Positions 1 to 46,186 of a stretch of 46,186 nucleotides of DNA are shown piece after piece (within the stretch, counting starts at the first letter, position 1; every line of letters begins with the position of its first letter). The DNA is from a virus. The position numbers and the translations under genes are program-made. The notes beneath the pieces were generated by a model that saw only the letters and a list, made by a program, of their open reading frames with translations, was not told where the DNA came from and did not search any database. The stretch covers positions 1 through 46,186 of IMG/VR virus record IMGVR_UViG_3300043313_000661, one strand, 5' to 3'.

Positions 1-69
1 AGAACTACTCCAAGAGTTCACTGCCCGGCACGCCGCAGTGGTTTCAGGAGCAGGCCCGGCTGCTGACGA
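1..69. repeat. 69-bp terminal direct repeat (left copy)
   Basis: These 69 bases are identical to 46118-46186. The gene cut by the right end continues in the same reading frame here, so the repeat is an overlap from a circular assembly. It could also be part of a real terminal redundancy; the sequence alone cannot tell which. Confidence 0.95.
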
Positions 70-431
70 CGACCCCTGGCGCCGCCCCGACGCAGATGGC
101 GACAAACTCCGCGACAAATGTCGCGTCACCTGCCGGGGTCACGTCCAGCACCGGTCAGGACACCGGCATCACGCCGCTGCCGTCCGGCCCGGCCGTCACG
201 CCGGACCCGTTCGCGGCCGTCGCTGCGGCGCTCGAGCAGAAGAAGACTGCTCAAGCGACACAACTGGCCCAGGCGGCGGCACAGCCGATACAACCACCGC
301 AGGCACCGCCGCCGGCGCCCGAGCCGAACCAGCCGATGGCGCCGCCGGTCGACTACGCGAGCATGATCCTGCCGCGCCTGCGCCGAGGGCTCCTCGGCGG
401 CATGGACAACGGCCTCTTGGGAGTTGGCTGA
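1..431 (+). CDS. C-terminal part of virion lysin (SLT + M15 peptidase), wraps from right end
   Basis: This is the 3' part of the gene that begins at 45424; the frame entering at position 3 is the frame that leaves the right end. It encodes the tail of a roughly 374-residue protein: after the catalytic domains come about 140 residues rich in Pro, Ala and Gln, with no recognisable domain, ending in MDNGLLGVG. An internal ATG at 96 is open but is not needed once the ends are joined. The stop overlaps the ATG of the next gene (TGATG), which suggests translational coupling. Confidence 0.85.
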   Translation, partial: NYSKSSLPGTPQWFQEQARLLTTTPGAAPTQMATNSATNVASPAGVTSSTGQDTGITPLPSGPAVTPDPFAAVAAALEQKKTAQATQLAQAAAQPIQPPQAPPPAPEPNQPMAPPVDYASMILPRLRRGLLGGMDNGLLGVG

Positions 432-1084
432 TGGACCCGTTCGATTGGCGCCGCTTCGCGCCTCCGGCGCTACCCCCGCCGCTGCCGCCGGAGCTGATGC
501 CACAGCAGGGCCCGCCGTTGGCGATGGCGCAGATGAACCAGACGCCGCCCGGTGGCGTGCCCTCGATCTCGACCTTCCACGGCATCCCGCAGGCTCAGCC
601 GATCGGTTCGCCGGGGGCGTCTCCGATCTTGCCCCCGGCCGTGATGCCGAACAACAAGCCGAGCGTCGGGCCCGGCGTGGCGACCCCGGCCGTGACGGGG
701 ACCGAGACGACGCCGATCAGGCCCGGCACCGAGTTCGCGCCGCAGCCGAACACGCATGTGCTCGCCGTGCCGGGCGCGCCCGCAGGCTCACCCGCAGGCA
801 CGCCGGCGCCCGATGGCTGGATGGAGAAGCTGAAGAAGCTCTCGGCCTCGCCGGGCTTCGGGAAGATGGTCGGCGCCATGGGCGGCGGCACGGCGGCGCC
901 GGATGGGGGGCCTATCACCAAGGCGCCGACCGGCAACCGGCAGCAGGAGAACCGGCCGAGCATCGGGGCGGCGCAGCAGATGATAGATAAGCTGATGGCC
1001 GAGAGCCCTAGTCTGATACCAAAGAAGCGCCCGAAGCGGCATGGTGACCGCTACAACTGGGAACAGCTTGGAGGAGGAAGTTGA
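431..1084 (+). CDS. Pro/Gly-rich structural-operon protein
   Basis: A 217-residue protein of unknown function. The first 130 residues are low-complexity and rich in Pro, Ala and Gly, so probably disordered. A short, more ordered region follows (WMEKLKKLSAS, GFGKMVGAMGGGTAAPDGGP) and then a basic tail (IPKKRPKRHGD). The ATG at 431 is chosen because it overlaps the upstream stop; the longer frame back to 38 would run over the lysin gene. The KMVGAM..GTAAP..GPI segment resembles the product of 1761-2144 (KIAGAMKGTPAPEAGPI), so the two look like paralogs on either side of a secreted-protein gene. A minor virion or assembly role is inferred from position. Confidence 0.7.
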   Translation: MDPFDWRRFAPPALPPPLPPELMPQQGPPLAMAQMNQTPPGGVPSISTFHGIPQAQPIGSPGASPILPPAVMPNNKPSVGPGVATPAVTGTETTPIRPGTEFAPQPNTHVLAVPGAPAGSPAGTPAPDGWMEKLKKLSASPGFGKMVGAMGGGTAAPDGGPITKAPTGNRQQENRPSIGAAQQMIDKLMAESPSLIPKKRPKRHGDRYNWEQLGGGS

Positions 1085-1761
1085 TGAGGAAGCTGCTGCT
1101 CGCCGTCGTCGCCATTCTGGTGACGGCTCCCGCCTTCGCACAGGGGCTGGGCAACGGCCCAAACCCGCCGGGGCGGCGCTGCGGGCAGAACCCCGCCAAC
1201 TGCGTCCGACCGCCGGTGGTGGTCCCTGGGCCGACTGTCATCACGCCGCCCGGCTACCAGTTCTACAACAACGTGGCGGCAGTCCAGAACCGCAACTACC
1301 TCGCCAACCTCCAGGCGCAACAGCAGCTCCAGGCACAGCAGCAATCACTGACGAACACGTCCAGTTCTTCCGCCTCGGCCAATGCTACTGGTGGCAACGC
1401 CATCTCGTCTGCACAGGGTGGACAGGGTGGTAGCGTCTACGCCCCGCGCGGTTACCGCATCCCCGTGGCGTCGGCCTTCGCCTACGGGCAGGCGAACAAT
1501 CCGTGCGGACAGGTCACCTCGGCCGGCCTGCAGCTCGTCATGGTCGGAGCGTCGATCGGCATCCCGAGCGAGGCCACGCACTGCACCACGAGGGTGAACG
1601 CGGCCATGCTCGAGAACCTCCGAGGAGCAGGCGCTGTCTACTTCGCGCTCCGTGACGAGGTCGCCCGTGACGCCCTCGCCGCCGTCGGTGTGGTCAGCGT
1701 GCAGCGCGGTCCGGACGGGCGCGTCTGGGTGGGTGAGGGCAACTATCGCAGGAGACGCTGA
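1084..1761 (+). CDS. Secreted protein with signal peptide
   Basis: A 225-residue protein with a clear Sec-type signal peptide: MRK, a hydrophobic run LLLAVVAILVTAP, and a likely AFA|Q cleavage near residue 20. The mature part has Cys residues near GRRCGQNPANC, NNPCGQ and ATHCTT, a Gln-rich stretch near residues 80-90 and a Ser/Asn-rich linker. Its C-terminal half (about 120-225) looks globular. GGAGG lies just upstream of the ATG at 1084, which overlaps the previous stop. An exported protein in the middle of virion genes is unusual; it could modify the host envelope, block superinfection or aid lysis. No family was recognised. Confidence 0.8.
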   Translation: MRKLLLAVVAILVTAPAFAQGLGNGPNPPGRRCGQNPANCVRPPVVVPGPTVITPPGYQFYNNVAAVQNRNYLANLQAQQQLQAQQQSLTNTSSSSASANATGGNAISSAQGGQGGSVYAPRGYRIPVASAFAYGQANNPCGQVTSAGLQLVMVGASIGIPSEATHCTTRVNAAMLENLRGAGAVYFALRDEVARDALAAVGVVSVQRGPDGRVWVGEGNYRRRR

Positions 1762-2144
1762 TGGGCTTGCTCGATAAGATGCGCATGCCGATGCCGCCTC
1801 CTCGGCCCATCGGTCTGGGCGCCCCGCCGCCTCCCTCCAGGCCTCCAGGGCTCGGTGAGGCGCCCAGTATGGCGCCGGATCTGGGCGGCATGACCGACAG
1901 CGACTTCGCAGCGCCAGGAGGGATGCCCGCCGGAATGGGGGCAGGGCTGTCGAAGATCGCCGGGGCGATGAAGGGCACGCCGGCGCCGGAGGCCGGGCCC
2001 ATCAACTACCCGCAAGCGCAGCCGTCTTCGATCGGGCCCGACGCCGAGCACGATCAGCAGCGCATCATGAGCCAGTCGAAGCCCATCCTCGAGGGGCTCC
2101 TCGCTGACCCGAACTTCGTCTCGCCGCGGACGCGTCGGCTGTGA
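1761..2144 (+). CDS. Small Pro/Gly-rich structural-operon protein
   Basis: A 127-residue protein starting at the ATG that overlaps the preceding TGA. The N-terminus is Pro/Met-rich (MPMPPPRPIGLGAPPPPS). The middle GLSKIAGAMKGTPAPEAGPI resembles a segment of the protein from 431-1084, and the C-terminus ILEGLLADPNFVSPRTRRL is helical and basic. No domain is recognised. The gene belongs to the block that feeds into the two large proteins downstream and is probably a minor virion component. Confidence 0.7.
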   Translation: MGLLDKMRMPMPPPRPIGLGAPPPPSRPPGLGEAPSMAPDLGGMTDSDFAAPGGMPAGMGAGLSKIAGAMKGTPAPEAGPINYPQAQPSSIGPDAEHDQQRIMSQSKPILEGLLADPNFVSPRTRRL

Positions 2145-2428
2145 GCGAGATCAACGAGCTGCGCCAGCTGGCGCAGACGATCGAAAGCGCTGTGCGGCAG
2201 TCGAGCGTGGGCGGTATGGTGCGCGATCAGGTCCGCGCCCTGGTCGACTACATCACGCTGATCGCGCGCGTGCGGGAGCTGGAAGCCCATGGCCATGATC
2301 GGGGAGGAGCTGCTGTCGATCCTCGGCCTGATGCCGGTGCGGGATCGAGCGGGGATCCCCCGCTCGACCATGGCCGAGGAGGCGAAGAAGTCGTCCGCCG
2401 CCGCCGCTTCGGGCGGCGGGGAGCATGA
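2141..2428 (+). CDS. Small helical protein, 3' end overlaps next gene
   Basis: The GTG start at 2141 overlaps the previous stop. About the first 50 residues read as a genuine helical protein (MSEINELRQLAQTIE, VRALVDYITLIARVRELEAH). After that the frame runs inside the start of the gene at 2289 and becomes Gly/Arg-rich. A real overlap of about 140 bases is possible. Alternatively the downstream gene starts later than 2289. Function unknown. Confidence 0.5.
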   Translation: MSEINELRQLAQTIESAVRQSSVGGMVRDQVRALVDYITLIARVRELEAHGHDRGGAAVDPRPDAGAGSSGDPPLDHGRGGEEVVRRRRFGRRGA

Positions 2429-4472
2429 CGCTCAGCAGGTGATGCGTGGGGGCCCCGCCCCCATGGCTCCCCCACCGGTCGCGCTGCCGCCCATGGGCGG
2501 TCCTGGCGGGCCTCCGCAGGGTGATATCCAGCTCCCGCCCGGCGTCCCGACCGAGTACGCCTCCGGCAAGAAGGCGCTCGGCAATGCGCCCATCAGCACC
2601 GCACCGCCCCCGCCGAGCGAGCGCGTCGTAGCGGCCGGTCCTGCAGCTGCGCCGGGTCCGGCCGTCGCCAGCCGCGCCTCCGACATCGCCCTCGAGGTGC
2701 TCGAGCGGCAGCAGCAGCAGGCGAAGATGCAGCATACGCTGTCGGCGCTGGGCCTGATCGCCAACAGCATCTTCAACCGCAATCCGAACTCGCAGGGCGC
2801 GACGCGCCAAGCGCTCGCGGCCGGGCTCAGCGACGGCAAGGCCGGCGGCCTGAGCGTCTCCGACATCAAGACCCTCGCGGACATGCGCGAGAAGGAGGAC
2901 ACCTCCGCGCGGGCGGCCGCCAACCGCGAACAGGTCAAGCAGCACCTGATGACCGTCAACGGCTTCAGCGCTCAGCAGGCCGACGCCATCATCGCTACCG
3001 AGCAGGCCGGGAAGTACATGGACCCGGATAATATCAAGAAGCGCGACCTCGACACCCGGCTCGCCGCCAGCCGCGCGGCCATGCTGCCGAAGGTCGAGCA
3101 GTGGGCGAAGGAGATGAAGACCTCTCCCGAGATCGTTCGGGATCTGATCGAGCAGGGCAAGATCACCGAGGAGATGTCGCCGTCGAAGCGGGCGTCGGTC
3201 CTCGACACCGAGTCGCAGACGCGGGCGCGCGAGCAGAAAACCGGGATCGAGGGGGCCGACTACGGCGACCGCAACGCCGCCAGGACCGCTCCCGACGCGA
3301 TGGCGGCGCGCCTCTCGGCTCGTCTCGGCCGCAAGGTCAGCCCCGACGAGGTGCGCGATGCGGCCGCGACCGAGGAGACGTGGAAGACCCTGATCACCCA
3401 GAGCACGCAGGGCGGGCAGTCGGAGATTGGCGCTCGAGAGGCGACGACGGCCAAGACGCGGCAGGATACCAAGCTCACTGCTGCCGACTATCAGGACTAC
3501 CTCGACGACAAGGGCGACGTGGACGGCTTCTCCCGGCGCTACGGCATCGACCACGCCGCCGCGGTGCGGGCGCTCGCCAGCCCTGAGTCGCGCAAGAAGT
3601 ACCTCACGGATCGCTCCGGCTCGACGACGACGTCCCAGCAGGACTACGACCGCGATCTCTCCGCGGCCCAGGCGCAAGGGCCGGCGGCAGAGGCGGCGTT
3701 CAAGGCCCGGTTCCCGACCATCGCGGACTACGCGAACACCAAAGCCAAGACCGGGCCCAGCGTCGCGGAGCAGCTCCACGTCGACACAGCGAAGGAGTTC
3801 CGCAAGGACTATCAGGAGAAGCTCAAGCCCAAGGCCGAGGCGGCCAAGCAGGCCATCGAAGGCCAGGGCATGATCATCGGAGACATGTACAGCAAGAACC
3901 TCGGATCTGGCGGCAAGCTCGCAAAGCCCCTGCTTGAAGTGCGCAAGACCATCGCCAGGACGCTCGGCCTCGACATCAGCGAAAAGGACATCAACACCGA
4001 GGCCTTCTTCGGCACGCTCGGCCGCAACATCCTGGCGCGCGAGGGCACCATGAAGGGTGCGCTCTCGAATGCCGACATGGAGTTCCTGCACTCCATGAAC
4101 GGCTCGATGGAGACGAGCCCACAGGCAATCGCGAGACTGCAGCACATCGAGGAGAAGCTGCACCGCTTCGACATCGATGCCTACCGCGAGCGGCACGAGC
4201 GCGACCAAAACGACCCCAACATCCACCCCGACATCAAGACCAACCTGAGGACGTTCACGCCGGTCGAGCAGCCCAAGCCGACGAAGATCACCGACGACAA
4301 GGTGAAGGAGAAGCCCAAGGAGAGGGGCAAGCTCTCCGGTATCGATGAGGTGAAGCAGGCAATCGCTAACGACCTGACCGAAAGCAAAGCAATTCGCGAT
4401 CGGTTCGATCGTGAGTATGGCCGAGGTATGTTCAAGCACTACGTCACCGAGCTGCGAGGAGCTGCGAAATGA
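2289..4472 (+). CDS. Large putative internal virion / ejection protein
   Basis: A 727-residue protein, mostly charged and helical. The first 130 residues are Pro/Ala-rich. Then come long helical stretches (ALEVLERQQQQAKMQ, LSVSDIKTLADMREKEDT) and many Lys/Glu/Ala segments, ending FKHYVTELRGAAK. No enzyme motif was found. Size, composition, and position next to another large protein and a virion lysin fit the internal/ejection proteins of short-tailed phages, but this is inferred from context. The ATG at 2289 has GGAAG close upstream; ATGs at 2295 and 2370 are alternatives. The stop overlaps the next ATG. Confidence 0.7.
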   Translation: MAMIGEELLSILGLMPVRDRAGIPRSTMAEEAKKSSAAAASGGGEHDAQQVMRGGPAPMAPPPVALPPMGGPGGPPQGDIQLPPGVPTEYASGKKALGNAPISTAPPPPSERVVAAGPAAAPGPAVASRASDIALEVLERQQQQAKMQHTLSALGLIANSIFNRNPNSQGATRQALAAGLSDGKAGGLSVSDIKTLADMREKEDTSARAAANREQVKQHLMTVNGFSAQQADAIIATEQAGKYMDPDNIKKRDLDTRLAASRAAMLPKVEQWAKEMKTSPEIVRDLIEQGKITEEMSPSKRASVLDTESQTRAREQKTGIEGADYGDRNAARTAPDAMAARLSARLGRKVSPDEVRDAAATEETWKTLITQSTQGGQSEIGAREATTAKTRQDTKLTAADYQDYLDDKGDVDGFSRRYGIDHAAAVRALASPESRKKYLTDRSGSTTTSQQDYDRDLSAAQAQGPAAEAAFKARFPTIADYANTKAKTGPSVAEQLHVDTAKEFRKDYQEKLKPKAEAAKQAIEGQGMIIGDMYSKNLGSGGKLAKPLLEVRKTIARTLGLDISEKDINTEAFFGTLGRNILAREGTMKGALSNADMEFLHSMNGSMETSPQAIARLQHIEEKLHRFDIDAYRERHERDQNDPNIHPDIKTNLRTFTPVEQPKPTKITDDKVKEKPKERGKLSGIDEVKQAIANDLTESKAIRDRFDREYGRGMFKHYVTELRGAAK

Positions 4473-6073
4473 GCGGCGGGGTAAAGAAGCTTACGGAGGA
4501 AGAACTCCTCGCCCAGATGAGCAGTGGGAGTGATGGCGCTGCGGCCAACGCGGAGCGCGCGCCCGAGCGCAGCCCGTGGAGCACTGGTTTCCAGAACTTC
4601 CTGTCGACCGCCTCGGCCGGCGGCTCCGACTATCTCGACCTCCTCGCCCGACGCCACATCAAGGGTGAGGCAGTCCCCGGCGGCGTCGACGAGATCCGCG
4701 CGGGCTACAAGAAGGACGCCGAGGACAGCCCCTGGGCGGCCAAGGGCGGCCAGATCGGCGGCGCCGTCGCCCAGGCCCTCCCGGTTGGTCGCATCATGCA
4801 GGGGGCGGGGATGCTCTCCAAGGCTCCCGGCATTGTGGGCGGGCTTCTGTCCGGTGGCGCTCTCGGTACCGGCGTCGGGGTCGTCAACGAGGGTGCTCGC
4901 CAGCTCGATCGTCTCGGCTCCGAGGAGAGCGCGGCGAAGGAGTGGAAGCCCCAGGAGTCAATCTTCAACGTCGCCAAGGAAGGCGCGATGGGCGCAGTCG
5001 GTGGCGGCGCGGCCGGGGCCGTTGGCAACCTGTGGGGCAGGGGCGCCGGCATGGTCGCCAACCTCTCGCCCAAGCCCCTGCCCGAGCGCGTCATCCAGGG
5101 AGCTGTCAGTGCTGCCGATGACGCCGCCAAGCTCGGCTATTCGGGCCCGACAGGCCTCGCCGCGCACGAGGCCCTGCGAGCCATCAAGGATCCGGCGATC
5201 GCCCGCGAGGCCGCCGATACAGCGGCCGCTGTCGCCGGTCGCGCCAACCGCGCGAGCGTGCGCTACAGCAGCGGGAAGCTGCCGCGTGAGGAGTTCCTCG
5301 AGGGGGCTCGCGCAGGCGTCCGCACCGGGGCCGGGCAGGCGTCCGACGACGCGGCGAGCGCCGCAACCAAAGCGGCCAAGGCCGCCGACGAGGCGGCCGC
5401 GGCCCGCGATGCCTTCAAGATCCCGCGCGACCAGACACTCACCTCCGGCGCGCACCGGACGGTCACCGGCGACCCGGCGACGAGGGCCCTGCGGGACCGG
5501 GTGCTGGCGGAAGAGCGGCAGCTGTTTCAGGAGCAGCTCAGGAGGCAGGGCTTCCAGGGTCCGTCAGTCGGCCGAGCAGCAACGGCCCAGGTACCGGCCC
5601 GCAGTACCGGCACCCTGGCCGACATCCTCGAGCAGGCAAAGAACGACCCTGCCATCCTGGCGACGGCGCAGAAGGCTTTGAAGCAGCAGTTCCCGGTCTA
5701 TGGGGCGGCCGACGATGCGGCTGCCGCGGCGACCAGGGCGACTACGCAGGCCGGCGAGCGACAGGCGACCGTGGCGGGGCTCGACGCGCTCAAGCCGGCT
5801 CTCGGCCGGCAGAACGCGCTGAAGATGCCGGAAGGGCTGCCTGAGGCCGGGCCACTCGCCGGCTTCAGCCCTAAGCGTATGATGATCGAGGCCGGCAAGG
5901 CCGTAAAAGGCTTCGTGGACGATCACGCCATCGGGGAGGCTGCGAAGCGCAGCTTCGACGATCCCCTCGAGCAGTACCTGCGCAGGATCGGCCATCGCAT
6001 GCCGGTCCAACAGCACGGCGAGCTGCCGGCCTATCTGCTGACAACCGGTCTGCTTGGTGAGCAGTTCCGATAG
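4469..6073 (+). CDS. Large Ala/Gly-rich putative ejection (pore) protein
   Basis: A 534-residue protein overlapping the previous gene by 4 bases (ATGA). Residues about 85-145 and 165-195 contain Gly/Ala-rich weakly hydrophobic segments (GGQIGGAVAQALPVG, GIVGGLLSGGALGTGVGVV, GAMGAVGGGAAGAVGNLWG) of the kind seen in membrane-inserting ejection proteins. The rest is Ala-rich and helical, with stretches such as ASDDAASAATKAAKAADEAA. It is the last gene of the rightward late block and meets the leftward block at 6073/6074. A DNA-ejection role is inferred from context. Confidence 0.65.
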   Translation: MSGGVKKLTEEELLAQMSSGSDGAAANAERAPERSPWSTGFQNFLSTASAGGSDYLDLLARRHIKGEAVPGGVDEIRAGYKKDAEDSPWAAKGGQIGGAVAQALPVGRIMQGAGMLSKAPGIVGGLLSGGALGTGVGVVNEGARQLDRLGSEESAAKEWKPQESIFNVAKEGAMGAVGGGAAGAVGNLWGRGAGMVANLSPKPLPERVIQGAVSAADDAAKLGYSGPTGLAAHEALRAIKDPAIAREAADTAAAVAGRANRASVRYSSGKLPREEFLEGARAGVRTGAGQASDDAASAATKAAKAADEAAAARDAFKIPRDQTLTSGAHRTVTGDPATRALRDRVLAEERQLFQEQLRRQGFQGPSVGRAATAQVPARSTGTLADILEQAKNDPAILATAQKALKQQFPVYGAADDAAAAATRATTQAGERQATVAGLDALKPALGRQNALKMPEGLPEAGPLAGFSPKRMMIEAGKAVKGFVDDHAIGEAAKRSFDDPLEQYLRRIGHRMPVQQHGELPAYLLTTGLLGEQFR

Positions 6074-6211
6074 TCACGCCAGCCATGCGAGGAGTGCGTA
6101 GAGCACGAAGTAGCCGACGACCCAGAGCAGACCTATGTAGCCGGCCCGCTTTTCCTCGAGCGTGCGCTCGGGGTAGTAGTTGCGAAAGGTGGTTAATAGC
6201 GCCGCTAACAT
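6074..6211 (-). CDS. Small single-pass membrane protein (45 aa)
   Basis: Reading leftward from the ATG at 6211, the frame encodes 45 residues: a charged N-terminal half (TFRNYYPERTLEEKRAGY) and one hydrophobic helix (IGLLWVVGYFVLYALLAWLA). AGGAG lies 8 bases before the ATG and a stem-loop precedes it, the same leader layout as the early rightward genes. It is the last gene of the leftward block, abutting the stop of the convergent ejection-protein gene. A holin or membrane-active early protein is possible, but one helix and no lysis neighbour leave this open. Confidence 0.7.
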   Translation of the reverse strand: MLAALLTTFRNYYPERTLEEKRAGYIGLLWVVGYFVLYALLAWLA

Positions 6212-6270
6212 GTGGTATCTCCTCGGTCAGATCGTGACCGTGAGCAGCACTTATCATTATTGGTGATAAC
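6212..6270 (-). promoter_or_regulatory. Leader hairpin and TTATCA/TGATAA palindrome
   Basis: On the minus strand a stem-loop CGGTCA-CGATC-TGACCG (6240 down to 6224) sits directly before AGGAG of the 45-residue gene. It closely matches the leader hairpins at 23158-23176 and 24040-24057. Upstream lies an inverted repeat TTATCA-N7-TGATAA (6251-6269), an operator candidate. A -10-like GATAAG and a -35-like TTGCAT (15-bp gap) are present but weak, so the promoter itself is uncertain. Confidence 0.5.
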
Positions 6271-6537
6271 ATGCAAGGGCGCAGCCTCCGCAGCTATCGT
6301 AAGTGCCTCGACCCCCGCTGGGTCGAGCGCCAGCTGCTGCGCCGCCCTCGCCGGCTGCGGCCCCCTCCTGGCTGGAACGAGGTCCGCGAGGAGCAGGAGA
6401 ACGCCGTCATCCAGGCGGGCTGCATCAACCGCATGGAGGTCTTCGATCAGGCCCCTAAGCGGGTGCGGGATCGCGCGAACGCAAATGGCGAGCAGGTGAT
6501 CGAGAACTGGTGGGAAGACCGGCACTTTCGGTGGTGA
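6271..6537 (+). CDS. Small basic protein convergent with methyltransferase gene
   Basis: An 88-residue frame on the plus strand, with an Arg-rich first third (RSLRSYRKCLDPRWVERQLL) and an acidic/amphipathic remainder ending IENWWEDRHFRW. The composition looks protein-like rather than like a shadow. It overlaps the 3' end of the convergent gene at 6455 by 83 bases and has only a weak ribosome binding site (GGTGAT). It would be an isolated plus-strand gene within the leftward block, with the palindrome at 6251-6269 just upstream. It may be expressed from there or not at all. Confidence 0.4.
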   Translation: MQGRSLRSYRKCLDPRWVERQLLRRPRRLRPPPGWNEVREEQENAVIQAGCINRMEVFDQAPKRVRDRANANGEQVIENWWEDRHFRW

Positions 6538-7036
6538 GGCGAGGATGCAAACGCGGCTGACCGGGATAGCTCTGGAAGCGGTACCAAGCAAAGTTCTCCT
6601 TCCCGTAGTGCGGCGAGTCGGGGATGATCTTGAGCCGCCCCACAACGACGATGTGCGAGCAGAACTCGAGGTGCGGCACCGCCTGCTTTGTAGCTGCCCA
6701 GTCCCACTCGAGGAGAAGCCATGTCGGCTTCTGCTTGCGGAAATGCTCGATGAGCGCGTGCATCAGCTTCCGCTCGTAAGGGGGGTTCGTGATGATGGCC
6801 TCCCCCTCAAACTCACGTTGCTCGAGCGCGTCCTCGCCGTGTGCGATGTCGCTAGCCGACGCGCACTGCAGACCGTGCAGCTGAAGGTGCCGCGCGAGAG
6901 CACCGTCACCCGCACAGGGCTCCGCAAACGTTTCAATGCCGTGGCGCTTGAGGTGTGGGATGAGCGGGAGCACCGCCTCGTAGGGCGTCGGGTAGTAGTC
7001 GCGCTCAATCCGCTCGAAATTGCTACGCTTACCCAT
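6455..7036 (-). CDS. SAM-dependent DNA methyltransferase-like protein
   Basis: A 193-residue protein. An N-terminal DYYPTPYEAVLPLIPHL segment is typical of phage N6-adenine methyltransferase-like proteins. The SAM-binding motif I is FAEPCAGDGAL (residues 37-47) and the catalytic motif IV is NPPY (84-87). No target-recognition domain is apparent and no restriction partner is nearby, so it looks like an orphan methyltransferase that could protect phage DNA from host restriction or alter regulation. GAGGG precedes the ATG at 7036. The last 40 residues overlap the convergent frame at 6271-6537 and look less conserved in character. Confidence 0.8.
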   Translation of the reverse strand: MGKRSNFERIERDYYPTPYEAVLPLIPHLKRHGIETFAEPCAGDGALARHLQLHGLQCASASDIAHGEDALEQREFEGEAIITNPPYERKLMHALIEHFRKQKPTWLLLEWDWAATKQAVPHLEFCSHIVVVGRLKIIPDSPHYGKENFAWYRFQSYPGQPRLHPRLTTESAGLPTSSRSPARHLRSRDPAPA

Positions 7037-7322
7037 AAGGCCCTCTAGCTCTCTTCAGTTCTTCGATCGACATGGCGGGCGGGTTGCACAGCAGCGCCCC
7101 GAGCCTCTCGGCCATGCGAGGATGCAGGCGCAGGGCGAAGATCGGACCATCCCGGTCGTGCGCGTTGATGAGCTGAATGTCGAAGTGCGTGTTGGCGCAG
7201 TTCGGACAGAGGTAGGGGGTCATGAGCATCGACGTGTAGCCCGCGATCTCATCGTTCTCGAGGACCGGGATCTCGTTGATAGCGAAGACGCCATCGTCCT
7301 CAGCAGCGGGTGTCATTCTCAT
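7029..7322 (-). CDS. Hypothetical protein with one CPNC motif
   Basis: A 97-residue protein of unknown function. It has a single CPNC near residue 39 and a later Cys (LLCNPP), so a metal site is possible but incomplete. GGAGG sits 7 bases before the ATG at 7322, which overlaps the upstream stop (ATGA). The 3' end overlaps the methyltransferase start by 8 bases. It is part of the leftward replication operon. Confidence 0.7.
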   Translation of the reverse strand: MRMTPAAEDDGVFAINEIPVLENDEIAGYTSMLMTPYLCPNCANTHFDIQLINAHDRDGPIFALRLHPRMAERLGALLCNPPAMSIEELKRARGPYG

Positions 7323-7588
7323 GCCTTGCCCTCCACCTCCGGCTGGCCCTCGAACCGGGCGATCATCTCCTTCATCAGTACGACGATGTCGCCGCGGTCG
7401 GCGCCGTTGCTGATGTAGTTGCAGCGCCCTGCGCGATCCCCGAATGGGAACACCATCAGCACGAAGCCCGTCTCGCGGGCGGGGCCTTCAGCGTCACCGT
7501 TGAAGATCTCGTCGAGAGTCATGGCGAGAGCGTGCATCTTGGCGATGTAATCAGGTTCGATGGGTGCATCGCCCAGGGTGTGAGTCAT
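7319..7588 (-). CDS. Hypothetical protein in replication operon
   Basis: An 89-residue protein starting at the ATG at 7588, which overlaps the helicase stop and has GGAGG 4 bases upstream. Visible features are helical N- and C-termini and a central region GFVLMVFPFGDRAGRCNYISN. The FPFG...GRCNYISN pattern is common in small phage replication-region proteins, but I cannot assign a function. The longer frame back to 7786 would run inside the helicase gene and was rejected. Confidence 0.7.
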   Translation of the reverse strand: MTHTLGDAPIEPDYIAKMHALAMTLDEIFNGDAEGPARETGFVLMVFPFGDRAGRCNYISNGADRGDIVVLMKEMIARFEGQPEVEGKA

Positions 7589-8982
7589 GCGGCCTCCGGA
7601 AATGCTTTGAGGAACATGCGCTCCTTGCGTTGGAGCGCGGCGGTGACGCCGGCGTCGTAGTCCGAGCCCGAGAGGTCGACGTAGAGGCAGCTCTCGCTCA
7701 CCGCGCCGCGGCGGTGGATACGGTCCTCGAGCTGCGAGCGGGTGTCGAGCGAATACGAGTTCTCGAAAAAGATCATGGTCGAGCACGGGTCGTCCGGCGT
7801 GCCGAGGAGCGTGTGGCCGTACTTGCCCGCCTCGGCCTGCATCAGCATCAGCTTGGCGCGACCGTTGTTGAAGTGCTCCTTCTCGGCGTCGATCGCCTCC
7901 GAGCCCATGCCGCCGCGGATCCAGGCGAAGCCGTCCTCGTGGTAGCCGGTCAGGTACTTCACGAGGAGCGCGCCGACGTGCCGGTGCCGGTAGACGATGA
8001 TCGCCTTGCCGGTCACCTCCTCGTCGAGGATCTCCTGCAGCAGGCCCATGCGGGGGTTGCGGTCGGGCGGGACGATCTCGGTGATGACGGCGTCATCATT
8101 GATGAGAAACCCGCACTGGATCTGCGAGATCTTCTCGTACTTGGCGATGGCCACATCGACGGTGAAACGCTCGCCATTGATGTAGGTGAGGAAGTCCTCC
8201 TCCATCTCGTCATAGTGCTTCTGCAGCACCGGGCCGAGCTGGTAGCGGCGCGTCGTGTAGAGCTTCTCGGGCAACCCCTTCAGCCAGTGCTTCTTGGTCG
8301 CCGTGAACGACACCGGCTCGAGGTGCTTCTGGAGCAGATCCTCGTTGAGGATGCCCACCACCTGCCGGTTCTCCCACCCGCCGAGCTGGCAGTAGCGCGC
8401 CATCCAGCCGAAGTACGAGACTCCGTTCGTGGCATCGATCGCCTTGAGCTGAGCCCACAGGTCGTGCGGCCCTTGCGTCATCGGCTTGCCCGAGAGCAGC
8501 CGGACGAACTTGAACAGGGTCACGAGGCCGGGCTTCGGGTACCGTTTGTGGTCCTTGCCGACGATGGCCTGCGTCTGCTTCGACGTCCGGCCCTTAAGCT
8601 TGATGCTCTCGTCCAGCACGAGGTAGCTCTCGTGGCCGTGCGTGAAGCGTACGATCGCGGCGCGGCCTTTGTCTGTGCGCGTGGCCTCGTAGTTGATAAC
8701 CAAGACGTCTTGATCCTCGAGTCCGGCGTGCGAGCGGTTGGACTCGTAGAGGAAGACCGAGAACGGAAAGCCGTGCTTGGCGATCTCCGTCTTCCAACCG
8801 CCCTTGAAGCTGTTCGGACAGATCACGACGAGCCGCGACACGGCGCCGAAACGGCGCATGATGTTGAACTCGGTCAGCGCGGTCAGCGTCTTGCCGAGGC
8901 CCATATCGAGAAAGAAGCCAAAGCCCCGGCGACCATCCGCGCGGACGATCGCCTCGAGCTGCACGGGGGCGAGCTTGGTCAC
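7585..8982 (-). CDS. SNF2-family (SF2) DNA helicase/ATPase
   Basis: A 465-residue protein beginning at a GTG that overlaps the upstream TGA. Motif I is DMGLGKT (residues 26-32), motif II is LVLDES (D124-E125, a DExx variant), and the motif VI-like EDRIHRRGA lies near residue 425. This is the DEXDc plus HELICc layout of SNF2-like proteins, at the short end for the family. It probably remodels or unwinds DNA during phage replication or recombination. It sits with the nuclease, polymerase and primase genes in one leftward operon. The much longer frame upstream of 8982 overlaps the neighbour in another frame. Confidence 0.88.
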   Translation of the reverse strand: MTKLAPVQLEAIVRADGRRGFGFFLDMGLGKTLTALTEFNIMRRFGAVSRLVVICPNSFKGGWKTEIAKHGFPFSVFLYESNRSHAGLEDQDVLVINYEATRTDKGRAAIVRFTHGHESYLVLDESIKLKGRTSKQTQAIVGKDHKRYPKPGLVTLFKFVRLLSGKPMTQGPHDLWAQLKAIDATNGVSYFGWMARYCQLGGWENRQVVGILNEDLLQKHLEPVSFTATKKHWLKGLPEKLYTTRRYQLGPVLQKHYDEMEEDFLTYINGERFTVDVAIAKYEKISQIQCGFLINDDAVITEIVPPDRNPRMGLLQEILDEEVTGKAIIVYRHRHVGALLVKYLTGYHEDGFAWIRGGMGSEAIDAEKEHFNNGRAKLMLMQAEAGKYGHTLLGTPDDPCSTMIFFENSYSLDTRSQLEDRIHRRGAVSESCLYVDLSGSDYDAGVTAALQRKERMFLKAFPEAA

Positions 8983-9509
8983 GCCTGCTCGACCCGTTTG
9001 AGCAGCTTCCGCAGACCCGCAGCCATGAAACCCAGGCCAGCAGAAGTGCCCTGGGAGACATCGAGGTAGGCCACGAAGGTGTGCGAGAAGCCGGGGGCGT
9101 AGGGAGACTCGTCGGGCGGGAAGATCCGCAGCTTCAGCCCCAGGGCCTCGATGTCCTTCTTGATCGCGTCTTGATCCTTGCCCTCGTGATAGGGCTCGGT
9201 GACCAGCGCCCACGGCTCCTCGGGACCGAACATCCAAGGGTGGTCGAGCACGCCGCGGCCGGTGAAGACTTCGTAGGCCTGCCCCCACAGAATGCTCTGT
9301 AGGGTATCATCCATCACATTGAGGACCGCTTCCGACGCCCACGTTGGGAAGTACGCCACCTGACACTCGAGTGCGACCGGGATCACATCGTTGCGGCCCG
9401 GCCATAGCTCGGGAGTGACCTTCTTGACGAAGGCTCGGCGGCGCTGCGCCGGCTCGTCAGTGCGACGAAGAGGCTCTGGGCCCCGCCGATAGCTCACGGT
9501 TTCAACCAT
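8979..9509 (-). CDS. Hypothetical protein between nuclease and helicase
   Basis: A 176-residue protein of unknown function. AGGAGG is 6 bases before the ATG at 9509 (another ATG lies at 9512). The N-terminus is basic (PLRRTDEPAQRRRAFVKKV) and the middle has many aromatic residues. The C-terminal segment SAGLGFMAAGLRKLLKRV is amphipathic. No motif was recognised. Its fixed position between nuclease and helicase suggests a role in DNA metabolism. Confidence 0.7.
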   Translation of the reverse strand: MVETVSYRRGPEPLRRTDEPAQRRRAFVKKVTPELWPGRNDVIPVALECQVAYFPTWASEAVLNVMDDTLQSILWGQAYEVFTGRGVLDHPWMFGPEEPWALVTEPYHEGKDQDAIKKDIEALGLKLRIFPPDESPYAPGFSHTFVAYLDVSQGTSAGLGFMAAGLRKLLKRVEQA

Positions 9510-9918
9510 CATCGACCTCCTGTTTTGCGAACACTTGATGCACCGCGAACTCGAGCGCGTGGGCGAAGCTGACCTGTCCGGTCACCGAGCGCCAAGGCCA
9601 GGGGAAGGCTTGGTGAGCGTCCCACCTCTCCCCCGGCAGGCCGAGGCCCATACGGCCGTCGCGGTAGCCGATGATGCACGCTCGAGCGCGCGGGTTGCCG
9701 ACATTGTTGAGCAGGCAGATCTGGTCGCACTGCTTCTTCGTTGCCGGTAGGGTGACGATGTCCTTCATCATCTTGACGTCGGCGTAGAGCGTCAGATGCT
9801 TGGTGACGATGAGGAGGTCGAGCGTGCCGATGGCCCACTTGTCCTCGATGCGGCGGGCGAACGAGCCCTCCTTGAGGAGCGTGCGCACCATCTCTCGCTT
9901 GAGGTCCGATTCAAGCAT
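9502..9918 (-). CDS. VRR-NUC-type endonuclease
   Basis: A 138-residue protein with the layout of small phage VRR-NUC / PD-(D/E)XK nucleases. An N-terminal helix (ESDLKREMVRTLLKEG) is followed by GTLDLLIV (D34), YADVKM (D47, K49) and a basic helix LPATKKQCDQICLL. The second acidic position is Asp where many family members have Glu. Expected role: cleavage of branched or other DNA intermediates in recombination or replication. It is coupled to the sigma-like gene by an 8-base overlap. Confidence 0.75.
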   Translation of the reverse strand: MLESDLKREMVRTLLKEGSFARRIEDKWAIGTLDLLIVTKHLTLYADVKMMKDIVTLPATKKQCDQICLLNNVGNPRARACIIGYRDGRMGLGLPGERWDAHQAFPWPWRSVTGQVSFAHALEFAVHQVFAKQEVDDG

Positions 9919-10357
9919 CGGTCACCACCTTGAAGCGCGTCTTGCGGATCGCTCGTTGAACCCTGCGGCCGAAGTGGAAGAGGATCTGACGGACGCGCTC
10001 GCGGCTACAGCCGATCCGATCTCCAATCTGTTGTAGGGTCAGCCCCTCGGCCCGCAGCAGCCATGCGTGCTCCTTCCGAGCCTCGGCATACGTCTGCCGG
10101 TACTTCAGAACGAACTGCGTGGGTGGGGTGAACTCGCCTTGGTATTTGGCCAAAGCCTCGCGGGTGACAGCTACACGGCCAGGACCGTAAATCTCGTGTC
10201 GCACAGGGTATCCGAGCGCCCGGCAGAACCGCTCGATGCGGTTACAGACCACGGCTGAGGTGGTGCCGATATCGGTGCCGATCTCGTGCTGGTAGCGCCC
10301 TTTGACGTATTCGCGGGCGACCCATGCATCTTCGCTGAGGTGCTCGTCAGCGGGCAT
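9911..10357 (-). CDS. HTH protein with sigma-70 region 4-like C-terminus
   Basis: A 148-residue DNA-binding protein. Residues 105-127 (GLTLQQIGDRIGCSRERVRQ) closely match sigma-70 region 4.2, which reads the -35 element. A second possible HTH lies at 20-42 (GRYQHEIGTDIGTTSAVVCN). No region 2 is present, so it is not a full sigma factor. It could be a regulator that remodels host RNA polymerase promoter choice or binds phage promoters directly. GGAGGG is 8 bases before the ATG at 10357. The candidate targets are the -35/TGTC..GACA arrays at 19.9-24.0 kb. Confidence 0.8.
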   Translation of the reverse strand: MPADEHLSEDAWVAREYVKGRYQHEIGTDIGTTSAVVCNRIERFCRALGYPVRHEIYGPGRVAVTREALAKYQGEFTPPTQFVLKYRQTYAEARKEHAWLLRAEGLTLQQIGDRIGCSRERVRQILFHFGRRVQRAIRKTRFKVVTDA

Positions 10358-10652
10358 AGGTGCAGCCCTCCTTGTGCAGCAGGCCTTCCGCGACACCGCA
10401 GCCGGGGCAGGTGCGTGTCGGGATCACGCGCAGCTTCTTGCGCGTCTCCTTGCGGTCGCGGTCAGCGCGCCACCGCCTCGTGATCTCCTCGACCAAACGG
10501 GTGGCGGCGATCTGCAGCTCGTCCTCCACCCCGACGAGAACGTGGGTCGACATGAGCCCCCAGTCAGCGCGAAACGGCCCGGCGGTGATCTTGACGTTGC
10601 CGCGGTCGTCGACCTCGCGCTCGTCGAGGATGATGGTCAGGAACAAGGCCAC
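10347..10652 (-). CDS. Small protein with C-terminal Cys/His cluster
   Basis: About 101 residues from a GTG at 10652, with GGAG 10 bases upstream; GTG codons further upstream are alternatives. The C-terminus CPGCGVAEGLLHKEGCTYAR could bind one zinc ion. The middle is helical and basic (LVEEITRRWRADRDRKETRKK). Function unknown. It overlaps the sigma-like gene's start by 11 bases. Confidence 0.6.
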   Translation of the reverse strand: MALFLTIILDEREVDDRGNVKITAGPFRADWGLMSTHVLVGVEDELQIAATRLVEEITRRWRADRDRKETRKKLRVIPTRTCPGCGVAEGLLHKEGCTYAR

Positions 10653-10659
10653 GAATACT

Positions 10660-10761
10660 TTACTCCGCGAACACACCGAGGACACAAAGCGACGTCGTCA
10701 TCGCGCGCGGAGGCAGCAGGGGGAGCTGCGCGATGTACGACATGATTTTGTGGTGGGGCAT
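10660..10761 (-). CDS. Possible 33-residue leader protein
   Basis: A short frame from the ATG at 10761 with a good GAGGTG ribosome binding site. It encodes MPHHKIMSYIAQLPLLPPRA and ends just upstream of the next gene's start. It may be a small protein or only a coupling ORF. It fills the otherwise empty space between 10652 and 10770. Confidence 0.35.
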   Translation of the reverse strand: MPHHKIMSYIAQLPLLPPRAMTTSLCVLGVFAE

Positions 10762-10769
10762 CTTTCACC

Positions 10770-11084
10770 TCACTTGCCTGGAGGTGATGATCGAGTGCGT
10801 AGGTCGCGCTCGGGAGTACGACGAGCAGGGTCGTCCCGTTGACGAATGTAAACCCAAGCCGCACGAGCCCGTCGACATGCTTCACTACCGGCGAACTCGA
10901 CAAGTTCGTCGTCTGTCGGCTTGCGAAAGGTGAGCCCTGGCGCAACCACCAGCCACTCGCCGCAGCTGATGCACAGCGAGACGTCGCCTGGGTTGGGGTC
11001 GCTGTCGTGACCGGCGCCCGAGATGCTGTCCATGTTGTAGAGGCAGTACGGGCACGGCGTCGGTACGAAGCGGGTCGACTTCAT
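10770..11084 (-). CDS. Zinc-ribbon protein
   Basis: A 104-residue protein from the ATG at 11084, with GGAGG 7 bases upstream. It has two Cys pairs, CPYC (about residues 11-14) and CISC (about 38-41), forming a likely zinc ribbon, followed by a charged Arg-rich tail. Function unknown; DNA or RNA binding is plausible from the fold and operon. It overlaps the upstream stop by 4 bases. Confidence 0.7.
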   Translation of the reverse strand: MKSTRFVPTPCPYCLYNMDSISGAGHDSDPNPGDVSLCISCGEWLVVAPGLTFRKPTDDELVEFAGSEACRRARAAWVYIRQRDDPARRTPERDLRTRSSPPGK

Positions 11085-11452
11085 CGCGCGTCCTCCGGAT
11101 TCAGGACGTGCCGCTTCTTCGGCCCAACCATCCACTCCGGCGGGCGCGGGATCTTCTCGTTCTGCGGCCGCCACAGGTGCAGGCAGAACGGGTGGCAGTT
11201 GACGTGGTCGCTCTCCGGCACATGGAGCTGCATCACCGTCTCGTGCGGCTTGAAGAAGAGCTTGCGGACGTACTCCAGCTCAGCCCACGTCGGCGTGCGG
11301 TTCTTAGCTGACACCGAGACGTGATCCCAGCCGAAGCCGAAGGACACGACAGCGAGGAGCTTCACGCCGGTCAGGGGATGCAGGAGGCTCCAGGCACCGC
11401 CGTCCGGCCCGCGCGCCACCATGCCGGGTATGTCGTCGAGATCCTCACGCAT
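11081..11452 (-). CDS. Conserved phage protein (DUF7694-like)
   Basis: A 123-residue protein with a pattern I associate with a widespread phage family of unknown function: GWDHVSVSAKNRTPTW, then FFKPHETVMQLHVPES, then NCHPFCLHLWRPQ and a final PPEWMVGPKK. It is often found beside phage replication genes, as here, next to the polymerase and a winged-helix protein. The family name is from memory and was not checked by search. Confidence 0.7.
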   Translation of the reverse strand: MREDLDDIPGMVARGPDGGAWSLLHPLTGVKLLAVVSFGFGWDHVSVSAKNRTPTWAELEYVRKLFFKPHETVMQLHVPESDHVNCHPFCLHLWRPQNEKIPRPPEWMVGPKKRHVLNPEDAR

Positions 11453-11756
11453 CGGGCTTCAACAAGCGCTTGAGGGTCCAGGCGCCGGCCTTGTTGCCGG
11501 CGCGGGTTTCGCGGGCACCCACCTGCTCCAGCTCGTCGTCCTCCTTCATGTCCGAGAAGCGGGCCGAGCACGTCTCGTGCGGCATCATGAGCAGCTCCTC
11601 GGCCTCCTGGCAGGTGACGCCGCGCTTCGGACCCACACGGATCATCAGCGCGCGGATGCGCATCCGGTCGCTCTCCTTCTTGCGGGTCTTCTCGAGCTTG
11701 GCGTTCGCCGCCTCGCTGTACTGGTTGCCTCGGTGATAGTTCCGGGTGACGTCCAT
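11445..11756 (-). CDS. Winged-helix DNA-binding protein
   Basis: A 103-residue protein whose ATG overlaps the polymerase stop (TGATG). It has the common phage layout NYHRGNQYSEAANAKLEKT, then a helix-turn-helix GVTCQEAEELLMMPHETCSA, a helix RFSDMKEDDELEQVG and a wing-like TRAGNKAGAWTLKRL. It probably binds DNA as a small regulator or replication accessory factor. Confidence 0.75.
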   Translation of the reverse strand: MDVTRNYHRGNQYSEAANAKLEKTRKKESDRMRIRALMIRVGPKRGVTCQEAEELLMMPHETCSARFSDMKEDDELEQVGARETRAGNKAGAWTLKRLLKPDA

Positions 11757-13546
11757 CACGCTGCCTCCGCAAGGTGCTGTACGGGCCACGATGCCTCGGC
11801 CCAGTTGCGGCCACAGGAGATCTCCACGGGCATCGGCGTGGAGAGGTTGAGGGGGTCGCCAGGATTCTCGAGGATGGCGCGCAGCTCGCTGACGCCGGCG
11901 CCGCCCTCGCTCTGCCAAATCACCGCGTCGTGAATGGTCATCAGGAGGTCGACACAGCCCTCGCCGCAGGCTTCGACCCAGCGGCAGGCATCGAGGAGGC
12001 GCACCTTCATATGGTCGCCTGCGGAGCCCTGGATGACCCGCGAGACGGCAACGTGGGTCGAGAGGTTGGCAGGGAAGTGCTGTCGCCGTCCGAGGATGGT
12101 GCGGACGTAGCCGCGCTTCTCGGCCACTGAGGCCGCGTCGGCCTTGAACAAGCCGATCTCGGGGAAGGTGCGAAAGAAGTCGTTGTAGAGGCGCCGAGCC
12201 TCGGGCTCGTCGACGTTCAGCCGGCCCGCGAGCGTCTTCGGCGTCATGCCGTTGAAGATCGAGAGCCCGAGCGTCTTCGCCCGGTCACGGTCGATGCCCA
12301 TGATCTGCGACGCGAGCGTGTGCACGTCGATCACCGGGGTCGAATTGTAGCCCTTGAGCAGCCGCTCGCACTGGGCAAAATGAGCGTAGAGGCGGGGTTC
12401 CTGTTGGCTGAAATCGGCTTCGTAGATGAGCATGCCGGGGTCGGGCACGATGATCGGGCGCACGATCTTGCCGATCTCCTTGTTGCGTTTCGGAAACGCC
12501 TGCAGGTTCGGGCCCGAGCACGAGAACCGACCGAACTTCACGCCATACTCGCCGTCGCTCATCTGCTTCAGCTCAGGATAGATGCGCTCGTTGCCGACGA
12601 GGGGCTCGAGGAAGGTGCTCTTGGTCTTGAGCAGCTGGCGCAGCTGCGTCACGCGCAGGCCTGCTTGGCTGCCCTCGAGCGTCTTGCTGGTGTATGACGG
12701 TTTTCCGGTAGACGTTCGGTAGGGGGAACCAGCGCCTTGGGCCGTCATCCACGCGTGCAATTCATCAACGCGGGTAGGGCTGAAGCCCTGCGGGAAGTTC
12801 TGCAGCGCCTTCTCGATACGGTCGTCGAGCGTGGCGATCGCCTGCTCGGCATAGGTCTGGTCGACCCGGATGCCCTTTACGCGCATCCGGGCCAGATATG
12901 GAATGAGGTCGTTTTCCAACCGCTGGACACGTTCGAGGGTGTGCCCTTGCGCATCCGGCCGGGTCAGCTCCTCCTGCTGCACGGCCCACACAGCGTAGGT
13001 GCCAGTCACATCCGAGCACGCGTAGTCCCAGGCGAGCCGCCCATCTCCTGGCAGGCGCCAGAAGTTCTTCATCTGGACGCGGCGCGTCTTGGGCCCGCCA
13101 AAACGAGCCGCAAGCTCATGGATCAGGCGCTCGTCGTCCTTTCCAGGGAAGCCGTACCGCTCAAGACAGCTCTGAAGGTCGTAAGCGCGGTGGTACTCGT
13201 AGATCAGCACTTCTTGGATCTGTACATCGACGATTGGCGCCCCTGGCCAGACGCCGTAGCGGCCCGCGTGAAACAGGTCGAAGCCGATGTTGAACCCGAT
13301 GGTGAGATGCCCCCGCCGAGCGCGCTCCAGAAACGCCAAAGCCAAGCGTTTCTCGAAGCGCTCCGGGCAGTTCACGTTCCCTGAGGCATGCCGCATCGGG
13401 ACGTAGACGGCCTTCTCGGGAGTGCCGAAGGCGTAGCCGACGACCTTGGCGTCGTTCTCGAGCCCCGTCGTCTCGATGTCGAAGGCTAGCCTTGGGGCCG
13501 TAGCCACCAAGGCAATTGCCAACTCCTGCCGGTCAGAAAGCTGCAT
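11756..13546 (-). CDS. polA-like: Family A DNA polymerase
   Basis: A 596-residue replicative polymerase with 3'-5' exonuclease. Exonuclease: AFDIETTG (D23, E25), TIGFNIGFD (D90), YACSDVTG (Y175xxxD179). Polymerase motif A is ADFSQQEPR (D378), motif B is DRAKTLGLSIFNGM (K424), and motif C is MTIHDAVIW (H539-D540). Aligned by eye to E. coli Pol I, the Phe762 position is Leu (L428), Tyr766 is Asn (N432), and the Glu after the motif C Asp is Ala (A541). The ATG at 13546 overlaps the upstream gene by 14 bases. A longer N-terminus back to 13669 is a frame extension and was not used. No 5'-3' exonuclease domain is present. Confidence 0.93.
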   Translation of the reverse strand: MQLSDRQELAIALVATAPRLAFDIETTGLENDAKVVGYAFGTPEKAVYVPMRHASGNVNCPERFEKRLALAFLERARRGHLTIGFNIGFDLFHAGRYGVWPGAPIVDVQIQEVLIYEYHRAYDLQSCLERYGFPGKDDERLIHELAARFGGPKTRRVQMKNFWRLPGDGRLAWDYACSDVTGTYAVWAVQQEELTRPDAQGHTLERVQRLENDLIPYLARMRVKGIRVDQTYAEQAIATLDDRIEKALQNFPQGFSPTRVDELHAWMTAQGAGSPYRTSTGKPSYTSKTLEGSQAGLRVTQLRQLLKTKSTFLEPLVGNERIYPELKQMSDGEYGVKFGRFSCSGPNLQAFPKRNKEIGKIVRPIIVPDPGMLIYEADFSQQEPRLYAHFAQCERLLKGYNSTPVIDVHTLASQIMGIDRDRAKTLGLSIFNGMTPKTLAGRLNVDEPEARRLYNDFFRTFPEIGLFKADAASVAEKRGYVRTILGRRQHFPANLSTHVAVSRVIQGSAGDHMKVRLLDACRWVEACGEGCVDLLMTIHDAVIWQSEGGAGVSELRAILENPGDPLNLSTPMPVEISCGRNWAEASWPVQHLAEAA

Positions 13547-14387
13547 TGCTCGCCCCGGCGTGCGGGATTGAGTCGTCGAGATCGCCCCCGCCGACGACCT
13601 TGATCGAAGGGTAGAGCGCGTCGAGCCTCTCGGCCTGCGCCGTGAACTCCTCGATGCGGGGGTCGCCATCGGGCAGCTGACCGTCCGCGGTGAAGTTGGG
13701 CACGAACCAGCTGATGCCCTGGCCGCCCTGCCGCTCCTCCGGCCACATGCGGTAGACCTGGGCCAGGGGGTTAATGCCCTGAGCCGCCCGCAACTCGATC
13801 TTGCTGTTGAGTTGCATGATCTTTTTGTTTGCAGTGACCGAGCCCGTGTAGATCACCGGGCCCTCGATCTGAGGCTCGAGGAGCCGCATGATCACGGTGT
13901 AGACATGCTGTGCCGCCGGCGTGGAGTTCTTGTTCTGCGGATCCGAGGAGCCCCAGTCGAGGAGCCGCGAGGACAGCACGTCGCGGCCCGTGAACCACTC
14001 CACCTTGCCCCCGTGCTGGAGCTGGACCTCAAAGCGCTGGTTCGGTTTGTCCCAGTGGACGCCGTCCGCCGAGCGCGCCAACACCTGACTGTCGACGCCG
14101 CGCACGTTCTTAGGCGAACGCAGCACGACCGAGTGATGAACGAGGAGGACGATGACCTTCAGCTCCTCGTCCAGATCCTCCTCGAGGATGGTGTGATAGA
14201 AGCGCCCAGCGCGGAGCTGGTGGTTCGCCTTGACCTCCGGCGACAGGCCCTGGAGCAGCTTGAGAGCGGGGATCTCCATGTCCTGAATGCCGATGTTGCC
14301 GAAGCGCCGGAACGGCGTGCCGGGCACGGCTGGCACGGACGGGGTAGGTCGCACGGCGACCTCTTTGTTCTTGGTTCTAACGCGCAT
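13533..14387 (-). CDS. Putative phage ssDNA-binding / replication accessory protein
   Basis: A 284-residue protein. The ATG at 14387 is preceded by AAGGAG at 7 bases, which decides the start over the longer frame to 14519. After a basic N-terminus comes NIGIQDMEIPALKLLQGLSP, then strand-rich segments (RFYHTILEEDLDEELKVIVLLVHH) of the type seen in a conserved phage family near polymerase genes. Members are suspected ssDNA-binding proteins; the assignment is from pattern memory. Its acidic C-terminus (GGGDLDDS) would fit but is not the classic SSB tail. Confidence 0.55.
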   Translation of the reverse strand: MRVRTKNKEVAVRPTPSVPAVPGTPFRRFGNIGIQDMEIPALKLLQGLSPEVKANHQLRAGRFYHTILEEDLDEELKVIVLLVHHSVVLRSPKNVRGVDSQVLARSADGVHWDKPNQRFEVQLQHGGKVEWFTGRDVLSSRLLDWGSSDPQNKNSTPAAQHVYTVIMRLLEPQIEGPVIYTGSVTANKKIMQLNSKIELRAAQGINPLAQVYRMWPEERQGGQGISWFVPNFTADGQLPDGDPRIEEFTAQAERLDALYPSIKVVGGGDLDDSIPHAGASNAAF

Positions 14388-14592
14388 TGGTTTTCTCCTT
14401 AATCGGACGCACGGTGACTTTGCCGTCGTGATGGGGGCTGCAGAAATAGAAAGTCGGACCTTCAGGATCGTCCTGGCCGCTCCACTGCTCGATGGCTTCG
14501 CGGACGTAGTCCTGCACATACCGCTTGCTGAGAATCTCGCTCCCAGCGCGCGGGGTCACCTTCACGAGGAAGGTCCAAGCTGGTTGAGCCAT
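14377..14592 (-). CDS. Small protein in replication operon
   Basis: A 71-residue protein starting at an ATG 7 bases after AAAGG (another ATG at 14595). The N-terminus AQPAWTFLVKVTPRAG is strand-like, a helix YVQDYVREAIEQWSG follows, and the last third FYFCSPHHDGKVTVRPIK contains Cys and two His. It resembles small unknown phage proteins. It overlaps the next gene's start by 11 bases. Confidence 0.65.
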   Translation of the reverse strand: MAQPAWTFLVKVTPRAGSEILSKRYVQDYVREAIEQWSGQDDPEGPTFYFCSPHHDGKVTVRPIKEKTNAR

Positions 14593-14594
14593 CA

Positions 14595-15104
14595 TCAATC
14601 CTTTGTGAACGAGGTATATGCATAAGTGTTAGCTTGGATGCCGTCCTTCTCGGGCTGGGGCTCATGGCCTTCAGCGATCAGCTCGGCGGTGAGTGAGTTC
14701 ATGGTGGCGGCCGGCGCCATCCAGCGCAGCGCATCGCCCTTCTTGTGCTTCTCGAGGAACTTGCCCGCGCGGGCCCAGTCGAGCACCTTCGCAGTGGTGC
14801 GCGAGGACAGAGAGAATCGCCCCATGCCCTCGAGCGTGATGTTGCGGGCGTTGACCCTGGAGGCGCGGAAAGCCTTGGGGAGCTGTTCGTAGCTCATGTG
14901 CTTGCTGAGTGCCTCTGCCTCGTTGCTTATCGCTTTGACCAGCTCATGATATTGCCGAACGGCATACCAATGAGCGAGCTGATCGGGGAGAGGGGCACTC
15001 GGGTCATTCGTTGCTTCCAGTTGGAGGCGTGCCTCACGGATCGTGATGAGCGCCTTGTGCAGATCGATGGCCTGTTGCTCGACGGACTTCTTGCGAACAC
15101 GCAT
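14595..15104 (-). CDS. Conserved hypothetical phage protein
   Basis: A 169-residue protein. The ATG at 15104 is preferred over that at 15119 because AAAGG lies 7 bases before it. The N-terminal 70 residues form a helical, possibly coiled-coil region (LHKALITIREARLQLEATND). The C-terminal half (ITLEGMGRFSLSSRTTAKVL, GIQANTYAYTSFTKD) looks like a compact domain. Function unknown. It may be the first gene of its own transcript, because a promoter-like site and leader hairpin precede it. Confidence 0.65.
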   Translation of the reverse strand: MRVRKKSVEQQAIDLHKALITIREARLQLEATNDPSAPLPDQLAHWYAVRQYHELVKAISNEAEALSKHMSYEQLPKAFRASRVNARNITLEGMGRFSLSSRTTAKVLDWARAGKFLEKHKKGDALRWMAPAATMNSLTAELIAEGHEPQPEKDGIQANTYAYTSFTKD

Positions 15105-15175
15105 GGGACTACCTTTCATCTCGCATCCGGTTAGATGCGTGATTAATCAGTAGTCCGGCTTGTTACCGCTGTCAA
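15105..15175 (-). promoter_or_regulatory. Candidate promoter with 5' hairpin leader
   Basis: Minus strand: TTGACA (15175-15170), 17-bp spacer, TACTGA (15152-15147), five bases, then CA and a stem-loop CGCATC-TAACCG-GATGCG (15139-15122), then AAAGG and ATG. Spacing matches the rightward early leaders exactly, although the hairpin sequence differs. The -10 is weak and lies in the end of the primase gene, so chance cannot be excluded. Confidence 0.45.
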
Positions 15176-17669
15176 CGGGGGTATTCGCCTGCCAGTTCTT
15201 CGGCCGCCACTCGATCCAGGCCGTCTTGCACAGCTCAATGCTGGGCTCGTTCGGGCCTGTCTCGGCCTCGGTATCGCCAGGGATCGGTACACCCTGGATG
15301 GAAGCGAATCGCTCCCTGAGGGTGCCGAGCTTCTGCGGGAACCAATAGACCCGACGACCGCCCGCGTCTCGTAGGGGCCGCGACTGCAAGGTACCCATCT
15401 CGCTCCCGAACATCTCCTTGAGCCGCTTCGCGATCAGCTCATTCGGCAGCTCGGGTGTCCGCGGTCGGATCTTCTGATACAGCTCATTAAACCCAGCATT
15501 GAATGACCGCTCACCCTCCTTGGGGAAAGGCGAGTCGAAGGTCCAGCTGGGGTGCTCGGAGTGGATGTAGCCCCGCGACAGCATGATCTGCATCACCCGC
15601 TGCTCGGCTGAGAGATCCCCTGTGCGATAGTCCTCCTTGCGACCATCGCTTTCGCTCGTGTTGGTCAGCTCCTGATAGGTGACCGGGTAGTCCTCAAAAT
15701 ACTGCCGCATGGCCAGGAGGAAGGGTGAGCCGGCCCACAGCTGCGCCCGCACCATGTCCGTCTCGGCCGTGCGCTGGCGCTGATAAGCGAGCCATTCCTC
15801 GCTCGTGAGCCCCAGGCTGTACTGCGTCGGTGTGCGGATGATGTAGAGCGTGCGATCGATCTCGCCCGGCTCGTTGAGCTTCGGCTCGGGCTTGTTGGTC
15901 AGGTAGATCGGCGTGCCGAGCACCCAGTACATGCCCTTGGTCCCGTACTTGGGATTGAGGTGCATGTAGCCTTCACGATGGAGCTTCTTCGCCAGCATGA
16001 AGTCAGGGATGGCGTCGGCCTCTTCGATGACCAGCAGTGCAGCTCCGATCAGCGAGGATAGGGCGTGGTTGCCCTCGAACACGTCCTTGATGTTATCGGT
16101 CCTCACGCCAGGGCCGAGCAGCGCCCGCAGGAACTCGACGAAGAAGGTCGACTTACCGATGCCCTGGCCGCCCGCCAGCGCCAGCGCGAACTGCGGCTTC
16201 TTGAGCGGGTTCTGGATCCTGTAGGCGATCAGCTGCTTGATCTTGGCGATGTGGAACGGATTGTTGGTGAACCAGCTCAGCATCCAGTCGAGGTAGGCGA
16301 CGTAGCTCTCGTAGCCCTCCACACGGTCGTTCACGAGCGGGGTCGCCCAGCCAGGAGCGGTGTTGACGAGGACGTGGTTCGTCTCCCCTGGCACAGGCTC
16401 GGTCGCCAGGGTTCCGTTCGGTCGTTGGTAGAGGAAGCCGCCCTGTGTGTAGCCAGGGATCGACACGGCGTCGTCGGCCTGCCGGCGGGTCATGCGGTTC
16501 TGCAGGATGGTGAACACCGGCAGCCGCTTCTTGCCGAACTGGACCGTCTCCTTGCGCCGCTTGGCCATGGCTGCGTAGTCGTAGAGGACCAGCTCGGTGC
16601 TGCCTGACGCCCGGCTCAGATCAACACAGCTGGCGGCCGCGTTGTGGAGGAAGATGACCTCGTCCTGCATGGCGTCGAGCGGGCCGCGGTCGTAGCCGTG
16701 GAGCATGCTGCGCAGGCACTCGACCGGCCTCTCTCCGATCGCCTGGGCGAGCTGCCCGTAGCCTCCCATCGACTCGCGCCCGAAGTCGTCCTCGAACACC
16801 TTCCAGCGGACCTTCGGCTCGTTGTCGTCGCGGATGATCTCGCTATAGATCCGCCGGGCGTCGTCGCGGGTGAGCCCACCCTTGCCCTCGGTTTCGGTCG
16901 TCTCGACCTCATGGCGCAGCGCGCTCGAGATCCGCAGCGCCGAATCGTTGCGCATGCCCTCGACGAAGATCGGCGCCACGGCGATGCGCAGGCTGGCGCA
17001 CCAGACGGCCTTCGCCAGATCGGGGAGAGCGAGCGGCTGCAGGTGTGGATCGATCTTCTCGGCCGGCGGATTGAAGAAGCGGACGTAGTCGCCGTCAGGG
17101 TAGATGTTGCCGGGCATGAAGACGGACTTGAACGAGCCCTGCTTGGCCGGAAAACGTATCTCGAGCTTCACCTTGAACGGCCCGCACACGCACTCGAACG
17201 CTAAGTTGCTGAGCCGGCCCCGCTGCTCGTCGAGAGAGATGTTGTCGTCGGGCTTGATGTGCACGAGCCAGTGCGCTGTGCCGCCGAGCGAGTGGCGGCC
17301 CCAGTGGTTGCGCATGTCCCCGGTGATGAGCCGCAGCTCCTCGCGGAAAGGCCGGAAGCAGAGGTCGTCGGCCAGGGCCTTTTGCTCGAGGGTCCACCCC
17401 AGCGGTTTCAGCCCTGGATCGTCGAGGAGCCGGACGTCGAGATCGAGGTCGACGACGTGGGGCTTGAGCGTGCCGATCAGATTGTAGCGGGACTGGTCGG
17501 AGCCTTCCGTGGCCCAGGCGACCGGGTCGGTGACCACCGTCGCCGCGGAGATCTTATCTATGAGGACTTTGCCTTCGGCATAGTAGGCCGGGGCCAGTGC
17601 CCAGGGCTTGATGAGCCCAGCCATCAGCTTGCGCTGAACGAATATGCCGGATGTGGGATTCACCTTCAT
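15147..17669 (-). CDS. Primase / superfamily 3 helicase
   Basis: An 840-residue replication protein. The N-terminal third has VVDLDLDVR (about 72-80), TAHWLVHIK (131-139) and LEIRFP, a layout compatible with an archaeo-eukaryotic-type primase. The C-terminal half carries an ATPase: Walker A AGGQGIGKST (499-508, K506), Walker B LLVIEEAD (545-552) and PIYLTNKPEP as a sensor-like segment, as in DUF5906/SF3 helicases. It should prime and unwind at the phage origin. The ATG at 17669 has GGGAG 7 bases upstream, which decides it over a frame start at 17717. Confidence 0.85.
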   Translation of the reverse strand: MKVNPTSGIFVQRKLMAGLIKPWALAPAYYAEGKVLIDKISAATVVTDPVAWATEGSDQSRYNLIGTLKPHVVDLDLDVRLLDDPGLKPLGWTLEQKALADDLCFRPFREELRLITGDMRNHWGRHSLGGTAHWLVHIKPDDNISLDEQRGRLSNLAFECVCGPFKVKLEIRFPAKQGSFKSVFMPGNIYPDGDYVRFFNPPAEKIDPHLQPLALPDLAKAVWCASLRIAVAPIFVEGMRNDSALRISSALRHEVETTETEGKGGLTRDDARRIYSEIIRDDNEPKVRWKVFEDDFGRESMGGYGQLAQAIGERPVECLRSMLHGYDRGPLDAMQDEVIFLHNAAASCVDLSRASGSTELVLYDYAAMAKRRKETVQFGKKRLPVFTILQNRMTRRQADDAVSIPGYTQGGFLYQRPNGTLATEPVPGETNHVLVNTAPGWATPLVNDRVEGYESYVAYLDWMLSWFTNNPFHIAKIKQLIAYRIQNPLKKPQFALALAGGQGIGKSTFFVEFLRALLGPGVRTDNIKDVFEGNHALSSLIGAALLVIEEADAIPDFMLAKKLHREGYMHLNPKYGTKGMYWVLGTPIYLTNKPEPKLNEPGEIDRTLYIIRTPTQYSLGLTSEEWLAYQRQRTAETDMVRAQLWAGSPFLLAMRQYFEDYPVTYQELTNTSESDGRKEDYRTGDLSAEQRVMQIMLSRGYIHSEHPSWTFDSPFPKEGERSFNAGFNELYQKIRPRTPELPNELIAKRLKEMFGSEMGTLQSRPLRDAGGRRVYWFPQKLGTLRERFASIQGVPIPGDTEAETGPNEPSIELCKTAWIEWRPKNWQANTPVDSGNKPDY

Positions 17670-17684
17670 TAAACAGCTCCCGCA

Positions 17685-17703
17685 AGCCGCGTTAAACGCG
17701 GCT
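17685..17703 (-). promoter_or_regulatory. Stem-loop directly before primase ribosome binding site
   Basis: A 7-bp perfect stem AGCCGCG/CGCGGCT with a 5-base loop, followed within a few bases by GGGAG and the ATG at 17669. No convincing -10 lies before it. It could be a translational operator, or another case of the hairpin-then-SD arrangement used elsewhere in this genome. Confidence 0.45.
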
Positions 17704-17796
17704 GGGTTTGGCCTCACTTTCCGCGAGCGGTTGTGGCGCCCGCGGGGAAATCTCAGAGTGCGTCGGGGGTTAACTCAAGTCAATCCATACATCTAG

Positions 17797-17825
17797 TTGA
17801 CACCCGCCCTGGATGCGCATATCTA
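17797..17825 (+). promoter_or_regulatory. Sigma-70-like promoter facing right, antisense
   Basis: TTGACA (17797-17802), exactly 17 bp, then TATCTA (17820-17825). It reads rightward, against the leftward gene at 17823-18065, and meets a terminator-like hairpin about 85-115 bases later. Together they would give a short antisense or regulatory RNA. Confidence 0.45.
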
Positions 17826-18065
17826 GGTCAAGTGCCAACGAGGTACTTTAGCTGGGACGGTCCCCCAACCCGGCGGGTTTGGCCCCTCGTTTGAGTCACG
17901 TTGTGGTAAAGGGTCGTCCTCTTCCTGGGGGCGGCCCTTTTCGCGTTTCAGCCTCTCCCTCAAGCGCGCGTTCTCGATCTTGAGCGTGCGCACTTCAAAG
18001 CGCAACAGCTCGATCTCGCGCAGCACCTGCCGCCCGAGGTTACTCACCTCGACGATCTTGGACAT
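17823..18065 (-). CDS. Small coiled-coil protein
   Basis: An 80-residue protein whose ATG overlaps the upstream stop. Residues 1-45 form a strong amphipathic helix, likely a coiled coil (VLREIELLRFEVRTLKIENA). The rest is charged and Pro-rich with no fold evident. The 3' half lies over a terminator-like hairpin and an opposing promoter, so that half may be constrained as RNA rather than protein. Function unknown. Confidence 0.6.
   Translation of the reverse strand: MSKIVEVSNLGRQVLREIELLRFEVRTLKIENARLRERLKREKGRPQEEDDPLPQRDSNEGPNPPGWGTVPAKVPRWHLT
17908..17941 (+). terminator. Terminator-like hairpin, both strands
   Basis: AAAGGGTCGTCC (17908-17919) pairs with GGGCGGCCCTTT (17929-17940) through 12 pairs including two G-U, followed by another T. 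A similar structure forms on the minus strand inside the gene at 17823-18065. It could end the short rightward transcript from 17797. Confidence 0.4.
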
Positions 18066-18298
18066 CAATTGCGAGGCGTATCGAGGCCGAGCGACATGAG
18101 CACGCGCATCATCTGCATGTTGCGCTCGATCTTCTGCTCGTCCAGATCACGCTGACCCTGGAGGTAGCCATGGAACAGGTGGAGCATGGCGTGCAGCTGG
18201 GCGTTCTCCTTGCCCAGTTTCACATAGGCCTCGCTCAGCTCAGCAAAGCCCGCGCACGGGTCGCCGCCGTCCGGCATCTGGCAGTCGGGGTGCTTCAT
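18065..18298 (-). CDS. Small helical hypothetical protein
   Basis: A 77-residue protein from the ATG at 18298, with GAGG upstream. A short N-terminus has two Cys (DCQMPDGGDPC). It is followed by one long helix (FAELSEAYVKLGKENAQLHA) and a C-terminal helix. An open frame continues upstream to 18355 but passes through the structured tRNA-like element, so the 18298 start is preferred. Function unknown. Confidence 0.6.
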   Translation of the reverse strand: MKHPDCQMPDGGDPCAGFAELSEAYVKLGKENAQLHAMLHLFHGYLQGQRDLDEQKIERNMQMMRVLMSLGLDTPRN

Positions 18299-18315
18299 AG
18301 AGGCCTCATGATGAG

Positions 18316-18450
18316 TGGTGGGACCGCGGCGCGTGACGGGATCGAACCGCCACACCCGTCACTGTTGGGCAACTAGCGCCTACCTGGGCTTGTCAGGTCA
18401 AAGGGGCAGAGGTTCACAGATACCCTCCCTACCCTAGTGGCCGCGGCCCC
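18316..18450 (-). ncRNA. tRNA-like structured element ending in CCA
   Basis: On the minus strand a gene-free stretch begins GGGGCCGC (18450-18443) and ends GCGGTCCC followed by ACCA (18327-18316), giving an 8-pair acceptor-like stem with encoded CCA. Inside are a canonical T-arm sequence GGCGG-TTCGATC-CCGTC (18351-18335), a competing 8-bp stem GTGACGGG/CCCGTCAC, and a 5-bp stem with a 7-base loop ACCTG-ACAAGCC-CAGGT (18398-18382). At about 135 bases it is too long for a normal tRNA, and I could not draw a full cloverleaf or name an anticodon. It may be a decayed tRNA, an interrupted tRNA or a tRNA mimic. Confidence 0.45.
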
Positions 18451-18455
18451 ACCTC

Positions 18456-18671
18456 TCATCGGTGCAGCTCGCTCGGTCGGATCGCGCGGGCCCGCTCCTC
18501 GTCCGTCGCCATGCGCAGATCGAGGTTGTCGTCGAAGACCGACAGCTCGTTGCACTCGGTGCACAGCCACATCATCGACGGAGCCGGTACTCGTGGCTCC
18601 GTCGAGACGATGAGCTTGTGGGCGAGGTAGCACGTCGGGCAGACGATCTCCTTGTGCGAGAGGACCGTCAT
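18456..18671 (-). CDS. Small zinc-ribbon protein
   Basis: A 71-residue protein with CPTC (residues 11-14) and CTEC (37-40), a typical small zinc ribbon, followed by an acidic/basic tail. The ATG at 18671 overlaps the upstream gene's stop. Function unknown; such proteins are common in phage early regions and may bind nucleic acid. Confidence 0.7.
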   Translation of the reverse strand: MTVLSHKEIVCPTCYLAHKLIVSTEPRVPAPSMMWLCTECNELSVFDDNLDLRMATDEERARAIRPSELHR

Positions 18672-19006
18672 CCGAGGCGCGTCTCCAACAGGTCGAGGAT
18701 ACGGCCCATGTGGTCGATCCTCGAACGCATGTTGCGAGCGGCCTTGCCTGCGATGATCAGGCGGCCATCGTTCTCGTCAGGCAGCTCCATAGGCGTCCAA
18801 TTCGCATGCTCCCCGAGCAGATGCCCTGCGAGGCGATCGAAGCGCTCCTGCAGCTCTGTGAGCGCCTGTGAGGCGTCCGCGATGCTGCTGAACAGGGGCG
18901 CCTCCGGTGCCGGTTCAGCCCCCTTCAGGCTCGGCGGCACGCGGAAAGGAACGGTCGGTCGGACGATGTTGCCGATCTCCCGCTCGAGGTCTGTGCCGCC
19001 GCTCAT
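18668..19006 (-). CDS. Hypothetical helical protein
   Basis: A 112-residue protein starting with ATGA overlap. The N-terminus is Pro-rich; residues about 40-110 are helical (DASQALTELQERFDRLAGHL, ARNMRSRIDHMGRILDLLE). It looks like many small phage proteins of unknown role. No motif recognised. Confidence 0.65.
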   Translation of the reverse strand: MSGGTDLEREIGNIVRPTVPFRVPPSLKGAEPAPEAPLFSSIADASQALTELQERFDRLAGHLLGEHANWTPMELPDENDGRLIIAGKAARNMRSRIDHMGRILDLLETRLG

Positions 19007-19296
19007 GCCGCAGCACTCATGCCAGGACGCCTGAACACGCGGCGCGCGGGCTGCTCCGGCTCCTTCACCGGAGGCCGGCCACGACGCGGCGCATCCTTGG
19101 GCCGCACCGAATCCGCGTTGAACTCGCCCTTCTGCTGCAGATCGTAGAAGTAGGCGTCGAGCGCGCGACGGATGTGCTCCTGCTGCGCGAGGCCGCTCTG
19201 GTGCGAGAGCGCCTCGAGCTTCACTTTGGTCTTCGGCGGGATCCGAAGCGCGGTAATCGCGAGCTTCGTTCCCGCCGGCTTGAACGGCCTAGCCAC
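19003..19296 (-). CDS. Ribbon-helix-helix protein with AT-hook-like motif
   Basis: A 97-residue protein from a GTG at 19296. Residues 12-48 (KLAITALRIPPKTKVKLEAL, then helix QQEHIRRALDAYF) fit a ribbon-helix-helix fold. A later RRGRPPVKE matches an AT-hook. Both bind DNA, so this is a good candidate for the regulator of the divergent promoter pair at 19.9 kb. It is second from the start of the leftward operon, where an early regulator would be expected. Confidence 0.7.
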   Translation of the reverse strand: MARPFKPAGTKLAITALRIPPKTKVKLEALSHQSGLAQQEHIRRALDAYFYDLQQKGEFNADSVRPKDAPRRGRPPVKEPEQPARRVFRRPGMSAAA

Positions 19297-19867
19297 GGGT
19301 CTTCTCCTGTCTGATGAGTTGCGCGAGCTTCTCGAGAAGCACCGCGACCGAGTCCCACAGCTGCGCGTCGGCGTTGCCGCCGAGTGCTGCCGGCGGGAGC
19401 TGCCCAGGTCCGTTACCGATCCCTGACGTCGGCGTGCCGGGCTTGGGGCCCGCTACGACCGTCCCTGGGGGCAGGGGCGCGTCGGCAGGCACGCCCGGCT
19501 GTTGCGGGGCCTGCTTGCGGCGCGTGCGCGTCTTGGCCGGCTCCTCGGGCTTGGGCGCATCGGCGCCAACCGTCGCGGCATAGGCCTTCTGTGCTTCACG
19601 GAAGGCTTGGGCGAGGAGCTTGTGCTCGTGCTTCGAGTCGCCAACCGAGATGCTGTACAATTCGCTGTCGGGATCAAACCCGAACTTGTACATCGGGGCC
19701 TGATTGACGGCCTGATAAGCGCGCACCTCGTCGAGCGCTTCCTGCTCGGATGGGGCTGGAAACTCCAGCTCATCTTCGCCGGGGCCCATGTTCAAGACTG
19801 CGACCCAGAGATCGCCCTCTTTTTCGAGACGCGCGTTGAGCTTCTGGGCTTCTGCTGAAAGGTCCAC
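19289..19867 (-). CDS. First gene of leftward operon, unknown function
   Basis: A 192-residue protein from a GTG at 19867 with AGGAG 7 bases upstream. Residues 1-100 look folded (LWVAVLNMGPGEDELEFPAP, KHEHKLLAQAFREAQKAYA). A basic patch KTRTRRK and a long Pro/Gly linker follow, then a C-terminal helix (LWDSVAVLLEKLAQLIRQEK). Being first behind the leftward promoter suggests an early role. No family recognised. Confidence 0.7.
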   Translation of the reverse strand: MDLSAEAQKLNARLEKEGDLWVAVLNMGPGEDELEFPAPSEQEALDEVRAYQAVNQAPMYKFGFDPDSELYSISVGDSKHEHKLLAQAFREAQKAYAATVGADAPKPEEPAKTRTRRKQAPQQPGVPADAPLPPGTVVAGPKPGTPTSGIGNGPGQLPPAALGGNADAQLWDSVAVLLEKLAQLIRQEKTRG

Positions 19868-19891
19868 TTGTTCACTCCTATTCGGATGGTT

Positions 19892-19920
19892 TATCTGAGG
19901 GGCTTGGCGCTATATGTCAA
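19892..19920 (-). promoter_or_regulatory. Leftward early promoter
   Basis: Minus strand: TTGACA (19920-19915), 17 bp, CAGATA (19897-19892), or AGATAA with 18 bp. It stands back to back with the rightward promoter, with the two -35 boxes 28 bp apart. It should drive the 19867-to-6074 operon. Unlike the rightward leaders it has no obvious 5' hairpin. Confidence 0.6.
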
Positions 19921-19948
19921 GTGAGAATAGCCCGCACGTTACAGTTGA

Positions 19949-20015
19949 TTGACAGTTATATGCATTAATGATATACTCCTTGCACAGTCGAGATCCCGAC
20001 TGAAGGAGAACTGTC
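19949..20015 (+). promoter_or_regulatory. Rightward promoter P1 with 5' hairpin leader
   Basis: TTGACA (19949-19954), 17 bp, TATACT (19972-19977): a near-consensus sigma-70 promoter. Seven bases after the -10 starts CA, then stem-loop CAGTCG-AGATCC-CGACTG (19985-20002), then GGAG and ATG at 20016. A direct repeat ACAGTT-N5-ACAGTT overlaps the -35. Confidence 0.8.
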
Positions 20016-20231
20016 ATGTACGTCAAGGTCTATTTCCCCGGCGGCAGCGCCACTGTCAAAGAGATGACGCCCAAGCAAATGCGTCAGGCTCAGCGCCTCA
20101 ACCCGCAGCGCACGTTCCTGCCCATCACCGGCCAGGAGGCCCACAACTGGGTCCGCAACGGCGGCGTGCACTCCACCCCGCTCTACGTCAACGAGGATGG
20201 CCGCATCCGCTACGCGAAGGACATGTCATGA
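20016..20231 (+). CDS. Early small protein, first gene of P1 operon
   Basis: A 71-residue basic protein with GGAG 7 bases before its ATG. Segments such as MYVKVYFPGGSATVKEMTP and TPLYVNEDGRIRYAKD suggest a small beta-rich fold. Function unknown. As the first gene behind the strongest rightward promoter it is a candidate host-takeover protein. Confidence 0.7.
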   Translation: MYVKVYFPGGSATVKEMTPKQMRQAQRLNPQRTFLPITGQEAHNWVRNGGVHSTPLYVNEDGRIRYAKDMS

Positions 20232-20434
20232 GCTACAAGCCTGAAGTCAAAACCCCCGGCAGCGGCTGGTCTGGCAACGCCACCCGCTTCGCCACGCAGG
20301 AGGAGGCCGAAGGCTACGTCTTCGACCTCATGATGCGCTGGACCGCCGTCGAAGACACCCGCGTCGTCGAGAGCGACGACCCCGTGCGGTGCAAGTGGAG
20401 CGTCACTGTCGGCCTCGTGTGGCTCGACCGATGA
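20228..20434 (+). CDS. Early small protein
   Basis: A 68-residue protein starting in an ATGA overlap. The layout GWSGNATRFATQEEAEGYVF and VESDDPVRCKWSVTVG resembles small phage proteins carrying a Trp/Phe-rich 'sTRFaT..eA' motif, usually of unknown function. The C-terminus of the gene at 23190 has a similar flavour (WAVREGS..GPFETAKDAW). No role can be assigned. Confidence 0.65.
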   Translation: MSYKPEVKTPGSGWSGNATRFATQEEAEGYVFDLMMRWTAVEDTRVVESDDPVRCKWSVTVGLVWLDR

Positions 20435-20631
20435 GCACGCGATTCCCCAAGGCCGACGTCACCGTCACGCTCACGGGCGAGGAATGGACCACCATCCTCG
20501 GTGTCCTCACCTGGGTGGACGCCACCACCCGCGATGCTGCGCTCTCCCCCAAGGGGCGAGCTGTCTACCACCGCGCAGGCAACAAGCTCGGAGAGCAGGT
20601 TCTGGCCGCACAGAAGAGGATCAACTCGTGA
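20431..20631 (+). CDS. Early small protein
   Basis: A 66-residue protein starting in an ATGA overlap. It has a strand (ADVTVTLTGEEWTTIL) followed by helices. No motif. It lies in the tightly coupled five-gene operon that ends at the terminator at 21041. Confidence 0.65.
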   Translation: MSTRFPKADVTVTLTGEEWTTILGVLTWVDATTRDAALSPKGRAVYHRAGNKLGEQVLAAQKRINS

Positions 20632-20861
20632 GTATCCACCAGATCTTCGGCTACACGATCGAGACGGAGTTCGATCTCAAGCCGATCCCCGATCGCTCGT
20701 TCGATTGGCAGGCGACCCTCGACACCTACGACGGTGCGCCTGATGCCGGCTATCAGCCGGTGGGCTTCGGACGCACCGAGCAGGAGGCGATCGACGCCAT
20801 CCTCGAGGACATCGAGGAGCACACGCAAGGCGCCCTCGCCTGGGATGGTGACCGCTCATGA
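20628..20861 (+). CDS. Early small protein
   Basis: A 77-residue acidic protein from a GTG at 20628 (GTGA overlap). The middle SFDWQATLDTYDGAPDAGYQ and the helix EQEAIDAILEDIEEHT suggest a small alpha/beta fold. It is strongly negative overall, which is seen in some DNA-mimic and anti-defence proteins, but that is speculation. Confidence 0.6.
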   Translation: MSIHQIFGYTIETEFDLKPIPDRSFDWQATLDTYDGAPDAGYQPVGFGRTEQEAIDAILEDIEEHTQGALAWDGDRS

Positions 20862-21028
20862 CCCCGGCACAGTTCGACGCCCTGGTGACGCTGATCACGG
20901 TCATGAACGGACATCTCGCGGAGATGCACGCGCATCCCAACGATCGGCCTCGCCGCAAGGCCATTCAGCGGGAGCTGGACGAAGCCATCGAGGAAACCCG
21001 CAAGATCCTCGTCGATGAGGCGACGTAA
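20858..21028 (+). CDS. Small helical protein (56 aa)
   Basis: A 56-residue protein starting in an ATGA overlap and ending just before the terminator. It is mainly two helices (TPAQFDALVTLITVMNGHLA and KAIQRELDEAIEETRKIL). Coupling and the clean fit between the upstream gene and the terminator support it as real despite its size. Confidence 0.65.
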   Translation: MTPAQFDALVTLITVMNGHLAEMHAHPNDRPRRKAIQRELDEAIEETRKILVDEAT

Positions 21029-21185
21029 GAAAGACACAAGGGCCCCGCTTCGGCGGGGCCTTTTTCGTAGGCCTCGAGCGCGCCGCCTCTTCATGTGGCT
21101 CGTGCGCCATCGCGAGGCCTTCGAACACCGCAACCGCCGCCTTATCCGCGTCCGCTGGGATCGAGACTATAAACATAACGTTTAA
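21015..21185 (+). CDS. Possible Arg-rich small frame through a terminator
   Basis: A 56-codon frame from the ATG at 21015, inside the previous gene, running through the terminator stem and ending at 21185. It encodes a very Arg-rich peptide (MRRRKKDTRAPLRRGLFRRP) and then a more ordinary tail. No good ribosome binding site. It would be translated only if transcription passes the terminator, and may be chance in GC-rich DNA. Confidence 0.25.
   Translation: MRRRKKDTRAPLRRGLFRRPRARRLFMWLVRHREAFEHRNRRLIRVRWDRDYKHNV
21041..21065 (+). terminator. Intrinsic terminator
   Basis: Perfect 8-bp stem GGCCCCGC/GCGGGGCC with a TTCG tetraloop (21041-21060), followed by five T. It closes the P1 operon. Confidence 0.92.
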
Positions 21186-21367
21186 CGTTTGGCGGCCCGC
21201 TCCAGTTTCAAAGCGTAGACCTTGAACTTCTTTCCTTGTTTCGTGAGCCGACAAATAGCCTCGACAAGATCTTCCTTCGTCGCATCGCGTAGCTTGAGGC
21301 CGGGCTTCACTTCGTAATCGAGAAGATTCTCAGGCATCGGAGGTGGGGCAGGCGGCAGTCGTGACAT
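21182..21367 (-). CDS. Small leftward gene between early units
   Basis: A 61-residue protein from the ATG at 21367 with GGGAG upstream. The N-terminus is Pro-rich (MSRLPPAPPPMPENL), followed by a compact basic domain (GLKLRDATKEDLVEAICRLT, KFKVYALKLERAAKR). It is the only leftward gene in the early rightward cluster. A TATAAC lies about 45 bases upstream of the ATG, but I see no matching -35. Function unknown. Confidence 0.6.
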   Translation of the reverse strand: MSRLPPAPPPMPENLLDYEVKPGLKLRDATKEDLVEAICRLTKQGKKFKVYALKLERAAKR

Positions 21368-21434
21368 TAAAAACTCCCATGGTTATGCTGGACCTCGGTC
21401 GATACAGACTGTTATACCCAAAGGCAAGCACAAA

Positions 21435-21529
21435 GGGGGTGCGGCAATATGTCCATTGACATCGTGATGGTTATCTGACATAATAGCTACACGGTCGAGA
21501 TTGGCTCCACCGAGAGAAGGAACTAGGTC
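21435..21529 (+). promoter_or_regulatory. Rightward promoter P2 with half-site array and 5' hairpin
   Basis: GGGGTGCG is followed by GGCA-ATA-TGTC (21443-21453), then TTGACA (21456-21461), 17 bp, and CATAAT (21479-21484). Five bases later CA begins the hairpin CGGT-C-GAG / CTC-C-ACCG (21492-21512), then AAGGA and ATG at 21530. TGTC and the GACA inside the -35 form an inverted pair. Confidence 0.8.
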
Positions 21530-22408
21530 ATGAACATCAATCACTCCACGTCTGCTCGCATCGCTCGCTTTGGCCGCGGTGCTGTTGTCCTCCGCGGTCG
21601 CGGCGAGGCCCTCGACGGTCACACGCTGCGGATGGGCGCCCCCACCCTCTTCGCGGACTCGAAGCACAGCTCGAGGAGCGAGCGCTACGCTCACATCCCC
21701 ACGTACGAGGTGCTCTCGGCCCTCTCCAAGGAAGGCTTCGATCCGTACGAGGTGCGTGTGGGCGGTTCGGGCGATCTCGACAAGCGCAACCACACGAAGC
21801 ACCTCATCCGCCTCCGTCACCGTGGCACCGAGCTGCGCGTGGGTGGGTCGGTCCCCGAGGTGCTCCTGCTGAACTCGCACGACGGCACCAGCGCCTACAA
21901 GCTGATGCACGGCATGTTCCGCATGGTGTGCTCGAACGGGCTCGTGACCGCCGACGAGCTGACCGAGCTGCGCGTCCCGCACAAGGGCGACGTCGTGTCG
22001 AAGGTCATCGAGGGCACCTATCAGGTGCTGAACCAGAGCGGTCGCATCGCCGCGCAAGTGCAGGAGCTGCAGGCGATCACGCTCTCGCGTGCTGAGCAGC
22101 TCGCCTTCGGTGAGAGCGCGGCCATGCTGCGCTGGGCGCCGGACGAGAACGGCTCCTCGACGGTTCCCGTGCGGGCTGAGCAGGTGGTCTACCCGCGCCG
22201 CTCCGAGGACGCGCGTAGCGACCTCTGGTCGACGTTCAACGTGGCGCAGGAGAACCTGCTCAACGGCGGGCTCAACTACTCCACCCGCAACGCGCGAGGC
22301 ACCCTCACGCACCGGCAGGCGCGCCCCGTGCAGGGGATCGACCAGAACACCTCGCTCAATCGAGCGCTGTGGGCCCTCGCGGCCAAGATGGCCGAACTGA
22401 AGGCCTAA
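21530..22408 (+). CDS. DUF932-like protein
   Basis: A 292-residue protein of the DUF932 type (phage/plasmid proteins of unknown biochemical role). Typical segments are HIPTYEVLSALSKEGFDPYE, RLRHRGTELRVGGSVPEVLLLNSHDG, YKLMHGMFRMVCSNGLV and NLLNGGLNYSTRNARGT. It is the sole gene of a transcript with its own promoter P2 and its own terminator, so it is probably made early and in quantity. Confidence 0.85.
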   Translation: MNINHSTSARIARFGRGAVVLRGRGEALDGHTLRMGAPTLFADSKHSSRSERYAHIPTYEVLSALSKEGFDPYEVRVGGSGDLDKRNHTKHLIRLRHRGTELRVGGSVPEVLLLNSHDGTSAYKLMHGMFRMVCSNGLVTADELTELRVPHKGDVVSKVIEGTYQVLNQSGRIAAQVQELQAITLSRAEQLAFGESAAMLRWAPDENGSSTVPVRAEQVVYPRRSEDARSDLWSTFNVAQENLLNGGLNYSTRNARGTLTHRQARPVQGIDQNTSLNRALWALAAKMAELKA

Positions 22409-22425
22409 ACCCTCACCACCTACAG

Positions 22426-22453
22426 GGCCCCGCTTCCGAGCGGGGCCTTTTTT
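22426..22453 (+). terminator. Intrinsic terminator
   Basis: Perfect 9-bp stem GGCCCCGCT/AGCGGGGCC with a TCCG loop (22426-22447) followed by six T. The stem is nearly the same as the one at 21041. Confidence 0.92.
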
Positions 22454-22468
22454 CGTTGGAGATCCACC

Positions 22469-22672
22469 ATGACGTTTGAACGCAAATACGAAATACGCAA
22501 ACCGAACGACGAGCAGCTCATCATCGTTGAGGCCGAGCAGAAGGTGCGCCGCGCCGCTTTCGACCTAGTGGACACGCTCGAGGAGGTCGAGGCATACCTC
22601 GAGATGGATGGGTGCGCACCGGACCTGTTGGCGCGCGTGCGCCGCGTGCTCGCGGAGGCAGGGATCAGGTGA
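22469..22672 (+). CDS. Small helical protein
   Basis: A 67-residue protein with GGAG 7 bases before its ATG. After a polar N-terminus (TFERKYEIRKPNDEQLIIVE) comes an extended helix (KVRRAAFDLVDTLEEVEAYL) and a basic end. It lies just after a terminator without its own clear promoter, so it may rely on read-through. Function unknown. Confidence 0.65.
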   Translation: MTFERKYEIRKPNDEQLIIVEAEQKVRRAAFDLVDTLEEVEAYLEMDGCAPDLLARVRRVLAEAGIR

Positions 22673-22776
22673 TGCGGTGGGACGACGAAAGCGCAGACAC
22701 CGCCAGAATGTTCGTCGCCCTGATCGGGGTGGCGCTGATCCTGGCGGGAATCGCGATCTGGTTCCTGAGGTCGTAG
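22672..22776 (+). CDS. Small single-pass membrane protein (34 aa)
   Basis: Starts in an ATGA overlap. A charged N-terminus (MRWDDESADTAR) is followed by one strongly hydrophobic helix (MFVALIGVALILAGIAIWFL). It could be a membrane-active early protein. The next frame (to 23093) has no good start of its own, so the two may be linked in some way. Confidence 0.55.
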   Translation: MRWDDESADTARMFVALIGVALILAGIAIWFLRS

Positions 22777-23093
22777 CGCCGAGCGCGACGACGCTGGACC
22801 CCAAGCTGGTCCGCATCATCCAAGACATCGAAGGCAGCGTGCGCACCATCACGGCGATCGACCACGCGCGCACGACAGGGCGCCAGTGGGGCCGACAAGC
22901 CGGCCTGGGCGTGCACATCGCGCGATCCTTCGACCGCGCCGATGGCGAGCGCGTAGCGTGGGCCATGCAGGCCGAGCTGCACGACCTACGCACCAAGCTC
23001 GTGGCCGCGCACGGCGAGGAGGTCGCCAAGGTGTGGCATGACGAGGCGGTCGCCTCGTTCGAGGCCACGCTGCGCCAGGAGATGGGATTATAG
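22677..23093 (+). CDS. Hypothetical helical protein, start uncertain
   Basis: The part from about 22780 to 23093 reads as a real helical protein (TTLDPKLVRIIQDIEGSVRT, MQAELHDLRTKLVAAHGEEV). In the overlap with the membrane gene the frame is Arg/Gly-rich and shadow-like. The only normal start is the GTG at 22677, poorly spaced from AGGTG. Alternatives are a non-AUG start near 22790, or a frameshift from the 34-residue membrane gene; no obvious slippery heptamer was seen. Function unknown. Confidence 0.5.
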   Translation: MGRRKRRHRQNVRRPDRGGADPGGNRDLVPEVVAPSATTLDPKLVRIIQDIEGSVRTITAIDHARTTGRQWGRQAGLGVHIARSFDRADGERVAWAMQAELHDLRTKLVAAHGEEVAKVWHDEAVASFEATLRQEMGL

Positions 23094-23098
23094 CCATT

Positions 23099-23189
23099 AG
23101 GGGGTGCGACAATCTGTCCATTTGACATATGTCTGATTATGTGCGATAATGCTTCTACGGTCAGATGAGCTGACCGATAGGAGAACGTC
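23099..23189 (+). promoter_or_regulatory. Rightward promoter P3 with four half-sites and 5' hairpin
   Basis: GGGGGTGCG is followed by alternating GACA (23108), TGTC (23115), GACA (23124) and TGTC (23130). The second GACA is part of -35 TTGACA (23122-23127). After 17 bp comes GATAAT (23145-23150). The leader hairpin is CGGTCAG-ATGAG-CTGACCG (23158-23176), then AGGAG and ATG at 23190. Confidence 0.82.
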
Positions 23190-23870
23190 ATGTCTGTCCG
23201 TCTCATCTCGCAGAACGACATCAACGCCGTCGCCACCTACGCCTTCGTGCACGGCCTCACCACCGACGCCCGCCTCTTCGCTGACGTCCTCGTGCTCCAC
23301 AACATCCGCTCGCTGCAGGAGGCCTACCCTGGCCGCCCGTGGCTGACCGACACGGTCACCGCGGCGCTCGCGTACCAGTACCACCCGGTCGAAGCCACAC
23401 CGCTCGAGGTCGCTGAGCACTGCGAGCAGATCGACTACCAGATGCAGCTCGAGGACTGGGACAGCTCGCACGCCAACGAGGTGCTCGTGGCCGTGAAAGG
23501 CCACGCCAACGGCGACACCGCGGCTTACGAGCGTGGCGTGGCCGACGCCAAGGCGGGCAAGCCGTGCGCCTATGGCTGCCACTTCGGCATGCGCTCGACG
23601 CTCGACAGCAACCGGCAGGCCTACGCCATGGGTCACGCCCATGGCGTGATCGCCAAGGGGCAGCAAGAGCGCAAGGCGTTCGAAGCCGCATGGGCCGCAG
23701 CTGAGCGCCCTGACACGTATTACGAGGGCGCCGACGCCAACGATGGCCGCTCGTTCACGGTCATTCGCGGCACCACAGGTTTCTGGTGGGCCGTCAGGGA
23801 GGGGAGCGAGCATCACGGCCCGTTCGAGACAGCCAAAGACGCGTGGACGGACGCGAGGCGGGCGTTGTGA
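23190..23870 (+). CDS. Hypothetical early protein with repeat-like C-terminus
   Basis: A 226-residue protein with GGAG 6 bases before its ATG. The first 95 residues are helical (ARLFADVLVLHNIRSLQEAY). The middle has Gly/Ala-rich segments with two Cys and several His (YERGVADAKAGKPCAYGCHFG, AMGHAHGVIAKG). The end (GFWWAVREGSEHHGPFETAKDAW) resembles a small stand-alone phage domain. No family recognised. Expressed from its own promoter P3. Confidence 0.7.
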   Translation: MSVRLISQNDINAVATYAFVHGLTTDARLFADVLVLHNIRSLQEAYPGRPWLTDTVTAALAYQYHPVEATPLEVAEHCEQIDYQMQLEDWDSSHANEVLVAVKGHANGDTAAYERGVADAKAGKPCAYGCHFGMRSTLDSNRQAYAMGHAHGVIAKGQQERKAFEAAWAAAERPDTYYEGADANDGRSFTVIRGTTGFWWAVREGSEHHGPFETAKDAWTDARRAL

Positions 23871-23950
23871 TCGAGTACCTGCCGCACGCGCTCGTGGTGC
23901 TGGTCACGCTCGTAGCGATGTGGGCGGTCCTGCCCGACCCTGAGATCTAG
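23867..23950 (+). CDS. Small hydrophobic peptide (27 aa)
   Basis: From a GTG at 23867 overlapping the previous stop. It encodes IEYLPHALVVLVTLVAMWAV and a short acidic tail: one membrane helix. The stop codon lies at the foot of the terminator stem. Confidence 0.5.
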   Translation: MIEYLPHALVVLVTLVAMWAVLPDPEI

Positions 23951-23974
23951 AGGCGCTTCGGCGCCTCTCTTTTT
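23949..23974 (+). terminator. Intrinsic terminator
   Basis: Perfect 8-bp stem AGAGGCGC/GCGCCTCT with a TTCG loop (23949-23968), one C, then five T. It separates P3 from P4. Confidence 0.92.
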
Positions 23975-23983
23975 ATGCGCTTT

Positions 23984-24071
23984 AGGGTGCGACATTATGT
24001 CCAATGGACTATTTATTGATATGTGCTATAATAGCTTCACGGTCGAAACAGCGACCGAGAGGAGATTGATC
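23984..24071 (+). promoter_or_regulatory. Rightward promoter P4 with half-sites and 5' hairpin
   Basis: AGGGTGCGACATTATGTCC (GACA at 23991, TGTC at 23998) leads into a weak -35 TGGACT (24005-24010). After 16 bp comes an extended -10 TGCTATAAT (TATAAT at 24027-24032). The hairpin CGGTCG-AAACAG-CGACCG (24040-24057) is followed by GGAG and GTG at 24072. Confidence 0.8.
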
Positions 24072-24728
24072 GTGAATAAGACAGCTGCGAAGGCCATCGT
24101 TGGTTCGCTCGGTTTCCCGAGCAAGATGCCCGGCACGGCATGGGGCATTAGCGCCCACGACTGCAAGGTCGGCGGCAAGCTGCGGCAGGTCGAGGGCAGC
24201 ACCTGCTCGAGCTGCTACGCCATGAAAGACAATTACGTTTATCCGAGCGTGGCCAAGGCGCATGAGACGCGCAAGGCCGGCCTCGACAATCCGGCCTGGG
24301 TGTCCGGCATGGTGATGCTGCTCCGCGCCACACACAAGCGCGGCATGGGGAAAAACGGACCGATCGACAGCGGCTGGCACCGTTGGTTCGACAGCGGCGA
24401 TTTCCAGAGTGTCGAGCATGTGGCCAAGATTTGCGAGGTCGCGCGCCTAACACCTGAGATTAGGCACTGGGCGGCAACGCGAGAGCTGGCCATGATCGCT
24501 AAGTTCGTTCGGGCCGGCGGCGTTGTGCCCGCGAACCTGACGGTTCGGGTGTCGGCCACGATGGTCGACGATGCGGGCCCGAAAGCATGGCCGACCACAA
24601 GCGGCGTGCACCATTCGAAGCGTGCGCAAGGCAAGGCGTGTCCGGCGCCGTCGAACGATGGCAAGTGCGGCAGCTGCCGCGCGTGTTGGGATCGCGCCGT
24701 TCCGCATGTGTCCTATGGGTTGCACTAG
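24072..24728 (+). CDS. Cys-rich GP88-like phage protein
   Basis: A 218-residue protein from a GTG at 24072, with GGAG 7 bases upstream; an ATG at 23997 lies before the predicted transcript start and is rejected. N-terminal Cys residues (C31, STCSSCYAMK with C45 and C48) and a C-terminal cluster C190, C199, C202, C205 (CX8CX2CX2C) suggest bound metal, possibly Fe-S. The pattern GTAWGISAHDCKVGG...CSSCYAMKDNY...WFDSGDF...RHWAATRELAMI matches what I remember as the phage GP88 family, unknown function, distantly like radical-SAM-type barrels. Expressed from P4. Confidence 0.75.
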   Translation: MNKTAAKAIVGSLGFPSKMPGTAWGISAHDCKVGGKLRQVEGSTCSSCYAMKDNYVYPSVAKAHETRKAGLDNPAWVSGMVMLLRATHKRGMGKNGPIDSGWHRWFDSGDFQSVEHVAKICEVARLTPEIRHWAATRELAMIAKFVRAGGVVPANLTVRVSATMVDDAGPKAWPTTSGVHHSKRAQGKACPAPSNDGKCGSCRACWDRAVPHVSYGLH

Positions 24729-24751
24729 CTCGCGAGGTTGTGGGGCGAGCG

Positions 24752-24877
24752 CTGCTACAGATCGCTGCTACGTACTGCTACAGCCGCGACAGTGTTGCGC
24801 CGCTGTAGCGGAGAGCGAGCGGGAGACTGCTACCGCAAAAGTTGTGAGCGGTCAAGGCCTTAGCCTAAGTGTAGCAG
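24752..24877. repeat. CTGCTAC short repeats (iteron-like)
   Basis: CTGCTAC occurs at 24752, 24765, 24775 and 24827, and in reverse orientation (GTAGCAG) at 24871. Five copies in 126 bases is far above chance for a heptamer. They may bind a replication initiator. Confidence 0.65.
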
Positions 24878-24921
24878 TGTTACAGTGTATCTATTAACTT
24901 TGTATTGTGAAATGTGAGAGG

Positions 24922-24970
24922 TAGGTGTTGCAAATATGTCTCGTCGCTAAGGGCATATATGCAACACCTA
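24922..24970. repeat. 17-bp inverted repeat
   Basis: TAGGTGTTGCAAATATG (24922-24938) and CATATATGCAACACCTA (24954-24970) are inverted copies with one mismatch, separated by 15 bases. Confidence 0.85.
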
Positions 24971-25120
24971 GAATAGGTCAGGTGTGTTTAGATCTGGCCA
25001 GTTCGCGCGCCCGCGCGTACGCGAGAGCGCTGCTATTGCAACCGCGCCATGCTCGCTCATCCCGGCCGAATGGGCGCGCAGCCATCCGACCGCTGCCCGC
25101 TTCCGATCAATCGAACATAA

Positions 25121-25144
25121 CAGTATAGCGCTCGCGTTATACTG
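25121..25144. repeat. Inverted repeat H1
   Basis: CAGTATA (25121-25127) and TATACTG (25138-25144) pair. Inside, CG/CG also pairs around CTCG, with one mismatch between. Confidence 0.75.
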
Positions 25145-25154
25145 TATAACTAGC

Positions 25155-25204
25155 AGAGGGCGAGGACAGTATAGCGCCAGCGCTATACTTGGTCCTCGCC
25201 CTCT
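25155..25204. repeat. Nested inverted repeat H2
   Basis: Outer 13-bp perfect arms AGAGGGCGAGGAC (25155-25167) and GTCCTCGCCCTCT (25192-25204) enclose 10-bp perfect arms AGTATAGCGC (25168-25177) and GCGCTATACT (25180-25189) with a CA spacer. The only asymmetry is TG at 25190-25191. Confidence 0.9.
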
Positions 25205-25224
25205 CATTGTGTGCGTTGTGCATA

Positions 25225-25289
25225 GTATAGGCCAAGTATAGTCTGCAGTATATGCAAAGCATATACAGCATACTATGCTTGGCCTATAC
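25225..25289. repeat. 31-bp inverted repeat H3
   Basis: Arms 25225-25255 and 25259-25289 match at 28 of 31 positions, separated by AAA. The outer 12 bp (GTATAGGCCAAG/CTTGGCCTATAC) are perfect. Confidence 0.9.
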
Positions 25290-25478
25290 AGGTGAACACT
25301 GTCTAAAGCCCCCCTACGGTACAACCGGAAGTCGAGGCGCCGAGCTACGGATCCAATGAAATGCATTTTGGAAATTAAAAACAATAAATCGTGGAACGAC
25401 CTACCGCCCCCACAGTTTGCGTCTCGGTCGGTGGGGTGCTAGCGTCCCCCGGCGTAACGCTCCTGGGGCGATGCCGTC

Positions 25479-25763
25479 ATGACGAACAAGCCTGGGCCGC
25501 AAGGCTCCTCGGACAAGAGCCCCCCGACGCACTCGTCGGCCGGTGGCAATCCGCCCCGTCACGCAGAGAACGACAAACCGAAAAAGCCCGAGCCCAAGTC
25601 GCCTGAGGATCAGCAGCGCCAGTCGCGCGAGGCCCAGGCAGGCAAAGCCGGCGAAAGCCAGAAGTCCCAGATAGCCCAGTACTTTAAGAGCCAGGGTCGC
25701 CAGCCCGATGACGTTGTCTGGGAAATGCAGGGGATGAAGCTCCGGCTGAAGGATCTCGAATGA
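25479..25763 (+). CDS. Small charged disordered protein, start of late operon
   Basis: A 94-residue polar protein rich in Lys, Gln, Pro and Ser (NDKPKKPEPKSPEDQQRQSR), followed by a short helical region (ESQKSQIAQYFKSQGR). It is the first gene after the gene-free region. The ribosome binding site is weak. Function unknown. Confidence 0.6.
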   Translation: MTNKPGPQGSSDKSPPTHSSAGGNPPRHAENDKPKKPEPKSPEDQQRQSREAQAGKAGESQKSQIAQYFKSQGRQPDDVVWEMQGMKLRLKDLE

Positions 25764-26281
25764 GCCCCGCCCCTGACGACGATGCGGCAAACGCTCCGGC
25801 GGCTACGCTACAGCGCCCCGGTCACGAACAGAACCGCGACCCCAAGCACCTCTCGGCGTCCGACGAGGATCACGACAACGTCAACCTCGAGCGCGCACTG
25901 TCGTCCGGCCCCAAGGCACCCTTCGACGTCCTCACGCCGCAGGGCTTCAAGCCGTTCTTTCCGCCCGGTCCGGAGCCCGTCGTCTCCAGCGAGCTGGTCG
26001 ACGACAACCCTCTGAACCCTCGTGGCCAGCCGAGCCTGAGCCTGCCCCAACAGGCGACGCCGCTCACGTCGGGTCAGGGGGTGCTCGACATCGACACGAT
26101 GGCCGACCCGGAAAAGTACCAGAACATCGCCGCGACCCAGGACGGTCTGGCGCCGGACGATCCTCGTAACCCCCGCGGCACGCCCGACTACACCGTCGAG
26201 CAACCGTCTCCGAAATCCAATCCCGACGACCAGCAGCACGACGGTCGTGAGAGCCACACGGAGCAGCCCAGTGGAGCCTGA
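25760..26281 (+). CDS. Disordered protein with NPRG motifs
   Basis: A 173-residue acidic, Pro-rich protein starting in an ATGA overlap. Two copies of a short motif are visible: DDNPLNPRGQPS (about residue 75) and DDPRNPRGTPDY (about 133). A third copy lies in the next gene's product. It is probably flexible and may act as a linker or binding partner for head proteins. Function unknown. Confidence 0.6.
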   Translation: MSPAPDDDAANAPAATLQRPGHEQNRDPKHLSASDEDHDNVNLERALSSGPKAPFDVLTPQGFKPFFPPGPEPVVSSELVDDNPLNPRGQPSLSLPQQATPLTSGQGVLDIDTMADPEKYQNIAATQDGLAPDDPRNPRGTPDYTVEQPSPKSNPDDQQHDGRESHTEQPSGA

Positions 26282-26507
26282 ACAGCGCGTCGTCGATCCG
26301 CCGGAGCCCGACAACCCCCTCAATCCACGGGGCGTGCCGTCATACGCCACGACCGGCTATCCTGACGCGCAAGCGACTGACGCGCAGAAGACCCAGAACC
26401 CCGAGCCGCAGCGCATCCCGATCGAGGCGACGATGTTCCCCGATCCGAACCCCGAGCGCGTCTCGGCTGGCCAGAACCGCCGCCCGGTGGAGGAGATCAT
26501 CCCCTGA
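26271..26507 (+). CDS. Small disordered protein with NPRG motif
   Basis: A 78-residue protein from a GTG at 26271, overlapping the previous gene, with GGAG 7 bases upstream. It carries PDNPLNPRGVPSY near the N-terminus, the same motif as the previous gene, followed by polar Pro-rich sequence. Function unknown. Confidence 0.55.
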   Translation: MEPEQRVVDPPEPDNPLNPRGVPSYATTGYPDAQATDAQKTQNPEPQRIPIEATMFPDPNPERVSAGQNRRPVEEIIP

Positions 26508-26944
26508 GGCGCCGCGCGCAGCCGCCTGAGATCGAGTACCTTCCGCCTGACCTCAAGCCCGTCCCGTACGGCGCTGAAGCCGACGACAACGACGCGATCC
26601 GGACGAGCTTGTACCTCAACTACGGCAATGTGGGCTTAACCGCCCGGCAGCTCGGCATCACGCCGGGCGCTTTGGCGCGCCGTATTGAGCTGATCCCCTC
26701 GCTCAAGGCCGATCGTGACGCTGCCCGGCGCATGATCGTCGATCAGGCCGAAGCGGTGATCGTCGAGCAGCTCACCGACACGCGGCAGGTTGACCGACGT
26801 GACGAGGCCGCCCGCTTCGTCCTAACCACTTTGGGGAAAAGCTTGGGTTGGGGCAACGCCGGCGGCCCCAGTGGGGGAGGGATCAGTCTTGCCGATGGGT
26901 CAGGTAGACAGCTAACTGTGCGGTGGCAGACCGACCACGACTGA
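26504..26944 (+). CDS. terS-like: Putative small terminase subunit, unusual start
   Basis: The frame up to 26944 carries a helix-turn-helix (YGNVGLTARQLGITPGALAR) and a helical region (AARRMIVDQAEAVIVEQLTD), as in small terminase subunits that recognise packaging DNA. It lies just upstream of the large terminase. The residues before the TTG at 26609 (QPPEIEYLPPDLKPVPYGAE) look coding. The only start that includes them is a CTG at 26504 overlapping the previous stop, with GAGGAG upstream. If TTG 26609 is used, the protein is 111 residues; with CTG it is 146. Confidence 0.6.
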   Translation: MRRRAQPPEIEYLPPDLKPVPYGAEADDNDAIRTSLYLNYGNVGLTARQLGITPGALARRIELIPSLKADRDAARRMIVDQAEAVIVEQLTDTRQVDRRDEAARFVLTTLGKSLGWGNAGGPSGGGISLADGSGRQLTVRWQTDHD

Positions 26945-27012
26945 TGGAGTGGGTGTTCATCATATTGGTTCTAGCGGCGGTCGTTCTCGCCCTGCTGCCG
27001 CTACCGCGCTAG
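26944..27012 (+). CDS. Tiny membrane peptide (22 aa)
   Basis: The ATG overlaps the previous stop. The sequence is one hydrophobic helix (MEWVFIILVLAAVVLALLPL) with PR at the end. It sits between the terminase genes. It may be a real membrane peptide or a coupling ORF. Confidence 0.45.
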   Translation: MEWVFIILVLAAVVLALLPLPR

Positions 27013-27023
27013 GGGGGACCAAG

Positions 27024-27398
27024 ATGCTGGTGAGGTCGCCCGCTACGGCCACGGCGATCAAGGCGCTCTCGCACCGCGCCCACTCCCAGCCCTACACCCA
27101 CCCTCACATTCGCAGGCTGTTCTTTACACCGCGGCCAGATCGGACGTTAGTAATCCCCCATGGCCACACGGTTGAGTTCACGGTCGCCCAGTTCCGGCCC
27201 GGCTGGCTGGCGCGGCAGCTCGCCATCATCGGGCCCGAGCTATGGCCTGACGTCGAGGACGTGCGCTACCTCATGAAATCATTCGATTTCAAACACCCCC
27301 TCGAGAAGTGCGTGACGTGGCCGGCCGGCAACGGCAAACGCCGGCAAGTAAACATATTAGAGCCCCTCAATGGTGATTGGGGGCCGTTCAATGGCTGA
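27024..27398 (+). CDS. Hypothetical protein between terminase subunits
   Basis: A 124-residue protein from the ATG at 27024, with a strong GGGGGG purine run upstream. It has several His residues (HRAHSQPYTHPHIRR), then TLVIPHGHTVEFTVAQFRPG and WPDVEDVRYLMKSFDF. No family recognised. It overlaps the large terminase start by 8 bases. Confidence 0.65.
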   Translation: MLVRSPATATAIKALSHRAHSQPYTHPHIRRLFFTPRPDRTLVIPHGHTVEFTVAQFRPGWLARQLAIIGPELWPDVEDVRYLMKSFDFKHPLEKCVTWPAGNGKRRQVNILEPLNGDWGPFNG

Positions 27399-28662
27399 AC
27401 TGGTAATTCCTTATAGGCCGCGCCGGCACTTCCAGGCTTTCCACGACAGCACCAAGCGCTGGCGCTACGTCGTCGCGCATCGGCGCGCCGGCAAGAGCGT
27501 CAGCTTCGTGAACGAGCTGATCAAGCGCGCGCTCCTGAACCCGCGAGACGTTCCGCAGCCGCGCTACGCTTACATCGGCCCGACGTTCGCCCAGGCCAAG
27601 GATCTCGTATGGAATTATATCAAACAATACACAAAAGCTTTGCCCGACGTGTCGTATTCGGAGAGCGAACTCACCTGTCGACTACCGAACCGGTCGCTGC
27701 TCACGCTTTATGGCGGTGGCCAAGCCTACAATCGGGTCCGTGGACTCTATCTCGACGGTGCGGTCCTCGACGAGTTCCCGCTGATCGCCCCCGATGCGTT
27801 GAACTCCGTGATCCGCCCCGCTCTCGCTGACTACCAGGGCTGGGGCGTGGTGGCAGGCACCCCTGCAGGCCGCGATCACTTCTATGAGCAGAAGGTTCAG
27901 GCCGAGGCAAACCCCGACCTGTGGGACGTCTTCAACATCCCCGTCACCATGACCGATGCCCTCGATCCGGACGAGATCGAGGAGATGAAGCGGACCATGA
28001 GCCCGCACCAGTTCGAGCGTGAGATGATGTGCTCGTTCGAGGCTCCGGTCGAGAACTCGTACTACGGCGACCTGATGGTGAACGCGCGCAACGATGGCCG
28101 CATCACGTCGATCCCCTATGACCCCAGGCTTCGCGTCATCACCGCCTGGGATCTCGGCATGAAGGATCTGACGTCGATCTGGTTCGCCCAGAAGATCGGC
28201 CAGGAGATCCGCTTCATCGACTTCATGCAGGGCTCGGGCAAGGCTCTCGATTATTGGGCCGCCGAGCTGCAGCGGAAGCCTTATGTCTACTCACACCATC
28301 TGATGCCGCACGACATCAAGGTGCGGGAGTACTCCACAGGTCGTACCCGGTTCGAGACAGCGATGAGCCTCGGTATCGAGCCAATGGTGGTCCCCGATCA
28401 CGCTCCGGCTGACGGTATTGCGGGTGTGAGATCCATCATTCCGATGGCTTGGTTCGATGCCGAGAAGTGCGAGTTGGGGATCGACGCGCTTCGGTCCTAT
28501 CATGTTCAGCCTTCACCCCAAGGCATGACCGTGCGTGATGCTCCGGCGCACACCTGGGCTTCCCACGGGGCGGATGCCATGCGGTACTTCGCTATGGGGC
28601 TGCACCTGACCGGCACCTGGGCGCCGGGCGCCATCCGAAGAAATGTGAAGGGGGTCATTTGA
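27391..28662 (+). CDS. terL: Large terminase subunit (ATPase/nuclease)
   Basis: A 423-residue packaging motor. The ATPase has Walker A AHRRAGKS (residues 29-36) and Walker B AVLDEFP (124-130, D127-E128), with AGTPAG as a coupling-motif candidate. The nuclease half has VITAWDLGMKD (about 245-255) and a late HGADAMRYF. Length and layout fit the Terminase_6-type large subunits of podo- and siphoviruses. Its neighbours are small terminase upstream and portal downstream. Confidence 0.92.
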   Translation: MAELVIPYRPRRHFQAFHDSTKRWRYVVAHRRAGKSVSFVNELIKRALLNPRDVPQPRYAYIGPTFAQAKDLVWNYIKQYTKALPDVSYSESELTCRLPNRSLLTLYGGGQAYNRVRGLYLDGAVLDEFPLIAPDALNSVIRPALADYQGWGVVAGTPAGRDHFYEQKVQAEANPDLWDVFNIPVTMTDALDPDEIEEMKRTMSPHQFEREMMCSFEAPVENSYYGDLMVNARNDGRITSIPYDPRLRVITAWDLGMKDLTSIWFAQKIGQEIRFIDFMQGSGKALDYWAAELQRKPYVYSHHLMPHDIKVREYSTGRTRFETAMSLGIEPMVVPDHAPADGIAGVRSIIPMAWFDAEKCELGIDALRSYHVQPSPQGMTVRDAPAHTWASHGADAMRYFAMGLHLTGTWAPGAIRRNVKGVI

Positions 28663-28883
28663 TGGATAATCCACACGGCAGTCTCGGCGCTCGCCGCGTC
28701 CGTGAGAGCTTCAACCCCTCCGGCCACATGGGCGTCGACAAGATCAAGCGCTACTCGGCTGACCTCATCGACTTATGCGAAGAGAACAAGCATCTTGATC
28801 CGCGGCTCGCTGCGCTCGCGCAGACAGCCTACGAAGAGGCCGCCATGTGGGCGGTCAAGCTGGTCACGACCGAGCAGAAGTAG
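28662..28883 (+). CDS. acb2-like: Acb2/Tad1-like anti-CBASS protein (candidate)
   Basis: A 73-residue protein whose ATG overlaps the terminase stop. After a short N-terminus (RRVRESFNPSG) come two helices: VDKIKRYSADLIDLCEENKH and DPRLAALAQTAYEEAAMWAV, ending KLVTTEQK. This 'FNPSG..V..IK...LI......DPR.AALA.T..E.A.MWAVK' pattern is what I know from small Acb2/Tad1 hairpin-domain (DUF7681-like) phage proteins. Known members form hexamers that soak up cyclic nucleotide signals and so block CBASS and related defences. The assignment rests on pattern recall without a search. Confidence 0.65.
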   Translation: MDNPHGSLGARRVRESFNPSGHMGVDKIKRYSADLIDLCEENKHLDPRLAALAQTAYEEAAMWAVKLVTTEQK

Positions 28884-28886
28884 CCC

Positions 28887-31265
28887 ATGGCGCACCCAGG
28901 TCGCACCCGGCCCGCCTCGCTCGGTCCCATCGACGTCGATGAGCCGCCGATCCCGCAGCTGTTCCCCAAGCTCGACCGCGAGCGGGCGCTGCTCGGGCCG
29001 GACGACGAGCACTCGGACTATCAGGCGGCGATCTGGGCGCTGATCGAGGACGCCCGCGACTACCACGACAGCTATCTCGCCCCGGCGCGCGAGTACGCGG
29101 CTGCGCTCTACAACGGCGATCTCCCAGGCGATGCCGGCGAGGGCCGCTCCTCGATCGTGCTGACCGAGGTCCGCGATCTCGTGCTCGCCATGCTGCCGAG
29201 CCTGATCCGGCTGTTCACGTCGGAGGAGCACCCGGTCTTCTTCGTGCCGCGCACCGAGGCCGATGTGCCGATGGCCGAGGAGGCGCAGGACTACGTCGCC
29301 TACGTCTGGAAGTACGACAATCCCGGCTTCCTGAACCTCAACGCGCTCCTGAAAGACGCGCTCATCAAGCGCACCGGCATCGCCAAATGGTGGACCGAGC
29401 GTGAGGCCGAGATCGTCGAGCAGAGCTACCGCAACCTGACGCTCGAGCAGCGCCAGTACGTCATCTCGCAGCCGCGCACCCAGGTCGTCTCCGAGGAGCG
29501 CCGCGACACGCCGAAGATCGAGGGTGCGGCGCCGGCAGCGCCGACCCAGGGGCCGCCCCAGGCTCCTGGCGAGGAGCAGATGCCGGGTGGCAACGTCATC
29601 GAGCCGCGGTTCGACATCACGGTGCGGCGCTCCAAGCTGACGCCGAAGCACCGGGTCGAGGCGGTGCCGCCGGACGAGTTCCGAATCTCCCGTGAGGCCC
29701 GCAACGTCCAGACGGCGCAGCTCGTCGGCCAGGAGCGGCAGGTGCCGCTGTCGCAGCTCGTGCAGATGGGCTTCCCACCGACCGCCATCCTGCAGGAGTT
29801 CATCGGCTCGGGCCCGATCTCCTCGACCATCGAGCAGGATCTGCGCAACCCCGGCGGCTCCGGCCTGCTCTACGCCAACTCGCGCTCAGCCAGCGAAGGC
29901 GACCCGCTGATCTGGTTCGGGGAGTGGTTCATCCGCATCGACGCCGACGGCGACGGTGTGCCGGAGCTGCGCCGCATCTGCACCATGGGCGACGGCGACC
30001 GCATCGTCATCGACGAGCCGGCGGCGCGCGCCAAGTTCGCCCTGTTCTGCCCCGACCCGGAGCCTCACGCCGCCATCGGCCACGGCGCCGGCGAACAGGT
30101 CGAGGATCTGCAGAACATCAAGACCAACATCCTGCGCAACTTCCTCGATGCGCTGGCGTCCACGATCCTGCCGCGGCTCCTCGTCGTCGACTCCATGGTC
30201 AACATGGACGACGTGCGGAACAACGAGATCGGCGCGATCATCCGGACGAAGGACATCAACGCGGTCAAGCAGCTTGAGACGACACCGCCCAGCCAGATCA
30301 TCCAGCAGATCCTCGAGTACCTCGACCTCATCGGCAACCGCCGAACCGGCGTCACCGAGCAGTCGAAAGGGCTTGACCCCAAGGCACTGCAGTCCACCTC
30401 CACGCCCGGTGTCCAGATGCTGGTCACGGGTGCTCAGGAGCGCATTGAGCTGGTGGCGCGCACGCTAGCCGAGACGGGCTTCCGCGACCTGTTCAAGGGC
30501 CTGCTGCAGGAGGTTCACGAGAACCCGATCCCCGAGCGCATGATCCGCCTGCGCGGCGAGTGGACCAAGGTCAGCCCCGACCAGTACGACGCCACCATGG
30601 ACGTCGAGGTGAACCCGGCCATCGGCCGTGGCTCGCACCGCGACCGGCTGCAGATGCTGATGGGGATCAAGGCGACGCAGGAGCAGATCATCACGACACA
30701 GGGGGCGAACAACCCCATGTGCAGCCCGATCGAGTACCGCAACACGCTCTCGGACATCCTCTCGATCTTCGGCATGAAGGCGGTGGGCCGCTACTTCAAG
30801 GAGGTCACCCCGCAGCAGCTTGAGGCCGCCCTCAAGGCGCAGTCGGAGAAGCCGGATCCCAACATGGTCCTGGCCCAGGCCGAGGCCGACAAGGTGCGGG
30901 CGCAGATCGTCAAGACGCTCACCGACGCCAAGGTCAAGACGATCGAGATGGGGCTCAAGGACGACGTTCAGCGCGACGAGCTGGACGCCAAGATCGCTAT
31001 CGAGGGCGCCAAGCTCGACTCCGTGGGTTCGCAGCTCGATCAGGACGCCATCCAGATGGCGATCGATGCGACGCGACCGGAGGAGGCCAAGGCCGACACC
31101 AAGAACATCCCCGAGCCCGGCCCGCCGATGTTCCCGACTATGGATCCGGCTCAGCCGCTCGAGCCGCCGGCCGGACCTCCCGGCGCGCCGCCGGAGCCGC
31201 TTATCCGCCCGCCTGGGCGTGAGCCGCCCAAGATCAACCTGCCAGCTGGCTTTGGATCACGATGA
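28887..31265 (+). CDS. Portal protein
   Basis: A 792-residue portal, large as in P22/podovirus-type portals. It has an N-terminal helical region (YQAAIWALIEDARDYHDSYL), RSSIVLTEVRDLVLAMLPSL, central ALLKDALIKRTGIAKWW, DGVPELRRICTMGDG, and IGNRRTGVTEQSKGLDPKAL followed by VTGAQERIELVARTLAETG. The long helical, Pro-rich C-terminus could be the barrel. It forms the dodecameric DNA channel at one vertex. It follows the terminase region and precedes scaffold and capsid. Confidence 0.9.
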   Translation: MAHPGRTRPASLGPIDVDEPPIPQLFPKLDRERALLGPDDEHSDYQAAIWALIEDARDYHDSYLAPAREYAAALYNGDLPGDAGEGRSSIVLTEVRDLVLAMLPSLIRLFTSEEHPVFFVPRTEADVPMAEEAQDYVAYVWKYDNPGFLNLNALLKDALIKRTGIAKWWTEREAEIVEQSYRNLTLEQRQYVISQPRTQVVSEERRDTPKIEGAAPAAPTQGPPQAPGEEQMPGGNVIEPRFDITVRRSKLTPKHRVEAVPPDEFRISREARNVQTAQLVGQERQVPLSQLVQMGFPPTAILQEFIGSGPISSTIEQDLRNPGGSGLLYANSRSASEGDPLIWFGEWFIRIDADGDGVPELRRICTMGDGDRIVIDEPAARAKFALFCPDPEPHAAIGHGAGEQVEDLQNIKTNILRNFLDALASTILPRLLVVDSMVNMDDVRNNEIGAIIRTKDINAVKQLETTPPSQIIQQILEYLDLIGNRRTGVTEQSKGLDPKALQSTSTPGVQMLVTGAQERIELVARTLAETGFRDLFKGLLQEVHENPIPERMIRLRGEWTKVSPDQYDATMDVEVNPAIGRGSHRDRLQMLMGIKATQEQIITTQGANNPMCSPIEYRNTLSDILSIFGMKAVGRYFKEVTPQQLEAALKAQSEKPDPNMVLAQAEADKVRAQIVKTLTDAKVKTIEMGLKDDVQRDELDAKIAIEGAKLDSVGSQLDQDAIQMAIDATRPEEAKADTKNIPEPGPPMFPTMDPAQPLEPPAGPPGAPPEPLIRPPGREPPKINLPAGFGSR

Positions 31266-31537
31266 CGGTTGAGCCGATCGACCTCCTGCAGAAGGACGAG
31301 CGCGCGGCTGACGCGCAAGATCTCCTCGACAATGCTCTGTTGCAGGAGATATTTAGGCGTCTGCAGGACGAGGCGATCGATCTGCTGACGAATGCAGTCC
31401 CCGGCTCGGTCGAGGCCGTGAACACGCACTACCGTTTGCTGGCGATCCGCGCCATCGAGGCTGATCTGCATCGCCTTGTCGAAGACCCGAAGATGCTGCG
31501 CGCCGCCGCTGAACGGCGCCGCAAGCTCTCACAGTAG
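31262..31537 (+). CDS. Small helical head-operon protein
   Basis: A 91-residue protein starting in an ATGA overlap. It is almost entirely helical (DLLDNALLQEIFRRLQDEAI, YRLLAIRAIEADLHRLVEDP). Proteins like this between portal and scaffold are common in such phages. Function unknown. Confidence 0.7.
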   Translation: MTVEPIDLLQKDERAADAQDLLDNALLQEIFRRLQDEAIDLLTNAVPGSVEAVNTHYRLLAIRAIEADLHRLVEDPKMLRAAAERRRKLSQ

Positions 31538-31544
31538 GTGACCA

Positions 31545-32606
31545 ATGGCTGACGGCTCTGCTCCTGGCGATCTCGCAAGCCATTTCGAGACGGTCCTCGA
31601 TCGTGAGGAAGCGCCTCCGCAGCGCGAGCGTGCGCCGCGGCGCGAGCGCGAGGAGCCCGCCGGCCCGGTCGATCAGGAAGAGCTGTTCCCGCAGCGCGCC
31701 ACCGAAGGCGAGCCTTCGGCCGAGGACGAGGAAGAGGGTCCGCGGCCAGAAGATATTGACGATGACGATGATGAAGCCGAAGGTCCGCAGCGCGACCCCG
31801 CCGACGAAGACCCCGACGACGAAGAGGAGGACACACAACAGGCCGCGCTCGATCTGAACCAGATCGTGCGGATAAACGTGGACGGGCAACCAGCCGAGGT
31901 CAGTCTCCAAGAGGCACTCAACGGCTATGTCCGCGCCGAAACGTTTCACCGCCGACTGAACCAGCTCGGACAGGTCACGCAGCAAATCGACAGGGAACGC
32001 GCAGAGCTTGCCCAAGGGCGAGACTACTACGCGAACCTAATACCGGCCCTGCAACAGCAGCTGCTCTCACTGCAGCCCACGGAACCCGACTGGGACAAGC
32101 TCTACGAGGAGAACCCTCAGGAAGCTGCCCGCTTGGAACGCCAATGGCGCAGCTACCGAGAGAAACTAGGGCAGCTGGAGAACGAGCGTCAGCGCGTCTC
32201 GGCTGAGCAGGAGCGGGAGCGGCAGCGTCAATTAGAACTCTACGAGGATACGGAACGACGGAAGCTGGTCGGCTGGGTCAAGGACTGGGCCGATCCGAAG
32301 AAGTGGGAACGGGACCGTAGAGCGATGATTCGCACCGCAACGGCGGCAGGAATCTCGGAACAAGACCTTGGGCAGCTTAGAAGCGCGAGCTACACCATCG
32401 TCCTCCTGAAAGCCGCCAGATATGACCAGCTGATGGCTAACAAGCCGAAGCCGGTCAGACAGCAAGGTGCCTTGCGACCGGGGACTATCTCCCGAGGTGG
32501 AGCCGCCCCCAATGGTGCATCCCGAGCTGAGCGTCGTCTCCAGCGTACAGGCAGCGTCCGTGACGCGGCCCGTGCATTTGAAGAAGATCTCGATCGTGGA
32601 GGATAG
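31545..32606 (+). CDS. Scaffold protein
   Basis: A 353-residue protein. Residues 20-100 are acidic and low-complexity (EDEEEGPRPEDIDDDDDEAE). A helix/coiled-coil core follows (GQVTQQIDRERAELAQGRDY, ENERQRVSAEQERERQRQLE), and the C-terminus is basic (RAERRLQRTGSVRDAARAFE). This charge layout and the place directly before the major capsid gene are typical of scaffolding proteins that guide procapsid assembly. Confidence 0.8.
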   Translation: MADGSAPGDLASHFETVLDREEAPPQRERAPRREREEPAGPVDQEELFPQRATEGEPSAEDEEEGPRPEDIDDDDDEAEGPQRDPADEDPDDEEEDTQQAALDLNQIVRINVDGQPAEVSLQEALNGYVRAETFHRRLNQLGQVTQQIDRERAELAQGRDYYANLIPALQQQLLSLQPTEPDWDKLYEENPQEAARLERQWRSYREKLGQLENERQRVSAEQERERQRQLELYEDTERRKLVGWVKDWADPKKWERDRRAMIRTATAAGISEQDLGQLRSASYTIVLLKAARYDQLMANKPKPVRQQGALRPGTISRGGAAPNGASRAERRLQRTGSVRDAARAFEEDLDRGG

Positions 32607-32611
32607 CCACC

Positions 32612-33745
32612 ATGGCCAAAGTCGCCAATGCAATGACCACCTATCAGGCTGGTGGTAACCGCGAAGACCTGTCTGACCGCATCTACAACATTGATCCCTT
32701 CGACACGCCCGGCGTGTCGATGATCGGGCGGCGCAATGCCAAGGCCCGAACCTTCGACTGGCAGACTGAGAACATGCCGGTCGTCGACGCGAACAACGCA
32801 CAGGAAGAGGGTTTCGAGCTGGTCCGCTCGCCCGCCGTCCCGGTCGTTCGCCAGACCAACCTGACCCAGATCTCGAAGCGCGATGCCACCGTCTCGGCTT
32901 CGCAGGAGGCGTCGGACGCCGCCGGCAAGAACTCCGAGATGGCGCACCAGATGGCTCTCAAGTCGAAGGTGCTGAAATGCGACGTCGAGACAATCGCCTT
33001 CTCGCGGCAAGCGAAGTCATCCGACGACTCGACGACTGGCATCCGCAAGACGGAGTCGATCCCGCACCAGATCGCGCGGGCGTCCGACAAGGCTGGCACC
33101 AAAGGTACCCATGTCTTCGGCACCAAGACCGGCCTGCCGGTGGTGTCGACGGACGTGTGGGCCGACCCGGCTGACGTCCCCTTCACCGAGGCGATGCTCG
33201 GTGACGCCATGGCGGTCGCCTACGCCGATGGCGCCGAGCCGACCCGGCTGATCCTGCCCTACAACATCAAGCGCGGGCTGGTGTACTGGAAGGGTCGCGA
33301 GAGCACCCAGGTGCTGGTCGGGAAGACCGAAGTCGTCGCTACCGTCGACGTCATTGCGACGGACGGCGGGCGGGTCACAGCCATGCCATCCCGGTGGCTG
33401 CCGATCGACATGGGCCTGCTTCTCGATCCCGAGTACGCTCGGCTCGCCTTTTTCCGCAATTTTAGGCAGTACCCGATCGCCAAGATCGGTGACGCCGAGA
33501 CGCGGATGATCGTGGTCGAGTGGGGCACCCAGGTCGACAACGGGCTCGCGCACATCGTCTTCAACGGCATCACGCCGACGACGGCGCCGGCGCTCATGTC
33601 GACTCAGGCCTACGTCGAGAACCCGGCGGCGGCTGGTGGGCTGACCCAGGAAGAGCAGGGTCGTATCGCCCAGGGTGGTGAAGAGCAGCCGCAGCTCGGG
33701 CGTCGTCGCCGCGAGCCGGAGCCGGTCGAGCGCCCGCGGAGCTAA
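32612..33745 (+). CDS. Major capsid protein (SU10-like, HK97 fold)
   Basis: A 377-residue capsid protein. The N-terminus NAMTTYQAGGNREDLSDRIY, then NIDPFDTPGVSMIGRR and FDWQTENMPVVDANNAQEEG match the SU10-type major capsid family. The core ends near IVFNGITPTTAP. The last 45 residues form a polar tail (EEQGRIAQGGEEQPQLGRRR) that could be exposed on the capsid surface. Confidence 0.9.
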   Translation: MAKVANAMTTYQAGGNREDLSDRIYNIDPFDTPGVSMIGRRNAKARTFDWQTENMPVVDANNAQEEGFELVRSPAVPVVRQTNLTQISKRDATVSASQEASDAAGKNSEMAHQMALKSKVLKCDVETIAFSRQAKSSDDSTTGIRKTESIPHQIARASDKAGTKGTHVFGTKTGLPVVSTDVWADPADVPFTEAMLGDAMAVAYADGAEPTRLILPYNIKRGLVYWKGRESTQVLVGKTEVVATVDVIATDGGRVTAMPSRWLPIDMGLLLDPEYARLAFFRNFRQYPIAKIGDAETRMIVVEWGTQVDNGLAHIVFNGITPTTAPALMSTQAYVENPAAAGGLTQEEQGRIAQGGEEQPQLGRRRREPEPVERPRS

Positions 33746-33747
33746 CC

Positions 33748-34047
33748 GTGCCGCAGCACAAGTTCGTCTACATGGATCAGGGTGGGATCCGTCGCACCCT
33801 GATCTACGACGATGACGCGCCCGACAAGTTTCACGTCCACGCGCAAGCGGACATGAGCGGCCTCGAGGCGCTGAACCGAGCGCAGGGCGAGCACGAAAGT
33901 GCCCGCCATGCCACCACCACCCTCGCTCGTGTACCCTTTACGGTATGGGAGCGCGCCGAGCACGAGGGCTGGGACCAGAAGGACTGGGACCGGTTCCTCA
34001 ACGACGGCGACAACTCGCACTTCAGGGTGTGGCGCGGCAGGCTGTAG
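33748..34047 (+). CDS. Small conserved head-region protein
   Basis: A 99-residue protein from a GTG at 33748. The first half is strand-like (KFVYMDQGGIRRTLIYDDDA). The second half RVPFTVWERAEHEGWDQKDW and FLNDGDNSHFRVWRG look conserved in type. It may be a head decoration or completion protein from its position. No family recognised. Confidence 0.6.
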   Translation: MPQHKFVYMDQGGIRRTLIYDDDAPDKFHVHAQADMSGLEALNRAQGEHESARHATTTLARVPFTVWERAEHEGWDQKDWDRFLNDGDNSHFRVWRGRL

Positions 34048-34055
34048 GAGCTGAC

Positions 34056-34676
34056 ATGGGCGGTGCGGGCGGCGAAACGGCGGGGGCCGGGCAGAAGTCC
34101 GCATCCATCGGTGCGGTCGCGACGCCGAGCTGGATCGGGTCCGGCCAGGGCCCGGCCAATCCCGTGACCTCGTCCGCGACCACCACAGCGGCTCTGGGGA
34201 TGTCCGAGCCCATCTCGGCCTACGACGGGCCTTCAGGTAGCCAGGGCGGTGGGGCTCCAGGCCCCTCCACAGGGCTCCTGGCGCCCGCGGGGCGCCCGAT
34301 GGGCTCCTCGCCCTACGGGACGACTGCACAGGCCCCTGTGGCGACTTATGCCGGTCCAGCAGCCGCTGCACCGATCCAGGCCGCCCAGGAGGTCGCCAAG
34401 GCCGCGGCGCCCAAGAAGGGGCCGGGCGAGGCTGAATGGGATGCGTGGTACGCCGCGCATCCCGGCACCAACCACAACATCGGCCTCGAGGACTTCCTGG
34501 CGTATGATCTTGGGGAGAGCACCATGCCGTGGTCGGTTGGGCCGACCCCGGAGCGGGGCTCCTGGCAGGCGCCCGGCCCAGGCCTGAACCCGACTGAAGC
34601 CCGCGCGCGGGCGCAGACTGAACGTATGTGGCGCGCCCTGGCGGCGAACTACCAGCCCGCTGGGCAGGGAGGTTGA
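34056..34676 (+). CDS. Gly/Ala/Pro-rich virion-region protein
   Basis: A 206-residue low-complexity protein beginning MGGAGGETAGAGQKSASIG. A short folded-looking stretch occurs near residues 125-155 (GEAEWDAWYAAHPGTNHNIG). The motif STGLLAPA..SSPYGTTA also appears in the next gene's product (TTGLLAGA..HSPYGTIA), and both start MGGAG, so the two are related. Function unknown. Confidence 0.6.
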   Translation: MGGAGGETAGAGQKSASIGAVATPSWIGSGQGPANPVTSSATTTAALGMSEPISAYDGPSGSQGGGAPGPSTGLLAPAGRPMGSSPYGTTAQAPVATYAGPAAAAPIQAAQEVAKAAAPKKGPGEAEWDAWYAAHPGTNHNIGLEDFLAYDLGESTMPWSVGPTPERGSWQAPGPGLNPTEARARAQTERMWRALAANYQPAGQGG

Positions 34677-34677
34677 G

Positions 34678-35220
34678 ATGGGTGGAGCTGGTAACAGCGG
34701 CCTCGAGCCGAGCCAACAGCTCGCGGCGACCGGCGGTGGCTCAGCCCCGTTGCCGACCTGGGGACAGCCTGCGTCACCCGCCGGCGGGGCGGCTCCCGTG
34801 ACCGGCGTGCCGACGACCCCGGCAACCCCGGATCCGCTGCGGCCCTACGAGCAGACCCCCGGCAGCACCGGCACGGGTCCGACCACCGGCCTCCTCGCCG
34901 GCGCGTCGACCCAGCAGCCGCAGGGCTTCCAGCACTCGCCCTACGGGACGATCGCGGCGACCGACAACATCCCGACGATCGCCGGCGCCACCCCGACCGC
35001 GCCGACCGCGCCCACCGCGCCGACCTTCACCGCCGACGATCCGAACGACTGGTACTACTACGGCTCCGGCTCCCAGATCGCGCAGGGGACGCCGTGGAAG
35101 CAGCAGCAGGCCCGTGGCGCCGCCGGCAACCCAGCGCCGGGCACCATCGGCTCCTGGGGCCGGCGGGCGGCTGACGGCTCGATCACCTACATGCCCGATC
35201 CCTGGACGACGCCCTCATGA
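34678..35220 (+). CDS. Pro/Thr-rich virion-region protein, paralog of previous gene
   Basis: A 180-residue protein with a Pro/Ala/Thr-rich first two-thirds, including tandem PTAPTAPTAPT. A short aromatic part (ADDPNDWYYYGSGSQIAQGT) and a C-terminus SITYMPDPWTTPS follow. It shares the MGGAG start and a TGLLA..SPYGT segment with the upstream gene. Function unknown; possibly a minor virion protein. Confidence 0.6.
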   Translation: MGGAGNSGLEPSQQLAATGGGSAPLPTWGQPASPAGGAAPVTGVPTTPATPDPLRPYEQTPGSTGTGPTTGLLAGASTQQPQGFQHSPYGTIAATDNIPTIAGATPTAPTAPTAPTFTADDPNDWYYYGSGSQIAQGTPWKQQQARGAAGNPAPGTIGSWGRRAADGSITYMPDPWTTPS

Positions 35221-35978
35221 CGGCGCTCTTCCTCACGAACTTCATGAACGTCCTGCGCGAGTGGGTCGATGACTTCGACGTCACCGACGAGATGATCCTG
35301 TCGTGGATCGCCATGGGCGAGGAGCGCATCAACAACGAGCTGCGCGTCCTCGAGATGGTGGTGACGCGGCGCGTGCAGATGGCCGACCAGTGCGTGCCGC
35401 TGCCCGAGGACTTCCTCGAGATCGTCTCGGCGCGCTACCTCGAGGGCGGCCTGCCGCTCCGGCACGTCCCGTCCGACGAGTACTTCCGGGTCCGTAGCGG
35501 CGCGGAGTACTACCTGTCCGGCCCGCAGACGACGGCGATCACCTATCTCGACCCGGCGACCGGGGCGCCGCTCGGCCCGCTGCCGCGCCAGCCCGCCTTC
35601 ATCGACTACCCCGGTCGCCGCGGACCACAGCTGCCGCTGTCGCGCAACATCTACACGGTGGTGGGCAAGACGATGCACGTCCACCCGACCGTGGCGACGC
35701 CCTCGGCTGACATCGATCCGACCGAGATCGAGCTGTCCTACTACGCCACGGTGCCTGCCCTGGTGGACGCCGAGGAGCCGACGTGGCTCTTCAAGCGCGC
35801 CCAGAAGCTCTACCTCTACGGCTCGCTCGCCGCCTCGGCGCCGTACTTCATCGAGGACCAGCGCGCCCAGATGTGGAACGAGAACGTTCAGGCGCTGATC
35901 GCCGGTATGAACATCGCGGCGCGCCAGAGCGCGGTGATCTCCTCGCCGGTGACGCAGCAGGTGAGGAGCTTCGGGTAA
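35217..35978 (+). CDS. Head-tail adaptor protein
   Basis: A 253-residue protein. It begins FMNVLREWVDDFDVTDEMIL, SWIAMGEERINNELRVLEMV, continues with strand-rich QCVPLPEDFLEIVSARYLEG, and ends with helices (LFKRAQKLYLYGSLAASAPY). This layout fits the adaptor proteins that sit under the portal in short-tailed phages (gp4/gp11-like). ATGA overlap with the previous gene. It follows the capsid block and precedes tail genes, as expected. Confidence 0.75.
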   Translation: MTALFLTNFMNVLREWVDDFDVTDEMILSWIAMGEERINNELRVLEMVVTRRVQMADQCVPLPEDFLEIVSARYLEGGLPLRHVPSDEYFRVRSGAEYYLSGPQTTAITYLDPATGAPLGPLPRQPAFIDYPGRRGPQLPLSRNIYTVVGKTMHVHPTVATPSADIDPTEIELSYYATVPALVDAEEPTWLFKRAQKLYLYGSLAASAPYFIEDQRAQMWNENVQALIAGMNIAARQSAVISSPVTQQVRSFG

Positions 35979-36191
35979 ATGTCGTTCCCCTACGGGTCCG
36001 GCAACTACTCGGACAACCGCTACTCGTGGATGCCCTCGTGGATGCGGAAGGCCTGTGAGGCGGGGGCTTGGGTGGCGCAGGCGTGCCGCTTGGATACCCG
36101 GCGTAACCAAGACGTGCCAGGAAACCACGACCATGCCGCCACTCCTGACCCCGGTCCTCCAGCTCGCCAAACCCGAGGTCAATGGCGCTGA
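35979..36191 (+). CDS. Small Trp/Tyr-rich protein before first tail fibre
   Basis: A 70-residue frame starting immediately after the previous stop. The first 38 residues (MSFPYGSGNYSDNRYSWMPS, then CEAGAWVAQACRL) match the start of the gene at 38180 ([16 protein letters not shown], then APQACVPP). The 3' 59 bases overlap the fibre gene in another frame. It may be a small tail component or only the 5' part of a duplicated cassette. Confidence 0.5.
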   Translation: MSFPYGSGNYSDNRYSWMPSWMRKACEAGAWVAQACRLDTRRNQDVPGNHDHAATPDPGPPARQTRGQWR

Positions 36192-37764
36192 CACGGAGAA
36201 CACCTGGGGCTTCGACATCAATGCGAACTTCGACAAGATCGATGCCTTCGCGCTGACCACGGTCGACGACGCCCCGGCTGACGGGGTCATCTATGGCCGC
36301 CAGGACAGTGACTGGACGCCTGTCTCACCTCTCGGCCACGTGCATCCGCCGTCCGAGATCACCGGCTTCGACGAGGCGATCGACGACCGCGTGGCGGGCA
36401 TGCTCGTCCCCGGTGCCAACATCACGATCGACTACGACGACGCCGGCGACACGCTGACGATCTCAGCCACCTTCGGCGGTGGCGCGGGTGTGGCTGACGG
36501 CGATTGGGGCGACATCACCGTCTCGGGCAACGGCACGGTCTGGACCATCGATCCTGAGACGGTCGACTTCCCCAAGGTCCAGCGCGTCCTCTCCGGTGTC
36601 ATCCTCGGGCGTTCGGCGGCGGGCGTCGGCCTCATCGAGCAGCTGACGGCTGAGCAGGCGCGGATCCTGATCGACGCCGCGCCGAGCGATCACACCCACC
36701 CGGCGAGCGACATCACCGGCCTCGACGCGGCGATCGACGGCAAGGTCGATGTGGCCGGGGACACGATGACCGGCCCGTTGGCGGTGCCGACGCTCAACGC
36801 GGGTGCGGTGAATGCCACGGGTGCGGTCACCGCGAACACGGTGACGGCCACGGGGGCCGGGGCTTATGTCCAGGCGGCTGGCCCGGTCGTCGGGGACACG
36901 CTCTCTGCCAACAAAGGCGTCGTCTATGTCCAGAACTACTCGGACGTCCCCGATCGGGGCGTCGTCTCGTTCGGGACGGGCGGGCATAACCTCGAATGGA
37001 ACGGCACGCGGTTCGTTGCCTACGGGTCGTTCACCGCTACTGGAGATATCGACGGTAAGCGGATTAACGCTTCCAATGACGTACTGGCGTATAACTCCGG
37101 TAATGCCAATAACAACGGCAACATCTTCTTCGGTGTTACTGGCTCAGCGTATCTAAGCTGGTTTGGTGGTGCGTATACCCTACGCGGCGGGCAGCTGACT
37201 GTCGAGGGCGCGCTTGTCTCCAATGGAGAGATCACGACCCGTAATGCTTCTGGAGCCACAGGTACTGTGCGTTTCGGTAATGCGGGTGTAGCGTATCTGT
37301 ATTTCGACGGCACTGGCTTCTCGTTCAGCGGCCACGGAATGACGTTTAATTCCGGTGTCGCCGTCAATGCTATGATGACAGCGTACAATGTTACCATTAG
37401 TCAGGGTAACATGTTCATGCGTAACTACGCGGGCGATCCCAATCAGTCCGTCATCTACCTGAACGCCGCTAACACGCACTACCTGCACAACTCCGGTGGC
37501 AACCTCGTCTACCCGAGCGGCATCATCACCGCCGTCAACGGGCGGCTCTGGGGTGCTGCTGACGGTGCGCTGACCACGACGATGCGGCTCCTCTACTGCG
37601 TCGATTATCAGCTGCCGATCGATGGTGTGATGGTCGAGGCGTGGGGTGGGACCGTGATCACCGGTATGGCCTGGACAGGCTATAGCGGATCGCTGATCAC
37701 CTGCCGCTGGCGTTATCTGCAGTTCTTCTATGGCGGCAACTGGTACACGGTGGGCTACGCATGA
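36133..37764 (+). CDS. Tail fibre / receptor-binding protein
   Basis: A 543-residue protein. N-terminal LQLAKPEVNGADTENTWGFD, then INANFDKIDAFA, is the virion-attachment motif shared with two other tail genes here. Repeated segments with HTHPASDITG-type turns and a long beta-rich shaft (TGPLAVPTLNAGAVNATGAV) follow. Bases about 37030-37470 are clearly more AT-rich than their surroundings, encoding SFTATGDIDGKRINASNDVL to NMFMRNYAGD, which suggests an exchanged receptor-binding segment. The ATG at 36133 fits the motif start. Confidence 0.8.
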   Translation: MPPLLTPVLQLAKPEVNGADTENTWGFDINANFDKIDAFALTTVDDAPADGVIYGRQDSDWTPVSPLGHVHPPSEITGFDEAIDDRVAGMLVPGANITIDYDDAGDTLTISATFGGGAGVADGDWGDITVSGNGTVWTIDPETVDFPKVQRVLSGVILGRSAAGVGLIEQLTAEQARILIDAAPSDHTHPASDITGLDAAIDGKVDVAGDTMTGPLAVPTLNAGAVNATGAVTANTVTATGAGAYVQAAGPVVGDTLSANKGVVYVQNYSDVPDRGVVSFGTGGHNLEWNGTRFVAYGSFTATGDIDGKRINASNDVLAYNSGNANNNGNIFFGVTGSAYLSWFGGAYTLRGGQLTVEGALVSNGEITTRNASGATGTVRFGNAGVAYLYFDGTGFSFSGHGMTFNSGVAVNAMMTAYNVTISQGNMFMRNYAGDPNQSVIYLNAANTHYLHNSGGNLVYPSGIITAVNGRLWGAADGALTTTMRLLYCVDYQLPIDGVMVEAWGGTVITGMAWTGYSGSLITCRWRYLQFFYGGNWYTVGYA

Positions 37765-38180
37765 CGCACATCCAGCACGGCAACTGGCAGCCCTACATTC
37801 CAGAAACGCCCCCGGAGGGCGCACCACCCTTCGCTCTGTTTTGTCGGCGCGAGAGCGACGGCGTCGACTGGTACGAGTTTCAGCGCAGTGGCGTGTTCCA
37901 GCCCGACTCGGTCGTGTTCACGGCCTACGAGGCCGCGCAGGGTTTTACCGTAGCTGCGGCGACCTTCGACAAAACCGCCATCTACCCGGCCCACATGAGC
38001 CTTGTGGAGATCCCCGACTACGAGGGTGACGACCCGCAGGCCGAGCTGGGCAATAAGCTGTATGATCCGATCGCTGAGAGCTTCTCGGATCCTGCACCGC
38101 CGCCGCCATCGCCGCAGCAGCAGATCCTCACGGCGCTCGAGCGCATCAATGCCCGGCTCGACAAGCTCGAGAAGCGCTGA
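37761..38180 (+). CDS. Tail fibre-associated protein
   Basis: A 139-residue protein starting in an ATGA overlap. The first 85 residues look folded (GVDWYEFQRSGVFQPDSVVF, KTAIYPAHMSLVEIPDY). The end is a Pro-rich hinge followed by a likely trimeric coiled coil (QQILTALERINARLDKLEKR). Position after a fibre gene suggests a fibre assembly factor or small fibre subunit. Confidence 0.6.
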   Translation: MTHIQHGNWQPYIPETPPEGAPPFALFCRRESDGVDWYEFQRSGVFQPDSVVFTAYEAAQGFTVAAATFDKTAIYPAHMSLVEIPDYEGDDPQAELGNKLYDPIAESFSDPAPPPPSPQQQILTALERINARLDKLEKR

Positions 38181-38461
38181 TGGGCTTCCGGTTCGGCCAG
38201 GATCGGTACTCGGAGCACCGCTACTCCTGGCTGACGGAGTGGGTGGGGGGCTACTGTGAGCCGGAGATCTGGGCACCGCAGGCGTGCGTACCCCCCGTGT
38301 GGAGTACCCCGGTCCCTGAGACACCGGCCTGGGCGGCGACCGTGCCGTGCGCGCCTCTCCCGCTAGAGGAACCGCTCAATGGAACTGACGCCGTACCTCG
38401 GACTGGCCAAGCCCCAGGTCAATGGGGTCGAAACCAACAACGTCTGGGGGCACGACCTTAA
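38180..38461 (+). CDS. Small Trp/Tyr-rich protein before second tail fibre
   Basis: A 93-residue frame whose ATG overlaps the previous stop. Its N-terminus is related to that of the gene at 35979. The 3' 83 bases overlap the collagen-like fibre gene in another frame. Its product may be real only in the first 60 residues or so. Confidence 0.45.
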
Positions 38462-39353
38462 CGCGAACTTCGACAAGCTCGACCGCTTCGCGGAGGACGC
38501 CCACTACTTCGGCCTCCCTGGTCCCCAGGGCGAGCCCGGTCCCGAGGGCCCTCCCGGCCAGGACGGTGTTGATGGGGCTGTCGGCCCTCCAGGCCCGGCA
38601 GGCCCGCAGGGGGATCCTGGCCCAACCGGCGCAAAGGGTGACCCTGGCACCCCCGGCGCGCCGGGTGCTACTGGGTCGGCTGGGCCACAGGGGGAGATGG
38701 GCCCGCCCGGCATGGCCGGCCCGGCGGGTGCGGCGGGCGCGAAGGGTGATCCTGGGGTTGCCGGCCCAACCGGCCCGGCAGGGCCGCAGTCGTGGGCGGC
38801 TGTCGCGGACGGCCCACCCTCGAACCCCGCGCCAGGGCAGCTGTGGTGGGAGAGCGACACCGGCAACCTCTTCGTCTGGTACGTTGACGCCAACACCTCG
38901 CAGTGGGTGCAGATCAACGCGGCCCCGGCGGTTACGCCCGGCCATGTGCGCGGCGAGCCAGGAAGTGGCAAAGCTGCTGCAGGTGAGGTCGGAGAGCTAA
39001 TCGAAAAGGTCGCATACTCTGTAGGTATTCCGGGGACCGGCGTCCCCTTTAACGTAACCTCGATTGTTTTGACGCCGGGAGATTGGGATGTTTCCGGCTA
39101 TGTGCTGTTGCTCGGCGCGCCATTGACCGTTCAACAATTTGTGGCCAGTTACTCTGCTGTTTCAGCGACTATTGCTGGAGATTATTCATCCTTCACTGGA
39201 CCGTTTATTGCGTTCTACAATTTGACCGAAACACCCATTCCGACGCAGTTCTCGATTAGCGTTGCCACGACTGTCTATTTGGTTGCCCAAATGACTTACA
39301 ACGCGGGCAGCGGTTCCGTTCAAGGCAAGATCCGCGCGAGAAGGATGCGCTGA
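38379..39353 (+). CDS. Collagen-like tail fibre protein
   Basis: A 324-residue protein. N-terminal [20 protein letters not shown], then [12 protein letters not shown], is the shared attachment motif. Residues about 48-135 are Gly-X-Y repeats ([19 protein letters not shown] and onward), which should form a triple-helical shaft. After WEAVADG-type linker sequence the last 110 residues (about bases 39000-39350) are beta-rich and more AT-rich than the rest, a probable receptor-binding head acquired separately. Confidence 0.8.
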
Positions 39354-40018
39354 TGGCGATGGATTTCCCCGCTTCGCCAACGAACGGCCAGACCTATACG
39401 TCGGGCAACGTCACCTACACATGGAACGGCTATGCCTGGGTGGCGGGCATGCAGGCCTTTGTCGACGCCCCCTCGGACGACGGCGAGTACGTCCGCGTCA
39501 ACGGCGTCTGGCGGCTGGCCAAGCAGACGCTGCTACCGGCAGCGGGCACGAGCGCCATTACTGTGTCGGTCCCGGCTCACGCCAAGGCGGTCGAGTATGA
39601 TTTTCACATCGTCGGGTCGGGCAGTTTCAACGTCCAGCTCCAGGCCGCGACGGTGGGCTCGAACTTCCATGTGACGTCCGGCGATTACGGGGTTGGTGGG
39701 CCATACCATCAGCTCACAGGTGCGGGGGCATATGCAACATTGCCGTATGGGGCCGGGACAGCTGCGGTATTAACTTCGGGGTGTGATGCCCCCGATATCC
39801 CGAGCGTTGGTAAAGGTCTGCTTAACGTTGAGAAGTCGGGCGGGTATTTCATAGCGAAGACCCTCGCCAATACTTATTATTCTAGCTATAGCCACACCAC
39901 GACGTGGTACATGGCTCTTGTGGCGCTCGGTAAACCGGAAACACGGCTGACAGCCTTGCGCTGGCAGGTACCGACGACGTTCATGGCCGGGTCACAGATC
40001 CATCTGAGGTGGCTGTGA
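39353..40018 (+). CDS. Tail fibre-like protein
   Basis: A 221-residue protein. The N-terminus DFPASPTNGQTYTSGNVTYT, then WNGYAWV, is a common start of phage fibre proteins. The rest is beta-rich with many Gly, Thr and Tyr and no enzyme motif. The 3' half is somewhat AT-richer. Probably an accessory fibre or tip protein. Confidence 0.65.
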   Translation: MAMDFPASPTNGQTYTSGNVTYTWNGYAWVAGMQAFVDAPSDDGEYVRVNGVWRLAKQTLLPAAGTSAITVSVPAHAKAVEYDFHIVGSGSFNVQLQAATVGSNFHVTSGDYGVGGPYHQLTGAGAYATLPYGAGTAAVLTSGCDAPDIPSVGKGLLNVEKSGGYFIAKTLANTYYSSYSHTTTWYMALVALGKPETRLTALRWQVPTTFMAGSQIHLRWL

Positions 40019-40749
40019 TGTTGTTCGACCGCGACGTCTTCTTCGACTGCGTGCGGGAGGCGCCGTTCGACGGCTCGCTGAACGCGCTGCAGGTCGAGGG
40101 GATGTCGTTCATCCTCGATGCCTGGGAGGCGCACCCGCGCTCCGAGGATCTGCGCTGGCTCGCCTACCCGCTCGCGACGACGGCGCACGAGACGGGCATG
40201 GAGATGCAGCCGATCGAGGAGTACGGCAAAGGCGAGGGCCAGGAGTACGGCAAGGTCGACCCCGAGACGGGCTGCGCCTACTACGGGCGCGGCTTCGTGC
40301 AGCTGACGTGGCGCGAGAACTACGCCCGCGCCGACAAGGAGCTACACTTTGAAGGCCCCCTGTCGTGCGAATGGTATGCCGACAACGCCCTGGATCCGCT
40401 GGCGGCTGCGGAGATCATGTTCCAGGGTATGGTCGAGGGGTGGTTCCGTGGTGACGAGGACGGTCGGCACACCCTTGAGCGATACTTCAATGGTCAGCAG
40501 AACGACCCCTACGGTGCCCGCGAGATCATCAACGGCGACAAGTCCAAGGTGCCCTCCTGGTCCCAGGGCAAGTCGATCGGCAACCTGATCGTCGGCTATC
40601 ACAACGACTTCCTCCGCGCGCTGAACGAGTCGCTCATCGTGCCAACGCCGAAGCAGGTGATCACGGTGTCGGTGACCCTGACAATCGACTTGGCAACCAA
40701 GACGGCGACGTGGACAGTGGAGCCAACCGAAGGGATCCAAGATGGCTAA
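40018..40749 (+). CDS. Endolysin, GH19 chitinase-like
   Basis: A 243-residue lysis enzyme. TTAHETGMEMQPIEEYG (residues 54-70, E58 and E67 or E68 as acid candidates) and YYGRGFVQLTWRENYARADKE match GH19 endolysins, which cut peptidoglycan glycan strands. No signal peptide or membrane segment is visible, so release would need a holin. The C-terminal 35 residues (VITVSVTLTIDLATKTATWT) are strand-like. The ATG at 40018 has GAGG 8 bases upstream. Confidence 0.88.
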   Translation: MLFDRDVFFDCVREAPFDGSLNALQVEGMSFILDAWEAHPRSEDLRWLAYPLATTAHETGMEMQPIEEYGKGEGQEYGKVDPETGCAYYGRGFVQLTWRENYARADKELHFEGPLSCEWYADNALDPLAAAEIMFQGMVEGWFRGDEDGRHTLERYFNGQQNDPYGAREIINGDKSKVPSWSQGKSIGNLIVGYHNDFLRALNESLIVPTPKQVITVSVTLTIDLATKTATWTVEPTEGIQDG

Positions 40750-41047
40750 GGACTTCACGGGCCGCACCGGCCTGAAGCTCTCGAATCTCAAGGCCAAGGG
40801 TAAGCCCGTCGAGCCCCTCGGCAAGAAGCGCTCGGGCGAGTTCCCGTCGCTCGAGGAGACGAACTTCTTCGATCCCAAGAGCCTGAACATGCGCCCTGGC
40901 CGCGGAGCCTCGCTGCCGCGCCGCAAGGAGGCGCCGCTCGAGCTGGAGTTCGGTTCGGTGCCTGGGCCGGCGGTGAAGAAGAAGGTCAAGAAGCCCTCAC
41001 GCACGATGAGCATGAAGGGCCTCGACGAGGATGCTGAGATCTATTGA
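40742..41047 (+). CDS. Small basic protein
   Basis: A 101-residue protein overlapping the endolysin by 8 bases. It is Lys/Arg/Pro-rich (LKAKGKPVEPLGKKRSGEFP, KKKVKKPSRTMSMKG) with no hydrophobic segment, so it is not a holin. It resembles the next product in composition. Function unknown. Confidence 0.6.
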   Translation: MAKDFTGRTGLKLSNLKAKGKPVEPLGKKRSGEFPSLEETNFFDPKSLNMRPGRGASLPRRKEAPLELEFGSVPGPAVKKKVKKPSRTMSMKGLDEDAEIY

Positions 41048-41084
41048 AGCGTGGTGGCGATGGGCCGACCAGCAGGAGGCGAAG

Positions 41085-41294
41085 ATGGCAAAGAACGCAC
41101 CGAGCCCGCGGGGCAAGGGGATGTCGAAGCAGTTCGGCTCGGGGAGCGGCAAGACCCCGTTCACCGCCACGGCGAAGCAGGCGACCGCCTCCATGCAGGG
41201 CCGCGAGCCCCCGAGCGAGTCGCCGTCGAAGTCGATGACGCGCAAGGATGCTAAGAAGAACACCGTGCGCAGCGGAGGCAAGAAGCCCTTCTAG
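41085..41294 (+). CDS. Small basic protein
   Basis: A 69-residue protein from the ATG at 41085, chosen because AGGAGG is 5 bases upstream; the frame extends to 41031. It is Lys/Ser/Gly-rich (SPRGKGMSKQFGSGSGKTPF, RKDAKKNTVRSGGKKPF). Possibly a small virion DNA-binding protein; no family recognised. Confidence 0.6.
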   Translation: MAKNAPSPRGKGMSKQFGSGSGKTPFTATAKQATASMQGREPPSESPSKSMTRKDAKKNTVRSGGKKPF

Positions 41295-41321
41295 GCTGCA
41301 GCACCCAAGGGGGAGGTCGTA

Positions 41322-41939
41322 GTGCCTGACACACGGACGGAGTTCTACGACCTCATCAAGCCGGAGATCGACGCTTCGGCAGACACCTGGGGCGAGAAGC
41401 TCAACGCCAACCTCGATCGCATCGACACGGCGCTGCGCAACTGTCTCGTCGTCCAGAGCCCGCCGGAGTTCGAGACGCCGCTGACGGCGCAGGGCTCGAC
41501 GATCCCGTTCTATCTGGCGGCCCAGCCGGATCCGGCGGTCGTCACGCACGTCCAGCTCGCGGCGACTCAAGGGTGGGTCGACGGGCGCATCCGGCACCTG
41601 CTCAACACCTTCCTCCCCGTGAACTCGATCATGCTGTGGTGGGGCGGCTGGGGCTCGGTGCCGCCGGGCTGGTCGTTCTGCGACGGCACGCTGGGCTCGC
41701 CCAACCTGATGGACCGCTTCATCCTCTGTGCGGGCAGCCTGCTCGGTCCCCAGACCTACGGCGGTGTGCCCTCGTCCTACCCCGGCGAGCACACTCACGC
41801 CGTCGCCTACAACATCTATCCCGGCCCGGCGGCGGGCTCGCCCTACCCGGTCAACAATGCCCAGGCGGTGTACCCAGGTGGGGCAGCGACGCTGCCCTAT
41901 TACGCCCTGATGTACATCCGCAAGCACGCGGCGTGGTGA
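41322..41939 (+). CDS. Tail collar-domain protein
   Basis: A 205-residue protein from a GTG at 41322 with GGGAGG upstream. The N-terminus DLIKPEIDASADTWGEKLNA is the shared attachment motif. The C-terminal SIMLWWGGWGSVPPGWSFCD, then NLMDRFILCAG and GEHTHAV, is a classic phage tail collar domain. A small tail fibre or collar component. Confidence 0.85.
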   Translation: MPDTRTEFYDLIKPEIDASADTWGEKLNANLDRIDTALRNCLVVQSPPEFETPLTAQGSTIPFYLAAQPDPAVVTHVQLAATQGWVDGRIRHLLNTFLPVNSIMLWWGGWGSVPPGWSFCDGTLGSPNLMDRFILCAGSLLGPQTYGGVPSSYPGEHTHAVAYNIYPGPAAGSPYPVNNAQAVYPGGAATLPYYALMYIRKHAAW

Positions 41940-41940
41940 G

Positions 41941-43581
41941 ATGAAAGCCTTCCCGGTCGAGATCCAGCCGGGCGTCGTCCGGAACATGACCCCGGCAGGC
42001 GTCGGGCCGCACTGGTACGATAGCCACCTGATGCGGTGGGTGTCGGGCCGGATGCGCCCCATCCTCGGCTGGGAGCATCTGGTCTTCGACAACTTCGCGG
42101 CGGGCTTCCAGTCGCCCATCCGCTACATGCACCGTTGGGTCGACAGGAGCGGCGTCGAGCGCATCGGCGTGCTGTGCGAGCGCCACCTCTACGTCGTCGA
42201 GGCCTCGGGCGTGTACGACGTCTCGCCCCTCGAGGAGCGGAACCTCGACACCACCGTGCGCCACGCCGCGGGCATCAAGGGGCCCTCGAACTCGCTGACC
42301 GGTGGCTACGGCAACGACCTCTACGACACCGGCCTCTACGACCAAGCACGCACAGCGCGCACCGACGTGCGCAAGGTGGGCGAGATCTGGCGGCTGGCGA
42401 ACTGGGGCGAAGACCTCATCGCCATGGCGTCGACGGATGGGCGGCTGCTGCGCTGGAAGCCCGGCGACGCCAACGCCGACCGGGTGAAGGGGCAGGACAG
42501 TGGCTCGACCGCCTTCTTCGCTCCCGAGGGCAACCGCACCTTCGTCATCACGCCTGAGCGCTACGTCATCCTCTTCGGCATGGAGGGGCGCATCAACAAG
42601 TTCGGCTGGTGCTCGCAGGAGAACATCGAGGACTGGGACTTCGCCAACACCCAGAACGAGGCCGGCGTCTACGAGGTCGAGCCGATGTCGCGCATCATCG
42701 ACGCGCAGGTGGCGAGGTACACGACCATCTTCTGGACCGTCCAGGGCGCCTACGTCATCGAGTACAAGGCTCTCCCCTACATCTACACCTACGCCTACCT
42801 CGGCTCGCACGCCGGGCCGCTCTCGGGGCAGGCAGCGGCGGTCTACTCCGGCACCGTCATCTGGCCCGCGCTGGATGGTTTCTGGCAGTTCGACGGCTCA
42901 GCCGTCAGCCAAGTGCCCTGCCCGGTGCTCGACTGGTTTCAGCAAAACTTGGACGACCGCAACACGCGGGCGCACATGGCGGGCTGGTTCAACGGCGCCG
43001 CCTCGGAGGTGTGGTGGTGTTTTCCGAGCCGTGGCCGGGCCGAGAACAATAAGTTGATTGTGTACAATTTCGAGGAACGGTGGTGGTCGCTGGGCGAGCT
43101 GGACCGCACCTGCGGCGTGCCCGGCACGCTCGCGTCCTATCCGGTCATGGCGAACACCACGACTCTGTTCCGTCACGAGAAGGGCAACCTCTACCCTGGT
43201 GCGGCGCTGCCGTGGATCCGCTCCGGCCAGATCGCGCCGGACGGCCAGGGCGCCATCCGCGCTACGACAAAACAGCTGGTTGTGGACACCGACGCGCCGC
43301 TCAACGCCGTGACCTACCAGCTCTTCGCCACCAAGGGCCGCTACGCCGGCGCCGAGGAGTACACCAAGGGGCCGAAGCTGCCGCGGCTGCAGGGCAAGAT
43401 CGACTACCGCATCACGGGCCGGGACTTCTCGGTCAAGATGGCGTCGACCACCGCCGGGCTGGCGTGGTCGTTCGGCAAGGGCCAGATCCTGCTGGCGCCG
43501 CGCGGCGAGAAGCTGGCTGATCCGCGGGCGGCGACAATGTCGGCGCCGGCGATGGTGGTTGGCTCACAGGGCGTGCGCTGA
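41941..43581 (+). CDS. Tail nozzle / stabilisation-type protein
   Basis: A 546-residue beta-rich protein. The opening VEIQPGVVRNMTPAGVGPHW, the Trp-rich repeats (MRWVSGRMRPILGWEHLV) and segments like WCSQENIEDWDFANTQNEAG fit the tail hub/nozzle proteins of short-tailed phages (P22 gp10 / T7 gp12 type). It should close the tail below the adaptor. Assigned from composition, length and neighbours. Confidence 0.7.
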   Translation: MKAFPVEIQPGVVRNMTPAGVGPHWYDSHLMRWVSGRMRPILGWEHLVFDNFAAGFQSPIRYMHRWVDRSGVERIGVLCERHLYVVEASGVYDVSPLEERNLDTTVRHAAGIKGPSNSLTGGYGNDLYDTGLYDQARTARTDVRKVGEIWRLANWGEDLIAMASTDGRLLRWKPGDANADRVKGQDSGSTAFFAPEGNRTFVITPERYVILFGMEGRINKFGWCSQENIEDWDFANTQNEAGVYEVEPMSRIIDAQVARYTTIFWTVQGAYVIEYKALPYIYTYAYLGSHAGPLSGQAAAVYSGTVIWPALDGFWQFDGSAVSQVPCPVLDWFQQNLDDRNTRAHMAGWFNGAASEVWWCFPSRGRAENNKLIVYNFEERWWSLGELDRTCGVPGTLASYPVMANTTTLFRHEKGNLYPGAALPWIRSGQIAPDGQGAIRATTKQLVVDTDAPLNAVTYQLFATKGRYAGAEEYTKGPKLPRLQGKIDYRITGRDFSVKMASTTAGLAWSFGKGQILLAPRGEKLADPRAATMSAPAMVVGSQGVR

Positions 43582-43814
43582 TGGGCTACTCCCCGATCCG
43601 CATCTCGTTTCCTGACTCGTCCCAGGTCTTCAAGGACAAGCCGAACGAGCAGCAGTACATCGAGAGCGTGGTGCGCGTGACCCGCACCGAGCTGCAGGCC
43701 CGCACGCGCGACGACAGTGCGCGCTCCTCGGTCCTCATGCAGGCGACGGACAACAGCGTATGGGCTCTGACAGTGGCGCCGGACGGCACGGTGACGACCA
43801 CAAAGGTGCGGTGA
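43581..43814 (+). CDS. Small tail-region protein
   Basis: A 77-residue protein whose ATG overlaps the previous stop. YSPIRISFPDSSQVFKDKPN, then strand/helix elements ending LTVAPDGTVTTTKVR. No motif recognised. Possibly a small tail component. Confidence 0.65.
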   Translation: MGYSPIRISFPDSSQVFKDKPNEQQYIESVVRVTRTELQARTRDDSARSSVLMQATDNSVWALTVAPDGTVTTTKVR

Positions 43815-44188
43815 AGAAGCCCTATCTCGAGCAGCTGCAGGAGCTGCTCCACGACATGGGCGGCACCCACACCCTCGAGGACATCACCGACCTCATCGAC
43901 TCAGGGTCGATGCAGTCGTTCGTTTCACATGAAACATGGGTGGTGACGACGCTGATCGTCTTCCCCCAGGCGACCGTGCTCGACATCTTCCTCGTCGTCG
44001 GGGAGCAGAAGGACTTCGATGTGCTCGAGAAGCAGATCATGGCGTTCGCGCGTGAGCACGGGGTGACCTTCCTCCGCGTATACGCCCGACCGGGGTTCGA
44101 GTACCTTGTGAAGCGCCGCGACTGGCGGTTCGGCAAGGGCTGGCGGCCCGGCCCGCGCGTCTACACCAAGCGTTTGGACATGCACTGA
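43811..44188 (+). CDS. Hypothetical alpha/beta protein in tail region
   Basis: A 125-residue protein from a GTG at 43811 overlapping the previous stop. Segments TTLIVFPQATVLDIFLVVGE, FDVLEKQIMAFAREHGVTFL and RVYARPGFEYLVKRRDWRFG look like an alpha/beta fold, somewhat acyltransferase (GNAT)-like in its last half. This type of small protein is common beside podovirus tail genes. Function uncertain. Confidence 0.6.
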   Translation: MKKPYLEQLQELLHDMGGTHTLEDITDLIDSGSMQSFVSHETWVVTTLIVFPQATVLDIFLVVGEQKDFDVLEKQIMAFAREHGVTFLRVYARPGFEYLVKRRDWRFGKGWRPGPRVYTKRLDMH

Positions 44189-44277
44189 TGGAGCCCGAAG
44201 GGATGATCTATCCTACCACCGCAGCACTCGGCGTGGTGTGCTTAGTTGTCCTCGGGATCCTGTTACTCGTGACATAG
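44188..44277 (+). CDS. Small single-pass membrane peptide (29 aa)
   Basis: The ATG overlaps the previous stop. MEPEGMIYPTTAALGVVCLV continues into VLGILLLVT, one strong membrane helix with an acidic N-terminus. It lies in the late operon, so it is the best-placed small holin or pinholin candidate, although the endolysin is 4 kb away. Confidence 0.5.
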   Translation: MEPEGMIYPTTAALGVVCLVVLGILLLVT

Positions 44278-44286
44278 GGGGACGCC

Positions 44287-45423
44287 ATGGGTGGCGGCGG
44301 CGGCGAAACCAAGAAGCAGGAGAGCGGCACCTCGCACAACATCTCGGAGGTGAAGCTTCCGGCGTGGGTCGAGCAGGCAGGGCAGGAGAACTACAACCTC
44401 GCCAAGCAGATCGGCACGCAGCCCTACCAGGGCTACGAGGGCACGGTCGTGCCCGGCATGAGCAAGCCCACCCTCGATACCCTCGAGTGGATGCGGCAGA
44501 ACGCCGGCACCTACCAGCCTATGTACGACGAGGCCGGCAACGCCACGCGGGCGCTGATGGCGCGCGGCGACGTCCAGCGCGGCAACCTCAAGGACTACAT
44601 GAACCCCTACACCGACGAGGTGGAGCGTCGGGCGATCGACAACGCCGAGCGCGCGGGAGGGCGGGCGCAGCGGGCAATCACCCAGGACGCCACCTCCAAG
44701 CGGGCCTTCGGCGGCTCGCGGCAGGCGATCCAGCAGGCGGTCCAGGGCGCGGAGACGACCCGCGGCATCGGAGATCTCTCGGCGCAGCTGCGCGAGAAGG
44801 CCTACGATGCGGGTACCAAGGCGCAGCAGGCCGACTGGGGCCGGCAGTTCTCGAACATCCAGACCGGCTCGCAGCTGGCGAAGCAGGAGGCTGACCTCGC
44901 CAAGGCGGCTCAAGCTGGCCTGACGACGGACTATTTCCAGATGCTCTCGGGCGGCAAGATGCTCGAGGACCACGAGCGCGAGCAGCTCGAGGAGACGTAC
45001 AACAAGTTCCGCGAGAAGCGCGACTACCCGAAGGAAGGGCTCAGCTTGCGCCTCGCCGCCCTCGGCATGACGCCCTACGGCAAGACCGAGACGTCGTCCG
45101 GCACCACGACCGGCAACTCGATCACCAAGCAGAAGAGCGGCATGGACATCGGCGGCCTCGGCATGGGGCTGCTCTCGCTGCTCTCCGGCGGCGGGCTCTC
45201 GGATCGCGACACCAAGACGAACATCGAGAAGCTCGGCACCGACCCGGCGACCGAGCTGCCGGTCTATGCCTACGACTACAAGGCCGACGTGAAGGGCAAG
45301 AAGACGGCAGGCCCCAAGCGCATCGGCTTCATGGCCCAGGACGTCGAGAAGAAGTACCCGAAGGCGGTCAAGCGGGTCGCCGGTAAGCGCGTCATCGACT
45401 TCACGCAGCTGGCGTTCGGCTAA
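44287..45423 (+). CDS. Virion protein with C-terminal S74-type chaperone domain
   Basis: A 378-residue protein. The N-terminal 220 residues are polar and helical (AGQENYNLAKQIGTQ, RAIDNAERAGGRAQRAITQD). A hydrophobic Gly-rich patch follows near 285 (DIGGLGMGLLSLLSGGGL). The end, SDRDTKTNIEKLGTDPATEL then YAYDYKA and RIGFMAQDVEKKYPKAV, matches the peptidase S74 intramolecular chaperone domain, which helps trimers fold and usually cuts itself off at the Ser. Usually seen on fibres; here the body looks more like an internal protein. Confidence 0.75.
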   Translation: MGGGGGETKKQESGTSHNISEVKLPAWVEQAGQENYNLAKQIGTQPYQGYEGTVVPGMSKPTLDTLEWMRQNAGTYQPMYDEAGNATRALMARGDVQRGNLKDYMNPYTDEVERRAIDNAERAGGRAQRAITQDATSKRAFGGSRQAIQQAVQGAETTRGIGDLSAQLREKAYDAGTKAQQADWGRQFSNIQTGSQLAKQEADLAKAAQAGLTTDYFQMLSGGKMLEDHEREQLEETYNKFREKRDYPKEGLSLRLAALGMTPYGKTETSSGTTTGNSITKQKSGMDIGGLGMGLLSLLSGGGLSDRDTKTNIEKLGTDPATELPVYAYDYKADVKGKKTAGPKRIGFMAQDVEKKYPKAVKRVAGKRVIDFTQLAFG

Positions 45424-46186
45424 GTGTCCCGCGCTCTCGACATCATCGAGCAGCTCGAGAGCAGGGGCCGGAACGTCCCGAATTACAAGTTCGGGCCGGG
45501 CTTCACGGCGCAGGGCTACTACCAAATTACCAACCCGACGTGGCGGGACCACGCGCAGTCGGCCGGCGTCGACCTCTCGCAATACCCGACCGCGATGAGC
45601 GCGCCGCGGGACGTGCAGCGCGCCGTCGCGGACAAGATCTTCCAGAAGCGCGGCTTCCAGCCCTGGGTGGCGACCAAGCACCTCATCGGCCAGGAGGCGG
45701 CCTACCGTGAGCCCTCGACAGGCATGCTCGCGAGCCGCGGGCCGATGACCATGCCGGCGGGGACGACGGGCGTCCCGACACCACCTCCTCGGCCCACGGA
45801 AGCAGCGCCGGCGGCTCAGGCGGCCAGGGTCGCGACCATTCAGGAGCTTGAGAAGCGGCTGATCGAGAAGTACCCGGAGCTGCGGGTGACCTCGCGCGAC
45901 CGCGACCCGGCCCATAACGCGGCGGTCGGTGGGGCAAAGAACTCGCAGCACACGCACGGCACGGCCATGGACGTCTCCTTCAAGGGGATCGAGGAGGCCC
46001 GGCAGCGCGAGATCGTCGAGTACGCCCGCACCCTCGGTGCGCGCGGCCTCGGCTACTACCCGAAGAGCCAGTCGGCCCACTTCGACGTGCGCCAGGGCGC
46101 GCCGGCGGCCTGGGGCCAGAACTACTCCAAGAGTTCACTGCCCGGCACGCCGCAGTGGTTTCAGGAGCAGGCCCGGCTGCTGACGA
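45424..46186 (+). CDS. Virion lysin: transglycosylase-like + M15 peptidase, N-terminal part
   Basis: From a GTG at 45424 directly after the previous stop; continues at position 1 of the window, for 374 residues in total. Residues 5-80 (IIEQLESRGRNVPN, TAQGYYQITNPTWRDHAQSA) resemble a lytic transglycosylase, with E12 as the likely acid. A Pro linker follows. Residues 150-223 form an M15-type peptidase: SRDRDPAHNAAVGG, SQHTHGTAMDVSF (H176, D183) and HFDVR (H219) as zinc ligands. It probably opens the cell wall during DNA entry. The ribosome binding site is weak. Confidence 0.82.
   Translation, partial: MSRALDIIEQLESRGRNVPNYKFGPGFTAQGYYQITNPTWRDHAQSAGVDLSQYPTAMSAPRDVQRAVADKIFQKRGFQPWVATKHLIGQEAAYREPSTGMLASRGPMTMPAGTTGVPTPPPRPTEAAPAAQAARVATIQELEKRLIEKYPELRVTSRDRDPAHNAAVGGAKNSQHTHGTAMDVSFKGIEEARQREIVEYARTLGARGLGYYPKSQSAHFDVRQGAPAAWGQNYSKSSLPGTPQWFQEQARLLT
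46118..46186. repeat. 69-bp terminal direct repeat (right copy)
   Basis: Identical to positions 1-69; see that entry. The unique length is therefore 46,117 bp. Confidence 0.95.

Follow-up and report, generated by a model that had tools for sequence, protein, structure and literature searches.

The window, meaning the whole stretch of DNA that was analyzed, is a 46,186-base IMG/VR record of a podovirus, a soil phage, whose proteins include a terminase large subunit and a portal. The window covers the entire record, which has the class linear and is possibly a fragment. Small rightward genes lie between leftward genes for DNA polymerase, helicase, and primase. The portal is 71 to 76% identical to the portals of 19 environmental viral contigs, and the first-listed annotated relative by portal is Sinorhizobium phage phiM5 (40% identity). 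A megablast search of the leader region against phages gave zero matches. No RNA polymerase match was found among the window proteins searched, and the largest open reading frame (ORF), in a record that may be incomplete, has 856 aa; transcription by the host polymerase is therefore assumed. The product of 9911 to 10396 (minus strand), 161 aa long, carries a helix-turn-helix resembling sigma-70 region 4 (Pfam PF04545) and is possibly a phage transcription regulator.

Promoters and leaders of the window

Only four sigma-70 promoters matching at 10/12 or better occur in the whole window, all with spacers of 16 to 17 nt and an extended −10 TG (Table 1). Each is followed by a 6- to 8-bp hairpin that starts exactly 7 nt past the −10 element, so that all four leaders consist of one unpaired A at the presumed +1, the hairpin, a Shine-Dalgarno (SD) sequence, and the start codon. 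The original prediction had proposed this common layout for the four rightward units, and all four read as it described; its stems are likewise present, the gap in stem 2 being a C.C mismatch. At 9/12 with a downstream SD sequence, the window has one extra site (37609, minus strand), which lacks a hairpin.

Table 1. Features of the window and palindrome copies in related phages
Feature	Position	Strand	Details
Promoter 1	19949–19977	+	TTGACA-17-TATACT, 11/12 match
Leader 1	19984–20002	+	Presumed +1 A 19984; hairpin CAGTCG-AGATCC-CGACTG, 19985–20002
SD sequence, unit 1	20004–20008	+	AGGAG, 5′ of ATG 20016; 71-aa ORF, first of a string of small ORFs
Terminator-like hairpin, end of unit 1	21041–21060	+	GGCCCCGCTTCGGCGGGGCC, then T run
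Promoter 2	21456–21484	+	TTGACA-17-CATAAT, 11/12 match
Leader 2	21491–21512	+	Presumed +1 A 21491; hairpin CGGTCGAG-ATTGG-CTCCACCG, 21492–21512, mismatch at pair 5
SD sequence, unit 2	21517–21521	+	AAGGA, 5′ of ATG 21530; 292-aa DUF932 protein
Intrinsic terminator, end of unit 2	22424–22449	+	
Operator-like element	23105–23121	+	TGCGACAATCTGTCCAT, beside −35 of promoter 3; similar at 21440–21456 and 23988–24004
Promoter 3	23122–23150	+	TTGACA-17-GATAAT, 11/12 match
Leader 3	23157–23176	+	Presumed +1 A 23157; hairpin CGGTCAG-ATGAG-CTGACCG, 23158–23176
SD sequence, unit 3	23179–23183	+	AGGAG, 5′ of ATG 23190; 226-aa protein, no family
Intrinsic terminator, end of unit 3	23949–23968	+	
Promoter 4	24005–24032	+	TGGACT-16-TATAAT, 10/12 match
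Leader 4	24039–24057	+	Presumed +1 A 24039; hairpin CGGTCG-AAACAG-CGACCG, 24040–24057
SD sequence, unit 4	24060–24064	+	AGGAG, 5′ of GTG 24072; 218-aa GP88-family protein
Fifth candidate leader	6212–6241	−	CGGTCA-CGATC-TGACCG (6240–6224), AGGAG, ATG 6211; 45-aa ORF; weak promoter
Palindrome copies, L120	2582, 3860, 4929		
Palindrome copies, L122	1683, 3120, 4179, 5736, 5853		

In dinucleotide-preserving shuffles of leaders 1 to 4, an equal hairpin at offset 7 arose with P values of 0.0087, 0.0077, 0.0013, and 0.0040, respectively; their product is about 3e−10 before any penalty for the post hoc choice of offset. The hairpins have predicted energies of −7.9 to −11.2 kcal/mol. When the fold extends into the beginning of the coding sequence, predicted SD accessibility ranges from 0.05 to 0.79 among leaders. 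Identification of the hairpins as intrinsic terminators or attenuators was rejected, as they lead into the SD sequence and have no T run. By the usual −10 spacing, +1 would be the A directly 5′ of the stem, with the stem running from +2. The CA or TA predicted at this position falls within a wider pattern: at the presumed start base, −1/+1 is pyrimidine-purine in 15/15 of the promoter-bearing family leaders (CA 8, TA 6, TG 1).

Leaders in related and unrelated phages

A scan that permitted offsets of 5 to 9 found 11 further leaders in four relatives (four in G008, loci L017 and L120; three in G009; three in G007; and one in G001), and the stem offset is 7 in all 11. The arms of window leader 1 are identical to those of the relative leader G8a (L120, −10 at 2622). 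No leader hairpin was found in a further relative, G012; the proposal of a uniform phage leader thus stands for recurrence in the window and four relatives and fails for this one. Nor was the leader family seen in the annotated relatives phiM5, Ochrobactrum phage OH, and two Manatee Spring phages. Phage OH (L133) has many near-perfect sigma-70 promoters and a recurring leader of its own, which is unstructured.

Homology between phages extends to only some of the genes that follow the leaders (66% identity for the DUF932 gene and 43% over the first half of the gene at 23190). As leaders often precede nonhomologous genes, the leader is a module set before different genes. Scans for orthologues with alignments of two leader genes recovered only a relative that was already known. 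The DUF932 relatives at L003 to L005 were set aside as proteobacterial mobile-element-like loci without the leader. In two other phages, DUF932 homologues (L341 near 4500; L060 upstream of 1518, minus strand) likewise lie downstream of a site resembling a promoter and of a short hairpin whose arms differ. Terminators, present in the window and at one G008 unit boundary, were not detected between the units of G009; the general design thus does not include a structured 3′ end.

A palindrome (best form, TGCGACA-NNN-TGTCGCA) adjoins the −35 element in G009 and in 3/4 G008 leaders, is degenerate in window leaders 2 to 4, and probably binds a regulator. Two of the L122 copies are additional to those upstream of leader promoters. 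Leaders without the palindrome still have the hairpin, and the two elements are therefore separable. A 97-aa CopG-like protein (19003 to 19296, minus strand) was considered as the palindrome repressor and rejected, since its occurrence does not match that of the palindrome: G007 and G001 encode it yet lack the palindrome, whereas in G009, which carries the palindrome, it was not found. Another short element, TGTTTCACGTGAAACA, which we take to be a chromosomal parS site, has perfect copies in two related phages (L122, 5753 to 5768; L124, 7302 to 7317) and a 14/16 match in the window (43921 to 43936), suggesting possible use of host ParB.

To look beyond the relatives, 2.9 million viral contigs were scanned for a promoter followed by ACGGTC, with the 3′ arm not required. 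GACCG lies at hairpin distance in 12/58 distinct ACGGTC sites, against 0.8 expected from scrambled arms. When different GC-rich arms were used as a control, 5/69 sites had a hairpin, against 1.0 expected, so that CGGTC/GACCG arms are overrepresented in the comparison (Fisher P = 0.036). A set of 134 perfect phage promoters picked at random includes only 4 with a good hairpin at offset 7; the mean over offsets is about one. The leader-bearing phages G015, G017, G018, G020, and G021 have no detectable protein similarity to the window, and G014 gave one weak match. Variant stems in leaders include CAGTCG, CGCAT, CCGGC, and CCTGC. The occurrence of promoter, A, and hairpin in phages without shared proteins, also with other arms, indicates that the design recurs with different stems and that CGGTC is favored. 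Distant blastn searches for three unrelated phages that carry the leader pointed to no clear host.

The hairpins are not a general phage trait, as the promoter-rich phages G013 (L380) and G016 (L377) have many near-perfect sigma-70 promoters and stereotyped leaders that mostly lack a hairpin. The whole collection of bacterial genomes gave just 4 matches to a stricter pattern, one before a transfer-messenger RNA (tmRNA) gene and one before a tRNA gene, so bacterial hosts do not generally use this exact leader.

Selection on pairing

Pairing was tested in an alignment of 16 leaders with 8 stem pairs and 500 shuffles. Both sides have changed with pairing kept in 4/8 pairs, against 1.4 expected, and 0/500 shuffles reach this value; the safe count is three pairs, since the compensatory cell at pair 5-19 comes from leader G7b, which is misaligned, and the counts are of nonindependent events among leaders related by descent. 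The covariation score is 0.132, compared with 0.056 in shuffles. In the core five pairs, 94.8% of cells are paired (0/500 shuffles), compared with 10 to 36% when partners are slid. These shuffled and slid tests are fairer than an arm-swap test, which is biased in favor of pairing because arms were delimited by their own pairing. Between orthologues, A-T to G-C double changes occur at pair 7 of the DUF932 leaders (window leader 2 versus G8b) and at pair 6 of the leaders of the gene at 23190 (window leader 3 versus G8c).

The earlier suggestion that the structure is selected thus gains compensatory changes within and between phages, these two double changes included; the covariation analysis that it proposed for related phages was run, and compensatory stem changes were found there. 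What is conserved is the forming of a stem and not a single exact sequence, with the CGGTC preference remaining. Three long stems (window, 21492 to 21512; L120, 3913 to 3933 and 6097 to 6117) share a mismatch at pair 5 (C.C, C.T, and C.A) amid conserved pairs. Sequence comparison therefore supports a hairpin, its fixed distance to the −10 element, selection on pairing, and recurrence without protein similarity.

A proposed protective 5′ end and its alternatives

Structured RNA is also found in the HK022 put antiterminators, which lie in phage leaders from early promoters; they are larger, have two stem-loops, and are not at +2, and units 1 to 3 of the window, in contrast, end in their own terminators. 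The promoters of the N4 virion RNA polymerase contain short DNA hairpins near the early transcription start that are read by a very large virion polymerase, whereas the window has sigma-70 promoters. No ORF in the window, a record that may be incomplete, approaches the several thousand codons expected for the gene of a virion polymerase. Rfam at gathering score gave 0 matches in the window, and weak matches within 19900 to 24200 miss the leaders.

Cluster K mycobacteriophage SAS/ESAS elements likewise recur before the starts of a subset of nonstructural phage genes. The ESAS is an inverted repeat upstream of the SAS with a variable 4- to 13-bp spacer; its repeats are 17 bp, conserved in sequence, and linked to the 13-bp SAS GGGATAGGAGCCC, and the function of both is stated as unknown (PMC3203893). 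In the window, GGGATAGGAGCCC has no match with fewer than two mismatches, and the match number is at chance level.

Hairpin elements at the 5′ end are already known in principle from bacterial mRNAs. The stabilizing 5′ stem-loops of Escherichia coli ompA and papA (Emory 1992, Bouvet 1992, Arnold 1998, and Bricker 1999, as cited in PMC3997798) are matched in the phage leaders by a hairpin at or near the presumed 5′ end, a ribosome site after it, and the proposed explanation through RppH and RNase E. The phage hairpin differs in being minimal (14 to 21 nt), with one presumed unpaired base, and in standing before many different genes; its stabilizing effect is a proposal. The long-known stabilizing effect of 5′ structure is attributed to the need of RppH and RNase E for single-stranded 5′ ends, and the Bacillus subtilis enzyme requires at least two unpaired nucleotides (PMC3997798). 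A stem at +2 would leave one. In the open-access literature, we found no description of such a phage leader, neither of its being used systematically across several genes within one phage, nor of its compensatory evolution, nor of its recurrence without shared proteins.

We favor, as the probable explanation, a 5′-terminal hairpin with one unpaired nucleotide that blocks both pyrophosphate removal by RppH and 5′-end-dependent decay by RNase E. Host RNA polymerase would transcribe each unit from its consensus promoter, starting at the A seven bases past the −10 element. The RNA would then begin with pppA and continue immediately into a 5- to 8-bp hairpin, followed by the SD sequence and start codon, within a whole 5′ untranslated region (UTR) of 24 to 46 nt. 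If the host enzymes behave as assumed, RppH could not remove the pyrophosphate from the single unpaired 5′ base, and RNase E would be barred from the 5′-end-dependent route. The short phage mRNAs would be longer-lived, with the ribosome site left outside the hairpin, and the RNAs of window units 1 to 3 would be structured at both ends. The original prediction had proposed the same stabilizing role and suggested in addition that the messages would be early and well translated. We infer the exact +1, the RNA stabilization, the enzymes involved, and the timing of expression.

The proximity of the SD sequence and start codon to the hairpin in nearly every leader, within so short a UTR, would also suit a hairpin acting mainly on translation, as a compact 5′ fold that leaves the SD sequence unpaired or as a ribosome standby site. 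That reading is unlikely: predicted SD accessibility is not uniform, and the stem lies at a fixed distance from the promoter, whereas the stem-to-start distance varies, most in G8b and G7b. A stem positioned relative to the promoter, and not to the start codon, is more easily explained by end protection than by a role in translation alone. The preference for CGGTC/GACCG arms is not what end protection by itself would lead one to expect. A phage or host RNA-binding protein that recognized this stem, for translational control or antitermination, would account for the recurrence of CGGTC arms in phages without protein similarity, above other GC-rich arms, and for the retained pair-5 mismatch in long stems. 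Loop length and sequence vary, however, the variant stems listed above exist, no Rfam family matches, and antitermination is ill suited to window units with terminators of their own; we consider such a site quite unlikely.

The arms that most leaders have in common, and a fixed promoter distance, would equally be expected of a DNA operator overlapping +1 and bound by a dimeric repressor. Within one phage, though, the arms differ, and the outer-end span is 14 to 21 nt (up to 7 bp of variation) with loops of 4 to 8 nt, which makes the repeat unsuited to one dimeric DNA-binding protein. The stems of G9a, G014, and G020 contain G-U pairs, which break a DNA palindrome, and upstream of −35, several promoters carry an operator-like palindrome distinct from the hairpin. 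The variable span and loop and the G-U pairs argue for an RNA element rather than a DNA operator, leaving the latter very unlikely. Descent probably relates the family leaders, as it would if a single ancestral leader had been duplicated and pairing had not been under selection; chance GC-rich palindromes after promoters are the other form of this reading. Given the leader shuffle P values, the compensatory-change tests, and the appearance of other arms in phages that lack protein similarity, both are scarcely credible.

A broader form of the end-protection reading is offered tentatively, as possible but doubtful: unrelated phages may have repeatedly evolved or exchanged a standard 5′ end of pppA plus hairpin, a cap-like shield against RppH, with the preferred CGGTC/GACCG stem acting beyond the RppH block. 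In a 2010 review of posttranscriptional control in T4, what RppH does during infection is listed as still to be investigated (PMC3014915), and the leaders would offer a direct way of testing whether phage mRNAs escape this enzyme. Their predicted signature, a YA start, a stem at +2, and then an SD sequence, is searchable in phage transcript start maps, and the short leader could double as a compact stabilizing 5′ UTR. If end protection is correct, several phages would shield their mRNAs, on gene after gene, by the structure of the transcript end and not by a protein.
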